NCBI GenBank assembly: GCA_003116975.1
Contig: BGKB01000055.1
Span: forward strand, 124,001-188,000
Length of the DNA stretch: 64,000 bases
Direction: 5' to 3'
Source: Aurantiochytrium sp. KH105
Lineage: Eukaryota > Sar > Bigyra > Thraustochytrida > Thraustochytriidae
Made by a program: the position numbers and the translations under genes
Shown here: positions 1 through 64,000 of the stretch, piece by piece
How positions within the stretch are numbered: the first letter of the stretch is position 1
Layout of the letters: each line of letters opens with the position of its first letter
The notes under the pieces: model-generated
Databases searched by the model: none
What the model was told of the DNA's origin: nothing
What the model saw: the letters and a program-made list of their open reading frames with translations, nothing else

Positions 1-1915
1 TGATGCCATTGAGCATGTTTGAGTTTGGGTTGGCACCAGCGCTCAGCAAAAGGCGTGCAATTTCTTCGTTGCCTTGGTACACGGCAACGATGAGTGATGT
101 GCAGTTCCCCGCCATGCGATGATCTGGGTAAGCGTCGACGAGATCCAGGAGCACCGAAACTGTCTCGACTGCGCCATGCCGAACTGCTTCGCAGAGCATT
201 GAGGCGTTGGCGCCCTGGAGACCCGCATCAAGCCACTCGTCGGGGATGATGAGCGCATTATTCCAGCCCGAACAGCGCACATTTAGCCAACATATTAATG
301 CGCGAGCCACCCGTTCTGTCCCTCGCACGGTGCAGCATTTGTGCAACGCGCGAATCGCAAGCACAGTTGAGGTATGACCACCGAGCCGCTGCAACGATCT
401 TCGGAGATACTTTCGCACGTTATGCGCATTGCCATTCACAGTGGCAATGGCGAGGTGTCTTTGAAAGAGTGGCTCCAAGGCTTGCCACCCATCTGCTCCT
501 GCCGTGGCCTGCGCATTAATGTTCTGGTCATCTGGACGCCTGTTTGCAGAAAGGGTTTGAGTGGAAGAAGAGCGCGAGCTGTCGACACCCAAAAACATCA
601 TGTGGGGTACGGATTCGCTTGGCCCATCGCCAACTCGTTGACGTCGGCGTCGTCGCTGCTGTTGATTCGACGCGCTAACGATGGACCCTTGCTCTTGCGA
701 AATGGGTCCGGATTCCTGTGGTTCGTCTCTCTTGCGCTTCGCTAACGCTGCTTCGCCCGCTCGAGCCGCACGATCTCGTGCTCTTTCCAGTTTTCGCCGC
801 GCAGATTCGAGCCAGAGAAAAGCTCTGTATTCTGGCTGCGACAATGCAAAAGGGACGCCTTGCGCATGGCGGTTTCGATGTGGAAGAAGAGTTTCCTGTG
901 CAAGTTCAATGGCAGCCGCCACGCTCGAGTGTCTTGGTGGATTGAAGCGCAAAGCAGAGCGCGCAGATGCGTCTTGTCTCTTGCTTATCGCGACACTTAC
1001 CCTATCGTTATTTTCTTCTTCTTCTTGTACATGCTGGCCTCGATCTCTGCGACAGGGTGGAACTTGATGCAGGGTAGCGCTCGAAGATGATGATGATGAG
1101 GAAGAAGAAGATGAAGAAGAAGAAGACGTCGTAGCGACGCTCGGAAGAGGATATCTGTTAGGCATCAAAGCACCTTCATTACCTTGGTGGTCATTATTGT
1201 CGTTGTTGTCGTTGTTGTTGTTGCTGTTGTTGTTGTTGTTGTCGCCGCCGCTGTTGCTGTTGCTGTTGCCGTTGTTGTTGCTGCTGCTGCTACTACTGCT
1301 GACCCCCTTGTCAAACAGGTTCTTGCTAGCGTCGACACTTGTCTCCAGATTCTTGCGACCCTCTTGGGGCGAAGCGACATTCGTTCCCCTGCGTGATCGC
1401 TCGAAAGGAACAGATTCAGGAGACGAAGACGAAGCAGACGAAGAGGACACAGATGGAGATGAAGCTCGCGGGGACGACGACACAAAGGCGAGCGGGCGAG
1501 CTTCCCCTTCCCTCTTTCCCAAAAGCTGGCCATTGCCCCCCCGCGCGTGATCCTTGTGGACGTTGTTCGCCGCGGCCCCTTGCGCAGAGTCGCCCGCAGC
1601 GTGCTCTCCGGCGCTGGCCTCTTTTTTCCCGTGGTCGGGCTTGGACCCGAGCAGCTTGGCGACCCAGAACACCGAGTCGAGCGCCGCCACGGTGGCCGAG
1701 TCGCTCTTCCTCGCCGTGCGCGCGTCGCTCTCGGAGCGCGCCCGGCTCAGGCTCGCCCGCGCGCGCGTGCCAGCTGCGCGCGTGAACCCGAGTCCCATGG
1801 CGCCATCCTCCGCGCCCAGCGCGCACAGCGCCGCGCTCGCCGCGGACACCGCCTCTCTGCGCCGCGCCTCCGCGCCCTCTCCCCGCGCCCGCGCCCCCGC
1901 GCCGCGCCGCGCCAT
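1..1915 (-). CDS. Ankyrin-repeat protein, N-terminal part (3' end outside window)
   Basis: One reading frame is open from an ATG at 1915 to the left edge, about 638 codons, with an in-frame TAG just upstream of that ATG. Order of parts: an Arg/Ala-rich N-terminus; a Ser/Asn low-complexity stretch including a run of Asn/Asp and about 14 serines (about 1080-1300); an Arg/Lys-rich helical segment with WLESARRKLERARDRAA (about 760-840); then ankyrin-type helices such as TSLIVAVYQGNEEIARLLL followed by SAGANPNSN (about 10-110). Ankyrin repeats are protein-binding scaffolds, so the partner cannot be named. More repeats presumably lie beyond the left edge. The frame agrees at both ends (codons 1913-1915 and 2-4 are in phase). 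GTAAGT occurs inside the ORF near 1000 but the frame stays open, so I do not call an intron. The ankyrin assignment is good; function is unknown. Confidence 0.72.
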   Translation of the reverse strand, partial: MARRGAGARARGEGAEARRREAVSAASAALCALGAEDGAMGLGFTRAAGTRARASLSRARSESDARTARKSDSATVAALDSVFWVAKLLGSKPDHGKKEASAGEHAAGDSAQGAAANNVHKDHARGGNGQLLGKREGEARPLAFVSSSPRASSPSVSSSSASSSSPESVPFERSRRGTNVASPQEGRKNLETSVDASKNLFDKGVSSSSSSSNNNGNSNSNSGGDNNNNNSNNNNDNNDNNDHQGNEGALMPNRYPLPSVATTSSSSSSSSSSSSSSSSATLHQVPPCRRDRGQHVQEEEENNDRVSVAISKRQDASARSALRFNPPRHSSVAAAIELAQETLLPHRNRHAQGVPFALSQPEYRAFLWLESARRKLERARDRAARAGEAALAKRKRDEPQESGPISQEQGSIVSASNQQQRRRRRQRVGDGPSESVPHMMFLGVDSSRSSSTQTLSANRRPDDQNINAQATAGADGWQALEPLFQRHLAIATVNGNAHNVRKYLRRSLQRLGGHTSTVLAIRALHKCCTVRGTERVARALICWLNVRCSGWNNALIIPDEWLDAGLQGANASMLCEAVRHGAVETVSVLLDLVDAYPDHRMAGNCTSLIVAVYQGNEEIARLLLSAGANPNSNMLNGI

Positions 1916-2118
1916 GCCGCGCAGCGCCCGCGCGGCCGCGGCCCGAGACAGCTATTTGAGATTGGATTTGACGACGGGATTAGAAAAGATTAGATGGCCA
2001 GGCCCAGCCCCATGCGCGAACGGGGGAGGGGTCGAGGCCGGCCGGAGCACCCGCGCCGCGCTCGATGCGCAGCGAGACCTCTGGCTTGGCGCGCTCGTTC
2101 TGCAGCGATCGCGGGGAG

Positions 2119-2134
2119 GCTTGCTGGCTTGCTG

Positions 2135-2165
<31 letters not shown>
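2119..2165. repeat. GCTT/GCTG tetranucleotide microsatellite
   Basis: About eleven units of GCTT with two GCTG variants. The same tetramer, or its complement CAAG/AAGC, recurs at 18318-18381 and 32717-32790. Confidence 0.9.
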
Positions 2166-2245
2166 CTTGCGGCGTCTTCTGCTGCGTTTTGAACGACGAG
2201 CGGCAGCGCGAAGTTCGCTGAGGGGGAAAGGGGAGAGGGGGGAAA

Positions 2246-2260
2246 GGGGGGGGGGGGGGG
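2246..2260. repeat. Poly-G run (15 G)
   Basis: A homopolymer of 15 G at the end of a purine-rich stretch (2218-2260). Similar G or C runs occur near 15885, 19303 and 33865. Their lengths may be inexact because of sequencing error. Confidence 0.85.
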
Positions 2261-4183
2261 TTGCTGCGGTCCAGCACGTGCGTCGCCTTGGGACAGCTCT
2301 GGCGGATCGCGGGACGCGGAGCAATCGCTGCTTTGTCTTTTGCGGCTTGGCGCCACGACCTGACTGGCCTAGCTAGCTTTCACGCTTGCATTTTTCGTTC
2401 GCCCAGATCACACAGTAAACTTTTCGGGCTTTTTGGCCTACTAGGCCCTGTCATATTTTATTATATAATTTTTAAATTTTATCTAGTACTAACAGTAAGT
2501 GTTATTGGCCTTCTGTCTTTGTACGTAAGCTGGCTGCAGCGCTTCGCTCAACCCTCACAAAAAAATGCGTCTTGATCGATCGCGTCTACAGCCCCGGTCT
2601 TGCGCCCAGCCAGATAGCCAAACGAACACAGCAAAGAAACATCCCCAAGAAGACGAACTCGCGGCCAGCATCCACCACGTCTGCCGGCCGCAGTCGCATC
2701 GCTGCGGCTTATCATTGTTAGGTTCCAAGCTGCAGGGCAGCTGGCGGCGGCTGGCGGCTGATGTTGGTTGCATGGTTGCAGTGGTGGCTGGCAAAGCACG
2801 CCTTCCTTGCCTCCGTTCGGACCCTCTTCTCCGCTTCCCTCACAGTCTCTCTGCGCCCATGTAACCTTTTTTATAAGGCAAATGCGTCCAACACACTCCT
2901 AGAGCACCCCCACCCTCACCATACTGCCTCCCGACCGTCCCTGCACCAGCCCGGGCATGAAAGAAACTCTTTCATCTTCTTCCCCCACAGCCAGCGCGTC
3001 TCCCACACCTCAATGGCTTTTTGCGGGTTCCACTCGGGTGCTGCTCTTCGCTCAGGCACGAACGAGCAAATGAGGAGACGAGCAGGAGAACGCCAGCCAG
3101 GCCGGTCTTGGAACTCGCCTACGTTGCTACCTTTGCGCGACCTAGCGAGCTGCGGACTCCCGCTCCTCACGCTTTACGTCCTAGCCGGAATGCCGCCACG
3201 GGCGGCTGGTCCTTTTCCTGGCACACGCGCAAGCTTTTTGGCGGCTGCTGCATTCATGCACGTAGTCGGGACGTAGACGAGCAGCCCTTGTCCATAACCC
3301 GCGTGATGAACGCAGCGGAACGAGACGAGGAGCAAACGATCCAAACGGACGAGACGCTCCGACAACTTGAAGCGCATGCAGTATATAGAGCTATCATGGG
3401 TGCAGCGAAGACGACCTCTCCGTGCCAAACCGCGGCCGGATCGATCGTCGATCGAGCCCGCGGACTCGCACCGGTCTCACGGTCAATGAGGCGAAAGCTG
3501 CCTGCCGCCATTGCTCGCAAGACGGCTTCACTCGACGAAACCCGCTGAGGAGATTGGGCCTCGCTCGTCCGTTTGGCCTCGATTTACGGTCAGCCGATGG
3601 CCGGTGTCCACGACGCACGTGACGACGACGAGGGCGTAGACGCGCTTTCCCGGCCCGATTGCCGTGGTCATCCCGTCGGATCCACTTGCCATGGTTGGTG
3701 CTACGACGACGGCGGCGTCGGCGGTGCTGGGGAGACTCGGACGGGGCCCCGCAAGCACGCCATCGTGATGGTCGGTCTGAAGGCTCGTCATTCGGGATCC
3801 TGTTCTCGACGAGGAGGACAAGGAGAGAATGGCCCGCATGCACGCCCGCCGTCCCCGTCCGCCTGTTCGTGGCCCTCGTTCAGCCATGTCCACGCGGGTA
3901 TGGTCAGCCGGGTTTGGTTGGCGAGGTGCGCGCGACGAAGATGATCTTGCAAGGGCCACATTCTCTTTCGAATGGCGACCAGTGTCCTGAGTCAAGATAT
4001 GATGAAGTGCCGAGATGCCTGCAGTGGCCACTGTATTATAAATTGGCCTGTTAGAAACTTCGATGGAATAGATGGGTACAGTAGAGACGGACAAATAAAT
4101 TAAGAGGCAACTCATTCTTTGCAAGTAGCAGCTGTATCATCGGACAACGGCAAGATATATTACATTTCACGACACGTCATCCT

Positions 4184-5560
4184 TTACGTATCTTTGACCA
4201 CGGCAGAGAGAAAGAGCCCACTCGTCTGAGATCCAGCCGGGTCAAAGAGCAGGGATCCCGCTAAACGCCTGGACATACGCGAGGGCACAGAAGGGTGGAC
4301 CCCAGGGTCGACAACACGCGCACTCGGGCGCTCTCGCAAAAGGTATTCAACGATTGCCTCATTTTGTGCCTCCGCGAAACTGCAAGTGCTGTAAACCAGA
4401 CGGCCACCCGGTCGAAGAGAGTCAAATCCATTCAAAATGAGTCTGCGCTGCAGAGATGCAAGGCCTTGCGCGTCGCGCAGCCAGCCCGCGTAGAGGTCGT
4501 TAAGTGCTTTGGGCGACCACGCCCCCGAGGCAGCCTCCGTGCCCGAAGGCGCAAGATGCTTGAGTATATGCCGTACCGAGCCCTCATGACTGCACTGGGC
4601 GTCAACGAGTACACGGTCGTAGCCCTCAGGCAACCTGACTTGTGCACGCATTGCTGCAGCACGCTCGCGAAGGCGTTTGATGAATCGCTTTCGAGGCCGT
4701 TGTAAAACAATTTTCGAGCCTGAGTTATCAACGTCAATTTCTTCGCTACGAGATCCCGAACCAGTATCAAAGAGGACCGCATCTGCGGCGCTGTCCCACA
4801 CGAGCGTGCCCTCGCTGCCGATCGGCTTCGCACCGTCCTGGCAGCGCAATTCAAAGTGCCAGCCTTGTGACGATAATAATGGCGGCGGCGATGACAAGGT
4901 GATCATATCTTTTCTTGTACCGCTTGTAATCGCTTCACGTGCTTCACGTGCTGCGCCAAGTCGACGTCGACGCGCCAGCCCTGCGCACGCGCTGGTGCGC
5001 TCAGGGCATGCATCGACACCCACAAGAATGCCTTCATGCGCTAGTCGATCGGCAATAATAGACAGCTTTGCCCCTGGCGCACAACAGATGTCGAGCACAG
5101 CTTGGCCCTCACGGACGTCGAGGGCATCGACTGCCAAAACCGATGCTGCGTCAACCCCCATGAAAACGCCGGCTTCGTACAGAGGGTGCTTGGATATGAG
5201 CGTCTCGGGCGGCAAGGCCCAGACTTGCTCACCAAGGTCCCACCGCCCTGCCCATGGCACCGGTTCTGCGCCTTCAATGCGCGCAAGAAATGACGCACAT
5301 TTGCGCCGCAAAGTCTCACAAAGTTCCTCTGCGTCGTGGTCCGCACTTCCCGCCGCCAAGGACGAGGTCGAGGCAGCCTTGGCGCCCTGCCACGACCACC
5401 GCGCTGCAGACCGCCTCGACAACCACACGTGCCGCGGCACAGTCTCTGCGGCCGCCACTTGGGCCGCGTACCAGCCCGCGTCCACCCCATTCACGCGCAA
5501 GAACTCCTCGAAGCGCGCTGGCAACCGCAGGGCTGCGCGCGCCGTGGCTTCTGCTCCCAT
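4184..5560 (-). CDS. NOL1/NOP2/Sun-family RNA (cytosine-C5) methyltransferase
   Basis: 458 residues. NSUN enzymes transfer methyl from S-adenosylmethionine to C5 of cytosine in tRNA, rRNA or mRNA, using two cysteines. Visible: SAM-binding motif CCAPGAK (about 158-164), GVDAC shortly after (motif II acidic residue), catalytic-loop motif IV DAQCSHEGS (about 319-327), and motif VI YSTCSF (about 388-393) with the second cysteine. Motif IV normally reads DxPCSG; here the proline is Gln and the Gly after CS is His, but the cysteine is kept. A low-complexity insert (about 205-275) separates motifs II and IV. The N-terminal 130 residues are Ala/Arg-rich and not recognised as a PUA domain. It is divergent from NOB1 with a 403 bp shared spacer. 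Which NSUN subfamily it belongs to, and so the RNA substrate, is not decided. Confidence 0.85.
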   Translation of the reverse strand: MGAEATARAALRLPARFEEFLRVNGVDAGWYAAQVAAAETVPRHVWLSRRSAARWSWQGAKAASTSSLAAGSADHDAEELCETLRRKCASFLARIEGAEPVPWAGRWDLGEQVWALPPETLISKHPLYEAGVFMGVDAASVLAVDALDVREGQAVLDICCAPGAKLSIIADRLAHEGILVGVDACPERTSACAGLARRRRLGAAREAREAITSGTRKDMITLSSPPPLLSSQGWHFELRCQDGAKPIGSEGTLVWDSAADAVLFDTGSGSRSEEIDVDNSGSKIVLQRPRKRFIKRLRERAAAMRAQVRLPEGYDRVLVDAQCSHEGSVRHILKHLAPSGTEAASGAWSPKALNDLYAGWLRDAQGLASLQRRLILNGFDSLRPGGRLVYSTCSFAEAQNEAIVEYLLRERPSARVVDPGVHPSVPSRMSRRLAGSLLFDPAGSQTSGLFLSAVVKDT

Positions 5561-5963
5561 TTCGTGCGACGCTTGGGGCCTCGCCCGCGGCGTCTCCGCC
5601 TCTCCGGCCGTGCGCCGCGTCCCTCAAGAGCGTCTTCTTCGCGCTCTGCCGCCGCGAGCCCGCCCCATCAAAAGGCAACCAAACTCTGCGCAACCCAATC
5701 CACGCTCGTGTGCGCAACCCAGTTTCGGCTGCGCAACCCTTTTCCGCGAGGAGGCGCCACTGGCGGCGAATTCGTGGTCAGTCAGGTCCTGCGTGCGGGG
5801 GGCGGAGAGTCCGCCAACAATTCCGCTCGCCGGGCCTGCACGAGACAAACTCGAGCGGGACCAGGAAGGAGACCGCGCCGCGCGTGCGTGCCGGCGGGCC
5901 GACGACCGGAGCTCGAGCGGACGCACCGGGTGGGCGTGGACGTCCTTTGCCAGGCGAGCAAAG
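5561..5963. promoter_or_regulatory. Shared spacer of the divergent NSUN / NOB1 pair
   Basis: 403 bp, GC-rich, between two divergent start codons, so it must hold both promoters. No TATA box is evident. The NOB1 frame happens to stay open through it and into the antisense of NSUN, which I read as a composition effect rather than coding. Confidence 0.5.
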
Positions 5964-7835
5964 ATGGTGACGACTCCGGAAGATGGTGGTGCTGCGGCCC
6001 AAGCTGCCTCGACCGTCAACGCGGACGCCACCGCCTCCGTGGGAGAAAAGGAAGAGCAGCAGCTTTCGCATCTCGTCGTGGATGCAGGTGCGATTATCCG
6101 CCTCGAGAACTTGAATAATATGGCAAACGAGTTCTGGACGGTTCGTGAGGTCATTTCGGAAATCCGAGACAAGAACGCGCGAAGGGCGCTCGAGACGTTG
6201 CCCTTCGATCTCAAGGTTCGCGAACCCTCTGACGAGGCTCTCGCAGCGGTTGTCGCGTTTGCTAAAAAGACGGGCGACCTCGCTGTTCTCTCCAAGCCCG
6301 ATATTCGCATCATAGCACTTACCTACATGCTACACAAGGAAACGCACGGAGTCCAAGGTTTGCGCTCGACCCCTTTGCGCCCAGGAACATCGGCATCCAA
6401 CGCCTCAGCAGCCTCATCTGCCAGCCCTGGCCATTCGTCGTCATCGATCTCGACACCCGCCAACGCCGCGGACGAGGTTGATGGTGAGCCCGCGCCTCTT
6501 GCAGCGAACGAGCCGGCCGCCCCTGATGCGACAGTCGCCAGCCTACACCGCCATGACAACAAAGTTATTCCTCTCAAGTCCACTGCCGTGGCGAAACCTG
6601 GGGTATCCTGGGCTGCGGCACTGAGCAAGGAGGCACCAAGGGAAGCCGAACAAGATGCTGAAAAACCAACCACCACCTCCTCCACCACAACCACCACTGC
6701 AGTGGCTGCGCCTGTATCGGCAAAAGCGAGCGCCTCGCTAGAGCCCTCGTCCATGTGGGACGATGACGACTTTGCAGCACTCGATGATGCCGAAGACGAC
6801 GAGCTCGAGAGCCCTACCGTTGTGCCTCCTGCCGCGCCTGAGGAGGCCTGGCCCTCCCTCGGCGCCACGCGTAACGCCGTTGCCAACGAAGAGTTTATGC
6901 GCACGCGCGACGCTACCGAAGCCGAACTCCGCAAAATCGAAGCCAAGGAGAAACGTAAGCTCGAAAAACGTACAAAGAAGCAAGAGCAAAAGATGCAGCG
7001 CTTGCGCGAGGAACAAGAGGCTGAGGCCGCCGCTGCCGCTGCGGCCAAGGAAAAGGAAGCTGCAGAGAATCCGCGTCTGCCGGATCACCTTGTGGGCGGC
7101 TCGCGCATTCTTGGCATTTCGGGCGTCACAGTCGACTCAGGCGAACTTGAAGGCGAGGGCTGGGTCACGCCGCAAAATGTCAGCACCCTCGACCCGGCGG
7201 ATGCGATGAAGACGCTCTCACTTCAAGGCAAGGCCCAGGATGGATTGTCTGCAGCCCCTTCTAAACCGACCGAGGCACACCGTGTTGCCTGTATCACCTC
7301 CGATTACGCCATGCAAAACGTTATGCTCCAGATGGGCATTCGTCTTATGACCATGGAGGGCCGCGCCATCACCCAGATTCGCCGTTTCGTTCTCAAATGC
7401 GACTCGTGTGGATCAATTTGCAAAAAACTCGACAAAAAGTTTTGCCCTGCGTGCGGCAATGCAACACTCGCCCGCCTCAACTACTCCATTTCTCCGGACG
7501 GCGCGCTCTCGTATCACTACAAGAAGAACCGTCAAGTCAATACGCGGGGTATGCGATACTCCATGCCCAAGCCAAAGGGCGGCCGCACAGGTGATCTCTT
7601 GCTTGCCGAGGACCAGCTTCTCGCGGGCTACTGGAGTCAGCATGCCCAAAACAAGTCGAACAGCACGTCCATGTTCGGCGAGCACGTCACGGAGTCGCTC
7701 GGTCTCAAGCTTAGCGGTCAGTCGGACGCCGGTATTCGGATCGGCTACGGTCGTCAGAACCCGAACGCCGCCAAGGGTCGCGAGCGCCGCGGTAAAAAGA
7801 AGAAGCGCTCTGAGAAGCGCCCTGGCTTTCTGTAG
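5964..7835 (+). CDS. NOB1: NOB1, 18S rRNA 3'-end endonuclease
   Basis: 623 residues from the ATG at 5964, chosen because the preceding bases CAAAG give a good context and because the PIN domain starts soon after. NOB1 cleaves site D of 20S/18S-E pre-rRNA in late cytoplasmic 40S maturation. PIN domain: VVDAGAII with the first catalytic Asp at residue 40, then WTVREVISEIRD, then DIRIIALTYML. A low-complexity Ala/Ser/Thr linker follows (about 130-250), then the acidic MWDDDDFAAL block and a Lys/Glu coiled segment. The zinc ribbon is CDSCG (Cys 479 and 482) with CPACG (Cys 494 and 497). The conserved KGGRTGDLLL and the basic tail GRERRGKKKKR close the protein. The linker is longer than in human NOB1 (about 410 residues, from memory). 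The same frame is open back to 4677, but that stretch is antisense to NSUN and is not counted. Confidence 0.93.
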   Translation: MVTTPEDGGAAAQAASTVNADATASVGEKEEQQLSHLVVDAGAIIRLENLNNMANEFWTVREVISEIRDKNARRALETLPFDLKVREPSDEALAAVVAFAKKTGDLAVLSKPDIRIIALTYMLHKETHGVQGLRSTPLRPGTSASNASAASSASPGHSSSSISTPANAADEVDGEPAPLAANEPAAPDATVASLHRHDNKVIPLKSTAVAKPGVSWAAALSKEAPREAEQDAEKPTTTSSTTTTTAVAAPVSAKASASLEPSSMWDDDDFAALDDAEDDELESPTVVPPAAPEEAWPSLGATRNAVANEEFMRTRDATEAELRKIEAKEKRKLEKRTKKQEQKMQRLREEQEAEAAAAAAAKEKEAAENPRLPDHLVGGSRILGISGVTVDSGELEGEGWVTPQNVSTLDPADAMKTLSLQGKAQDGLSAAPSKPTEAHRVACITSDYAMQNVMLQMGIRLMTMEGRAITQIRRFVLKCDSCGSICKKLDKKFCPACGNATLARLNYSISPDGALSYHYKKNRQVNTRGMRYSMPKPKGGRTGDLLLAEDQLLAGYWSQHAQNKSNSTSMFGEHVTESLGLKLSGQSDAGIRIGYGRQNPNAAKGRERRGKKKKRSEKRPGFL

Positions 7836-8044
7836 TTGAGTGTAGAAATGTGCAACAAATAATTAGTATAAAAGACGCTTGCTTTCCCGATGATGCGCGC
7901 CATTAAGCCGATGCATGGAAAAAAAGAAATTGTCAACAGAGAAGCAACAGCAAACTTGCATTCAAACAGCCTGGTGACCTTCTTGCGATCAGTCAACACG
8001 TTTTGACGTGTTTCGTGGCCAAAATTCAGGAAGCTCGGTTCTGC

Positions 8045-9772
8045 TCATTCATTGAGCGGGCGAACAACAAGGTTCAACTCATGCTTTGACAACTCTGGAA
8101 GTGACCCGCGCTCATTGCAAATTGCCATCGTCAAGGAGAGCGAGTACGAAATCTTTTCTGCGGATTCGCTTGGAGCCAACGCAAATTTGAAGCGCTGCAA
8201 GAGCCGGGACACGAGAAATTTAGCCTCAAATTTAGCCATACTCGAGCCCAAGCACCCGCGCGGACTTCCCACTCCCTGAAAGACAGGAAAAGAGTACTCA
8301 TCAGGGGCTTCAAAGGGTATCCATCGCTCGGGCCGGAACACATCCGGGTCGGGGTACACGTCAGGGTTCCGTCCCATGGCATAGTTGGAAAAGGCAACGA
8401 GTGTGCCCTCCTCGATGCGCGTGCCAAAGAGCATCATGTCGCGCGTAGCCATTTTCTGGTCAATTGGAACGGGTGGCCATTTGCGCAGAGCCTCGTACAC
8501 GCACCCGTTCAAATAGGGCATGCGTGTTGGATCCATGAGAATGTCGTAGTCAAGGTGTTCTGTGTCATGTCCAAACTCTCGAACAACTTCCTCGCGGAGT
8601 TTTTCCTGGATTTCTGGATGAATGCTTAGCTCAAAGAACAACCACGACAGCAGACAAGCCGTGGTGTCTCGACCCGCAATGGTAAAATTGAGGACCACAG
8701 CGCGCAGTTCTGCGTCGGTCCAGGGCTGGGCAGTAAGAAAGGCGCTAATCAGGTCTCGACGAGAGCCTATCGCTGGATCTGTCCGGATTTTGGAAATACG
8801 TTTCGTTGTGATCTCATTCAAGGTCCTCACATTCTTGCGAAAGGTACGGTATACCGGGTGCAAAACGTGCATCAGTGCCATTGTCAGACTGGATTTCGCC
8901 AGAGGGCCATCCACTGTGAGTTGGCCGAATGGAAAGGGTAAAACAAAGCGCGAGATTAGCATTGCGGGCGATCCAAGGACGAGAAACGCCATCATTGCGC
9001 GGTGAGCCTCGTCGAAACACGCAGCATACTCCTCGGTCCGCTCGCGCTCGTTCTCTTCGGTGCCATAGAAGATCTTGTCAATGGATGCAAAAGTGAACCA
9101 GAAGAAACGGTCTTGCATGTCAACCACGGCGTCGGCATCCTCGCTTTTTGCCGAGGCCGTTCTTTCCTCGAGCTGGCGGATAAAAAGACTCGACTTTGTT
9201 TCGAACGTATCTGCCATGAGTTCAACAAACGTACGCTTTGTGAACAACTTGGAGGCCAACTTGCGATGCATGTGCCATTCCTTGTGCTCCTCGGGATGAT
9301 CGGGTCCGTGTCGAAGCGTAAAGATGCCTTTGCCCAGAAAGGTGTGAATCATGCTAAAGAGGTCGTCATGCGGGGGATGCTTTGTGAAATAGGCAAAATC
9401 GTCCCGAAGAATCTTGCGCACGCCCTCGCCACTATTCACCACCACGCCAAACTCGGGTAGCGACCATTTGCTCAAGGGCTCCTTGCGATGCGGCATGACC
9501 ATGTCCGTGCAGTAGTCATGGATTCGGTTGATGTTGGCCACGTACGTTTGCATGGTCCAGTCTACATTTTCGCCGGGCACGCGCGCCACGTCGCGCTTGA
9601 AGCGCTTTGCGCGCAGCCAGAATGCCACCATCTTGTAAGCCATGTGCGCCAGCGCAAACTTGGCGTATGCACGCAGAGCCCAACCCAACTTTGGGCCCCA
9701 GAGCGCATCAAGCAAGTGTTTCCCCAACTCCGCCATGCTTGCGACCCTCGCCGTACGTCTCGGCTCGTGCAC
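8045..9772 (-). CDS. Cytochrome P450 (CYP86/CYP704-like monooxygenase)
   Basis: 575 residues if the first ATG is used. The ATG at 9736 (MAELGKHLL) is at least as likely, with G at -3 and +4. Microsomal P450s of this type hydroxylate fatty-acid-like or other lipophilic substrates with electrons from a P450 reductase. Visible: a hydrophobic N-terminal segment suited to ER anchoring, the I-helix oxygen-activation motif AGRDTT (about 365-370), the K-helix EALR (about 427-430), FRPERW (about 480), and the heme-thiolate Cys at about 507 in GSPRGCLG. Compared with the canonical FxxGxRxCxG loop, the Phe seven residues before Cys is Gly and the Gly at -4 is Ser, while R(-2), C and G(+2) are kept. Convergent with NOB1 (209 bp spacer). 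The substrate is unknown; the CYP86/704 similarity is a judgement from general sequence style. Confidence 0.9.
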   Translation of the reverse strand: MHEPRRTARVASMAELGKHLLDALWGPKLGWALRAYAKFALAHMAYKMVAFWLRAKRFKRDVARVPGENVDWTMQTYVANINRIHDYCTDMVMPHRKEPLSKWSLPEFGVVVNSGEGVRKILRDDFAYFTKHPPHDDLFSMIHTFLGKGIFTLRHGPDHPEEHKEWHMHRKLASKLFTKRTFVELMADTFETKSSLFIRQLEERTASAKSEDADAVVDMQDRFFWFTFASIDKIFYGTEENERERTEEYAACFDEAHRAMMAFLVLGSPAMLISRFVLPFPFGQLTVDGPLAKSSLTMALMHVLHPVYRTFRKNVRTLNEITTKRISKIRTDPAIGSRRDLISAFLTAQPWTDAELRAVVLNFTIAGRDTTACLLSWLFFELSIHPEIQEKLREEVVREFGHDTEHLDYDILMDPTRMPYLNGCVYEALRKWPPVPIDQKMATRDMMLFGTRIEEGTLVAFSNYAMGRNPDVYPDPDVFRPERWIPFEAPDEYSFPVFQGVGSPRGCLGSSMAKFEAKFLVSRLLQRFKFALAPSESAEKISYSLSLTMAICNERGSLPELSKHELNLVVRPLNE

Positions 9773-10741
9773 AGCAGCAGCGCTTGCTCCAATGCTGCTG
9801 CACGCCTGGCTGCCAGCGGTCGCTCGCGCGCTCCAAGACTAGATCCGAGTTTGCTTGCTCTTGGCTTGGGATTCTTCTTTCGAGCGCAAACTGGTCGCAA
9901 ACAGAGCCGGCAAGTTGACGTCACAGACACTGCCATTTATTCAACTTGCTGGTAGCCAATTCACAGTCAACTTGGAGTCAGCGATTTTTTGACCAGAACG
10001 TACGAAGGCTCGTTGCATAGTACTCGCGAATGGCTTACGCTTCGACATTGATTGTGACAGCTGTTGCATCAAGGCACGGACTACTGCCGTGTGGCAAGAA
10101 ATCGATGCCAGTCGTTAGCGGAATCCTTTTTCTTTTTCCAAAGCTCAAAATAGTTCCCTTCCACCATTTCGACATACGAGACTTATAAATCAGACTGCCT
10201 TTCTTCGTGTGACTTCTCGCCTCTCTTCTCGCTCTAGGCCTACTTCCTAGATTACTTTTTTTTCACCCTCAAAAACTATCCGTTGATGCAAAAGTGACCA
10301 CGCCGCCGCCAGCGGCTCTGGCAGGCTGTCGATTCGCATAACATGTAGCGACAATGCAATGCTATCACGAATATCCTGAGAAGGAAGCACACTGCGCGAA
10401 GAATACAAACACAAGGGTCGCGAACACAAGCGACGGTGCGAGTGAAGGCGTGGGTGGCACTAAAAATCTTGATCCGTCTGCCCCTTGCCTTGCGCAACAT
10501 CAAATCGCCTTGAAAGACGACACGCCGCAACACCCGCCCGTTCGTCAGCCAGAGCCGCGCGCGCTCTGCTCGTACTGAGCGAGCAAGCGCAGGGGAGGGG
10601 CGCAAGACTCGATCGGCGCGACGCCAAAAGTCGGCGAGCCTCTCTCGTACTTGCTGGCAACGGCGGCCAGCAAGCTTATCTCACTGAGCGTGGACGCAAT
10701 ATACCACCGTGCGTGCTCATTTACACACACAGAGACATACA
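9773..10741. promoter_or_regulatory. Divergent spacer between the P450 and the channel gene
   Basis: About 970 bp with no credible gene, holding the promoters of both neighbours. A consensus CRE-type palindrome lies at 9915-9922. The part around 10180-10270 is AT-rich relative to its surroundings. Confidence 0.4.
9915..9922. promoter_or_regulatory. CRE-like palindrome TGACGTCA upstream of the P450
   Basis: A perfect 8-bp bZIP/CREB-type palindrome 143 bp upstream of the first P450 ATG. One such octamer is expected by chance about every 65 kb, so it is only a candidate. Confidence 0.25.
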
Positions 10742-13390
10742 ATGTCGAACGCTCGTATTGCCCCGGCGCCGGGCCCAATCCGGGCCAAATCAAAGACGAA
10801 GCAGTCTTCGTCCTCTTCGTCCTCTTCAATCGCATCATCGACAGCAGCAATACCGTCTCTTGGAGCAGGTCTTTCTGGGCATGCAGGCGTCGGTGTGCCA
10901 AAGCTTGACTTTCGCTCAAGAGCTGGCACGGAGCTTTTCGGAAACATCCAGTCGACGAAACGCAAGCTTGATATTCACGCCGGGATGACTGCACGGAGTA
11001 TAAGCAGTACGGTCTCCAAGTTTGATGATTTCAGTAATTTGCGACCCAAAAACTATCCAATGCTCTCGTCGAGGACGGTGACGGACAAGTCCACCGTTTC
11101 GCACGCCACGGCGGCGGACTTGGTAGGTCCCAACCGTGTCACCAAGATGTTGTCTATTAGCACTGCGCTCTCCATGAAGTCACGCGTACGGCAGATGCGA
11201 CAGCGCAAAACGGAAATCGCCCGCGCTGTGCCACGCATCAAGATTGTCCACGACGACAAGTCCAAACGACACCGGTACATTATCCCATGGGACAGTCAAT
11301 TCCGTCGCGCTTGGGATTTCGTCGCCGTCTGTTTTGTCATGTACCTTTCGTTTAAAGTGCCCATTAGCGTCGCCTTTGACGATGCGTGGAAGTTCCCCAA
11401 ATGGTTCGACAAGGTCATGGACGCGTACTTTGTGACAGACATCCTTTTGAACTTTCGCACGGGCTACGTTCATTGCGGACATCACATTACCGATCCAGCG
11501 CTCATTCGCGAGCACTACATGCACCGGTGGTTCTGGGTTGACGTCATCGCCACGATTCCGTTCGAGACAATCTTTCAGGGGCTCATGGGAAGCTCGGCTC
11601 GTAAGAGTCTCAAGATGCTCAAGTGGCTCAAATTTCCCAAACTGTTACGTCTCAGCCGCTTTTTGCGCTACCTCAAGTCCAATATCAAGTATTACCAAAC
11701 CTTTGTGCTTTGCATTGCCGGCGTCTTCTGTATCCACGTACTCGGGTGCATGTTCGTCGCCACCGTGTCCCAGTGCACAGACCCTGAATACGAGTACGCA
11801 AATGGAACAACTACTTCGGTGACGTATTGCACCAAAGAGGAGATGACCGCGTACTATGCCTCTGGGATTTATGCTTCTCTTCTCATGCTCCTCAACATGC
11901 TCGACGGAACGCAGCTCACCAAGATTGTGCAGCTCAGTGCAAATCGAACAATGAGTGTCGTTGATCTCGATGGTCAGGTCCTGGGCGAGAATCAGGACAC
12001 TACAGCGGCCGAGGTGGAGACATCGCAACGCCGCGTGCTCGCGGAGGAGCAGGCGAGTCCATTTGCCATCATCAGTCAACCAGAGTGGATGCTTCTCAAC
12101 AACGAGGATATTTCTCGCGCGTACATTACCGTATACTTGGTGTGCGGCTTTACAGCCGTTATTGGCTTTGCACTAATCATTCAGCTGATTGCTGAGGCTG
12201 TCATGTTCTCGCAGCAGCGCTCGCAAGCCTTTCGCAACTTTTACCAAAAAGTGGCGCATGTCAAGCTCGAGATGGAGTCGCACAACCTTCCCGAAGACTT
12301 GCAATACCGCGTGACGCGCTTTTACGACTACCTGTGGATGAACAACCGACAAGGCCAAGGCTCGAACACCTCTGGAATTCTCCAGGATGACGATCTTTCG
12401 ATCCCGCTGAAAAAGAGCGTTGCGTTGGCCATGCACGGGCGCTTGCTGCGCCAAGTGACCATTTTTGACGGTTGTTCCGAGAATTGTATTTTTGACATTG
12501 CCATGCGATTGCGCCTGCATGTCTACATGCCTCAAGATCGGATCTTCTCCGTGGGTGAGGTCGCGACCGAGCTTTATCTTGTTCGCGAAGGCTCTGTAAA
12601 GCTGCTCATCCCCATGACTCACGCGCGACGGAGCATCATTCATGAGGCCCAAGCCATGACGCGAATCCAGGAAGATGAAGATGAGCTCGGAGACAGTCTG
12701 AGTGGCCAAGATGAAGAAGACGCAGCCTTGGAGACCAACGCTCTTGATGAGGCATCGACGGTGCTGACCAAAGGCCCGAGCGTCGGCAAGAGCAAAAAGG
12801 ACCTCGACGTGGATACTGGGAGCAAGAAGACGATCAAGGATGAAGACGAAATTTTGGATCCAGGTCACAGCGTTTCCTTCCGCCACAACGACGTTCCGGA
12901 AGGGGGTGTTGCTCTTCACGGGGACAATTTGGTAAAGATGATGGGAGCCGGCACCTACTTTGGCGAGCTTGCCTTGCTCACAGCCATGCCACGCGCATGT
13001 GACGCCATTAGCCATTCGATGAGCGAGCTTAATGAGTTGAGCAAGTCAGACTTTGATGAGGTCATGACAAAGTTTCCTGAGCTGAACGAGGAAATTGTGG
13101 AAGAGGTGTCGGAAGAGTATCCGCACTTGCGCGAGCACATATCCAAGTACTCATTGGCAGCCAAAGCACAAGAACTGACGAGACTTTCGGCGGAGGAATT
13201 TCGCGAGGCTACGGTCGAACGTGAGTATAGCTCTTCGAGTGGCGGAAGCGGACAGGGTCAGGTCGTTTCGGGCGTAAGTAGCGCCGAGCTTGATGCGAAG
13301 CTTGACGCTATGGAGGAACGAATCATGAAGCGGATGGAGGCGTTATTGAGCGCTACAAGCGATGACCAAAAGGTGACACAAGCAGATTGA
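10742..13390 (+). CDS. Cyclic-nucleotide-gated/HCN-like channel protein with atypical pore
   Basis: 882 residues from the ATG at 10742; an in-frame ATG at 10709 is less likely. Order: Ser-rich N-terminus; S1 near 185-205; S2-S3 (WFDKVMDAYFVTDILLNFRTG, typical of CNG/HCN/EAG channels); S4 near 288-314 with Lys and Arg about every third or fourth residue; S5 (FVLCIAGVFCIHVLGCMF); a pore-loop region near 369-395 in which no GYG or GFG filter is found; a long extracellular stretch; S6 near 460-490; C-linker; cyclic-nucleotide-binding domain near 578-800 with phosphate-binding cassette GTYFGELALL and the conserved Arg in MPRACDA. The CNBD is split by an acidic insert of about 100 residues (about 633-733). 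The C-terminus ends in a helix suited to oligomerisation. Plasma or ciliary membrane location is an inference. Whether it conducts ions is open. Confidence 0.85.
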   Translation: MSNARIAPAPGPIRAKSKTKQSSSSSSSSIASSTAAIPSLGAGLSGHAGVGVPKLDFRSRAGTELFGNIQSTKRKLDIHAGMTARSISSTVSKFDDFSNLRPKNYPMLSSRTVTDKSTVSHATAADLVGPNRVTKMLSISTALSMKSRVRQMRQRKTEIARAVPRIKIVHDDKSKRHRYIIPWDSQFRRAWDFVAVCFVMYLSFKVPISVAFDDAWKFPKWFDKVMDAYFVTDILLNFRTGYVHCGHHITDPALIREHYMHRWFWVDVIATIPFETIFQGLMGSSARKSLKMLKWLKFPKLLRLSRFLRYLKSNIKYYQTFVLCIAGVFCIHVLGCMFVATVSQCTDPEYEYANGTTTSVTYCTKEEMTAYYASGIYASLLMLLNMLDGTQLTKIVQLSANRTMSVVDLDGQVLGENQDTTAAEVETSQRRVLAEEQASPFAIISQPEWMLLNNEDISRAYITVYLVCGFTAVIGFALIIQLIAEAVMFSQQRSQAFRNFYQKVAHVKLEMESHNLPEDLQYRVTRFYDYLWMNNRQGQGSNTSGILQDDDLSIPLKKSVALAMHGRLLRQVTIFDGCSENCIFDIAMRLRLHVYMPQDRIFSVGEVATELYLVREGSVKLLIPMTHARRSIIHEAQAMTRIQEDEDELGDSLSGQDEEDAALETNALDEASTVLTKGPSVGKSKKDLDVDTGSKKTIKDEDEILDPGHSVSFRHNDVPEGGVALHGDNLVKMMGAGTYFGELALLTAMPRACDAISHSMSELNELSKSDFDEVMTKFPELNEEIVEEVSEEYPHLREHISKYSLAAKAQELTRLSAEEFREATVEREYSSSSGGSGQGQVVSGVSSAELDAKLDAMEERIMKRMEALLSATSDDQKVTQAD

Positions 13391-13396
13391 AAACCG

Positions 13397-13402
13397 AATA
13401 AA
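13397..13402 (+). terminator. Polyadenylation signal AATAAA of the channel gene
   Basis: AATAAA begins 7 bases after the stop codon of the channel gene, in a 102 bp spacer between convergent genes. Confidence 0.5.
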
Positions 13403-13416
13403 AGTCTTGTGAGTAT

Positions 13417-13422
13417 TTTATT
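13417..13422 (-). terminator. Polyadenylation signal for the convergent membrane-protein gene
   Basis: AATAAA on the minus strand, 71 bases past the stop of the gene at 13493-14056. Together with the plus-strand signal it suggests overlapping 3' ends of the two transcripts. Confidence 0.4.
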
Positions 13423-13466
13423 TTTCTCCGTCTCGTGATCAATTGATGTGAGCAAGCTTGTAAGCT

Positions 13467-13489
13467 GGCTGGCTGGCTGGCTGGCTGGC
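13467..13489. repeat. GCTG tetranucleotide repeat
   Basis: A short run of GCTG units just past the stop of the minus-strand gene, within its likely 3' UTR. Confidence 0.8.
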
Positions 13490-13492
13490 ATT

Positions 13493-14056
13493 TTACGAGC
13501 GACGTACAGCACATGCCCAACGACGTATCAAGTCTCCCATACCGAGGCCCATGGCCACGGCAGCAGCATGTGCTACGGTCGTGATGGGCGGCTCGACAAG
13601 CGCGTAGTAGGTCCATGCTGCAATACAGGCTCCTGCAAAGTTTCTCAACTTTTGGCGCAAGAAGGGTGTTGCATCGATCTCGAGCGATCTTGCAAGTGCA
13701 ATCAAAATACCGGCGTGCGCGCTCCAGACAATCGAGATGCCAACGCAGTCGACGGCCAAGCAGAGACCAATTTGAAAGCCCCACAAGTACGCGTTGACAG
13801 CCCAGACCACGGCCCTGCCCGTACGCCTCGAATCTACGTCTCCGGGCCTCTCGCCCTGGCTCTTGGTGCTGTCGCCGCTGCTCGTGTCGCTCTTCGCCGC
13901 GGTCGCGGGCTCGAAAGCTGCCAGGATACCCTCTGCGCACAGCCCCGTGGACCACGCGACGAGCGCATAGTTGATGGCCACGTCGCCCGGCGAGCACTCG
14001 TACGAGAGGATGCGCACCAGCACGGAGCGCGGGCACGTGTCCTTCGCTGCGGCCAT
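13493..14056 (-). CDS. Small predicted membrane protein, function unknown
   Basis: 187 residues from the ATG at 14056, chosen for its strong context (CCACC directly upstream after one A, G at +4). The frame continues up to an ATG at 14290, but those extra 78 residues are Arg/Gln-rich and look like 5' UTR. Three or four hydrophobic segments are visible: around DVAINYALVAWSTGLCAEGI, around AVVWAVNAYLWGFQIGLCLA continuing into CVGISIVW, and FAGACIAAWTYYALV with a final Ala-rich helix. A Ser/Asp-rich hydrophilic loop separates the first two. No known family is recognised. Convergent with the channel gene and divergent from the mitochondrial carrier. Confidence 0.6.
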   Translation of the reverse strand: MAAAKDTCPRSVLVRILSYECSPGDVAINYALVAWSTGLCAEGILAAFEPATAAKSDTSSGDSTKSQGERPGDVDSRRTGRAVVWAVNAYLWGFQIGLCLAVDCVGISIVWSAHAGILIALARSLEIDATPFLRQKLRNFAGACIAAWTYYALVEPPITTVAHAAAVAMGLGMGDLIRRWACAVRRS

Positions 14057-14783
14057 TGGTGGCCTCCCGCGCGGCTGCTTCACCTCGTTCCGCTGTCCCT
14101 TCCTCGCTGCCCCTGCATCGACAGTCGCCCGTTCTGTCAATCGATTCTGCGCGAGACCCGCGAGGACTCGCCGGCGCGGCGGCGTCACTTCGCCGCGCGT
14201 CAAGCTTGACGCGGAGGGTGTGCGCTGCTTGCTTCGTGCTTGCTCTTGCTCTTGCAAGTCGCAGTCGCGTGCTTGTTTGTGTGAAGTCATGGTCGCTGCC
14301 AGTGAGCAAGCAAAGGCGCCTTCCGACCGACGCTTTTTACATTGTTGGCTTGCTTCACCACACGATCGTTGCGGGCTGCTGCCGCTGCCGCTGCCGCTGC
14401 TGGCCGCCGTCGATGTTTCGCGGCGAGGAAACCGCGCACGTGCTCGAGCAATCTGCAGCTGCGTTTTCGCGCCGAGTCCGCGCCGGGCGAGGTCGTCCGG
14501 CCGGGCGGCAGCGCCCTCGAAGACCGCGGGAAGAAGATAATGACGATGTTGAAGAAGAAGAAGAAGGAGGAGGAGTTGCGGGAACGGAGTCCGACGGCGC
14601 TGCTCTCGATCAAGGAAATGATGACGTGCTCCCTGCTCGAGCTAGTAGGCTATAGCGAGCCTCGCCGAAGAAGCAAAACCTGATCGGAGGGATCCGCGGG
14701 GGAGGACACAGCAGCAGCGTTGGCGGCAGCGGCGGCGGCAGCGTTGGCGGCAGCGGGGGCGAGGCATCGAGCTCAGCGGGGAG
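14057..14783. promoter_or_regulatory. Divergent spacer, membrane protein / mitochondrial carrier
   Basis: About 730 bp holding both promoters. GCCGCT-type triplet repeats lie around 14380-14400 and 14715-14760. No independent gene is supported. Confidence 0.4.
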
Positions 14784-15599
14784 ATGGAGCTCGCCGTGGA
14801 CTTCGCGGCCGGCGCCGCGTATGGGTTCACCAGCGTGGTCGTGGGCCAGCCGCTGGATACGGTCAAGTCGCGGGTCCAGGCCATGTCGTCGCGAGGCATG
14901 ATCGGCGAGGCGCGCTCGCTGTTCGCGACGGAGGGCGTGCGCGGGCTGTACCGCGGAAGTGCGCCCGTCTTCCTCGGCGGCACGCTCTTCAGGTCAGCTC
15001 AGTTTGGCGTCTACTCGACGGCGCTGACATTGATTCACGAAAACATGGGCAAGCAACCTCGGGCTTTGGGCTTTTTTGATGTGCAGGTGGCCGTGGCCGG
15101 TCTGTGCGGAGGCATTGGGCGCGGACTCATTGAGCAACCCTTCGATTTTATTAAGATCCGTAGACAGGTAGATCAGCCGTGGAAGTTTTCGGAGGTGTTC
15201 AAGGGATCCTCGGTGACCATGATGCGAAATGCTGGTCTCTTTTGTGGTTTCGTGACCTACATTGACTTTAGCAAGCAACTGTTTCCGGACGGCCAGCTGG
15301 GCTCGTTTCTTACTGGCGCGATTTGCTCGAACTTAGCCTGGGTCACAATTTGGCCTTTAGACGTGGCGAAATCGATGCGCCAGAGCGGCCTTTACAAGGG
15401 CCGTTCTACGTCCTCTCTTATTTTTGAGGTGTTTCGCACGGGCAGAATCTTCCGTGGTATTGTGCCAGGACTTGCACGTTCCTTTTTGGCAAATGGGTTT
15501 GCCATGATGGCGTACTCTGAGGTCCAGAAGCAGCTGACGCCAATGATCGAGCCAACGTTTGCATCCTCATCATCACCATCGGACACGAAGTCATCATAA
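14784..15599 (+). CDS. Mitochondrial carrier family (SLC25) transporter
   Basis: 271 residues with the tripartite SLC25 layout. Each repeat carries the PxD-xx-K/R signature: QPLDTVKSR (about 23-31), QPFDFIKIR (about 115-123) and WPLDVAKSM (about 195-203). Gly-rich repeat-2 and -3 partner motifs such as GVRGLYRGS are also seen. SLC25 proteins exchange metabolites across the mitochondrial inner membrane with six helices. The third signature has Trp-Pro instead of Gln-Pro, and Met replaces the second basic residue. Substrate-contact residues cannot be assigned to a class by eye, though the general look is of the carnitine/ornithine-carrier type. The C-terminal Ser-rich tail is not part of the fold. 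The short length agrees with the family (about 270-320). Confidence 0.93.
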   Translation: MELAVDFAAGAAYGFTSVVVGQPLDTVKSRVQAMSSRGMIGEARSLFATEGVRGLYRGSAPVFLGGTLFRSAQFGVYSTALTLIHENMGKQPRALGFFDVQVAVAGLCGGIGRGLIEQPFDFIKIRRQVDQPWKFSEVFKGSSVTMMRNAGLFCGFVTYIDFSKQLFPDGQLGSFLTGAICSNLAWVTIWPLDVAKSMRQSGLYKGRSTSSLIFEVFRTGRIFRGIVPGLARSFLANGFAMMAYSEVQKQLTPMIEPTFASSSSPSDTKSS

Positions 15600-16043
15600 T
15601 GTCTAAGGAGATAAGGTTTAAAACAAAAGAGAAAAACTGAATAAGTTTCTCGCGCGCTAGAAATCTGCCTGTCTGGCTTTAAAAAACGTACGGGAAAACC
15701 GAAATAGGCCTGCCTTGCACTTTTTGCGTTGAAATGAAGTTTTATTCTTAACAACAACGCATTCGGTTGAACTTCGAGGCCACCACATGCTCTTGCCCTG
15801 TGTCCATTCATCCGCAGTTCCGCAAGGTAGATAAGGCAAGCAAAAGAAGAAAGAGGAAGAAGCATGACTGTTTTTTTTGAGGGGGGGGGGGGTTGCAATG
15901 AATACGTTCACTCTGGTACAAATATATCGGACGTCATTGCTTAGGCATGCGCACACATACAACAAATGAAAGCAATGATCAGAAGAAGCACATGATCCCA
16001 TCTATTCTCCAAGAACGGGACATGCACATCCAGACCATTTATA
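15600..16043. other. 3' spacer between convergent carrier and 7TM-RGS genes
   Basis: 444 bp, AT-richer than its surroundings, with a poly-G run at about 15883-15895. It presumably holds both 3' UTRs. No gene is supported. Confidence 0.5.
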
Positions 16044-17852
16044 TTATGCCGGTGGGGCAGAGGGAGTGAAGACTTCATCATCCTCGTCAGTCTTGTTCTG
16101 GGCAAAGAATCGTGAAAAGGTGTCTTCCCGCATCGTCTCAAAGAGCTCGCGCTTGACCTTTGCAAACGAGGTTGCGTCAAAGAGTCGGCGCGAGTTCTTT
16201 CTGTGCACGAGAGACGACCTATTTGCTGAAGAGATGTTGATTGGCGTTCGCGCATGCGGAGCAATATACTTGTCGACGACGCGTCGGGCAGCAGTCTGAG
16301 CCTCGGGAACAGAGGCGCCGCGCTTTTTGCAGATGATCTCGAACTTTTCAATGTCCTCCCAGCAGTCGAGCATCTCTTCAGCATGGGCCGCGCGGAGGAA
16401 AGCTCGGTACGCCGCGCGCCTGCTTTCATCGTTGAGCGTTTGCCCGAGGTCTGTTTCGTCAGCATTTTCCCAGCCAACAGCCTCGATATCGAAGATGCTC
16501 GAGACAAGTACAGAGTTTTCGCGCTCTGACTCGACGGGCGCCGAGGAGGAAGGCGCAAAGGTGGATTTCTTAAACCCGCGCGCGAGCGAGCTCATGAACG
16601 ATTTGGATGCGGCCGCCTGGCTGCCGCCGCCGCTGACGTATGAGGACGGCGGCTGCTGCGAGGTGTCGCGAAAGGAGGTGAAGTCGGCACTCTGACCACC
16701 AGCAGCAGCACCACCACGAGCGCTTGTTGCCACTCCTGCAGTTTTGCTGTTCTCGTCGCCGCCCATGAACGAGGACGTCTTGCTGTGGCGCTTCTCGTGA
16801 GGAACGTGGAAAAAGTGCAGCGTGATGACCAGTGCTACAAAGTACATGACCTTGAGAACCACCAGAGTCACAAAGGTATCGATGACGTCGACCTTGAAGA
16901 CGATATCGCGCGCGTCCGCGTTGATGGCTGCGGCTCCATTGGCAAAAGCCAAGCCAATGACAATGAAGCACACGATGTAAAATTTGCGGTTTTTGGCACG
17001 GAGTTGGGTGACAATGCTGCGCTTGATCTCGCGTTTCTCCGAGGAACCTGCACCGCGCATGCGCTTGTACAATTTCTTGAAGCTCGCGCCGGGTGTGGAG
17101 CTAGTTTCGCTGCCGCTACCGCCAGTAGTTTCGTAATTGCTGGACGAATTGGAACCACTGTTGCCAACATGATGCGCCTTGAGCAAGGTGCGCTCGACAA
17201 TGAGCGCGCTGTACCGGACCGTGCACGCCATGAACGCGAGGATGGTACCAGCACCAAACATCTTGTAGGCCTCAAAGTCAAAGTATCGGTGGTGCAGAAT
17301 AATTCCGGCAATCTCAAAGCCGATAAAGTTCGAAAAGGTGATGAAGATGATGAAGTAGAGAAGTCCCCTCGGGATACCTGGCTGGTGTGCCCGGAGCCCT
17401 TTGGCTGCCGCGGCCCAAAAGTCAACGATGAAGAGCGCAAGCGTGAAGAGAAATGAGGAGACGACCTCGTCGAGGAGAAGGTAGACCTCGGGCGGCATGA
17501 GGTCACGAGCTCCAAACGGATCGATGAAGCTTACGAGAAGGAGTAGAGAGCAGATTAATCCGCAAACGTAGATTTTCCACTGCACTGTGGCGGAAAGACG
17601 CGCCCTTTTTCGCTTCGCGTATTTTTTCATCTCGAACAGCCGAGAAAGGTACAGGCCGAGGGTTACAGTGCATGCAGTCAACATGGCGACCTGGAACACG
17701 GTCCACCCGACACCCATGTATTGAGCGAAAGTCTGCGTGCAGTTCTCCGCGCCAAAGTTGACTGTGTTATTGGCGAGCCATGCTTCAAGCTGCTCCCCTT
17801 CGTACGTATACGGGAAGGGACAGTCGGACCCGGTGCCGATATGGATCGCCAT
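16044..17852 (-). CDS. Seven-transmembrane protein with C-terminal RGS domain
   Basis: 602 residues. RGS domains accelerate GTP hydrolysis on heterotrimeric G-alpha subunits. Here the domain is tethered to a receptor-like 7TM body, the layout known from plant AtRGS1. N-terminus is short and presumably extracellular with Cys residues (GSDCPF, GAENCTQTF). Hydrophobic segments lie near 47-72, 92-113, 122-149, 163-187, 199-225, 292-313 and 325-352; a Ser/Asn/Gly-rich and basic loop separates the fifth and sixth. A Ser/Ala-rich linker leads to the RGS box (about 450-580) with AYRAFLRAAHAEEMLDCWED, IEKFEII, and LFDATSFAKVKRELFETM near its end. The C-terminal tail is acidic. It is probably a membrane-bound regulator of G signalling; whether it binds a ligand is unknown. 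Confidence 0.88.
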   Translation of the reverse strand: MAIHIGTGSDCPFPYTYEGEQLEAWLANNTVNFGAENCTQTFAQYMGVGWTVFQVAMLTACTVTLGLYLSRLFEMKKYAKRKRARLSATVQWKIYVCGLICSLLLLVSFIDPFGARDLMPPEVYLLLDEVVSSFLFTLALFIVDFWAAAAKGLRAHQPGIPRGLLYFIIFITFSNFIGFEIAGIILHHRYFDFEAYKMFGAGTILAFMACTVRYSALIVERTLLKAHHVGNSGSNSSSNYETTGGSGSETSSTPGASFKKLYKRMRGAGSSEKREIKRSIVTQLRAKNRKFYIVCFIVIGLAFANGAAAINADARDIVFKVDVIDTFVTLVVLKVMYFVALVITLHFFHVPHEKRHSKTSSFMGGDENSKTAGVATSARGGAAAGGQSADFTSFRDTSQQPPSSYVSGGGSQAAASKSFMSSLARGFKKSTFAPSSSAPVESERENSVLVSSIFDIEAVGWENADETDLGQTLNDESRRAAYRAFLRAAHAEEMLDCWEDIEKFEIICKKRGASVPEAQTAARRVVDKYIAPHARTPINISSANRSSLVHRKNSRRLFDATSFAKVKRELFETMREDTFSRFFAQNKTDEDDEVFTPSAPPA

Positions 17853-18317
17853 GGTTGCTGCTCTGTGCGTATGTGTCTATGTCTGTCTGCCTGCCTACGT
17901 GCGAACCCGGCTCACGTCTCCGCGCCTGCGCGCGCGCGGCTCCGTTCGCAGTCTGCCTGCCTGATTGCTTGCCTCCTCGTGGATGGAGTGGAATTCTGGG
18001 TTTGCAGCAAGCACTGGCAAACATGCACGCTCGCCGTTCCTTTCCGGTCGAGCTAGCGCGTGCTCCTCCTGGTGGCACGTGTTAGCAGGTAGTTCGTGGG
18101 TGTGCAGCGACCACTGCAACGGCGATAGCGGGCCGCGACCTGCGCGTGCGGTACGGCGCGTCGTGGCCGTCGTCGGCGTCGCATACTTTCTTCCGTTTGG
18201 CCGCTGGTGCCTGCTTGGTCACCTCCGAGTCGTCTCGGCCGGCGTTTCCTTCTCGTCCACCATGGCCGCACCCGCGCGAGGCCAGGCCAGGCACGCCAGG
18301 AAAGAAGCAAGCAGGCA

Positions 18318-18327
18318 ATCAATCAAT

Positions 18328-18381
<54 letters not shown>
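18318..18381. repeat. ATCA/GCAA tetranucleotide microsatellite
   Basis: Three ATCA units followed by about thirteen uninterrupted GCAA units. Confidence 0.92.
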
Positions 18382-18382
<1 letters not shown>

Positions 18383-20136
18383 TCCAGCCTGATGTGAGCG
18401 AGGCGCGGCCGTCGACAGCGACTTTCGCCGCGGATTCCAGTTTTTCGTCCCCGCTGCGGGTCCAGCTGCGGGCGTGTGGGTGACCTCTTCTTCCCGGCTC
18501 CGCACTTCCTGGACGGGCCTCTTTTCCTCCTCTTCGCACCTCTTTCCTGCTCTCCTCTCCTTTCCTTTTCTTTCGATGGCCGCGCGCTCGCCGCCCTCCC
18601 TCGCCCTCGCCTTCGCTCGCCGCACACGCTCGCCGCGCTGCCCCCTCGCGTGCTGGCCCCTTCGATGCGCGGCCCAATCCAGCGCGGGTGGCCTGCGCAG
18701 CGTACGCGCCGATCTCCCTGACACGGCCCGCGTCCCGCTCCGCAGGAACGCGGCGGCTGGTTGTCTGGCTTTTGCTCGCCTGCTTGCTGCCGTCGTCTGG
18801 CCGAAAGCTCGAGAGAGTTGGTCCAAGCCGCGCCTCGCCAGCCAAATGATGGCCGCAGGTCGAGCCCGGGGGGTGGGCGCTCTTTGCGTCGCGCTCATTC
18901 CGCATCGCTCTCGTCTCCCTCGCCGCGTCCGGGCAGCGAGGGAGCGAGGGAGCGAGCGAGCGAGCATGGCCGAGTGTGCGAAACTCGCGCCAGAAAGAAA
19001 GAAGATAAGAAGAAAGAAGCCCCGAAGCGAACGCCCCGCACAAGGTTGACCCGGCCGGCCGAGCATGGATCGCCTCGTGCTGCTTACTTTTCTTGTACCT
19101 TCAACCCGCCTGCCAGACAGGCAGTACCGCGCCCCCCTCGCTCGCCAATGGTGGCTGCCTGGCTCGCTGGCCGCAAGGGAACTGGCTGGTTGCCTGCTTC
19201 AAGTTGGTGGGTTCAAGTCTAATTGGTTGGTTGCTAGGTTTTCTTGCGGAGGCGGCAGGCTTGCGAAGAGCAGGTCCATCGCAAACAACCGCGACGACGA
19301 GGGGGGGGGGGGGGGATCCACGCCCTAGGCGACACGACACGGCTGCCAGCTCAGCTGTCTGACGAGACGAGCTCGATTCAGACCGAAGGCCTTGCGACAG
19401 CAGGCAGCTTTCTTGTCAGACACCATCAGCCAGCCAGCAGCTAGCTACGCTGGCCACGGCGGCTGGCAGCCAGCCGCAGCCTGCCAGCCAGCCAGCGAGC
19501 CAGGTCGATCTCCGGCGCATCCTGGACAGCGTCCGAACGATGGACTCTGCGTCCTGGCTCCGACCGGGGGAGCCCAGCATTATACCTTGACGTGGCACGG
19601 CGCGGACGCGCGAGCGGCACGCAACGCAACGCAGCGCCTATTTTCCGGATCCAGTCCAGCCTCTCTATCCGCCTCGCACCCTCGCGGACGACTCCGTGGA
19701 GGAGGAAGAAGGTAAAAATAAAAAACATGCTCATACATACAAATCGGAGCCTCCGGCCATCCAGGCTTGACCATTTCTATCTCCGCCCCTCTCCCCAGAA
19801 AGCCTCGAGTCTGCAGCTTGTCCGGCTGGCTGCCTGGCTGGCTGCCTGGCTGCCTGGCCGCGCCCGTCCTCCGCGCAGTCGCAGCCGCCCGCCCACTCGA
19901 CTCTGCGTCCATGCGTCCATCCATTCGTGGCCGCATGTGGAGTCCGCGCGGCCCGCGAGGGAAGGCTGCGGCTGCGGCGGCCTTGCTTTCTTTCCCTCCC
20001 TTCCTCCCGCGCTCCCTCGCGGGCCGGCTCTGCTCCGACTGCGGGGTTTCTTCCCGTTCATCTTCCTCCTGCGCCTTTCTTTCTTTGCTCTACTACACCT
20101 AGCCGTTGCTTGTTTTTCTTCTTTTTCGCATTCGCT

Positions 20137-20162
20137 TAGCTAGCTAGCTAGCTAGCTAGCTC
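20137..20162. repeat. TAGC tetranucleotide microsatellite
   Basis: Six to seven TAGC units; the unit is part of the self-complementary GCTAGC, so the array can form a hairpin. Confidence 0.92.
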
Positions 20163-21865
20163 GTTGCTTTTTCCGTTTCCTCTTCCCACCGCTGCCGCGC
20201 GTGCCTTCCTGCACAAGCCAACGTGCCGCGCAAGCTTTGCTTTTCTGGAGCAAGCGTGCGCGCGGCGAGGAGCTCGTCGCTGGCCGGCGGTCGACCGGAG
20301 CTGTGCCGCAGCCAGCCCAGCCCAGCTAGCTACAGCTCTTGCTCGCATCGCATCGCGAGCCTTTAGAATCATCGCGAAGCAGCGTTTCCCACCATTGTTT
20401 TGCTTGCTGGCTTGCAATGAAGCCCGTTGCCCTTTTCCACTTTTGTTTTCCTATTCACTGTCTCATTATTCTCTTGCGAGTCTTCCAGTCTTGCTTCTTT
20501 CTGTGGGGTGTGCGAGGGACGGACCGCCGCCGCGGCGCGTGCGTCTCCGCCACGAGCGACATCGACGCGCGCAACAGCAGCAGCAGCGGTGCGACCGAGA
20601 GACCAGCCAGCTTGTGCACGCGACAGCGAAGCTTCTTGCAGGCCAATGCGACCAAGACTCGCGTGGCGGTCCTGGACTTGCCCGCGCGGTACCGTGAGCA
20701 AAGAATACAGAAAAGCCGGAGGGAAAAGAGTGACCAAAAGCGTGCCAACTTCTCGTTATGGCACGCGGCTTGGCGCTCGAGGTGCCTCTCGAGCGGCTAT
20801 CGTCCTCGAGCTTGGATCAAGCTACCATCGGAGACGGCTCCGACCCGGTGCACGCGCACGCGCACGCGACATGTTAAGCTCTAAAGAGGCGTTCGCCACG
20901 TGGCGCAGCGTGCATTCGACACGCGCCTGCTGTTGGTCGCGCGTGCAAGGACCCGCGAATTGAATGAGGGTCATGGTCAAGGGCCGTCAATAGGGTCCAA
21001 GCGACCGCGAGCTGAGTCATTGTCGTGCATGGACAACGCTCTCCTTACTCCTAAAATTCCTCCAAATTTGGATGCTCGTGAAGATTCGGAGGATTTTGGT
21101 AAGTTCACCGTCGCGCGCGTGCACGACAGCGGGAAAGAGCGCCGTAACGCAGACAAGTTTATCATTTTCACTCCTCCTTGAGGAGACGCAAACCAAGTCA
21201 AGGCATACACGGATAAAAGGTCGCCGCGTGTCTGCTTGTTCTTGGAGGAGCGATTATGGAATCTTAATGACCGAACGAAAGTAAACTTTTTTCCGGACGC
21301 TATGCAAGTTGATTCGAAAAAAATCCTGCCGCTTGTCGGCGGAGAGACTCGATGTAGTCCATCCATCGAAACCATGTGTAAAAGTTGATTTTTCTCTTGA
21401 CGCCGTCCGTTAAGTAAATCTTCTTGGACGCGGGGCTGCTGCTTGTCGATTTGTAGGGCCTACTCGTTGCGCGGGTTTTTCTTCACGGCTCATCGCAGAT
21501 GCGATAGATACATGGACCGTCGAAGTAAAGAAATCACTTTTCTTCTTGAGGGTCTCAAAATAAGCTTTTCTACGTAACTGCTGGCTCATCGACGCGCTCC
21601 TCGCCAAAGACTAGAAGAAACAAGAATCGATGCGAACCGCGAAAGTTTTCTATCTGCTCAAATTTCTCCAACTCACGCTGCTGTTGAGACAACTCGCGTC
21701 GGCTCATTCCTGAGGCTTACTCCTACCAAGTCCGCTACGCCGCAAAAGCAAAAGTTTTCTTTGACTGAAATCTGGTGCTCGGTACTACAAAAAGTTTCGA
21801 TCGCGTCTTGCTCCATTCACAGAAGGTCTATATCATACTCCACGCAGAAAATTCCATTCAAGTAG

Positions 21866-23527
21866 CTAGCGGTGCGCCGAGCGTGGCGCAGAGACCTCGG
21901 CCAGTGGCTGCCGACAGCGCCGCGATGTGTCCGAGACCCGACGACGCGAATCTGGCGCAGCAGGCGGCGAAAAGGACGACGATGACGATGAGGCATCCGA
22001 AGTGTAGGCGTGCATATTGAGGATCGTCTCGCTCGTGACGGGCGGCATACACTGGCCGCTATAAGGCGGAATCTTGGTGGCAACGCGAAAAAACACCTTG
22101 AGCGAGTACTTTTGGAAAATTGCCCGCTCGTTGGAGCGATTCGCCTGCGTGTGTAGCTCGTGCAATTTCCGCACTACAGCGGCAATCTGCTCCAAGCTGA
22201 AGCCGCAATAGTGGCGGAGCTGCGTTGACCATAGATCATCGTCATCCACGAGACGCGGATCTGCACTAGGTTCAGTCACCACCGCGTGTGAGTCGCTCGC
22301 AAATAGCGTCACGCGCGCAACAAAGACAGCGGCCGCCGCAATCAGAGACGGCACGTAACCAGCGAGCTCGTACGAGGTCAAAGAAAGCTCGAGCAAGTAG
22401 TTTCCAAGCACCTTTTCCTGTTGAGTGATGCGCGCCGCACGCTGGAATCTTCGCATAAACGTCTTTGCGGTGGTCATGGCAAAGCCGTATTCCAAAACCT
22501 TAATCACGCTGGCTTCCATTTTCAACAGCTCGTCCGGCCGGTATGCCCCATCCGCGAGATTCAGAAGGCTTCGCATATTCACTTTGAAAGTCTCCTCGAA
22601 CTTTGTTGCAATCCACAGACAGGCAAGGCCCAGCAGCTGGAGTTTGTCGTGTGTCATTCGTTTGCGCGCAAGGTACCGGTCTACATACCCTACGCTTAAG
22701 TACAGCGTCTCGGTGTTTAACAAAAGCTCCTCTGTCACGTCAACGAGCCAATCCACGAGAATGGCTCGCTTCTGCGGCGTCACGCCCCGTGAGCCGTACT
22801 GTACGTCCCGCATAAAGTCATGCTTTAGCTTGTACTTGGCTTGGAGCTTACACTTGAACGCGTGCACGTCGCGAGCGTACTCGGGTGCATACAGAGGATT
22901 TTTCCCATGAATGCGGTCAATGTCGTCCACATCTCGCGGAAGCTTTGGCGTTGAAGTCGCAGTTTTTGATCGAGGCCCAGCCTTTCGAGCCAGTGAGTCG
23001 CTTGATGCTGACGTTGCCGAGTTTCTCGCCCTGTGTTCACTTGCACGATGTGCACTCGAGCTCGAGCTCGAGCTCGAGGCCCGAATTGCATTCCTGTCCG
23101 GGCGACGGACATCTTGGTTGATCTTGTTCGGATGCTGCCGTTCATCCTCCTCTGGGTCTGCGACGATCGCCTCGTCTTCTCCGAGTTTGACGTTGCTGCG
23201 CTGGGCCGTCTCCGAATTCTTGCGGAACTTGTTTATCTTCTTTTTTGATGAAATGGGCCGCAGGATATCTCTCGAGGACGATGACGACGACGTAGTAGCT
23301 TCAGGTGCGTGTTTGTTGACAGGGAGGTCCCCGAGGACAGCCCTCGGCTGCTTCGAAGACCTGGCATCGACGGAGACGGTGCTCCGCGAAAGGCGGTCGA
23401 GGGCCTTGCGCTTGGCCCTTTTGGCTTTGCGCCGCGCTCTTTCCTCGGGGTCCATTTCGCCCGACGCGCGCGACCCAGAAGCAGAAAAAACCTCTCCCAG
23501 CACCTGTCGCGATCGCCCCTCGCTCAT
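21866..23527 (-). CDS. A/B-type mitotic cyclin
   Basis: 553 residues from the ATG at 23527 (MSEGRSRQVLGEV). The frame is open to 23728, but that extension is Arg-rich and the chosen start places a destruction box right at the N-terminus. Cyclins activate CDKs and are removed by APC/C ubiquitination. Two D-box-like motifs are seen: RQVLGEV at residues 7-13 and RAVLGDLPVN at 62-71, the second very close to classical cyclin A/B boxes. The middle is Ser-rich and basic. The cyclin N box starts near 225, with RAILVDWLVDVTEELLL and KFEETFKVNMRSL; the cyclin C box (about 352-470) has SLTSYELAGYVPSLIAAAA. The length and the MRDVQYGSR-like preamble fit mitotic cyclins. Whether it is A- or B-type needs phylogeny. 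A Ser-rich, basic C-terminal tail follows. Confidence 0.92.
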   Translation of the reverse strand: MSEGRSRQVLGEVFSASGSRASGEMDPEERARRKAKRAKRKALDRLSRSTVSVDARSSKQPRAVLGDLPVNKHAPEATTSSSSSSRDILRPISSKKKINKFRKNSETAQRSNVKLGEDEAIVADPEEDERQHPNKINQDVRRPDRNAIRASSSSSSSSAHRASEHRARNSATSASSDSLARKAGPRSKTATSTPKLPRDVDDIDRIHGKNPLYAPEYARDVHAFKCKLQAKYKLKHDFMRDVQYGSRGVTPQKRAILVDWLVDVTEELLLNTETLYLSVGYVDRYLARKRMTHDKLQLLGLACLWIATKFEETFKVNMRSLLNLADGAYRPDELLKMEASVIKVLEYGFAMTTAKTFMRRFQRAARITQQEKVLGNYLLELSLTSYELAGYVPSLIAAAAVFVARVTLFASDSHAVVTEPSADPRLVDDDDLWSTQLRHYCGFSLEQIAAVVRKLHELHTQANRSNERAIFQKYSLKVFFRVATKIPPYSGQCMPPVTSETILNMHAYTSDASSSSSSFSPPAAPDSRRRVSDTSRRCRQPLAEVSAPRSAHR

Positions 23528-24673
23528 GCTGCCCTGAGCGCGAGCGCGAGGGCGCGGTCTCACAGACCGCGCGAACTTGCGTCGTCTGCGTTGCCGTCCC
23601 GCACGATGCGGTGAACCAAACGTCCAGCGACGAGCCAACGCCCGCAAGAGGATGGGGACGGGGAAGAAGCGCGCCCGCCGCCAGTCCTGCTGGCGAGACG
23701 CCCTGCGCCGCGCTGCTCGCCGCCGCACGCCCAGCCGGACGCGGCAGGCCTCGCGAGAGCGCTGTATCAGGGTCTGGCCGCCTCGACGCCCGCGGCACGG
23801 TTTTTTTCCATGCCCTGTGTTTTAGGCCTCGCGCACGATTTTTCCCTCTGCGTCGCCTAAATTTAGCCTAACCTCCGCCGAGGTCTCTCGATCTGGGAGA
23901 TTGGTCGCCGCAAGAGCTACGGAAGGAAGGGATAGAGGAAGGGAGGCAGGGAATAAATCGAGGTGGGTGGGTGGCGGGAAGGAAATAGATGGTCATGACC
24001 GTGCCTTGCGACAAAAGAAAAACTTGATCATGCAGACTTGACCTCCTTCTTGATGGAACGAAGACATATGACTCTGCCAAGTCCGTAGCTATAACGAGTC
24101 CCTTTTTTGTCCATTCATGCAAGGAAGCTTCGTAGAAATCTGTAAAGCTACTCTTTACTCTAAAATCAATCTACAATTCGTGTTCTTTGCCGTAGAAAAC
24201 CAGGTGACAAGCCTTGCAAATAAGCCTTGTGGAAGGACAACGAAAGGAAAAGGCTTTCTGGTTCTTCCCGTTTGCGTAAATTCTGTAAAGCTAATCTTTT
24301 CCAATGCCAAGCCCTTGCGTCTTTTTTCCCTCAAGCGCGAGAACTGGATTGATCGTGTTTTCTGTCGTAGGAAACCAGGTGAGGAGCCTCGCAAAGGAGC
24401 CTTGCAAGAGAGCAAGGAAAGGAAAAGGCTTTCTGGATCTTCTTGTTTGCATGAATGTAGAAGAAGAGAGGAGACGTAGCGGGCGTCCTTTCAGAGTCAG
24501 AAACGCAAAGGGATCGTAGACTCGCTGCCCTCGCGAAGCGCGACAGGTCGACGGAGAACCAAGGAAAAGAGAAAACGTGAAGTTTGACACCGTGGCGCGC
24601 AATTATGTGTTTGTATGTGCAATCTAATGACATGAAGGAAAGGCCGGCCTGGGGAGAGTATACCAAGGCAGGC
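23528..24673. other. Intergenic region with a 175-bp tandem duplication
   Basis: It holds the cyclin promoter (left part) and the 3' flank of the acidic protein gene (right part). The right half contains a diverged tandem duplication described separately. ORFs here are short and not recognised. Confidence 0.5.
24181..24456. repeat. Diverged tandem duplication, period 175 bp
   Basis: 24181-24281 aligns without gaps to 24356-24456 with about 80 of 101 matches. Shared landmarks are CCAGGTGA, GAGCCTTG/AAGCCTTG and GGAAAAGGCTTTCTGG. A further short match, TCTGTAAAGCTAxTCTT, links 24139 and about 24282. Neither unit is clearly coding. Confidence 0.8.
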
Positions 24674-24754
24674 TCAAGTATGAAGACCCCGCTGCGGGGT
24701 CATGACCAGCGGGCTCGTGACGGGCGTTGCGTCGACGCTCGTGCGGCGGCGGGC

Positions 24755-24785
<31 letters not shown>

Positions 24786-26377
24786 TGACGATGGAGTGCC
24801 GGCGTGTCGGCCTCGCTCTCTGCCGAAGCGTCTTCTGCTTCGGCATCATAGCTGGGGACAACCGGGGACGCCGACGTCGGGCGCTCAGGAGTTTTCACCA
24901 TCTCGTGACGGAGCGCGTCCAGGTCGCGCGGGTTGCGCTTGGGCTTGACGGGTTCTGGCTCGCGGCGCACGCGTACAATGCCGGGAGAATAAAAGGCCGC
25001 CGGACCCACAGCTGCCGGCGAGACCATGCCAGCAAGGCGCCCCGAGCTGACATTGCCACGACTCGCTGCGGGACTGGCGCTATTGACCGTGTTGGCTGCG
25101 TTGGCGAACCTTGCAATCGTTGTAGGAAGGCCTCTAAAGCCAATGGACGCGCCGGGACTCATGCTTCCAATGCTCGAAAACCGTGTGCGCCGTTGGGTCT
25201 GCTTGGTGCCTTGGAAGAGCCTGCGCTGCGCACGCCTTCTACGGCGGCGCTCCATTTCTATGGCCGGGTCCTGCGTCAATGTGCGGCGAAGGGACCGGCG
25301 ATTATGCGACGAGATCACGCCTCTGTACTTGTCGACAAGAAAAGCACGAGAGGCAGGGGATCGAGAAGACGTCGACGTCGATGTGGCCGTGAGGCTAAGG
25401 TGGCGGCGGCGGTGCCGGCTCCGGTGCCAGCGGATGCTGGAGTTCACCTCGCGCCCCACGTGGCCGATTTCGTCTCCCTCTTCTTCATCGTCCTCGTCGT
25501 TATCAGAGTCATCATCGCCATCATCGTCGTACATTACGTGGCGGGCGCGACGGTGATTATATTGATGATGATGATGGAACTGGCGACGACGGTCGCCCTC
25601 GTACATGTCGACGTCGTCGTCATCATCCTCGACTGCGTCCTCGTCATCGCTGAAGACAATGGCATGGCGAGCGCCAAGCTCGCGACGGATCTGGTACGAG
25701 GCGCGTCGTGCAGACCTGCGCTGGCGGGGGAACGTGGGCTCGCCGTCGACCTCGAACTGATTGTATTCATCGTCATCAGCTGCATCGTCCTCCTCGTCGT
25801 CGGTCGCTTCCACGCGCGTACGTCGGGCACGTGTCCGACGGGATGCCGACCGCACAAACGATCTCGATACTTGCTCGTGGCGCGGTTCGAGGTTGGTGTG
25901 AGCAAGGCCGAGGCCGCGGTCCCACCCACGATGGTAGTTGTCATTACGGTCAATGGCGATGGCCGTCCTGGCGATGGCAATGCAGTCTGCCACGAGCGAG
26001 CGCTGCAGTCTACTTACTTGGCGCTCCGAACTCATCATGGACGGCGCCAGACCTGCTGAAGTGGTCGTGATCGCCGTCGTTGAAGGAGCAGCGCCAGAAG
26101 ACGCAGACGACGACGAAGAAGAAGAAGAAGAAGAAGAAGTCGACGACGACGATGAGGACGATGCTGCCGCCGCCGCTGCCGCCGCTGCTGCCGCTGCCGC
26201 CCGGGCCGAGTTGCCGGCGATGAGCGGCAGCATCACCGAGCACCAGTGCTGGTCCTCATCGAGCTGCTGCGCCCTCGCCTCGGCTCTGCTCGTCCCCTCG
26301 CCGCGCGCCTGTCTCGCCGCGGAGGTTAGGTTCGCAGGCCCGCCTCCTCGTTTCGCCGCCATCGGCATCGCCATCAA
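24674..26377 (-). CDS. Acidic, serine-rich protein of unknown function
   Basis: 567 residues. Low-complexity throughout: an Ala run and a long Ser run (about 60-95), then acidic blocks such as DDEDAVEDDDDDVDMYEGD and a second Asp/Glu block, with a short His run between them and Arg-rich patches. The second half has many proline-directed Ser/Thr sites (MSPG, VSPA, YSPG, KTPERP, TSPL, MTPQ), a pattern typical of nuclear proteins phosphorylated by CDK or MAPK. No folded domain is recognised. The antisense strand also carries a long ORF (24584-26059), but the acidic blocks and SP/TP motifs favour the minus strand. I infer a nuclear or chromatin-associated disordered protein. Confidence 0.55.
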
Positions 26378-27924
26378 GCAAGTGCAGCTCGCTCGCGCCG
26401 CCAGCAGGCTCGCGCGCGACGCAGGCCGGCCGAGCAGCAGGCGCGCCGGGTGGCAGGCGGGCAGTCTCGGGCCGCGCGCCGCCCGCTCGCGGCTGCCTCG
26501 CCTCGCCTCGCCTCGCCTCGCCTCCGCTCGCGCGTCTAACCGCGGCTCTTCGGGCTCTGCCGCGCCTTCTACTCAACCACCTCGCCGCCCTTGCCTCCGT
26601 CGGGCGCGCTAACTACGGGGGACGCGCGCCGCCCGTCCCCGCGGCGGCGGTTTGCGCCGCTTGCGCGCGCGGTTTGCTGCACTTGCGGGCGCGGTTTGCC
26701 GCACTTGCGGGCTGCCGCGCCGCACTGCGCCCGGCCGCCCGCCCGCGCCGCGGGAAAAAACCCGCGCCTGCTGGGGCGCCCAACGACGGCGACGGCGACG
26801 GCGACGGCCACGACGACGCGCCCGAGGGCCGCTCAACCGCCGCGGGCGAGAGGGAGGGCGAGGAAGGGAAAGGAAAGGAAAGGCAGGAAAACCTGCGCCG
26901 GGTTTCAGGGTGGTGCGCGGGCTGGTCGGTGTCCGCAGCGCGACTCGTCGCGGAGGAAAAATCCTGCCAGGATCGGCGCCAGGATCGAGCAGGATAAAGA
27001 GTTCGAGGAGGCGTGAGCGGGTGGGTCACGCGTGGGACGCGCCGTCCATGGACGACTGGATCGCCTGCGCTGGCTGCCACCTTGAAGAGGCGCGGCGCCG
27101 GCGGGAATATCGAGACGAGGCTGGCCGGAGTCGTCCTGACGAGACTGTTTTGGCGGGCGCGAGCGCGTGGGTGGGCGTGATGATGGCGGCGGCGGCGGCG
27201 AGGCCGGAGACAATGAATGGCTCGAAGCGAGGGGGATCGTGCGCCTTTGGATGCAGTGCTATGCTTGCTCTGTTTGCTTGCTTGCTTGATGAGCGAAGAA
27301 TCTAACGACCGGAGCAAGCAAGGCAGGTAGATAGATGGCCACGACGGGTGTGGCGTGATCGAGTGCATGCATGGGCAAGGATGACCAACTGTAAAGGCTA
27401 ACGACCTCTCGTGCGCGTCGCGCATCGCGTCGCCTTCTTGCGTGCGATGGATGGAAAAGAGCAGCGCTGTAGGTTGATTGCGAGGTAGGGGAGATATCCC
27501 AGGTATGCATACCACTGGCAGAGCATGAAATCAACCGACAAGAACGTCTCGCAGTGCATGCACGTATGCAAACGTAGATCAGATCATCGTCGTTACCGCC
27601 GACTCGTCTTCGTGTTCACGATGGATTGAAAAGGGCAGCGTTGATCGATTGATCGTGAGGTAAAGAAGAGACCCCGGATGCAAGCTAGTATGAGAAAACA
27701 ACCGCCAAGAACTTTCGCATGCACGCTTGCTTGCATGAATGCATGCGAATATAGATGAGATCATCATTGTTATGGCCGTGGCCAATTCATTCATCCTGCT
27801 CTCGGGGGAGAGGCCGTTGGTGTAAGAATCATTTATGAAAAGAGAGAGAGAGATGTCAGAAATTACAGAGAAAAGAAGAAGAAAGACTAGACACAGATGA
27901 CGCAGACAGACAGCAAGAGATCAG
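26378..27924. other. Intergenic region, GC-rich left half, duplicated right half
   Basis: 26378-27250 is extremely GC-rich and full of overlapping Arg/Pro-rich ORFs on both strands, which I take as composition artefacts and promoter sequence of the acidic-protein gene. 27300-27900 is AT-richer and contains a tandem duplication (period about 175 bp) and many TGCATGCA-type words, in the 3' flank of the TMEM163-like gene. Confidence 0.5.
27445..27793. repeat. Diverged tandem duplication, period about 174-177 bp
   Basis: The unit starting at 27445 (CGATGGATGGAAAAG) is repeated from 27619 (CGATGGATTGAAAAG). Shared order of landmarks: GGCAGCG or AGCAGCG, GATTG...GAGGTA, AACCG, CAAGAAC, TGCATG, GATxAGATCATC, GTTA...GCC. 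Small gaps are needed. It is unrelated in sequence to the duplication at 24181-24456 but has almost the same period. Confidence 0.7.
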
Positions 27925-28848
27925 CTAGACCATGTCCATGTCCAGAGGCTTGAGATCAATATGGCTATCCTCGTCGCCAGCTTCGACGCCTTCGATTCGC
28001 GACGAATAGGCGGGCGGAAACCAAAAGGCACGGCGATACCATTTCCATTTGTGCAAAATGTATGCACCATAGAGCAAGAAGCAAATAGAGACAAACATGG
28101 CAATGACCGAATCGAACCACCACATCTTTGGATGGTCTTCGTGCACCGAGATGGCAATAATGGCACTGAGACTGAGCATTGCAGAACCCGCGGCAGCCAC
28201 GGCGTCCTCAAAGAGGGCATTACTTTTCAACTCAATACCGACATGTGCCTTGAGCAGACCGAGAATGCTCAAAGCAAGGAAACTGAAAACACTGACAACA
28301 AGGATACCCGTCTCATCAACGGTCTTGCTCTTGTCCGCAAGGTGCACGCAGGAGTCAATAAAGACGATGATGCCCGTGGCAAGCAGCGAGAGTCCGATGA
28401 GGGCCTGGGCGCGTCCCTCGCGACGCTTGTGGAGTTGGTCATCGTGGGTAGCTCCTTGGAACCTCCAGAGGATGACAAAGCTGCTTAGGATATCGACGAG
28501 GGCCTCGAGGCCATAGGCAAGCATGAGCGCGCTGTGGCCCCCGACAGCGAAGCCAATGCCTACAGATGAAGTGATGATCGTGAGCGCGACGGACAACCAC
28601 GAGAGCACGCGGGCCTCCACGGTCGTGGGGTATCTCCATCGCTGCAGGGAGCACAGGTTTGTGAACATACCGCAGCGACCATGGGCGCGCAGTTCGCCCA
28701 CGTTGGTGGCGTGGCGCCCAGGCCCGCTATCGTTGTCGTCCTCGTCGTCCTCCTCGGCCTCGCGCAGGACCTCGTCCAGTTCGCCCATGTCGTTCGCGGC
28801 GGCGTTTTCCGCCGACTCGCCGCCGCTTCCACCGCTGCGCGTGAGCAT
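27925..28848 (-). CDS. Multi-pass membrane protein, TMEM163 / cation-diffusion-facilitator-like
   Basis: 307 residues. A hydrophilic acidic N-terminus (about 1-75, with EEDDEDDNDSG) precedes six hydrophobic segments. The second helix reads HSALMLAYGLEALVDILSSF, resembling the metal-site helix of CDF/TMEM163 proteins, where Asp residues of helix 2 and helix 5 bind Zn(II). Helix 4 is followed by KSNALFEDAVAAAGSAML and helix 5 by WWFDSVIAMFVSICFLLYGA, keeping the paired Asp pattern. TMEM163 proteins export or store zinc in vesicles. The C-terminus ends in an acidic DLKPLDMDMV. Family assignment is by motif and layout; substrate is inferred. It lies head-to-tail upstream of the acidic-protein gene. 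Confidence 0.72.
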   Translation of the reverse strand: MLTRSGGSGGESAENAAANDMGELDEVLREAEEDDEDDNDSGPGRHATNVGELRAHGRCGMFTNLCSLQRWRYPTTVEARVLSWLSVALTIITSSVGIGFAVGGHSALMLAYGLEALVDILSSFVILWRFQGATHDDQLHKRREGRAQALIGLSLLATGIIVFIDSCVHLADKSKTVDETGILVVSVFSFLALSILGLLKAHVGIELKSNALFEDAVAAAGSAMLSLSAIIAISVHEDHPKMWWFDSVIAMFVSICFLLYGAYILHKWKWYRRAFWFPPAYSSRIEGVEAGDEDSHIDLKPLDMDMV

Positions 28849-29172
28849 GCTGTCGCTCGCTCTTGCGCGCGTTCACGTAGCTGCCTATCTGTCTGCGCGA
28901 CTGTCGGCGGTGCGAGTCTGGCTGCGCGCGCGCTGTCTGGGGCCGCCGCAGGCTGTGCTGGCTGTGCCACTAACGTGTAGCAAATTGATAGAAGCTCAGG
29001 CGAGCCTGGCGACGCGTGATGACCTGTGAGTTGATGATGCAGTAGTTGTGGTGTCACGAAGGAGAAGCGGAGGTGGAGGAGGAGCTCGCGGCAGCGGCTT
29101 CTGCAAAAGTTAAGCTGCCATTGCTGGTGATGATGTGTGGAGTCTAGACAGAAGCCACACCATTGCGGCTAC

Positions 29173-29179
29173 TATAAAA
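29173..29179 (+). promoter_or_regulatory. Candidate TATA box
   Basis: TATAAAA in a CTATAAAAG context. It is the clearest TATA-like element noticed in the window, but no convincing gene follows it. Confidence 0.25.
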
Positions 29180-29956
29180 GCTCTTGTGTGCGTGAATGAA
29201 TCGATGCCTGAGGAGGATCGGCGGGTCGACTTTCTGCTTCAACGTCATCTTCTGCTTCAACAGCGGCTTCTTCTTCTCCAAATTCTTCTTTTTTCATTTT
29301 TGTCGAATGACGACCTTTCAATCAAGACGATGTTGCCCGTAGCATACAAAAATCTGGTTTTGCAAAAGATGGCATACTTTTCTTTTTTTCTTTTTTACAA
29401 TGACAGAAGCGACAGATCAAGGTCTGATTTGAGCCTCGGTACTTTGTGTCCGGTGTACGATGGCCCCGAATCGAAAAAGTCTTCGCTAGCGTTGCAGAGC
29501 AAGCAAACCATTGCCACACCAGCACGGAAGACCGTTACGATGAAACTGAAGTTCACAAGCGTGGATTTTTTCACGGCGTTGGCGAGCAAGAGCTTCACGC
29601 ATCGAATCATGGGTCAGTTGAAGTTGCAAGACACTGCAGGTGCTGCAGCTGCAGGCGGCGCAGGAGCACGCAAACGCGAACGCCAAGTCTTTGAAGACCA
29701 CCACAAGCGTGCCGGCGAGGGCCGGTGCCGCTACCGCTCTCCTTTCGTCTCGTGTGCGTGGCGATCTCTGACGAGTTTGTCGATTTTCTGATCAACAGCA
29801 ACAGCAATGCAAAGGTGTGTCGCGCGCAGTCGCGCAAGGGACCGAGATTTAGTCCAATACTGGAGCGGTCGCTTACATCATCGCCACACGCGCAATCGGA
29901 AGATGCGCATGCACACGCGCCAGCCAGCAAAAGAGCGAGAGAGCGAGCGCGCGCGC

Positions 29957-29958
<2 letters not shown>

Positions 29959-29988
<30 letters not shown>
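29959..29988. repeat. GA dinucleotide microsatellite
   Basis: Fifteen or so GA units following a short CG run. Confidence 0.92.
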
Positions 29989-29991
<3 letters not shown>

Positions 29992-30040
29992 CAGCTGGCA
30001 GACGGCAAGGCTGGAGCGGCCGTGAGAAAAAGGAAGAAAA

Positions 30041-30120
30041 CATGATGATGATGATGATGAAGATGATGATGATGATGCTGGCGAGGTCGAGAGAAACACA
30101 AGAAAAAATGATGATGATGA
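30041..30120. repeat. GAT trinucleotide microsatellites
   Basis: Three short clusters of ATG/GAT units (around 30041-30060, 30064-30078 and 30109-30120) separated by unique sequence. Confidence 0.85.
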
Positions 30121-30372
30121 TTACGATCAAAGAAATGATGAAAAGTAAGTTACACAGAGTTTCACAAAAATGTTCTTCCTGAGCTAGAGACCGGGACGGG
30201 CCAAAGAAGTGCAGACAGACAGAGCAAGCCGCGTCGTAGACAGAGCCAGGCGTAGTAAATTGCAGGGCAGAACAGGGCGGGCAGGGGCAGTGCGTAGCAT
30301 AGTCAGAGAAGAAAGAAAACAGAGAAAACAACGGAATCGCTTGCTTGCTTGTTGGCTTGCTCACTCGCTCGC

Positions 30373-32169
30373 TCACTTGGCGGCTGTGGCAGCGTCTGCT
30401 TTCTTCTCCTGCTTGACGGCGGCGCCCTTTTTCGAGTTGCGCTCTTGCTTACGGAGAATGGAAATGCGCCACTTGACAGAGTACCATGAACGATGCGGTA
30501 CAAGGCGCTGGATGGCGGCCCACTTGTTGCCAAGACGCTTATGCGCTTCAAGGATGGTCTCCTCCTCGACCGCGGTCCAAGGAGCATCGTTCTGAATGCT
30601 GGGGTCGAGACGAGACGTGTAGCGATCGCGGCACTGCTTGCCGGTGCGGCCGGGGATGTGGCGGGCAATTTCGCGCCAATGCTTGCCACACTCCTCGACG
30701 GCAGCGACCAGCGCATCGTCCTCTTCTTTGGTCCACTTGCCCTTTTTGATGTTCGGGTCGAGGGCCTTGTGCCAGCGCTGCGAGCACTGGTTCGGGGACT
30801 TGGAGTTGTTAAAGTGGTGGGAGATGTCGCTCCAGTGGCCAAGGCCGTACTTTTTAACGAGCGTGATGAGCAGGGCATCTTCCTCCGGGGTCCATAGCCT
30901 GCGAAAGCAGATCTTGCTGCCCGAGAGCGCACGCGTCGTCTTTTCCTTGACGCGCATGGCGTCATGGGCGGCGGCCGCGGCCGCGGCTCCCGCTGCTGCT
31001 GCTGCTGCTGCCGAGCCAAAGTGATCAGGCTGCTGGCCTTGCGCATGCGGCATAAGAGGCATAAAGGGCATGTGCTGCGGTGCCATCATTGGCGGGTACA
31101 TAGAGCCTTGCTGCTGCTGCTCCTGCTGCTGCTGCTGCTGCGGGTTAAAGGGGCGCGAGGTGGGCACGGGAGGAATCTGGATGCTCGAATGATGGTGGTA
31201 AGGGCCAGAAGAGCTCCCGTACGCGGAGGGCGGGAGCACCGAGTCAGAGAGAGCACGATTGCAGTTGACGACCTCTTCAATGTTCTCGGGCGCGAGAATC
31301 TGCGAGGCGGCCCACATGGCATCGGCCTCGGAAGACCAGGTGTTATCTTGTTCTTGCGAGTTCGTGTCTTGCACGGCGTTCATGTCCGAAGAAAGGTCGA
31401 GCATGGACAGCTTGGCCTCGGCCTCGGTCCCCGAGTCGTGCTGTGAGGAGTCCCAGTCAAAGGTGCCCCGGAGTGAGTAGGCCGGGGTGGCATCATCGCT
31501 GTTGCCAATGAAGACCGTGTCGAGTCCATTGCAAATGGAAAACGTCGAGGAGCGGCGCGAGGAAATGTCATCCTCGTGCGAGTGCAACGCGTGCCCCTCA
31601 TCCGCGTCGCTAGCGCCGGTGCTGAGCGGGGACTGAATGGTGAGCGGGTCCAGTGCTTGGCCTTGGCGTGTGGCAGCGCCCCCCTTGGAGTGCATGTGGT
31701 GTCCGGGGTGGAAGTGGGCTGCCGAGTCGATGCTGCTAGTGGCCGTGGCCGTGGTGGTGCTGCTGCTGCCTCCAAAAGAGAGAGCGCCGTCGTGCTCGTC
31801 AGAGACATCGGACCCGTCGTCCTCGTCCGAGTCGTATTCGTTCTCGCTCGATCCAGAGGAGATTTCGAGGGAGGGAACGCGGACGACCTGAAGGGAGCGA
31901 ACTGTAGTGCTGCGCTTGCGGGATCGGCCTCTCTCGGCCAGGGTACCCTCTTGGTTGCCGAGCTTGCGCTTGGAGGAGGACTGTCGCATGAGTGGGGGAC
32001 GTCCTTTGCCTGGTGGCGCGCTGAGGGGTTCCGGTTGTTGTTGCTCTGTTGCGTTGTTGGCGCCTTTTGCAATAGCTGCCTGCTGGCGCGGATCGATCTG
32101 CATTTTCATGTCGGGCACGACCAGGCTAAGGTCGCTGCCGGCGGCAAAAGTCCCAAGTCGCTTGCTCAT
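30373..32169 (-). CDS. Three-repeat MYB (3R-MYB) transcription factor
   Basis: 598 residues. Three tandem MYB repeats sit near the C-terminus. R1 starts near 425 (LWTPEEDALLITLVKKYG...W...W), R2 near 475 (KWTKEEDDALVAAVEECG with GRTGKQCRDRY), R3 near 530 (PWTAVEEETILEAHKRLGNKW). Each keeps the regularly spaced Trp residues, with the first Trp of each recognition core visible. 3R-MYBs bind MSA/MBS-type DNA elements and regulate G2/M genes in animals and plants. The N-terminal 400 residues are disordered: a basic patch (SSKRKLG, RGRSRKRS), an acidic Ser-rich stretch (EYDSDEDDGSDVSDEHDG), and Gln-, His-Pro- and Ala-rich regions of activation-domain type. The basic C-terminal tail could act in nuclear import. 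A mitotic cyclin gene lies 7 kb away in the same orientation, but that is not evidence of regulation. Confidence 0.93.
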   Translation of the reverse strand: MSKRLGTFAAGSDLSLVVPDMKMQIDPRQQAAIAKGANNATEQQQPEPLSAPPGKGRPPLMRQSSSKRKLGNQEGTLAERGRSRKRSTTVRSLQVVRVPSLEISSGSSENEYDSDEDDGSDVSDEHDGALSFGGSSSTTTATATSSIDSAAHFHPGHHMHSKGGAATRQGQALDPLTIQSPLSTGASDADEGHALHSHEDDISSRRSSTFSICNGLDTVFIGNSDDATPAYSLRGTFDWDSSQHDSGTEAEAKLSMLDLSSDMNAVQDTNSQEQDNTWSSEADAMWAASQILAPENIEEVVNCNRALSDSVLPPSAYGSSSGPYHHHSSIQIPPVPTSRPFNPQQQQQQEQQQQGSMYPPMMAPQHMPFMPLMPHAQGQQPDHFGSAAAAAAAGAAAAAAAHDAMRVKEKTTRALSGSKICFRRLWTPEEDALLITLVKKYGLGHWSDISHHFNNSKSPNQCSQRWHKALDPNIKKGKWTKEEDDALVAAVEECGKHWREIARHIPGRTGKQCRDRYTSRLDPSIQNDAPWTAVEEETILEAHKRLGNKWAAIQRLVPHRSWYSVKWRISILRKQERNSKKGAAVKQEKKADAATAAK

Positions 32170-32716
32170 CGTTGCGGCGGTGTATGTGCTTGCCGTCCTG
32201 TCTCGGTTTCGCTCGGCTAGGCGAACTGGATGGACGTTTGCGATTTGGATGACCCTTCTCGCTCGCTCGCTCGCTCTTTTCTATCGCAGCGCTATGTTTT
32301 GCTCTGCTCTTGCTGGGGCTTTCACTCTTGCTTCCGCTTCCTTTCCTCTTGAGGTCCTGGACTTGGACTCTTGTTAGTTGGTTTCCTCTCCCTCTCTCTC
32401 TGTCTCTCTGAGAGTTTTTTGCTTGCTTTTCTTCTAGTCTTCTCGTTTCCTTCTCCTCTCCTTGCTTGTTGCCTTTGCCTCGCGATCCGGTACAGAGCGG
32501 TGCAATGCTGTGCAATGCAATGCACAGCGAGGGGGCAAAGGCAGGAAGAATGCAACGTATGTAGCTTTTTGCGAGAGGGATCGCAGTCGCGTACTCGCGC
32601 CTGCGCTCTCGAGCGCGCGGACCTCGCCGCACTCAGCTCACTCGTGCGCTCACCGCGTTCGAGGGCGCAGTAGAGGTAGGCCGACCTCGCTCGCTCGTGA
32701 CCTGAAGCGGGATGGG

Positions 32717-32740
32717 CCAAGCAAGCAAGCAAGCAAGCAA

Positions 32741-32774
<34 letters not shown>

Positions 32775-32790
32775 AAGCAAGCAGGCAAGC
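32717..32790. repeat. AAGC tetranucleotide microsatellite with two slips
   Basis: About seventeen AAGC units in three blocks separated by single extra AA insertions. Confidence 0.92.
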
Positions 32791-32879
32791 TAGCTAGTGC
32801 TCGCCGCGGTTGGTTTTCGTCTTGGTCTCGCTCTCGCTCGCGGTGCGACGGATGGATGAGTCGAGGCGAAGCGTGACTG

Positions 32880-32906
32880 CCTCGCTCGCTCGCTCGCTCG
32901 CTCGCT
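32880..32906. repeat. CTCG tetranucleotide microsatellite
   Basis: Six to seven CTCG units. Confidence 0.9.
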
Positions 32907-34971
32907 GAAGGCCGCCTGAATGGACGCGTCGCGGCGTCTGGACTCGCGGGGGCGTGGACCAGCCGGCCGCTCGCCGGAAACTGGACTCCGTCTGCGTCGC
33001 ACTAGATAGACAACGCACGGTGCCGGCGCGATGCGTGAGTTTGAGAATTGGACGCCGCTGCGCCGCCGCGCCACGCTCCCTGCCTGCCCCCCCCCTTCCC
33101 GGCCCCACACCTCCCCCTCCTTTTCCCTCTACCTCCACCTACCTTGGCCAACCGCCTTCCTACTCACGGCTGCCGAAGTGCTAGCCAGCCGCGCCGTCGC
33201 CTCTTCCGCACCCCCTCTCTGCTCTACCGCGGGGCTGCGGGGCGCGGCGCGGCGAGCGCGGCGCCCTCTCTGCGCCAGCCCGCAGCTCCGCTGTGGTAGA
33301 ACTTGGATTGAATTCTGCCGGCGCACGAAGCTGGCCGCTGGCCCACCCGCTCCGGGCGCCATGCCAGGGCGACCTGCACTGCGGCCTCGCGCAGCCCGCC
33401 CATGCATGGACGAACGACTCGGACCGGCCGGCCGCACCGAGGCGGTCCGAGCCCGCCGGCCGCGCGGATCCAGCCGTCTTGGCCACGCCGCGCTGCCAGG
33501 AGCCAGGGTGCGGGCGGCGTGGGTTCACCTCGAAGCGGATGGGCGTGCGGAGATAAGATAAAAGGACGAAGAAGGGTAGGAAGGCTCGCCATGGGGTCCG
33601 TGCAGCCAGAAAGTGCAGTGCAGAAAGAAGAAAGCAGCTGCAGAGGAAAGGAGAGAAAGCCAGGATCTTGGAGCAATGCAATGCTCTGCAATGCAAATAG
33701 AGTGGAGCTAAATGGAACAGCCAGAATGAAATCGAATGGAATGGAGTGTAACGCACGCGAAAAAGCAACTAGTAGCTGTTGCTGCCTAGCTAGCTAGTTG
33801 CCTGCACCTGCAGCTGCAATTGCAGCTCCAGGCAGGCGCGGCGCGACCCCCATCCCACCTTCCCCCCCCCCCCCCGGCCCCCGGGGGCGCGCGGAGCCGC
33901 CACTCCTCTCTCTATCTCGTGGACCACCGCGGCGCGGCGGCGCTACGTCTGTCGGCTCCACTCCGTGAGTCTGTTCGAATGGAAAGGATTTGAGACACAC
34001 TGGCGGACGGCGTCGCTTTCTCTGGCTCCCCTGCGCCTGTTCGCCCTCCTCTTCCCTCTGTCCCCTCAGCAGCCGGCGACTGTGGCGAGCGCGGCTTGTG
34101 CACGGCGCCGCGCCCCACACTGAGGGAGAAAGAGGCCGTCCTCAAGCCGCCGGCGAAGGGATTTGCCCGCAGTAGGACGCCGCGGCGTCAGTGTGTCTAG
34201 CAGCAAAGGGGGGCGCGGGATGCGGTCTGCACTGCGGGCGCGCTCCATCGCGCGGCAGCCGTGCCGCCTCGTCAGCGCTACGCTACGCTACGTTACGCTA
34301 CGCTCGCGCGACAGCGACACGACTCGCCGCGGTGTTGGAGACTTTACTCTTAGCGCGCGTGAGTCCAGGCTTGCGTTCCTGGCCTGGGCCGCCTCTGGCT
34401 TCCAATCTGGCTGCCGGCGGCCGGGGGAGACGGGCGAGACTTGAAGCTAGCTATAGCTTGCTAGCTGCCAGCTGCGGTCCGCGTGCCGTTTTTTCGATTC
34501 TTTTCGCATTTGATCAGGATTGGATGACTGATTGGAACGAAAGAAAGAAGAAAAGAAAGCAAGAAAGAAAGAAACGGGAGAGGAAAGCAAGCCAGAAGGG
34601 GAAAAGTAGAAAGAAAGAAGAAGCAATGCAATGCAATGCAAAGAAAGTCGCAGCTAGGGCTGCAGCGAGCGCGCCCAGGGCCGTCCTCAGCCAGCTGCGC
34701 ACCTTCGGACACGAGTGTCGACGTGGCTGACAGCAGCCAGCCAGGCAAGCGAGGAAGCCAGGCACCACTGGCCACTGCCAGCCGTGGCCATGAATTGGCC
34801 GAGAAGGGCTCTCTGCCTTTGTTTGCTGAAGGTCTGGCTGGCTGGCTGGCTGGCTGGCTTGCATTGGTACTTTAGCCGCCCCTACAACTAGGTAACAGTA
34901 ACTAGCCAACTGGCTGGCACAGCAAGCAAGCAAGCAGGCGAGCACTCGACTTGCTATTTAGATGCTGCTGC

Positions 34972-35016
34972 TTGCATTGCATTGCATTGCATTGCATTAC
35001 ATAGCATTGCATTGCA
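34972..35016. repeat. GCATT pentanucleotide repeat
   Basis: About eight GCATT units, one altered to ACATA. Shorter stretches of the same ATGCA/GCAAT word recur at 32505-32525, 33674-33695 and 34624-34640. Confidence 0.88.
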
Positions 35017-36650
35017 CAGCTAGCCAGCCAGGCAAACAGGAGGAAGGACGGAGGTGAAGCGAGAGAGCGGGAGGGGGGGCAGTGTGGTCGCGCTCTTGAA
35101 CTGGCTGATCAAAACGATCGATCGGCGGGCGGGCGGGCGCGCGATTCATGCATCCGTGCCCGCACGTCCCGTGCGTCCGGCCTGCTTACTTGCTTGCTGA
35201 GCTAGAATCCTCGTGGCGAGACGTCCGTTCGCGGGGGCCCGACTTGACTTGATTTGACCTGACTTGGCCTGTAGCTCGAGCTGGCTTGACGTGCTCTGGC
35301 CTGACTTGGCGCGACAGCGGATCGACGCGGTGCGACGCGGTGCGACGCGGTGCGACACGATGCGCGTCGTGGTCGTCTTCACGCGACGCGCCGCGTGACG
35401 GCAGCATTGATCGGCCAGCAGCGCCCCACGAAAGGAAGGAACGAGAAAGAAAGAAGAAGCGGCTGTCGCTGTGGCGGCGAACGAAGGCAACGCCGCCTTC
35501 TTCCCCCGCAGCCCGGCACATTTCGCCCTTTCAAGGCCTTTGTCCGCGCTCCGCTCCGCCCCGCTCGGCTCCGCTCGGCTGCTCCTCAGTCTGGCCACGC
35601 GGGACGCGGCCGCTCCCCCGTCGCGCACATCCTGCGGCCGCGCGGCGTCGCGCGGCGCGGCGCCCCTCCGTCTCCCTCTGCCGCGCGGCGGCCACAGCGC
35701 GCCGCCGCAGCCAGTGGAGCGCCGCCGCGCTCGCTGCAAAGCGGCGTCTGCGGGGAAGCTGGCTAGCTTGCTCGAGAAGCTGCTAGCTTCCCGGGGCCTG
35801 AAATTCTCCAACCCCTTGCACCGCCGTCGGCCCTGGCTCGGGAAGAGATGGAAGCTCGCGGCCCGCCGCCGCTGCCGCTTGATACTCGCCGCTGCCGCCC
35901 GATTCGATCGACCGACCGACCGACCTATGATCGAACTAACCGAACGCGACCGATCGATCCACCAAGAGGAGAAAATTTGAACGATTCGACTGCCAGCGCT
36001 CGATCGACCGAGCGAGGGAGTGACGCGACGACGTGACGCCAGCCAGCCAGCCAGCCAGCCAGCCAGAGCTCGCTTCCTTACCACTCCAAGCTTCTTACTT
36101 ACAGGCCGCCGCTCGCGCCTCACTCTCACTCACGTTCATCCGGGATGCTAGCGTTCGAAGCGCCTCGCCGTTTCTGCTCCCTTTCTCGCGCCTTCTGCTC
36201 TCCCCGCTTCCCGCGGCCTTCTTCTTCTTCTTCTTCTTCTTCTCTCTCCGTCCGCTGCTGCTGTCCCTCACTCTGCTCTTTCCTCTAACGCGGCGGCTCG
36301 ACCGCGGCTAGCCGGCCACAGCCAGCTGCGGCTGCGGCCGCCGGCGCGAGTGGGCGGCGAAGAAAAAGAAGCTCGAGACCCCTCGATTTCGCCGGCGCCG
36401 CGCCTTCCGCGCCCGCCCGTGAACGCCTGCGTCACGCCGCGCCGCCGCCTGCAACCGGCGGGCGCTGTGGCCGCCGCCGTCCATCCGTCGCGACTTCGAC
36501 CGACCCGCCGCCGCGCGAAGCGGCACCGCAGGTCAGGCCGAGTCAAGCCGAGTCAGGCGGGGCCAAGCCAGGTCTCCTCGCTCGATCTTCTCCGCGGCGT
36601 GGACGTCCTTGGCCGCGTCTGCGTCTTGCCTTGGCTTGGCTTGGCTTGTC

Positions 36651-36677
36651 TCGATCGATCGATCGATCGATCGATCG
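36651..36677. repeat. CGAT tetranucleotide microsatellite
   Basis: Six to seven self-complementary CGAT units. Confidence 0.9.
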
Positions 36678-37410
36678 GGCCGCGACGACGCCAAGCTTGT
36701 GCGTCTCCGCTTCGAACGGACAGCGGGCGGCTGCCAGCAGGCACAGCACAGCACAGCACAGCAGAGCAGAGTTTATCGCCGCCGAGGCGCAATCGATCCC
36801 GCACCGCTGACGACTCGCGCCGACCTAGCCGGTGCACGCAGAGGCCGCTGCGTCTGCACCAGGATCGATTTAGACGAGAAGATAACGCTTCCTCTAGGCC
36901 AGCGGCAGCTCAGTGCTGAGGCTTCGCTCTCGCCTCCGCGGCTTGACCGGCCGCCCGCCTCGGAGGAGACTGGGTTCTTCAGTCTCCTCTTGGGATGCAC
37001 GCCCCGCTGCCTCACTGGCTGCCCACCTCCCTTCTCTCTCCCCCCACCCCTCTCTCTCTCTGCCGCGGCTTCCGAGACGTCGCCGCCTTCCTGCGCCTTT
37101 CCCGCCCCCCTCGCAATTTTTCGCCCCACACCTGTGCTGCGGTGCGGCTGCGGCTCCGCAGACCTCCGGCCAAGCCCCGCAGCCTACCCTTCACCAGAAA
37201 ACTGTGGCTCTACCTCGATTTTTAACGGCGGGGACTCCCGAACGGGACTCCAGACCGCCCCGCAGCCCTCAGGGACCAGCCTCAGAGGAGAGGCTAGAAT
37301 GGTGCCGTCGCGTCACCGCACCTCTGCTCCTGGCTGATGCAGCCCGTACCGCCGTGCAGCTAGCCAGACAGCCAGACAGCCAGCCAGATGCAGCCCGCCT
37401 CTTGCCTACT

Positions 37411-37434
37411 GCTCCTCCTCCTCCTCCTCCTCCT
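37411..37434. repeat. TCC trinucleotide repeat
   Basis: About eight TCC units. Confidence 0.88.
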
Positions 37435-37717
37435 CCGCATGAGCCAAGTTGCGTCGAATCGCCTCGCGTCGTGCAACGCAACATCAAAACGTGTGCAACA
37501 AAGGTTCAATGACGTGTGCGGCTTGTCCCTGACCCTGGCCGACCAAGAAAAGAAAAGAACTAAAAAGAGGAAAGAATGGAAAGGACTTCGTCTCGACTCG
37601 TCTCTCTCCATACTCGGCGCCGGGATTCCGAGAGGCCAACTAAAGGCTTCTCGCGCTCAAACTGACAAGGGCCTGCCCAAGAAAAAAGTTTACTATTTTT
37701 GAGTTTTACTTTCTTTT

Positions 37718-37721
37718 CTAG
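37718..37721. repeat. Putative target-site duplication, left copy (CTAG)
   Basis: CTAG directly precedes the CCCTGGCTA terminal repeat. The same four bases follow the right terminal repeat. Confidence 0.5.
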
Positions 37722-37730
37722 CCCTGGCTA
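37722..37730. repeat. Left terminal inverted repeat
   Basis: CCCTGGCTA, exact inverse of 39759-39767. Subterminal TACCCGAAA copies follow at about 37743 and 37756. Confidence 0.75.
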
Positions 37731-38028
37731 GCGACACAAACTACCCGAAAAATTACCCGAAATTTTGGTCTTGCGACTTGTCCTAGCACCTTCAAAACAT
37801 CCCCGCGTGACTCAAAAATTTGTCCATGCAGGCTTCCCTCCAAGGGGATGGTTGTCCTAGAGTTTGAAATTTTGAGGATTAGTTTTGGTCGAAATTTGAG
37901 AGGGGATTGGTTTGGCGCTTGAAGCGAGGAAAGTGGTCTATTTGATCAAAATAGGTCTGGGTAGTGCCGCTACCCGAAATTGATTGGAAATTATATGGCT
38001 AAGACCCTCTTAGGGTATTTTTCGCTAA

Positions 38029-39617
38029 TCAAGATAGAAATTGCGTTGCGCTCGGAGAATCTGTTTTGCCGTGTTCGAATTTTTGCAAGTGCGCCAGATC
38101 CCCCCGAAACATGCCATTGAGGCCCGACAAGCGCCACGACAGGCCATGCAGAATCACATAAACATCATACGTCAGCGTGAGTTGCATATCTATCGCCTTC
38201 CGCAGAGTGAAAACGCGCATGGCAGTACTTGAATATGAAAGCCTGGCATCCCGTGCACCACTTTTGCGTCTTGTGAGGCTCTCTAGAATGCTCGCTGGGG
38301 TCTTTCCATGCTCGCACTTGACGCAGCGCACGATGAATTTGCGGCCTTTGGCCAGCAAGGTTTGCATGTGCGCTCCTTCTGTGCGGTTCGCCATGCCTGG
38401 GAGGCGCTTGCTCCTATCGTCCGTTGACCTCGTATTTGGGACCTCCTCGCATGGTTCCCCGGCTTCCGCAGTTCCATCTTCCTGGCAGACGTCGCCTCCT
38501 CCTCCAAACAACGCAATCAGACTCTGAGCAGGATCACTCAAGTTGATGCGCAGAGCCACCAGGAAGTCCTCGAATGAGATTTGCTTCTTTAGCGACGCCC
38601 GCGACGCCCAAGAGTTACATTGGCTCAATTTGTCTTGAAGCTTCGTCAGCTGTACGCATGGAAGCAGTTGTAGAAGATGTACTCAAGCCAGGCCAAGAAC
38701 ATGCCAGGATGATCGGATTGGGGCTCAGGCGGGCGGTCCGCCGCGCGCGACCTGCGAGCGTTTTCCGTACGGTGTCCACTCCGCCCATGGCATGGTTCCA
38801 GAACGAGCCCGCGACGGGAAGGATCCGTTCCGGTGGAGGGGTTCCATTTATGATGACGTCGTCGTTATGCCAATGCCAGAGCTGCAGATACTGCTCCTAG
38901 GTATGGTGATCTCGTGCAAAACCGAGGGGCTTGCTGTAGACGTCGGCGATGTGCGGAACGGGCTCGCCAGTGTCGATGTAGATGAATCCCAGGTACTCGT
39001 CGGCAAGCGCAGAGAAGTAGCGCCTCCAAGCCCGGCGCTGCGATGCCGAGAATCTGACGACCACAATCTGCATGATGTAGAAAGGATCCGCATACACCAA
39101 AAGGGGGCACGGCACGTAGGGACTCGAAGATTCAAAAACCGTGCCCCGCCAGCTTGATTGTGGGATACTCGTCGTTCTAGTACTCGTAATCATTCACGTC
39201 TTGCTCATCACCAGGGCCCTCGTCAATCTCATGTTCGCGCGTTCCAACTCCTCCTCTACGTCTGGTTTGTCCTTGACCTTCAGCGCTGCGAGGAGCTCGA
39301 CCTCCTCGTCATCGACCATCGCGCCATTTGCAACTTCGCGCTCCGGGCCACTGCGTGCTACGGGTTGCTGCACGAAGGACGAGGGCGCAGGAGCAGCCAC
39401 GGCACGTCCGCAGGGCGCAGCTCGCGCCGACGCGCGACGAGGGCTCGCTTACTCGCTGCAGCGTCGCAGCTTGAACTAGGCTTGCGAGTCTAACGACCGT
39501 GGTTAGCTGCGAGCAGCCTGCGCGAGCAGCTGTAGCGCCACGACAACCGGAGGAATTTCCGTGCAACTTTGCAAGGAGGAGCGGGGGCAATGTGGAGACC
39601 ATATCGCGAAATCGCAA
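38029..39617 (-). pseudogene. piggyBac-like transposase, fragmented
   Basis: Reading 5' to 3' on the minus strand, successive frames carry: MVDDEEVELLAALKVKDKPD (near 39310), then in another frame DEGPGDEQDVNDYEY, a stop, and NDEYPTIKLAGHGF (about 39135-39215), then in a third frame the block ending DEYLGFIYIDTGEPVPHIAD (38897-39100). After a stop the same frame continues EQYLQLWHWHNDDVIINGT and NHAMGGVDTVRK (about 38770-38890). Another shift gives AWLEYIFYNCFHAYS, and the last frame (38029-38628) runs from SQCNSW through FEDFLVALRINLSDP to a Cys pair in VRCVKCEHGKT. The order matches a piggyBac transposase C-terminal half. Several stops and shifts plus a shortened DDE region show decay. Confidence 0.7.
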
Positions 39618-39673
39618 GAATAAAGGAGACCCCGAAGGTATTTAAAGTAGGTTTTGTTTGGTCAACCGGAAAT

Positions 39674-39696
39674 TTCGGGTAGTGAGACTACCCGAA
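39674..39696. repeat. Subterminal palindrome, 10-bp arms
   Basis: TTCGGGTAGT, 3-base loop GAG, ACTACCCGAA. It lies 60 bp inside the right end of the transposon and is a candidate transposase-binding site. Confidence 0.85.
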
Positions 39697-39729
39697 CCTG
39701 CCGCCCATCGGGGAAAATGATTTGCCGAG

Positions 39730-39758
39730 AATTTCGGGTAGTGCCACTACCCGAAATT
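39730..39758. repeat. Subterminal palindrome, perfect 14-bp arms
   Basis: AATTTCGGGTAGTG and its exact complement around one central C, directly inside the right terminal repeat. Confidence 0.9.
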
Positions 39759-39767
39759 TAGCCAGGG
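39759..39767. repeat. Right terminal inverted repeat
   Basis: TAGCCAGGG, exact inverse of 37722-37730; followed by CTAG at 39768-39771. Confidence 0.75.
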
Positions 39768-39771
39768 CTAG
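39768..39771. repeat. Putative target-site duplication, right copy (CTAG)
   Basis: It matches the four bases at 37718-37721. It could instead be the outermost part of a longer inverted repeat, since CTAG is its own complement. Confidence 0.5.
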
Positions 39772-40031
39772 AGGCTGCTACAAGGCTTCCGAGGGCTTGG
39801 CCTCCTCGCTGACTGACCGACCACTGACTTTTAATCTCACCTTATCTTACCTTACCTCACTTCACCTGTCTAAGCTTAACATTCCCGGCGCACGAGCGCC
39901 CTCAAGCTCACGCTCACGCTCGCAGCGCGGCGCGCGCGCAGCATCCAAGCCGTCGGAGCCCCGTCCCCTTGTCAGAGCCGCCACTTTACTTCACTACGCC
40001 ATGCGCGTCACACGCAACAGCTCTTGCGAGC

Positions 40032-41439
40032 TCAAGAGAGCGTCAGGCTGGTCGCGCGGTCGCTGCCGTCGTCGTCGTCCTCCTCCTCGCTCCTATGCGA
40101 GGTCAAGGGTTCCTCCGATGGCTCAATGCGATGCAGGTCCTCGTGCGCTGCACTCCTGCTATCCTCGTTCGGGTGATGGTAGCGCGTAGAATGCAGCGTC
40201 TCCGCAGGATACGAGGGAGAACGGTGCATGTTCCCGTGCGCGCCGCCGTGCTCGTAATAGCTGTTGCGATACCCACCAAACGAATGCGGACGTTCCGTAA
40301 GGGCCACTCCAGCCGCTGGTGAGCCCGTGATGAGCTCGCTTGATCGCTCTGGGTCGTGGTCCCAGGCAAGCAGAGCCACGCCCACGGCCGTTGTCAAAAT
40401 ACCCACCGGCATGAGAATCTTGCTCTCCAGATCGAAACGATGAAACTCTTTGAAGAAGATGGCCGCGTACAGCGAACCGAGCACAATCATTGTTGCATTC
40501 ACAATCGGAACCACCACAAAGGCATTAAAGCGTGAAAGCGCTACATTCAGCATCGTCAGCTGGGCCAGCGCACAGAGCGAAGTCACCACAATCGCCACGG
40601 ACGGCACGAAACTATCAAAAATCGAACTGGAATGGGTCTCCACCGCCTCATCAAAGCTCTCGGCCATTGTCTTGGCGAAAACTTGCGTGCAGCTTCCCAC
40701 TGTTCCAACCAGTGCTGACGAGCACAAGCACTCGGCTCGAGCGTCCGAATGGAAAAACGCGATCGGGGCCAAGACCATCATGGCCAGCAAAATTATTGAC
40801 GTTGTCACGATAAAGGGCACCTCGCGAAACAAGTCCTCCAGCTCTTTCACCGTGAATGAAACCGTGTCGTGGTTACCTGACACAAGGACGACCGTTACGC
40901 CCACCAAAATGATAAAGGTGAATCCTACCTGGCGCGACGTGAACTCCTCGTGGTTCAGGATCCTTGCAAACCCAATGTTGAAGCAAATGTGCAGACCAGC
41001 AAATGGAATGGTCAAAGACTGCGCATTTCCGTTCATTTGTCGTTGTTGTTTAACGATTTACCACCCAACATTGCATCGTATCGCGTGCGTGCGTGCGTGC
41101 GTGAGTGAGTCAGCCAGTTAGCTCATGATCGAGGAAAAAGTAGATAGCTTCGCGTTGCAGATTTTAACTTACCGCATCCGCAAGGGTATAGGCCACAAGC
41201 GTCAAAACAGTATTAATCACGACCAGGCAGATCATTCCCGCCCACCATAATGGCCTACACACCAACGGCGTGGCCTTGTCTCCCTCCTCGACGGCAGATT
41301 CCTCAGTCGTGTAGCTGAGCTTGATGAGGTTATCGCCCAGCGACCCAAACAACGCAGCAAATATCGACAAGAGAACGCCTACCCACCAGAGGCTGTCCTC
41401 GTCGACGAGCGCCATCGCGACGCGTTCCCCTCGCGCCAC
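40032..41439 (-). CDS. NIPA-type magnesium transporter, two exons
   Basis: Exon 1 is 41173-41439 (89 codons), exon 2 is 40032-41018; together 417 residues. The intron (41019-41172, 154 bp) starts GTAAGT and ends GCGCAG, phase 0 on both sides, joining TLADA to SLTIPFAGLHICFN, which restores the family core where a Pro-rich helix is followed by FN. NIPA proteins are nine-helix members of the drug/metabolite transporter superfamily and move Mg2+. Visible: LLSIFAALFGSLGDNLIKLS in helix 1, then about eight more hydrophobic helices, including FNAFVVVPIVNATMIVLGSL typical of NIPA. The C-terminal 90 residues are hydrophilic and His/Ser/Glu-rich with an acidic DDDDGSD. The first ORF alone would end two codons into the intron. 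Subcellular site unknown. Confidence 0.87.
41019..41172 (-). other. Intron of the NIPA-type gene
   Basis: GTAAGT donor, CAG acceptor, 154 bp, phase 0. It contains a GTGC/GCAC tandem run (about 41085-41104). Confidence 0.85.
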
Positions 41440-41961
41440 GACGCGCGCGCCCTCCCGATAGGCCTGCCAAACGAGCTTTGCTCAGAGCGCTTTACTACTA
41501 TCGCTCGACCTCGGTCGAGGCGCAGCCGCCGACCTTCGCTGAGCAGATACTACAAGCAAGCGTACGGGTCACAAGCTAGTCGAGGCCCAGGGACACACGA
41601 GCGAGAACCTTGTCGGGGCCCGCGCGCACCGACGACGGAGACTCGCGCGCGGCAGCTCCACTCCTCGCGGGGTTGTGCCGCGCGCCCGATTGGGTCTGCT
41701 CCGTGCTACTCGAGTTTCTGCGAGAAGACGTCGCACCTTCACTCCAAGGCCTGCCAACGAAGGATTTTTTTTCCGTTCTCGACAAAGGACCTCACAGCAG
41801 TGCACCACGGTATACGTCTGGGCTACGTGTCGGTCATGGACACCAAAAGGCAAGAATGAGAGATCCATTCGCGTCGTTACAAAGCAAGCCATGCGCTTGT
41901 TGACCCGATCGACATAGCATTTTTCTTTGTTTATCAACATCCTTTCATTCTGATAGTTCGC
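41440..41961. promoter_or_regulatory. Spacer upstream of NIPA and downstream of the MIS12-like gene
   Basis: 522 bp between two genes in the same orientation. No independent gene is supported; a minus-strand ORF of 123 codons has no recognisable content. Confidence 0.4.
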
Positions 41962-43321
41962 TCATTTTTGCAGCGAGCTTTCTTGATCGCGATGTGAAGT
42001 CTGGCCATTGGAAAGATTGGCAAAAATACGCGAATTGAGCTGCTGAAGACCCTCGAGGTCGCTCTTACCACCCATACGGAGACCATCGCCACGCCGGCCT
42101 CCTTGATGGTCATCTCGTGCACTTCCCATCGTCGACAAAAGCTGCCGACCTTGGCGTACGGCAGGCTCGAGCGCCTTTGCCTGCGTCAAGAGCATGTCCA
42201 CTGTGACGTTTTTTCAATCTCATGTTAGTTTCCACGCATGCATTGCAAATGAGACTCAATGTTATGTCAAGTTCAACGTACCATCCTCCATCGCCATGCC
42301 CTCGAGCATGGAAGCGACATTTTCAAACTTTTGCGTCCCACGCCGGATACGGGCCTTCGATTCATTTAGTTCGTGCTTTACTTCGCACTTTTTCGCCGCA
42401 GTCTCCTCAAGCTTTTGCTCCAGCGCGGCCAGTTCCGCATCCAGTGCCGCCTCTTCGGAACTCACAGCCCAAGTCGAGCGCTTCGAATTTTCCGACTGTT
42501 AATGCACCAATGAGGAAAAGAACATCGTCAGTCAGTCGCCCAGTCAGCCATCTCAGCAGCGCCGCCGCATTGCGCGAAAAAAATCAAGAATTTCGACGCT
42601 TATCTTCGAATCGTGCAGTCTAGACATACCTTTTTGGCCTCTTCCTCAGCGACCCACTCTGGGACATCGAGAATGTTGCGACGAAGATACTCTTCAAATT
42701 TTGCAAAGTTTACATCTGCGACCTCTCGGTACTTTTTCTGCAGCTTGTTGATGCTTGCAACAACCTGTGTGTCATGTCACAAAACGAGAAGGAAAACGAA
42801 GGACAACAATCTAGACTGTGAGTGCTGTGATCCAACCAACGCAAAACAATTGTGTTTGTAAAATTGATGCAAACGTACGAGCTCTTTGGAGACGTCGCCT
42901 TTGGCTTTCTGATAGTCGGGTCGGCATTCATCGTTAGAATGTTGTGAGATCACGTTCGAAAACCGAATGAACTGTGTGGAATAGAAAGCAAAGGATAGTA
43001 AAACTTACTTTGAGCACGCTGGCTTCCATCACATCAAGACCGTCCGAGATGTAGTCGTCAATAGTATTACAGCCTTTGTTCGTCGTAAAGTCCATCATGG
43101 TAACAAGTTAGCAGCTACGTTCGTTCCCATGGGACTGTTAGGCGTGGCCAAAACGTACAATCATCAATGAACCTCGCGGGGTCCATTCCAAAAAAGGCCT
43201 CGACGCGCTCGTCCGCTGCACTCTTCGTCGTCCCGGCTCCCATCGACGACCTTCTGCGCGAAGAGGACCCTTGCTGCGTCGACGCCGCGCCCTCCGTGGA
43301 GACCTCCATGGGCTCGGCCAT
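41962..43321 (-). CDS. MIS12-like kinetochore protein, six exons
   Basis: Exons 43159-43321, 43009-43073, 42879-42971, 42630-42764, 42282-42495, 41962-42200 join in phase to 302 residues. Introns are 85, 37, 114, 134 and 81 bp, all GT-AG (donors GTACGT, GTAAGT, GTACGT, GTATGT, GTACGT). MIS12 is a subunit of the MIS12/MIND complex linking inner centromere proteins to the NDC80 complex. Support: the N-terminal FFGMDPARFIDD followed by TIDDYISDGLDVME resembles the MIS12 pattern of FG/NPQ-F-I then an acidic helix. A coiled coil (VVASINKLQKKYREVADVNF, then ALDAELAALEQKLEET) and a Gln/Arg-rich tail follow. The first acceptor (ACAAAG) lacks a pyrimidine tract but is the only one keeping frame. Start ATG at 43321 is inside a longer ORF; MAEPMEV looks like a natural start. 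The gene model is strong, the family call moderate. Confidence 0.62.
42972..43008 (-). other. 37-bp intron in the MIS12-like gene
   Basis: GTAAGT donor, pyrimidine-rich middle, CACACAG acceptor, phase 0, only 37 bp long. Confidence 0.75.
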
Positions 43322-43930
43322 TCTTCTAGCGCACAATCCAAACCTGTACGAACGTCTCGCCGAAAGACCACGCGCAAGCGACAGGCAGGCAAGCAGGCAG
43401 AGCGCGCAAACGGCCTTCCCGTCCTGCTCCCCTCGCAGCTTCGTCTGCACACGTGCGCCAAGAGCTTGCGCGCGCGCGCCAGGGTTCTGGGAGGTTGGTT
43501 GAGTTGTTTGCCGAGCGCGGCGGTTGTCCCAAAGTGGGCTAATTCGTATGTGGCCTAAAAACTATCCGTTGGCGAGGTGCGGACGCAGCTCTTTGTGCTC
43601 GTCGATTGAATGCCCGACTCGTTCGCTCGCTCAATATTGCGGAATGAATCAAAGACCAGAGGAGATGCTCAATGAGTCAGTCAGCAGTCATACAGATAGT
43701 GAATGGTCCTGCGAAAGAAGCGTGACTCGATTCGGATTTGGAAAAAGCGACGAACACCCTTTTCCCATAGCACAACCACGTCAAAGCAAATCAATTGTTG
43801 ACGCGGTCGTAGCGCTGCTACATTGCGACCGTGCGAGCGGACGGACGGGTGGGTGGACGGACGCGTAGCCAGGTAGGCGGGCAGGCAGACCGACAGACAG
43901 GCGGGCAAAGACCTACATTGCAAGTGCACG
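43322..43930. promoter_or_regulatory. Divergent spacer, MIS12-like / CFAP206
   Basis: 609 bp holding promoters of both genes. GGCGGGCAG/CAGG-type short repeats lie at about 43840-43910. No gene is supported. Confidence 0.4.
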
Positions 43931-46090
43931 ATGGACGATGTAGGCGCCATCGTGCAGGAGATCCTGGCCGTGTACGATGCCAGGTCCGAAGGCCAACAAG
44001 GCCCCGTCAGCGAAACCCTCGCAGCCTTCATGACCAAGACAACGGTGATGGAGCTCTCGGACGAGTTCCGACCGGATAAGATGCTCAACAATGAAGACCT
44101 TGACAAACTCGTTCAGGCGGTTGTCGATAGGCTCTGCAGCGACGCAGCCAGTGCACAAACCATTCGCATGCAGGTCGCCTTTGACGAAACCTTTCTCGAT
44201 ACCGAAAAGGAAATCGAAAACGACCGCGCCGAGTCGCGACAGCGCCTTGCGGGCCTCATGGGCAACATCGCAAGCGTCGAGGAAGCCGACTACGATACTG
44301 CCAAGGCTCTCTATCGGCAAATTTTCAACTACCTCGTCGTCGCTGCAGACGCCGACAGTGACATCAAGAGTCAGGCAGCTGCTCATCGAGAGATTGCCGC
44401 TGCCCTTGAATCCGTGTTTCCCCGCGCGGGCCTCACCACCTTTGTCACCATGCCTCTTGAAGACAAGAAGACCCACCTCGACGAACTGAAACGCATCGTA
44501 CAGGGCATTCGCCTCTTCAATCAGTCGCTTGGCAAGGGCGGTGCCGGGATCAAAGACCTTATCTCCATTGCGCGTCGTCGCCTCGACGAGCTTATTCGCG
44601 TCCTTGACAAGCAGCTCACTTCGCTCCAAGCTGCTTGCGACAAGTACAGTGCGGTTCTCGTCCACGTGCACCGCCTTCAAAACACTGGCGAGCCACTTCC
44701 GCCTAGCGAAATTGTGAAGAATTGGAAAGATGAGCACAACAATCGTCGCCAATTGCTGGCTTACATTTCGTGCTTGCTCGACGACGCAAACCACTCTGCC
44801 GACGTCATTGACAACCTCGAGGACAAGATGCAAGATATTTGCGCCCAATTGCAAGACCTTGTCGGCCAAAAGAGCACCTTGCCAAAAACGACGGTTTATC
44901 CTCTCTTTGACGAGCTCGGCGGCACCGTCTGGCCCGACATTGAGCACGAACTCGCCGTTATTCGCTCACGCAAGACCATCTGGGACTGCCTCCAAGCCTT
45001 TTACGAAACCTGTCCGGACACCATCGAGCCTAATTTCTTGCGTGCAGCGGCAGCCGCCCAGCCCGATGCCACCGACGAAGTGCCCAACTTTCACGACGGA
45101 GCTGAAGGTGCGGACGACGCTGCGTCAAATGCAGGCCTCTCGAGCCCCCACGCCCCGTCCCATGGATCACCACGCAATACGTCCATGACAAGAGCAGCGA
45201 CCGAAAAGGCCGTTCTAGCAAGTCAGATCGGGGATGGTACGCACATTGACGAGTCCAAAGAGGGCGGGGAGGAGGTCGAATCCAAAAGTCAAGATACAGG
45301 CCTGCTGGACTTCGGTGAGTCAAAGGCAGAGCATCACCGCTGCAAGCTCATTCCACCGTCTGCTCCCGGTTTTGGCGAACTCGTCCTTGGTCTGCAGGCA
45401 TTTTGCCCGTACACGATGGCACAGAGAAATGGTTTGCTCCTTCTTGGCGATGCACAGCTTGGCGTTGTCCAGTACAGGGAACAATACTATGTATTTCAAG
45501 ACAAGAGCGCACGAGACAACTTTATGGCGGAGCCTGTGCCAGTCTTGCAAGGTGTCATTGAGAAGGCGCGCGCGAGCCCAGAACTTATCCACCTCTTGCA
45601 GCTTGAGCAATACTTTCCTCAGGTTGCAATGGGTACTGTGCTGCGAACCTCGAAGGGTGCGCAGGGGCCTGCAGCGCGAAAGAAAAAGGTCAGCGTCGGA
45701 ACGTCGACTCCAGTTCACTTTACAGAAAAGCACATTGATCCCAACTACCATTGGAACGAGTGGGAGCTCCGTCGTCGCGCAATCAAGATTGTCAACCTGC
45801 GACACGCTCGTACGCAATCCGTACAGACTGTCTCATCGCACTTTCGACGTGAGAACGAGACGCAGGTCTACCCGCCTCGCGAGACAGCAACGCAGACAGG
45901 GGTCCAGCGCGGCACCAATCCGCCACGCCAGCATCAATATGTGGTCGGACTCCGTGGGCTTCGAAAGTCTCGCTTTGCAAGAGATCAGTATGATGTCGAT
46001 GTCGACAGCGAGGAGCGTCGCGAAGGCAAGGATGCTGAGGTTGACGAAAGGCCCTTTGTTGGCGTCGTACGACTCACATACGATCTGTAA
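43931..46090 (+). CDS. CFAP206: CFAP206, cilia- and flagella-associated protein
   Basis: 719 residues. CFAP206 is an axonemal protein at the base of radial spoke RS3 and the nearby dynein region and is needed for flagellar beating. The protein is predominantly helical from the start (MDDVGAIVQEILAVYDA), with family-like blocks such as VAFDETFLDTEKEI, LFNQSLGKGGAGI, and, after a Ser/Ala/Glu-rich insert (about 370-470), the C-terminal conserved part: GLQAFCPYTMAQRNGLLLLG, QYYVFQDKSARDNFM, and DPNYHWNEWELRRRAIKIVN near the end. Vertebrate proteins are about 620 residues (from memory); the extra length is mostly the insert and an acidic tail. It is good evidence that the organism makes motile flagella. 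The start at 43931 is the first ATG and gives the expected N-terminus. Confidence 0.87.
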   Translation: MDDVGAIVQEILAVYDARSEGQQGPVSETLAAFMTKTTVMELSDEFRPDKMLNNEDLDKLVQAVVDRLCSDAASAQTIRMQVAFDETFLDTEKEIENDRAESRQRLAGLMGNIASVEEADYDTAKALYRQIFNYLVVAADADSDIKSQAAAHREIAAALESVFPRAGLTTFVTMPLEDKKTHLDELKRIVQGIRLFNQSLGKGGAGIKDLISIARRRLDELIRVLDKQLTSLQAACDKYSAVLVHVHRLQNTGEPLPPSEIVKNWKDEHNNRRQLLAYISCLLDDANHSADVIDNLEDKMQDICAQLQDLVGQKSTLPKTTVYPLFDELGGTVWPDIEHELAVIRSRKTIWDCLQAFYETCPDTIEPNFLRAAAAAQPDATDEVPNFHDGAEGADDAASNAGLSSPHAPSHGSPRNTSMTRAATEKAVLASQIGDGTHIDESKEGGEEVESKSQDTGLLDFGESKAEHHRCKLIPPSAPGFGELVLGLQAFCPYTMAQRNGLLLLGDAQLGVVQYREQYYVFQDKSARDNFMAEPVPVLQGVIEKARASPELIHLLQLEQYFPQVAMGTVLRTSKGAQGPAARKKKVSVGTSTPVHFTEKHIDPNYHWNEWELRRRAIKIVNLRHARTQSVQTVSSHFRRENETQVYPPRETATQTGVQRGTNPPRQHQYVVGLRGLRKSRFARDQYDVDVDSEERREGKDAEVDERPFVGVVRLTYDL

Positions 46091-46364
46091 TAACAATATA
46101 AAAAATCACACCACGACATTTCCCTTGTGCTTGACGAGATGATTTATTTTTCCTGAACAAAAAGGCCGCGATACTGAGATCATGCATCCTCGGCGAACAA
46201 CAAGCTTGTTGGAATTAAAATTTGAAACGTCGTATGCCGTTGTATCTACGATCATTTCTAGTCTCAGCTAGACACCCAGAGTGACAAGCTTCCAGCTTGT
46301 ATGCATTGCAATAAGGCTACAGACATGATCCCTTCAGCCCCACCCGAAAAGCAAACAGATTGCC
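46091..46364. other. 3' spacer between CFAP206 and the glycosyltransferase
   Basis: 274 bp between convergent genes. A minus-strand AATAAA (46143-46148) lies 217 bp past the glycosyltransferase stop. Nothing else is seen. Confidence 0.4.
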
Positions 46365-47633
46365 TCAATTTGTTTTGGCGGCGGCCGTTTCTTTCAGCTC
46401 CACCCAGCGCGCAAAAAATTCTGTCGCACGCTGACTCTGACTGAACAACATTGCTTGCACAAAGTCTCGGTCTCGTGCAGATACAAGGTTTGCTTCGGCG
46501 CGATCAATACGCCCGCGCAAACTTTCGGCCATAGTTTCTCGCGAAAAGACGCCATTGAGATTTGCAAACCCGAGATCCCGTCCAGCAGCCCATGCGGCAG
46601 GATCTTCATGCAAGTTCACTGCATAGGAAACGAGTGATTCCGCGTCAGAGGCCAAGTGCTCCGCAGGTATCGACATGCTCTCGCCACCAACAGTCGTTGT
46701 AGCCACAGGGACACCGAGGCTCCATGCTTCGGTAATTTTTCCCTTGATACCTGCACCGAAACGAAGGGGCGCAAGACAGACACGATACTGAGAGAGAGTC
46801 CTCACATCGCGCAGATAGCCGTGCACGTGAAATCCTGCTTCTGGCTGATGGAGCTTGAGAACGGGCCCATCAACGTATGCGCCATAAATGTGCAAATTCG
46901 CGTGTGGAAGGCGACGACGGATCTCGGGCCAGAGGGTCTCTGCAAGCCAAAAGGTAGCGTCCCGGTTGGGCACATGGCGAAAGTTCCCAATCGTGTAAAA
47001 GTCCGATGTGTCTTCGAAACGCTGCTGCGAGGCCTGTTCGTCTCGGGCAAAACCTAGCAGCGGTGCAAGACCGAGCTTTCGTCGCGGAATGCCGTACGAT
47101 TCAGCACAAAGCTCGACTTCTTGGGCACTGACAAAGAGCCCCAGGTCCGATCGATGTAGAGCAGCGAGCTCACGTAGAAGCATGGGATCCGAGACTCCTG
47201 GTGTTGTGTCGACCACATTCTCGACCGAAGCTCCCGCGCTCTGTGCAGCCTGGCGCGCCCTTCGCAGGCTGTGCAAGTCTTGTGTATCGAGAACACGAAG
47301 TGCCTCTGGCAGCGTTTGTTGAACCTGCCACGAAAAGATTTCTTCCGTAACAAAAGTGTCAAAGACGACCACAGAAGGCTTGACAGTCTCAAGAGTTGCG
47401 CGAAAGGTCTCTGCGCGGTTTGCAGGGCACTCGACGACCTCGACGCCAAGCTTTTGTCGCAGGGCTTTGGAGTATTTTGCTTTTGGCTTAGAAATTGTAC
47501 CAAAGCTGACATTCTCCTTCCACACCTCCTTTGCTAACCGCATGAATTCCCAGCTGCGCACGCCCGCTGCGCTGCTGTCGGTCTCTGGCCATACGCGCGA
47601 CAAGAAGAGCCAACTTCTTCGTGGGGTTGACAT
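46365..47633 (-). CDS. GT4-like glycosyltransferase (group 1 fold)
   Basis: 422 residues from the ATG at 47633 (MSTPRRSWLFLSRVWPETDS); the frame extends to 47702 but that part is Arg-rich. GT-B glycosyltransferases of this type move a sugar from a nucleotide donor to glycans, lipids or proteins. The N-terminal Rossmann half starts LFLSRVWPETDSSAAGVRSW, the usual start with room for a G-rich loop. The C-terminal half has YTIGNFRHVPNRDATFWLAE, LHIYGAYVDGPVLKL, HGYLRDVRTLSQYRVCLAPL, and the GT4 donor-site block GAGIKGKITEAWSLGVPVAT with the family's Glu, followed by GGESM. This resembles bacterial group 1 transferases that lie in polysaccharide clusters. Neither a signal peptide nor a membrane anchor is seen, so it may be cytosolic. 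Donor and acceptor are unknown. Confidence 0.8.
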   Translation of the reverse strand: MSTPRRSWLFLSRVWPETDSSAAGVRSWEFMRLAKEVWKENVSFGTISKPKAKYSKALRQKLGVEVVECPANRAETFRATLETVKPSVVVFDTFVTEEIFSWQVQQTLPEALRVLDTQDLHSLRRARQAAQSAGASVENVVDTTPGVSDPMLLRELAALHRSDLGLFVSAQEVELCAESYGIPRRKLGLAPLLGFARDEQASQQRFEDTSDFYTIGNFRHVPNRDATFWLAETLWPEIRRRLPHANLHIYGAYVDGPVLKLHQPEAGFHVHGYLRDVRTLSQYRVCLAPLRFGAGIKGKITEAWSLGVPVATTTVGGESMSIPAEHLASDAESLVSYAVNLHEDPAAWAAGRDLGFANLNGVFSRETMAESLRGRIDRAEANLVSARDRDFVQAMLFSQSQRATEFFARWVELKETAAAKTN

Positions 47634-48101
47634 GGTGGGTGCTCCACGCAGACCACCACGCCACGAGCGACCTCGACGCTGCTCGAGTCGACGAGCGCGC
47701 AAAAGCAGAAACGATGTCTCGTCTCCGCGCCTCTTCAGGTCGCGCTAGCTAGTGTGCGATCGTCTAGCGCAAGAATCTGCCTTGGCATGGCCTGGCCTAA
47801 GCTGGCTCGCGCGAGCAAGCGGCTCAACGTGCCATCCAGCGGTCGCGAGATGTTTGGCTAAGAACGATACGGAGTACGATATCGCAGGCCCGCTCGCGTC
47901 TGCTTCATACATAGATTTCGTCAGAAGCAGCGAGCGGCCAGGTCGCCACTGCCGTACACGCTTTCAACAAGCAGAGCAGCACGCGTTGGCACGAGGAGAC
48001 CTCGCAAGGCGCACGGAAGCTCGGAGAACGATAGCCAGCGTCCCAAATTTGCCTTTTGGGCGGGCAGGAAAAGAAAGACTGCGAACAAGAAAGAGGAAGT
48101 C
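47634..48101. promoter_or_regulatory. Divergent spacer, glycosyltransferase / EF-hand gene
   Basis: 468 bp with both promoters. No gene is supported. Confidence 0.4.
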
Positions 48102-48795
48102 ATGGAAGAGATCGCAGAGCACGCGGTCCCCGTGGCTTACCGCTCAAAGCTGCGCGAGCTTTTCCATGCGCTAGATAAAAATCGCAATGGCTACCTTGTA
48201 AGTCTTCAAGTTCTACCAAGCCCCCGAACATTCGATTCGCGATCTCAGTCAGACTCACGCGCAAGATAACATGATACGACATGACAGCTTGTGCGCGAAG
48301 TGCAACTTCTTGGCTACGCTATCACGGGCAAGGTCCCATCGCATGCGGCGGCAACGTACGTTTCAAATGCAAAACAAAATCGAAGGCACAGGATTTTGAC
48401 TTCTCAGATTTTAAAATTCATCTTACTTTTGGTGACCCTCAAGTCGTGAGATGAAGCGTGTTTTGGCAGACTGCTCCGCTTTTCATCTACTAGAGACGCT
48501 TCCGTCCCGAGCGGACACATGGGGTGACGCAGGATACAAGGAATTGGAACCGGAAGCCTTGCGTCTGAGTTGGCCGCAATTCCTTCTCTTTAGCCGCAGT
48601 CTCGCGTCGTTGCCAGTTCCTCGATTCGTTCAAGTGATCGACACGTATCTGGTCAAGATTCAGCGCGCCGAGCCGAGAATCTCTATAGAAGACCTGCAGC
48701 GCCTTGGTCGCCTGCACGCTGATAAGCTACAAGGTCTGCATGGCATGGGCCGGTCTGCTCCTCCAAATTCTGCTCCCCCAAATCACATCCATTGA
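48102..48795 (+). CDS. EF-hand-like protein, three exons
   Basis: Exons 48102-48197, 48288-48355 and 48444-48795 join in phase to 171 residues. Intron 1 (90 bp) is GTAAGT...ACAG, intron 2 (88 bp) GTACGT...CAAG. The first exon ends inside an EF-hand: helix LRELFHAL, then loop DKNRNGYL with Asp, Asn and Asn at positions 1, 3 and 5 and Gly at 6, continuing after the splice with the exiting helix LVREVQLLGY. The acidic residue of position 12 falls in the EV of that helix. The rest is helical with SWPQFLLFSRSLASLP, which resembles a second, degenerate EF-hand-like helix. Single- or paired-EF proteins of this size sense Ca2+ and regulate a partner. An alternative acceptor at 48409 would cause an immediate stop. 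It is not an obvious centrin or calmodulin, which have four hands. Confidence 0.62.
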
Positions 48796-49079
48796 CCACT
48801 AATTTGTTCAGTCTTCGAAAACCCTTCTTCCATTGCGTAACTTTTGCTTTGCACGAAAGGATGCTGCAGTTTCCAACCTCTCGTTTTGCTGCCGCGTCAT
48901 GCTCAAGCGTCGCTCTTTTACGAATCTAGAACACACGCACACGAAGCTCGCCTTTTTCGTAGCATCCTGCCGGTCCTTAAGAAAGCCAAGGCATCAACCA
49001 TGAACCATGCATGATGTCTCCCCAGAATGAAGCTTCTGCAAAGTAAGCCAAAAAAGCAAGCGAGCAAGCAAGCACAGCA

Positions 49080-49113
<34 letters not shown>
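49080..49113. repeat. CCAG tetranucleotide microsatellite
   Basis: Eight CCAG units. Confidence 0.92.
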
Positions 49114-49419
49114 AAAGCTCCTCAACACAAGGAGCCGTGCGTCCCTTCGGCGGCACCGGGAAAAGGTCTCCGCGTTTTTCCCTCGGCCCGCGCCCCCCCC
49201 CGCGCCAGTGGCGGGTAAACCGGCGCGTAGTTTCCCCGGCGCCAGAACTCTCCCCGGCGCGGGGCCAAGTGGGCCAAGCGCGCGATACTCCACTTGCGGC
49301 GCGCATTCCGCACTTGCGCGCGGCGCTTGGGCGCGCGCGATAACCCACTTGCGGCGGGGGGCCCCGTTTCGCAGCGGCAGTCGCGAGCCCGAGCCAGCGA
49401 GCCCGAGCCAGCGAGCGAG

Positions 49420-49644
49420 NNNNNNNNNNNNNNNNNNNNNNNNNNNNNNNNNNNNNNNNNNNNNNNNNNNNNNNNNNNNNNNNNNNNNNNNNNNNNNNNN
49501 NNNNNNNNNNNNNNNNNNNNNNNNNNNNNNNNNNNNNNNNNNNNNNNNNNNNNNNNNNNNNNNNNNNNNNNNNNNNNNNNNNNNNNNNNNNNNNNNNNNN
49601 NNNNNNNNNNNNNNNNNNNNNNNNNNNNNNNNNNNNNNNNNNNN
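49420..49644. other. Assembly gap (225 N)
   Basis: A run of N bases whose left flank is a GAGCC/CAGCGA short tandem repeat, which suggests that a GC-rich repeat broke the assembly. The true length is unknown. Confidence 0.99.
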
Positions 49645-49892
49645 GCGCGGGTCGAGGCGGCGGCCAGGACCAACCACCTCGCGCACGGCGACCCCGCCTC
49701 GCTCAGCGCGGAGGAGGAGGCCGGCGTCGGCGTCGACGTCGACGGCGCCTTCTTCGGCGGCGGAGCGAGCTGCTGGAGACAGACCTCGACTCTCTCGTTG
49801 GTTCGTTCGATCGTGTGCACGTTCGTAGGATTGCACGTACGGAGAGCGGGTCGTGAGGCGCGAGCGCCGGCGAGAAGCTCGAGCGACGCAGC

Positions 49893-52800
49893 ATGGGGAG
49901 CAACATGGGCGAGGAGCAGCTGTACGAGGCGCTCATCCATGGCACTAAGGCGTCGAACAGCTTCCCCGGCGAGGCGGATGACCTCGAATACTTTGCGAGC
50001 CTGCCCGAGTTCCAGGCGCGCATCGCTGGGTTCCGCGACCGTCTCGTCAAGTTGATCATGGACCTCGCCGAGAACGCGGACAGCAGCGACCAGGTCTTCA
50101 AGCTCGAGCAGCTGCGCGATGCCAACCCGGGCGCCCTCGAGACCTTTGAGCCCGTGTCGGAGATTATCGACATGCTCCTGGAAAACGTCGACGAGTCGCT
50201 CGACGCAAGCAGAGCGCTCTCGCGTGGCGTTGCTGCAGGAGGAGCCGCTGGCGCAGAAGCCGCCGCGGCGAAAAGCGAGCTCGTGCGCGGGGTGCGCGCG
50301 GGACTTCACGGCGTTATCACCCACGCCAAGGTGGACCGCCCCCAGAAACACTTTGCGCAGACCATTGACAATCTTAGAACACCCTTTAGACCAGTCTTGC
50401 ACAGCAAACCGAACGCCATTGTACCGCTCCCAGACAAGGGCATCGCTCTCCGCCCCGATGGCACCTACCCGAACCCGTACGAGACAGAAATACAGGCGGC
50501 GCTTGGTTCGCCACCCGCGTGGCTCCTCGAGCCCGCAGACCCCGTCGAGCCCGTGCGCAAACTCGAAGAGGTCCCCTGTACGTGGGTCGAAACAGAGACG
50601 CAGCTGCAGGAGATGTGCAATGCCCTCGCCGGCGAGCGTGCCATTGCCATCGACCTTGAAAACCATTCCTACCGCTCCTTCCAAGGCTTTGTCTGCCTTA
50701 TGCAGGTATCCACACGTAGCGCCGACTATCTGGTAGACACGCTGGCGCTTCGCAGCAAGCTCCATGCGCTCAACGAGCACTTTACCAATCCCAACATTGT
50801 CAAGGTCTTTCATGGCGCCGACTCTGACGTGGTCTGGCTTCAGCGCGATTTCGGGCTGTACCTCGTGTCGCTCTTTGACACCGGTCGTGCCGCGCGCGCG
50901 CTCTCGTACCCATCCGCTGGCCTGGCGTACGCACTCAAGCGTCACGTCGATCTTCGGGTCAACAAGGCTTTCCAGCTCGCCGACTGGCGCGTGCGCCCGC
51001 TTCCGGATGACATGTTTCGCTATGCTCGCGAAGACACGCATTATCTGCTGCACGTTTTTGACAAGCAACGAAATGAGCTGCTCGAAGCTGGCGGCGTCAA
51101 CATGATGCGCGACGTGCTACGCCGTTCTGCCGAGGTGGCACTCGCCACCTACGCCAAGGATACGTTCAATCCGGATGGATTCAATAAGCTTCTCGAACGC
51201 AGAAATCTCTCTCTGTCACAAGAGCAGCTTTCGGTTCTTGCCGCCGTGTACGGATGGCGCGACACCATTGCGCGGCGCGAAGATGAGTCTGTGCAATACG
51301 TTCTGCCGGACCGCATGCTTCTTCGTATTGCCCAAGAGGCGCCGGCCTCGGCCGCGGATCTCGAGCGCTGCTGCAATCCGTTGCCAGCTGTGGTGCAGAC
51401 GCGCGTCACCGAAGTACTTGCTCTTGTGCGCTCTGCGCGTGAGGCCGCCTCAGGCCAGAGCAAGCGCTATGCCGCAGCCGATGCCGACGAGGACATGGCT
51501 GTGGACCCGGAACTTAATCGCATCGCCGCGGCACCTGGCGCTCAGGACGTGCAGCAGGCCAAGGGTCAAGCACCACAACAGGGATCTGTGCAAATGGGGC
51601 TCAACTCGTCGCGCTCTTCGTTTGTCCCGATTCAGCCCAAGTCGAGTACATCAATCACCTTTGCCGAGGCTGCCAAGAGCGGCCTGCAATCCTCGCAGCA
51701 GCAGCAGCAGCAGCAGCAACCTTCGGGGGCGCGACGTGGATCGTTCGTGCACATGGCGAGCAGCCGCGCCACGCCAAGCCCTGTGCTTACCACTGAACAG
51801 CTGTACGACACGGCCGGGTGGCAGGACATCGGCGATCCGGACTGGAAGGCGCAAGTGATCCTCCGCAACAATACGCTGGCCAACGCTCGCCCAGCTGCAG
51901 TGAGTGCAGAGGCGCCTCGCGCCGACAACTACCGCGCTGCTCTTGCGGCCAAAACCAAAATCGGAGAAGAGCAGCTAAAGAGCGGCGCCGGCTTTGGTGC
52001 CCTGCCGCACAAGACGCCATTTGCGGCCATGGCGACGGCCATGTCTTCGGGTGAGCGCGCGAGCTCCGTGTCGATGGACGGCACGGACGATGGGCCGGCC
52101 CGTGGCGCGGCGGTTACTAGTGGGGCTGGTGACAGCGCGGGCACCGCTGTTGGGGGGCCAACAGGACCCGAAGACGCTGTAATTGATATCGATACGCCAG
52201 CCGACGCCGATGCCTTGGAGAGCGAGGACATCCCGCGTTCTATGGCGGAGATTTATCGCATCTCCAATCGCAATCGAAAGCGCAACAAGGACAAGAAAAA
52301 ACTCAAGGATGACAACGGCAATGGTCCGCGCAAATCCTCGCGTACCGCAAATGACGAATCATCATCCTCGTCAAGCTCCCATGCACAGTCGAGCAACAAT
52401 CATAATAGCACGTCCAGCGCGGCGTCTGACTCGGGCCGTTCGCATGATACAGCTGCAACGAAAAAGCGCGGCAAGGATGCTTCCAATGCTGGTGATGACA
52501 GTGAGGCGGGTGCCGGTGATGACGCAATAGATTTCATGCGGGATATCGGCTGGGTCGAGGGTGGCAACAAGCCTGTACCATCGCTTGTCGTGGAAGGCGC
52601 ACCAGATCAACCTGCTCATTTGGCTGGCGCTAGCGCGGACACGAGCACCGGTGCGAGTGTCAGCGGTGCTGCTAGTTCTGGCGCGGGTTCGAAGAAGTCG
52701 AGTACTGGGCCTGGGGCAAGCCAGACGAGCAAGGCGGGCAGCTCAAACAAGCGCGGTCGCCGAAACACGCCAAACTCGCCCAAACATCGCCCTGCTAACA

Positions 52801-53078
52801 GTGGGAACAGCAGTGGCGCAAGTGGCGAGCAGCAACAGCAGCAGCAACAGCAACAGCCCCGTCAGCTCCACGGCTACGCGAAGGCGGCCGCGGCGGCAGG
52901 TGCTTTTAGCTACTCGCAGGTTGCTGCAAATAATGGACGGGCGCCTGCATCCTCTGCGCCTGCGGCGGCCGGGTCTCGAGGACGGGGTCCTGGCCCTACA
53001 CCTGCACAGGCCCAGCAGCAACAGCAGCAATACAGGTCGCGAAGTGGCGCTGCTGCGAAATCTATGTCGTATCGTTGA
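49893..53078 (+). CDS. EXOSC10: RRP6/EXOSC10, nuclear exosome 3'-5' exoribonuclease
   Basis: 1061 residues. RRP6 is the DEDDy exonuclease associated with the nuclear exosome; it trims rRNA, snoRNA and decaying RNAs. Visible in order: N-terminal PMC2NT-like helical region (about 1-110) for the RRP47/C1D partner; the region KHFAQTIDNL that precedes the exonuclease; catalytic core with DLE at Asp 253 and Glu 255 (AIDLENHSYRSFQG), HGADSD with Asp 310, and YAREDTHYLL with Tyr 377 and Asp 381; then the HRDC domain (about 430-510, with LSLSQEQLSVLAAVYGWRD). The second half (about 540-1061) is disordered and low-complexity, with Gln runs near 605 and 980, Ser/Gly/Asn-rich parts, basic patches such as NRNRKRNKDKKKL and Arg/Gly-rich ends. 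Human EXOSC10 is 885 residues (from memory), so the tail is long. Start MGSNMGEEQLYEAL fits. Confidence 0.93.
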   Translation: MGSNMGEEQLYEALIHGTKASNSFPGEADDLEYFASLPEFQARIAGFRDRLVKLIMDLAENADSSDQVFKLEQLRDANPGALETFEPVSEIIDMLLENVDESLDASRALSRGVAAGGAAGAEAAAAKSELVRGVRAGLHGVITHAKVDRPQKHFAQTIDNLRTPFRPVLHSKPNAIVPLPDKGIALRPDGTYPNPYETEIQAALGSPPAWLLEPADPVEPVRKLEEVPCTWVETETQLQEMCNALAGERAIAIDLENHSYRSFQGFVCLMQVSTRSADYLVDTLALRSKLHALNEHFTNPNIVKVFHGADSDVVWLQRDFGLYLVSLFDTGRAARALSYPSAGLAYALKRHVDLRVNKAFQLADWRVRPLPDDMFRYAREDTHYLLHVFDKQRNELLEAGGVNMMRDVLRRSAEVALATYAKDTFNPDGFNKLLERRNLSLSQEQLSVLAAVYGWRDTIARREDESVQYVLPDRMLLRIAQEAPASAADLERCCNPLPAVVQTRVTEVLALVRSAREAASGQSKRYAAADADEDMAVDPELNRIAAAPGAQDVQQAKGQAPQQGSVQMGLNSSRSSFVPIQPKSSTSITFAEAAKSGLQSSQQQQQQQQPSGARRGSFVHMASSRATPSPVLTTEQLYDTAGWQDIGDPDWKAQVILRNNTLANARPAAVSAEAPRADNYRAALAAKTKIGEEQLKSGAGFGALPHKTPFAAMATAMSSGERASSVSMDGTDDGPARGAAVTSGAGDSAGTAVGGPTGPEDAVIDIDTPADADALESEDIPRSMAEIYRISNRNRKRNKDKKKLKDDNGNGPRKSSRTANDESSSSSSSHAQSSNNHNSTSSAASDSGRSHDTAATKKRGKDASNAGDDSEAGAGDDAIDFMRDIGWVEGGNKPVPSLVVEGAPDQPAHLAGASADTSTGASVSGAASSGAGSKKSSTGPGASQTSKAGSSNKRGRRNTPNSPKHRPANSGNSSGASGEQQQQQQQQQPRQLHGYAKAAAAAGAFSYSQVAANNGRAPASSAPAAAGSRGRGPGPTPAQAQQQQQQYRSRSGAAAKSMSYR

Positions 53079-53442
53079 TACTTTCGAGTAAGAAGATTCT
53101 GATTTTCCCTTTTCCCTTTGCACTTGCGAATCTTTTAACGCCAACTTTGTATACACGCCCTCTCGCATCAATCCCTTACCTTTCTTGTAGCTTTTTTTTT
53201 CCATTTACATTATTTCAGGGGTCTAGAATCAGAGAGGCCTTGGCCACGTTGCATTATCTATTCGTGTTGTTTGTCATACAATCAATTGATGATCGTAAGT
53301 TTAGGACAATCTTCTTCCGCTAGACTTCGCTGATTGACGATGCGCTGGAGGGAAGAGCTGGACCAGGAGCCTGTTAGCAACGCCAGGGTCTTCAACGACA
53401 CTCTCTCGATCAAATGAATGATGAACTTGATCAGTACCATGG
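53079..53442. other. 3' spacer between RRP6 and the next gene
   Basis: 364 bp, AT-richer than the genes, between convergent genes. It includes a T run near 53192-53200. Nothing else is seen. Confidence 0.45.
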
Positions 53443-54807
53443 TCAGGTCTTTGTTGTTGTCGCTTGTGGAAGGTCAATGGATCGAATGGTCACAGAGTAG
53501 AGACGCTTGCGACTCTGCGACGCTGTCGAGGGCTGAAAAGCCGAACGAGGCCGGACCTCGAGCTCGCTCAGGCGGCGTCGCGGGAACGAGCTGCAGAAAA
53601 CGCCAGATGATGCACCAGCCGTTTGCGCCCGCGCTTGGCCGAGACTTGCCAGATCGCGAAGAGACGGAGAAGACATTGGCTTTGCAGCTCCATTCTCCCT
53701 GTCCCGATCCTGATCCTGATTCTGATTCAGACTCTTCCTGCTCAAAGATTTTCTTACTCTGCTGGCATGACTGCCTCGACTCGCAGCGCTTCCCTCGGTA
53801 CGGAGCGCTTGAAGCTCTTGCTTCACATTTTGCAGATCGCGCGTCGCTCGAGAAGGATTGAGAAGCTCTTCTTCACGCAGAGCTTCTTCCATCTCGAGCT
53901 GATTGCTTGCGACGATTTGACAGAGTCTACGCCTGTCTCTTCGCTCGTCGCCATGACTCGTCTTGGGTCGAGCATAGATATCAAAGTCGACCGCTGTGCT
54001 AAAAGGTGGTCCTTCGGGTCGCCATTCTGACTTGAAAAAGTGCGACGGATGTTTGCGTGGGCTCAGCTGAGAGATTGCTGGCTCGTGAGCCACAAGGGGG
54101 GTTGCCTTCCAGAGGCCGCCTAGGTCTCGTTGCGGGTCTCGGTCGCGGAAACAGTGGTGCACAGGGTGCCGCGAGGGCGCGACATCGAGAGGACTCGGGG
54201 GCAGATCGATGCTGTGCGCACGTATCTCTGCGTGCGTTTTGCGTAGCGATCCAGATCTCTCTTCATCGAGCTCGCCACCTCCACGGTAGTACGCGCGAGA
54301 GGTGGATGCATGATGGCTAGAGAGAAAGTATGGGCCCCGGTGCTTGGATTTTTGAACGACGCGAAAGCCTCCTTCGGTTGGCATGGCATCGACATCACCA
54401 GGGGGTTGAGCTGCTGCCGTGCGAAGAATGTGCGCTGCTGATTCTGCCCGCTTGCCATCCACCCATTTTTGCATCCGCCTTCGCGCGCGTCGAGCAAGCT
54501 CGCTCGGCGCCCTTCCATGTGCCTCCAGACACACCGCTGCACGCGCATCTTCGTCTTGCGCGAGTTCTCGAGCAGCCTCGACCTCGCGGGCGGCCGCTCT
54601 TGCCTCCGCGACGTGGACGCTGTACATTTCGCCCCCGATTTCGCTTTGGAATCTTTTTTCCTTCGAGCCGCTCACTCCTTTTACGTTAAGCGGCAAGGCT
54701 CGGCCCTTTGCTCTATGCGGAGCGAGTGAGTGAGTGCGGTGTCGCAACCACTCCAACGAGAACGGAAGAGAGGTCTTGCGAGTGATGCGTTGACAATCGC
54801 AAGTCAC
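53443..54807 (-). CDS. Unknown charged, partly helical protein
   Basis: 454 residues from the first ATG; an ATG at 54627 (MYSVHVAEARAAAREVEAA) may be the real start, as the preceding 60 residues are mixed. A helical N-terminal part (AEARAAAREVEAARELAQDE) is followed by Arg/Ser/Pro-rich regions with FRVVQKSKHRGPYFLS and a His/Ser stretch, and then a coiled-coil-like piece (NQLEMEEALREEELLNPSRA...DLQNVKQELQALR). The C-terminus is Arg/Ser-rich with NQNQDQDRDREN, a run of Asn/Asp/Gln. Several KSLSRKS and SP sites suggest phosphorylation. No known domain is recognised. Its convergence with RRP6 says nothing about function. Confidence 0.5.
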   Translation of the reverse strand: MTCDCQRITRKTSLPFSLEWLRHRTHSLAPHRAKGRALPLNVKGVSGSKEKRFQSEIGGEMYSVHVAEARAAAREVEAARELAQDEDARAAVCLEAHGRAPSELARRARRRMQKWVDGKRAESAAHILRTAAAQPPGDVDAMPTEGGFRVVQKSKHRGPYFLSSHHASTSRAYYRGGGELDEERSGSLRKTHAEIRAHSIDLPPSPLDVAPSRHPVHHCFRDRDPQRDLGGLWKATPLVAHEPAISQLSPRKHPSHFFKSEWRPEGPPFSTAVDFDIYARPKTSHGDERRDRRRLCQIVASNQLEMEEALREEELLNPSRATRDLQNVKQELQALRTEGSAASRGSHASRVRKSLSRKSLNQNQDQDRDRENGAAKPMSSPSLRDLASLGQARAQTAGASSGVFCSSFPRRRLSELEVRPRSAFQPSTASQSRKRLYSVTIRSIDLPQATTTKT

Positions 54808-56056
54808 TGGCGCTTGTTCAACTTACTGACAGTAAGGAAACAAGCTACACTTTACGGATCTTTTCACTGACCTCCTCTTCCTCATTTCCTTTTTCCGCCC
54901 ACATTGCCCACGTACGAGGCTGTGCTACCGCTGTGCGTCGATCAAATCGATCGCGTTTAATCGTCCATGTGTGTGTATGTATACGCAGTACGCGCGAGTA
55001 TGTGTGTGTGGGTGATGAGTTTGTTTCTTCTCTTGCCGGCCGACTGTGGGAACGTGGACCCGCCGTCGAGCTCCGGCTCAACTTGCGCGGCAACAGCTCT
55101 GTCTCCGTAGTTTTCGGCGACGGCACAATATGTCGCACACACTGCGCTCCCAAGCTCGCCTGGTCTCCAGTACACGCAGGCAGCCACGCGCGCGCGCGCC
55201 CGCACGCATCTGCCGCTCCTCGCCGCGCCTCTCTCCTCCCCCCCCCCCTCTCTTCATCTGCTAGCAACTCCAGGGCACCGGATCTGTGTTTCCTCCGTGC
55301 GTCGTGCCGGCGCTCCCCTTCCCTCCATCTCCACCTGGCTCTCTACGCACACACGTACGCACACAGTGGCCGGCCTCCGCCCAAGATCTCCGCGTCGTCG
55401 TCATTGCCGCGGCAAGCCAGCCAACCTGCCCGACCGCGCTCCGGCGGCCGCCCTCGACGCGCCCCTCCCGCGCGTCCGCGTCCCAGGCTTCACCCGTTGC
55501 TTCTCGCAGTCTTCGGTCCCGCTCGGTCCCGCTCCTAGGATCCCATGCCATCCATTCCAGGTCAGGTCGCCGAGTCTCTTCGCGCGGCGCCGCGACTGGC
55601 CGAAGCCGCGGCCGCGGCGTGCAGGAGCCGCCAAACTGGGCTCCCGCGGCAGCTCTTGCCGCGGAGGGCGCGGGGGCGACCTCCTGGAGAGGGAGGGAGA
55701 GGAGAAGCGGCCGGAGCTCGGGGCCCGGACGTTTCCGCGCGGGCTGTTGGCTCGGGACTTTATTCATCCTGAGCATGAGCACGAGCGCGACCCGGACTTG
55801 GACTTGGGGCGCAGCAATAGGCAAGGGAAGCAAAGATTGCTTTGCTTGCTTGCTGGCTTCGACGCACGAGCCTCTCTGCGCCAACAGACAGACCCCGAAC
55901 GAGCCCGCTGCGGCTGTGAGCTTGTGCTGCGTGCGCGCGAGTGCGGTCGGAGAGCTAAGCTGCTCGAGCACGTGGAGGAAGGGAGGGAGCAGCGGGACAG
56001 GTTTCCCGGAGAGGGCAGGGGGAGAAGGGAGCGCGAGCTAGCGCGAGAGGGAGACC
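54808..56056. promoter_or_regulatory. Divergent spacer upstream of the YeeE/YedE gene
   Basis: About 1.25 kb, increasingly GC-rich, with a TGTG/CACA-type stretch (54967-55012), a C run (55239-55247), and ORFs of 60-250 codons on both strands that have no recognisable content. It holds both promoters. Confidence 0.4.
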
Positions 56057-57181
56057 ATGTTTGAGCCGCTGGTCGCGATGGGCGTGGGCTCGGTCTTCGG
56101 ACTGGTGCTGGACAAGGCGCACAATAACATTCCGGCGAGTATCATCACGCAGATGAACATGACCAACTTTACCATGATGAGGATGTTCCTGGCCGCCTCC
56201 GGGACAAGCGCCTTTGTGATCCTGGCGCTGCACCAGCTCGGCATCAAAGAACGCACGTGTAAAGGTGGACTCTCGCTCGGGCTCAAATGGTTTGGGGGCT
56301 ACGGCGCAAACTTTGTCGGCGGCATCATTCTTGGCGTCGGTCTCTTTCTTACCGGCGCCTGCCCCGGCACCGTCTTCGCCATGATGGGCGCCAACGTACC
56401 GTACTCGGGATACACGTTTGCGGGCGGCGTCCTCGGAACGATTCTCTTTGGCTACATGGAAAAGCATCTGCGCAAGAACGAGAACTTTCACGTGCGTCAC
56501 GAGCCGGCCACCTCAGACCTTGCGGCCAAGCTCGGCGTTTCGTTTGAGGTCGCCTCCATTGGGTTCCTCGCAGTTTGTGCGGGTGGTGTTGTCGCCGTTG
56601 AACAGCTTCTCCCATGGAGGCAGGGCCAGGCCCAGCTTCTCGCAGAGCCACTCCCAGAACGCCCGCTCCTCGACGTCACGGCGCCCAGCTGGGATCCCAT
56701 GGTTGCTGGCATGATTCTCGGCGGCCTTCAGCTTCCCATCAAGACGCTCACGGGCTATGCGCTGGGCCAGAGCAGCGCCTATGTACAAATCGCAGGGCAA
56801 TGTGCGCGCTTGGTGGACAGCAACCTTGAGACGAACAGCCCCTACCTCTTTCGCACGATTGGAGACAACTACGACCTTTTCCAGGTGTTTTCTGGTATTG
56901 GCATCATGGCCGGCGCTGCGCTTTCCAACTATCTTGCGGGCGAGCCAGAGCTCTCGAGTCTCGCTGCCAACGGATGCGGCGATCCGGTGCGTGCATTTGT
57001 TGGCGGTGTCATCATGTTGCTTGGCGCGCGCTGCGCGGGCGGCTGCGCAAGTGGCCATGGCATCAGTGGCATGGCCACGCTCTCGGCAGGCTCCGTGGTG
57101 TCCGTCTGCGGCATGTTCCTCGGCGGCATCTTGTGTTCAGTGGCTTCTGGATCCTTTATGCAGCAAGTTGCCGTGATCTAA
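56057..57181 (+). CDS. YeeE/YedE-family transporter (thiosulfate/sulfur uptake, TsuA-like)
   Basis: 374 residues with about nine to ten hydrophobic segments. YeeE/YedE (sulphur transport domain, formerly DUF395) proteins such as bacterial TsuA import thiosulfate or related sulfur compounds, relaying substrate past conserved cysteines. Both halves of the internal repeat carry the signature: FLTGACPGTVFAMMGAN with Cys at about 102, and LLGARCAGGCASGHGISGMA with Cys at about 326 and 330. These match the GxCPGT and CxGGCxSGHG motifs. The family is mainly bacterial but also occurs in several microbial eukaryotes. Its base composition and position are like its neighbours, so any transfer from bacteria is old. 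A minimal N-terminus precedes the first helix, and no targeting peptide is evident. Plasma membrane is possible. It is tail-to-tail with MCM5 (98 bp). Confidence 0.9.
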   Translation: MFEPLVAMGVGSVFGLVLDKAHNNIPASIITQMNMTNFTMMRMFLAASGTSAFVILALHQLGIKERTCKGGLSLGLKWFGGYGANFVGGIILGVGLFLTGACPGTVFAMMGANVPYSGYTFAGGVLGTILFGYMEKHLRKNENFHVRHEPATSDLAAKLGVSFEVASIGFLAVCAGGVVAVEQLLPWRQGQAQLLAEPLPERPLLDVTAPSWDPMVAGMILGGLQLPIKTLTGYALGQSSAYVQIAGQCARLVDSNLETNSPYLFRTIGDNYDLFQVFSGIGIMAGAALSNYLAGEPELSSLAANGCGDPVRAFVGGVIMLLGARCAGGCASGHGISGMATLSAGSVVSVCGMFLGGILCSVASGSFMQQVAVI

Positions 57182-57279
57182 ATTGCACCCGGGGCCTCAA
57201 GCTGGAAATGGGAAACAAGCCGAGACACCAAAAGACAACAAATCAAGAATGGCTTGATCAAATCAAAGTTTTGTTTTTT

Positions 57280-59544
57280 CTATCGTACCCTACGGATCTT
57301 CTTTTGCTGTGACGCATGCTTGACCTCGCCGCGCTCAAGCATGATCTGCAAAGCCTTGCGTACGGCAAACTGGCTGTAGCCCTGGAGCGACACGAACTCG
57401 TCAATGAGACCACGCTGCGAGACCGTGGACCCAATCGGAACGCGACGCTTGATTTGGTCCTCCACAGCTTGCACCTCGCGCACTTGCTCGCGGCCAAGCG
57501 ACGACATGTCTCCAGGCGCTGCGCCGTTTGATGCAGCATTGAGCGTCGAAACCTTGAAAAGGCGAATGGCCTCAGTGACGTGCGCAGGCGTTGCTTCGAA
57601 AGCAAGCTCCATCTTGGCCAGCGACTCGGCGATGCGCACAACGGCCTCGAGCTGACGAATGGTAATGGGAACCGTCGGGCTGCCCCCCCCCGACGACTCG
57701 CGTTGACGCTTGCGGTGATCTTCGCGAATGCCTACATAATTGTTGCGAAGCAGCTCGGCAGCGGCTGGTGACAGAACGGGGGCGCACTTGAGGCGGCAGT
57801 ATTTGATGTACTTTTTCATGAGCAAGAGATCAATCTCGCCCTGCGTGCGCTCCTCATCCGTGCCCACGGCGTCGGTTCCGCCACCACCATGGCCGCGATC
57901 AAAGTTGCTCACCGCCGTCGAAGCGTCGACGTGGACACCAATGACGTGCCGCGCGATGAGGCGGTCCTTGGCCTCGTCGCGAATATCGCGTACGATAAAG
58001 ATGAGATCAAAGCGCGAAAGAATCGTTGGCAGAAAGTCAATGTTTTCCGCCGCAGACTTCATGTCGTCATAAGTGCCAAAAACAGGATTGGCCGCTGCAA
58101 GAACAGACGATCTTGAATTGAGCACCGTCGTGATTCCTGCCTTGGCCACAGAGATGGTCTGCTGTTCCATTGCTTCGTGAATGGCCACGCGGTCTTGCTC
58201 GCGCATCTTGTCAAACTCGTCGATGCAAACGACGCCGCCGTCTGCAAGGACCATTGCGCCGCCCTCGAGGAAAAACTCGCCGCGGGAGTCCTTGATGACA
58301 TTTGCCGTGAGACCCGCCGCAGACGAGCCCTTGCCCGAGGTGTACACACCAACGGGGGCCACCTTTTCTACAAACTTGAGAAACTGCGACTTGGCCGTCG
58401 ATGGATCACCCAGCATGAGCACATTGATGTCGCCGCGCAGCTTCATGCCGTCTGGAAGAATGCGACGCGAGCCGCCAAAGAGCAAGCACGCGATGGCCTT
58501 TTTGATGTCGTGCGTGTAGTCGCCCGAAATTGCTGGAGCGATCGAGCGGGCGATGCGACCGTAAATATCGCGCGAGCGGGCCATGTTGTGAAAGGTTTGC
58601 TCTTCTTCGGGCGTGAAAAGAGAGCTGGAGCGGCCGGACTCGTCATCCATGACCTCGATGCCCACAACTGTGAGAAAGCCGTCCTTGACGGAGGATGGCA
58701 TGCGAGAGCCGCCCTTGGCGCTCGCGGTTTTACCGGACTGCTGTCGCACCGAGGAAATGCCCATAACTTTGATGCGCATGCCAGGGGACACCTGATCAAC
58801 GAGGTTTCGCGTTACAGAGAGGTTGATGCTGCGGGGCATCTCACCCGTTGGCACTGCTTCGGGGGCCTCTTGGAGCTTGAGCCACTGCGCGTCGACGTAC
58901 TTGTTTTGGTCGGGAAGAACCTTGAACGAGTCATTAGGCGAAGGGCATTCTGGAGCAGGACATGATCGGGGCATTTTCACGGCCTTGTTGAAGTTTGCGC
59001 AGGGAATGGTCTTTTTATATCTGCACGAAGTGCAAATGAATGTGAGCTCGACAGCTTTGGCGGACGCGCGCGATGCGTGCGTAACAATGCCAGGAATCAT
59101 GAGCAGCTTGTTCATGTCGTTGGCGGACACGGTGCGTAGCGGAGTGGGTTTCTGTTTGCTTGAGAGCAAGACCTGAATGTCTGGGATCTCACCACTTTGC
59201 ATCTCGTCGCGGCTAGGCGTGGTCAGTTGCAGCGCCTGCTTAGCTGCCTCCTCAAAGACGTCGAGGTAGACTGCTGGGCGTTGGAGAAGCATGTCCAAGA
59301 GTTCTTCGTCATAGTTGTTCAGGTGCTCGAGCTCCACGACAAGCTTGTGTTCGCCGCGCCGAAAGCGCTCGAGCAGCTGCGCGCGATAAGGAAAAACCTG
59401 TGTTGAGGCCTCGCGGTAGTTGCGGATAAACTCGCGGAAGCGGCTCAGGACGCGCTTCTTTTCGTTTCTGCTCACGTCCGCCTCCCCTGCGCCAAGGTTT
59501 TGGTTCGTGTACGACGCGGGGCGTTCGTCCCAAGCCGTCGCCAT
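57280..59544 (-). CDS. MCM5: MCM5, subunit of the MCM2-7 replicative helicase
   Basis: 754 residues, close to other MCM5 proteins. MCM2-7 is loaded at origins and, as CMG, unwinds DNA. The N-terminal part has a zinc-binding set CTSC (171, 174) and CPAPEC (about 194, 199), with FREFIRNYREASTQVFPYRAQLL upstream, which is MCM5-like. The AAA+ core: Walker A GDPSTAKS (about 377-384), TSGKGSSAAGLTANV, Walker B VCIDEFDKM (about 438-446), sensor region AAANPVFGTYDDMKSAAENI, and arginine finger SRFDLIFIVRD (about 508-518). A C-terminal winged-helix part (RVPIGSTVSQRGLIDEFVSL) ends the protein. A Gly/His linker (DRGHGGGGTDAV) in the C-terminal region is an insert. No introns. Start MATAWDERPASY is normal for the family. 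Confidence 0.95.
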   Translation of the reverse strand: MATAWDERPASYTNQNLGAGEADVSRNEKKRVLSRFREFIRNYREASTQVFPYRAQLLERFRRGEHKLVVELEHLNNYDEELLDMLLQRPAVYLDVFEEAAKQALQLTTPSRDEMQSGEIPDIQVLLSSKQKPTPLRTVSANDMNKLLMIPGIVTHASRASAKAVELTFICTSCRYKKTIPCANFNKAVKMPRSCPAPECPSPNDSFKVLPDQNKYVDAQWLKLQEAPEAVPTGEMPRSINLSVTRNLVDQVSPGMRIKVMGISSVRQQSGKTASAKGGSRMPSSVKDGFLTVVGIEVMDDESGRSSSLFTPEEEQTFHNMARSRDIYGRIARSIAPAISGDYTHDIKKAIACLLFGGSRRILPDGMKLRGDINVLMLGDPSTAKSQFLKFVEKVAPVGVYTSGKGSSAAGLTANVIKDSRGEFFLEGGAMVLADGGVVCIDEFDKMREQDRVAIHEAMEQQTISVAKAGITTVLNSRSSVLAAANPVFGTYDDMKSAAENIDFLPTILSRFDLIFIVRDIRDEAKDRLIARHVIGVHVDASTAVSNFDRGHGGGGTDAVGTDEERTQGEIDLLLMKKYIKYCRLKCAPVLSPAAAELLRNNYVGIREDHRKRQRESSGGGSPTVPITIRQLEAVVRIAESLAKMELAFEATPAHVTEAIRLFKVSTLNAASNGAAPGDMSSLGREQVREVQAVEDQIKRRVPIGSTVSQRGLIDEFVSLQGYSQFAVRKALQIMLERGEVKHASQQKKIRRVR

Positions 59545-60315
59545 GGTGGTTGAGCTTGACGAGCGCCTTTCTTGTCAGCTGTCGTCAACTATTTCGCACG
59601 AGTTGATGAGCTGGCGTCCAGTTGGGTTTGAAGCGGGCGAAGACCTGCGGCCGGCGGCCTTGATGGTCTCGCGCGATGACGAGAAAGGGAGAACGAGTCT
59701 CCCTCGTCACGCGCGAGGACGCACGCTCGAAGACACGAACGTCGCTCGCGTGTTGTCTGATTGACAGTGAGGACGAAAGTCACGGTTAGGCAATTGTTGA
59801 AACCGAAAATTCGGTTCGCTCTGAACGTTACAATCAGACCGTTTCACGAACTTTCTGTGACCCAGAGCCGAAATGAAGAAACAGAAGTGAAGCTAGAACG
59901 TTGGACTCGCAATCTCTAGAATAGAAATAAATATTGGCCCGAGGCTGTTATACCATAGATAAGGCCTGGGGCTCATTTTGTTTGATTGTATCAAAGAAAT
60001 TCGGACAAAGTCGAAACCGGTTGTGGTAGGATTCACAAGGGCATGGAAAGTATAAAATTCAAGGAAACGACGCCTGCCGGTGGAGCTGGCTATTCGCAGC
60101 TCCACGTTCTCTGCTCTGGGGAAAAAGGTAAGGTAATCTACTTGCACATCGCGCCGCTGGTTCGTATAGTTTTTTAGGGATTTTTTTTACTTCTGAAGTG
60201 GGGGGAGGCTAAGCATTGATTGAATGACGCGCGAGGAGCAAAAAAGTGCAGCAGTGCAGCGAGGACGTGCGTGTCCGCCCGCTCTCGCTCGTAAGATCTT
60301 GGATTAAAAAAAATC
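59545..60315. promoter_or_regulatory. Spacer upstream of MCM5 and downstream of SEC61
   Basis: 771 bp between genes in the same orientation. It contains a palindrome with 7-bp arms (AACCGAA / TTCGGTT, 59801-59816), about 260 bp upstream of the MCM5 ATG, and an AT-rich stretch at 59900-60200. No gene is supported. Confidence 0.4.
59801..59816. promoter_or_regulatory. Palindrome upstream of MCM5
   Basis: AACCGAA, two A bases, TTCGGTT. A candidate dimer-binding site or chance palindrome; no known factor is assigned. Confidence 0.2.
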
Positions 60316-61901
60316 TTACTGCATCATGCCCATGAGACCAAGGTTGCCGCCCTGGGCGACCTGCTCCTTGGCAAAAGTCTCAAAGTACTGGTGCACGATG
60401 GTCACGGCAAGAAGGATACCGGTACCGGAGCCAATGGCGCCCATCATGTCAGCAAAGACACTGAGAGCGGCAATGCACATGCCGCCAAAGGTAGCGGCAG
60501 TAGGGATGTAGCGGTTGAGCACGGAAACCGTGGAGGCTTCCCGGAAGCCAGCAATGCCGAGACCCTGGTCCTTGAGCTGCTTGGCCACATCGCGCGGCGA
60601 CGAGCCGGAGATATCGATCCATGTTCGCGCGAAGAGACCGCACGAGCCAACGATAAAGGTAAAGTAAATGACGGAGTGGATCGGGTCGAAGAGGAAGTCC
60701 ATGAGGCTGCTGGGCGGGCTAATGTAATAGGCGAGACCACCCGTGGGCTTGCTCTGGCCAGGCGCCGCGGCCTCCCAGCGGCCGAGCATGCGGACCAGAA
60801 TGTTGTTGCTGAAGCGCTTGTAGAGGATCTGGCTGAGAAAGTACAGGTTCGAGACGAGCGCAGTCTGCAGGATAATGGGGATGTTGGACGTGTAAAAGAG
60901 CTTGATCGGATACGAGCTCGTGTGGCCGCGCACGCGGTGGCTCTTGAGCGGGATATCGACGCGGAAGCCCTGGAAGTAGATGACCACGAGGAAGACCACG
61001 ACGGTGGACATGAGGTTGATGAGATTGGGCAGGTTCTGGCGGTAAAAGGCCTCCTTGAGCGCCTGGAACTTGTTTGGCCGCGTGAGCACGAGGTGGCCGA
61101 GGGCAATGACGGCACCCTCGAACTCGGTGCCGGCGCCAGTGTTGATGGTGGTGGGGGAGAATGCCTTCCAGACGATGGACTCGCAAATGTTGGTGGCGAT
61201 GAAGAGCGAGATACCCGAGCCGAGACCGTAACCCTTTTGCAGGAGCTCATCGAGGATGATGACGATGATGCCCGCCATCACGAGCTGCATGATGATGAGG
61301 ATCGCGTTGCCGGCGCCGATATCGGAGACGTCACCGTAGGCACCAGAGAGAACGTAGGCGACGGCTTCACCAATCGTGATGAGGATACCAAAGAGCTTTT
61401 GCGCACCGCCAAAGAGAGCGCGATCTTCCTTGACGGACTGGTCAACCTCGATGATGCGCACGCCAGCAAGAAGCTGCATGATCATGCCACTGGTAACGAT
61501 GGGGCTGATGCCGAGCTCCATGAGCGTGCCACGGTTCGAGGCCAGAATGACACGCACCCAGTAGAGAGGGTCTCCGCCCTTGCCCAGACTCACGCCGTAG
61601 AGAGGGATCTGGCAGCACACCAAGAAGATGAAGAGCGTGATGGCCGTCCAGAGCATCTTCTCGCGGAAGGGCACCTTGCGGTCAGGCTGTGCATGTCATC
61701 AAAGAAGAAAACGAAAAGGGAAAAAGAAAAAGTTGTCGCAGCGAAAAAGCGTGGACGTCAGCTATCTGTCTGTCTTTCTGACTGTCTGGTGGGCTTTGTT
61801 GCGCAAGTTTGACAGTAATCGATGGCGCTCTGCGCACGTACCTGTTCGACCTCCGGGATGATGAACATCATCGGCTTGATGATCTGAAGAAAGCGCACCA
61901 T
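60316..61901 (-). CDS. SEC61A: SEC61 alpha, translocon channel subunit, two exons
   Basis: Exon 1 is 61842-61901 (20 codons, [20 protein letters not shown]), exon 2 is 60316-61686; together 476 residues, the family length. The intron (61687-61841, 155 bp) is GTACGT...CACAG, phase 0, and joins PEVEQ to [13 protein letters not shown], matching the N-terminal cytosolic segment of SEC61 alpha. SEC61 alpha forms the ER protein-conducting channel with beta and gamma subunits. Ten hydrophobic helices are visible. Typical blocks are [21 protein letters not shown] (plug side), [39 protein letters not shown] and [20 protein letters not shown]. The single ORF alone would start with an internal Met and miss the first helix's flank. 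A long plus-strand ORF antisense to the gene (60391-61812) is a shadow. Confidence 0.95.
61687..61841 (-). other. Intron of the SEC61 alpha gene
   Basis: GTACGT donor, CACAG acceptor, 155 bp, phase 0, placed after codon 20. Confidence 0.88.
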
Positions 61902-62570
61902 CTTGCCGAGCGAGAGGGTCTCTCCTTCTCCTTGTCCTTGTCCTTCTTACTCGTCCACGAGCACGCGCACGAGCACGAGCACGAGCACGGGCACGGGCAC
62001 CGACGCCCGAGGCCGAGCCGCTCTTGTGCGCTTGCGCGCGCGCGAGGAGCGCCTCGCGGACGCGGGTCGCGGCGGTGGCGCGGGCGTGCAGAGCGCGCGC
62101 GGGCGGTAGGCTGCGGAGGCTGCGTGCGGCGGGCGCGCGTGCGAGCAGGCGGGCCAATTGGACTTTTGCGTTGGATTAGATATGCCACTTTGGCACCTCC
62201 AGGTTGTCGCGCTCTGCTTCCGGCCCCCACTGCGCTCTACTTTCGCTTCACTGCATTGCGACCGCCGTCTTCTCCCCCGTTACAAGCTTCCATCGCCGTC
62301 TTCTGCACTGTAACAAGTTTCCATCGCCGGCAGTGGTGAGAGAGGTCGCGCTACATGGACTAAAACAATTTGCAGACTGTCCTCCACTGGGGACCAAAAA
62401 TTCAATTTATCATATTATGAAAGTAACCGGCGCGTCCAGTGGCGAGAGAGGGGAACAGGAAAAAATCAAATTTGCGGTCGCGCGCACGACGCGAGCAGGT
62501 GGTGTGTATAAGCCGTATGGGAACGGGAACTTCGCGCATTCTTAAATGGCGAGGGTGGCTTGGAGGACTT

Positions 62571-62690
62571 GCTCACAGGCAGACTGCTCGAGTTAGAAGC
62601 GGGTTGCCTGACTCATGAGCAGACTGTCTGACTCACAAACAGACCGCCTGACTCACAAGCAAACTGCTCGAGTCACTAAGCAACTGCTTG
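62571..62690. repeat. 20-bp minisatellite, six degenerate units
   Basis: Six units of exactly 20 bp, of the type ACTCACAAGCAGACTGCCTG. The third to sixth (62611-62690) are the best kept; the second is the most diverged. The units end CTCG or CTTG/CCTG alternately. Confidence 0.85.
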
Positions 62691-62880
62691 ACTCGCTGTG
62701 ACGGGAGAGGCTGCGATATTTCAAAGCAATACATCATCTTGCTTGCTCTCTGAAGAAGAAAGGACGCGGACTGGTTAGAAGAAGAAGAAGATGAACATGA
62801 TGAGTTGCAAGGACGAAAGGATACTTTTTGGGATTTCGCATATTTTGTTGTTTTTGGCCAGAAGAAACAAAGGCCATTTG

Positions 62881-62912
62881 CTTTGTTTGTTTGTTTGTTT
62901 GTTTGTTTGTTT
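62881..62912. repeat. TTTG tetranucleotide microsatellite
   Basis: Seven to eight TTTG units. Confidence 0.92.
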
Positions 62913-62992
62913 ATTCACCTGGGTTTGTTTTGGTGGGACGCTCCGCGAAACGTATACGACCTCGCGATATTGTACATGAAAGCTCAAGGTTA

Positions 62993-64000
62993 TCATTTGC
63001 GAGGACCAATCACGTTACTCGCGAGGAAACGAAGACTCGTGGGATTGACAATGACGTCGCGCTTGGGACTCTGCGGGAAAAGACCGTGCGCCGGGCTGGA
63101 GGCAAAACTTCGCGATTTGGGAGAATTGAGCATGATTTGAGTGCGATCGAGAACGCCACCCGTGGCGGACGGTTCGTACGGAGCTGGAACCGCACGTAAT
63201 AAGAGGTCCTTACGAAGACGCTCCGTCTCGCGAAGGAGTTTACCCGGGTGAGCAGGCTCATCTGCCTCAATCTGAAGTCTTCCGAGGCGCTTCTTGCCAT
63301 TGAATCCCTGGGCCCCGGAGGCGCCCCCGGAGGCGCCCCCGGAGGCGCCCCCTGCGTCGCTCGGCGTGCTGTCTTGCGCACTAAAGGGCGCGTGATGGAC
63401 ACCCTGATCGTCAACGTAGCCTTCATCAACGGTACCGTCGCTTGCGAGGTCGTCGTCAAAATCGTCAGTACGTGTCGCATGGTTTCCCGCGAAAGCCGCG
63501 GACAAGTCTTGAAGCTGTAAGTTGAGCGACTCGCCATTTTCAGCAAGTGTGATGGCCTCCATCTCCGCAAGTCGAGTTGCTAGACGCTTCACCTTGCGCA
63601 TGTCTGCTCCAGGAGCACGCGCTTGAATCTCGAGCTCTTTGCGCATGCGCTCGAGCTCTCTCTGTTGTGTGATGCGATTCAATCGCGCCTGCATATCGGC
63701 AATAGCTCTACGCGCCTCAGTAGGTGTCGTCACCACGGCACCCGGTGCGAGAGGATGCTTGGGTGACGGAACCGGTGAGTTTTGGAGAAAGCCAGATAGA
63801 CGCCGCATGGTTTCAAGGTCTTCGTCCGCAGTGACGATCTGCAGACGAGACCCATTACGAGCGAGGCCGCGTTCTTTGGCGCCTCCGGAAAGCACAACTG
63901 CGGGCATGCTCGACTCCTGAAAGACGACGCTGCCAGGGTCTTGAAGCTCGAGCTGAATGTCGCGATTCACCTTTTGCAAGACGTTTTCGAGCATGACGAG
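62993..64000 (-). CDS. Unknown coiled-coil protein, 5' end may lie outside window
   Basis: At least 333 residues from the ATG at 63992-63994; the frame stays open to the right edge, so the true start may lie beyond. A helical central region with RRAIADMQARLNRITQQREL, ERMRKELEIQARAPG and ADMRKVKRLATRLAEMEAIT is likely a coiled coil. It is followed by an acidic segment (TDDFDDDLASDGTVDEGYV) and by a triplicated GGAS unit, where three near-identical 12-bp repeats (about 63317-63352) are visible in the DNA. The C-terminus is Arg/Lys-rich with SP sites (NSPKSRS, QSPKRD). Some resemblance to SMC-like or MADS regulators cannot be ruled out. No domain is recognised. Confidence 0.5.
   Translation of the reverse strand, partial: LVMLENVLQKVNRDIQLELQDPGSVVFQESSMPAVVLSGGAKERGLARNGSRLQIVTADEDLETMRRLSGFLQNSPVPSPKHPLAPGAVVTTPTEARRAIADMQARLNRITQQRELERMRKELEIQARAPGADMRKVKRLATRLAEMEAITLAENGESLNLQLQDLSAAFAGNHATRTDDFDDDLASDGTVDEGYVDDQGVHHAPFSAQDSTPSDAGGASGGASGGASGAQGFNGKKRLGRLQIEADEPAHPGKLLRETERLRKDLLLRAVPAPYEPSATGGVLDRTQIMLNSPKSRSFASSPAHGLFPQSPKRDVIVNPTSLRFLASNVIGPRK

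Follow-up and report, generated by a model that had tools for sequence, protein, structure and literature searches.

A decayed piggyBac-like transposon in Aurantiochytrium sp. KH105 and the NTAN target sites of its relatives

The window, meaning the whole analysed stretch of 64,000 nucleotides of Aurantiochytrium sp. KH105, reads as eukaryotic DNA, judged from its introns and gene make-up. At 37722-39767 it holds a 2046 bp element with the termini CCCTGGCTA on the left and TAGCCAGGG on the right and, as read in the sequence, CTAG on both flanks. A gene for a NIPA-type magnesium transporter neighbours it (window 40032-41036, minus strand; PF05653, E 1.3e-13). The parts of the element are as follows.

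37718..37721, no strand: left target-site duplication CTAG (sequence; the empty site of contig C4 has one CTAG)
37722..37730, plus: left terminal inverted repeat CCCTGGCTA, then GCGACA (sequence and genome copies)
37742-37750 and 37754-37762, plus: two left subterminal TACCCGAAA repeats
37971-37979: additional left-side TACCCGAAA repeat
38168..38305, minus: relic of the Cys-rich C-terminal domain (tblastn with the L052 and L059 ORFs)
38293..38676, minus: relic of the region from the third Asp to the Cys-rich domain, in a different frame (tblastn)
38652..38702, minus: short relic LEYIFYNCFHAY, in a third frame (tblastn)
38702..39115, minus: relic of the third-Asp block and the end of a putative YqaJ-like insert, with one TAG (tblastn)
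38774..38788, minus: MGGVD motif with the third catalytic Asp, opposite piggyBac D447 via the family profile
39117..39367, minus: weak, tentative N-terminal relic in two frames, one with two stops (E 0.004)
39673-39681 minus, 39732-39740 minus and 39748-39756 plus: right subterminal TACCCGAAA repeats
39759..39767, minus: right terminal inverted repeat TAGCCAGGG
39768..39771, no strand: right target-site duplication CTAG (sequence; single CTAG in the C4 empty site)

In the 64-kb window CCCTGGCTA occurs twice, where 0.21 occurrences are expected, and these two are the inverted pair at the element ends; at least two are reached in 4 of 100 shuffles of the window, and judged from these counts alone the ends are only suggestive. 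The element is confirmed as real because many copies of both its left and its right end are found in the genome. TACCCGAAA is present six times in the element and nowhere else in the window, the right-hand repeats at 39732-39740 and 39748-39756 forming a palindrome that adjoins the element end. The terminal inverted repeat begins with CCC, a feature of piggyBac superfamily ends, and the ends of Trichoplusia ni piggyBac are likewise CCC. Among the end motifs given for piggyBac elements are CCCTT, CCCTC, CCCAT, and CACTA (PMC10813416).

The minus-strand reading frames are broken: matches to relatives switch frame between 39115 and 38168, with one TAG in the first stretch and, when another frame is followed over a greater length, two TGA. 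The relic at 38702..39115 is 68% identical, over 139 columns, to the ORF of the related copy L052, whose joined matches reach E 8.5e-82; overall, the 417-residue frame of the related copies is 62-68% identical to the window relic over the best stretch and, for L052, 42-43% elsewhere. Of the protein, the relic retains a clearly matching C-terminal part with the sequence WNHAMGGVD and, more weakly, an N-terminal part; the first and second catalytic Asp (D268 and D346 of piggyBac) were not found in it. Taken with the evidence below, the window element is very probably a decayed, non-autonomous copy of a piggyBac-type cut-and-paste DNA transposon whose relatives insert at NTAN.

A search of the 76-Mb assembly yields 43 exact left ends CCCTGGCTAGCNAC (135 matches at up to one mismatch, against 77 for a reversed-pattern control) and 44 exact right ends CCCTGGCTAAATTTCG (76 matches at up to two mismatches, against 9 for the control). 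The copies fall into three subfamilies with common ends and a distinct subterminal repeat: TACCCG, to which the window copy belongs (about 2.0 kb), CCGAACG (0.6-2.6 kb), and GGGACG (about 0.8 kb). The fetched DNA contains 48 ends of left type and 48 of right type, some of them chance matches, and these could be paired into 35 two-ended copies (6 TACCCG, 14 CCGAACG, and 15 GGGACG); near-matches such as C41:22748, C104, C113:218674, and C134 lie outside the fetched DNA and this pairing. Among the copies examined, none combines an intact full-length transposase with both ends.

The subterminal palindromes, as compared in the window (37742-37979 and 39673-39756) and at the right ends in L005 and L016, have a common frame AATTTCG...CGAAAT around a core specific to the subfamily (TACCCG, CCGAACG, or GGGACG); these cores give the impression that the binding sites and the transposases acting on them diverged in step. 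On contig C173 a GGGACG-type left end (L059, at 140814) stands beside a 331-residue transposase frame (ORF 671-1663, minus strand) that reaches the contig end, and a coding element of this kind may have given rise to the short GGGACG copies.

Identical 4-bp flanks occur in 25 of the 35 two-ended copies and a 5-bp match in none, whereas random re-pairing of left and right flanks over 10,000 trials gives a mean of 4.0 and a maximum of 11 matches. All 25 matched duplications have a central TA and are thus NTAN: TTAG (8), CTAT (4), ATAA (3), TTAT (3), CTAG (3, in the window, C83, and C150 copies), CTAA (2), ATAC (1), and TTAA (1). Set against the NTAN words of the window, counted with both strands pooled, TTAG/CTAA are over-used (10 against 2.0 expected), TTAA is near expectation (1 against 0.8), and an initial G or a final C is avoided, with 1 such word in 25 where the summed expected values give about 14. 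Over all 35 pairs, the central TA is found in 33 left flanks and in 28 right flanks. The ten mismatched pairs (C115, C127, C201, C21, C23, C24:225008, C274, C40, C89, and C97; N letters are involved in C201 and C274) presumably reflect mutation, assembly, or recombination.

Six joined flank pairs were searched for empty sites, and five are readable. For the window copy (contig C55), C4 has an empty site with one CTAG at 93% identity over the 260-base search, and the likeness extends 1.4 kb to each side (82% left, 93% right); a 31-base junction pattern for this site, at up to three mismatches, gave no match, C4 having a 1-base indel there. As the empty site keeps a single CTAG, the CTAG of the window is duplicated target DNA. 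The C26 copy has an empty counterpart in C154 with one ATAG (94%), the C41 copy, filled with TTAG, one in C16 with ATAG (94%), and the C83 copy, filled with CTAG, one in C85 with CTAT (87%), so that an outer base of the 4-mer differs between empty and filled in two of these four allelic-looking sites (87-94% identity over their 260-base stretches). The C8 copy, which looks to sit in an intron of a repeated leucine-rich-repeat gene, has a paralogous stretch in C51 with one CTAA (83%); the C24/C112 search aligned poorly at the junction and is too diverged to be informative.

Many genome matches occur as similar pairs on two contigs, and the assembly therefore seems to hold two haplotypes, C4 apparently being the other haplotype of the window region. 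The left flanks of the 35 two-ended copies all differ, and each of the four allelic-looking sites that were read lacks the insertion; this gives the insertions a heterozygous look and suggests that the family was active recently or that the genome is a hybrid.

An open frame of 417 residues is found in three copies of 2.57-2.6 kb (C8, C26, and C44), and 63 matches in the genome include open frames of 1000-1360 residues, four of which (1135-1362 residues) were examined. In L052 the 417-residue frame aligns to residues 889-1284 (37%) of a 1307-residue C152 protein, and another frame in that copy aligns to residues 11-158 (30%, E 1.9e-21); since these two frames match only the ends of the C152 protein, the L052 copy lacks the middle. 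That middle contains, by eye, IDDD and LDRGY, presumed to carry the first two catalytic Asp.

In Pfam, neither the window fragments nor the 417-residue ORF nor the long relative L064 has a match of note; with PF13843 (DDE_Tnp_1_7), L068 falls just under the cut-off (E 9.4e-5, 22.3 bits against 22.4), L066 has E 0.043, and L067 has no match to PF13843 and a weak one to zf-Tnp_2 (0.76). An NCBIfam search gave nothing relevant, and in single-sequence searches of the PDB the 417-residue ORF has no match and L064 one irrelevant-looking match at 0.033. A profile of six family proteins (A1), searched against 177,635 PDB sequences, has only two matches below E 0.01: T. ni piggyBac (6x67, E 3.4e-4, residues 433-522), with the family Asp aligned to D447, the third catalytic Asp of the superfamily in its GGVD block, and piggyBat (9c0f, E 0.002), mainly over the Cys-rich C-terminal domain that is also a superfamily feature (residues 520-576) and weakly over the GGVD block; the next match, 4wsb, is at 0.15. 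A C-terminal profile (A4) again places 6x67 and 9c0f first (E 0.012 and 0.019), and in viral contigs it gave 41 pattern matches, none of them confirmed. Comparing the family, profile against profile, with three PF13843 proteins encoded in this assembly gives a probability of 5.5 (E 0.0069). By these sequence comparisons the transposase is piggyBac-like; it is not filed as canonical piggyBac because the strict TTAA target was tested and does not hold, 24 of the 25 matched duplications being other words.

The preliminary description of this locus, made from the window alone, had proposed a broken piggyBac-like transposase, which the frame-shifted relics, the MGGVD motif, and the profile matches to piggyBac and piggyBat in the PDB bear out; its suggestion that the fragments be compared with DDE_Tnp_1_7 in Pfam drew a blank, and the link to piggyBac came from the family profile. 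That CTAG is duplicated target DNA also holds, given its single occurrence in C4 and the other 4-mers at other copies. What does not survive is the idea of a piggyBac variant with its fixed target changed from TTAA to CTAG: the three copies with CTAG on both sides speak for it, yet 22 of the 25 matched duplications are other NTAN words, the common feature being the central TA. Varied bases in place of CTAG, named in advance as telling against that idea, are what the copies carry, and a CTAG-specific target, already refuted, is now highly improbable. CTAG is one example of a loosened NTAN target, not a new fixed target. The alternative put forward at the same time, that CTAG belongs to a longer terminal inverted repeat CTAGCCCTGGCTA and that there is no target-site duplication, could appeal to the seven exact CTAGCCCTGGCTA words in the genome, but most fetched ends show other 4-mers before CCCTGGCTA and the empty sites retain one copy of the 4-mer; it is likewise already refuted and has practically no likelihood left.

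A loosened NTAN target could also be mimicked by decay, if ancestral TTAA duplications had mutated after insertion; the copies read are indeed defective and 10 of 35 pairs differ. This would need parallel mutation to the same non-TTAA word on both sides in 24 copies, and the five readable empty sites hold NTAN words other than TTAA, which leaves decay a negligible chance. TA-centred sites are not unique to piggyBac; short TA-centred duplications are also made by PIF/Harbinger elements and the IS5 group (YTAR sites). A relative of one of these, or of another DDE superfamily of this kind, with MGGVD arising by chance, would fit the absence of a PF13843 match from the element's own ORFs. Against it stand the PDB profile matches to piggyBac and piggyBat, which peak in separate domains, the near-threshold PF13843 score of L068 and the weak zf-Tnp_2 match of L067, and the combination of CCC ends with a 4-bp duplication, found in 25 of 35 copies and at the five readable empty sites, which agrees with piggyBac; we regard membership of another superfamily as unlikely.

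In the long relatives of the transposon, a YqaJ/lambda-exonuclease-like segment appears to be inserted between the second and third Asp, its placement after the second Asp being our own reading of C152, L066, and L068. The region before the third Asp matches PF09588 weakly in two of four members (best E 0.0011, 19.7 bits against a cut-off of 22), and the sole PDB match of a profile of the insert (A3) is an exonuclease (3syy, E 1.8). The 417-residue frame of the transposon retains the end of this region, with LKIKT opposite LEIKT, and its transposase may once have had the full insert. The long frames of 1135-1362 residues are L064/L065 (C152:125900-132700), L066 (C13), L067 (C73), and L068 (C65), and further ones in the genome are apparently paired on two contigs. 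An inverted-repeat scan of L064 with one flank showed no recognisable transposon ends, and some of the long relatives may for this reason be host genes derived from a transposase. In the open-licence literature no paper on piggyBac with YqaJ was found by title.

The profile alignment places the W-N before GGVD in the family opposite Y439-N440 of piggyBac, where N440 makes a base-specific contact with A-2 and a pocket that includes Y439 holds T-3 of the TTAA hairpin, excision requiring no specific flank (PMC7351741). W-N at these positions would agree with a target in which the central TA stays fixed and the outer bases are unconstrained, and the retained Asn before MGGVD (N440 in piggyBac) would account for the fixed TA. 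In the mechanism that we propose, a related transposase would act in trans, bind the CCCTGGCTA ends and the subterminal repeats, and cut; the ends would then be joined with a 4-bp stagger to NTAN targets, the first base rarely G and the last rarely C, leaving a 4-bp duplication around each insertion. Relative to piggyBac, the family would still recognise the inner T and A and would no longer recognise the outer ones; both the protein that moves the element and the 4-nt hairpin chemistry are what we infer.

T. ni piggyBac (6x67) has in common with the family the 4-bp duplication with central TA and, by profile, the GGVD block, and piggyBat (9c0f) the Cys-rich C-terminus; the family differs from the former in using TTAA once in 25 and in the YqaJ-like insert that its long related proteins seem to have. 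Departures from TTAA are known as a minority: about 2% of piggyBac insertions, mainly at CTAA/TTAG and ATAA/TTAT, in Li et al. 2013 as reported in PMC6651600, which relates that TA was thought always to be kept at such sites and itself lists non-TTAA junctions without TA; and 2.4 and 7.2% in cell assays (PMC3849761). Pokey of Daphnia has duplications of TTAT, ATAA, and CTAA alongside TTAA, and in the view of its authors the middle T and A may be the only essential bases, but 88% of its sites are TTAA and about 12% are not (PMC3849761), in contrast to 1 of 25 TTAA here. PiggyMac of Paramecium, a domesticated piggyBac transposase, makes TA-centred 4-base 5' overhangs of the same NTAN geometry (PMC3077386); it is a host excision enzyme, whereas the family consists of mobile copies that make NTAN duplications. 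The animal piggyBac types with odd duplications, mainly of clade E (PMC10813416), are named exceptions among types, unlike a single family with an NTAN spectrum and empty sites. Minority NTAN use by piggyBac elements (2-12%) and TA-centred cutting by PiggyMac are therefore already known, and 24 of 25 non-TTAA duplications are a strong form of the known deviation; searches of an open-licence literature collection yielded no description of an NTAN-targeting piggyBac family, and in the papers cited here deviations from TTAA appear only as minority or exceptional cases.

Tentatively, and with somewhat more doubt than confidence, these considerations suggest a piggyBac-type lineage that gave up TTAA for general NTAN and is moved by a transposase whose catalytic region has, between its second and third Asp, a built-in lambda-exonuclease-like nuclease domain; such a lineage would represent a mobile counterpart of TA-centred cutting by PiggyMac. 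Genome engineering makes wide use of piggyBac, and contacts that form a network around the unpaired TTAA account for its TTAA rule (the latter in PMC7351741). In the natural family described here the inner TA is preserved and the outer bases are given up, with Asn at the position reading A-2, and this offers a direct test of the contacts that set the target. The family also provides a mobile relative for considering how TTAA transposition could have given way to the TA-centred cutting seen in ciliate PiggyMac.

The genome further contains six matches over the PF13843 cut-off (L008-L013, on C193/C261, C95/C278, and C80/C11), apparently three genes each on two contigs; the three scanned have long N-terminal extensions and are domesticated-looking piggyBac genes.
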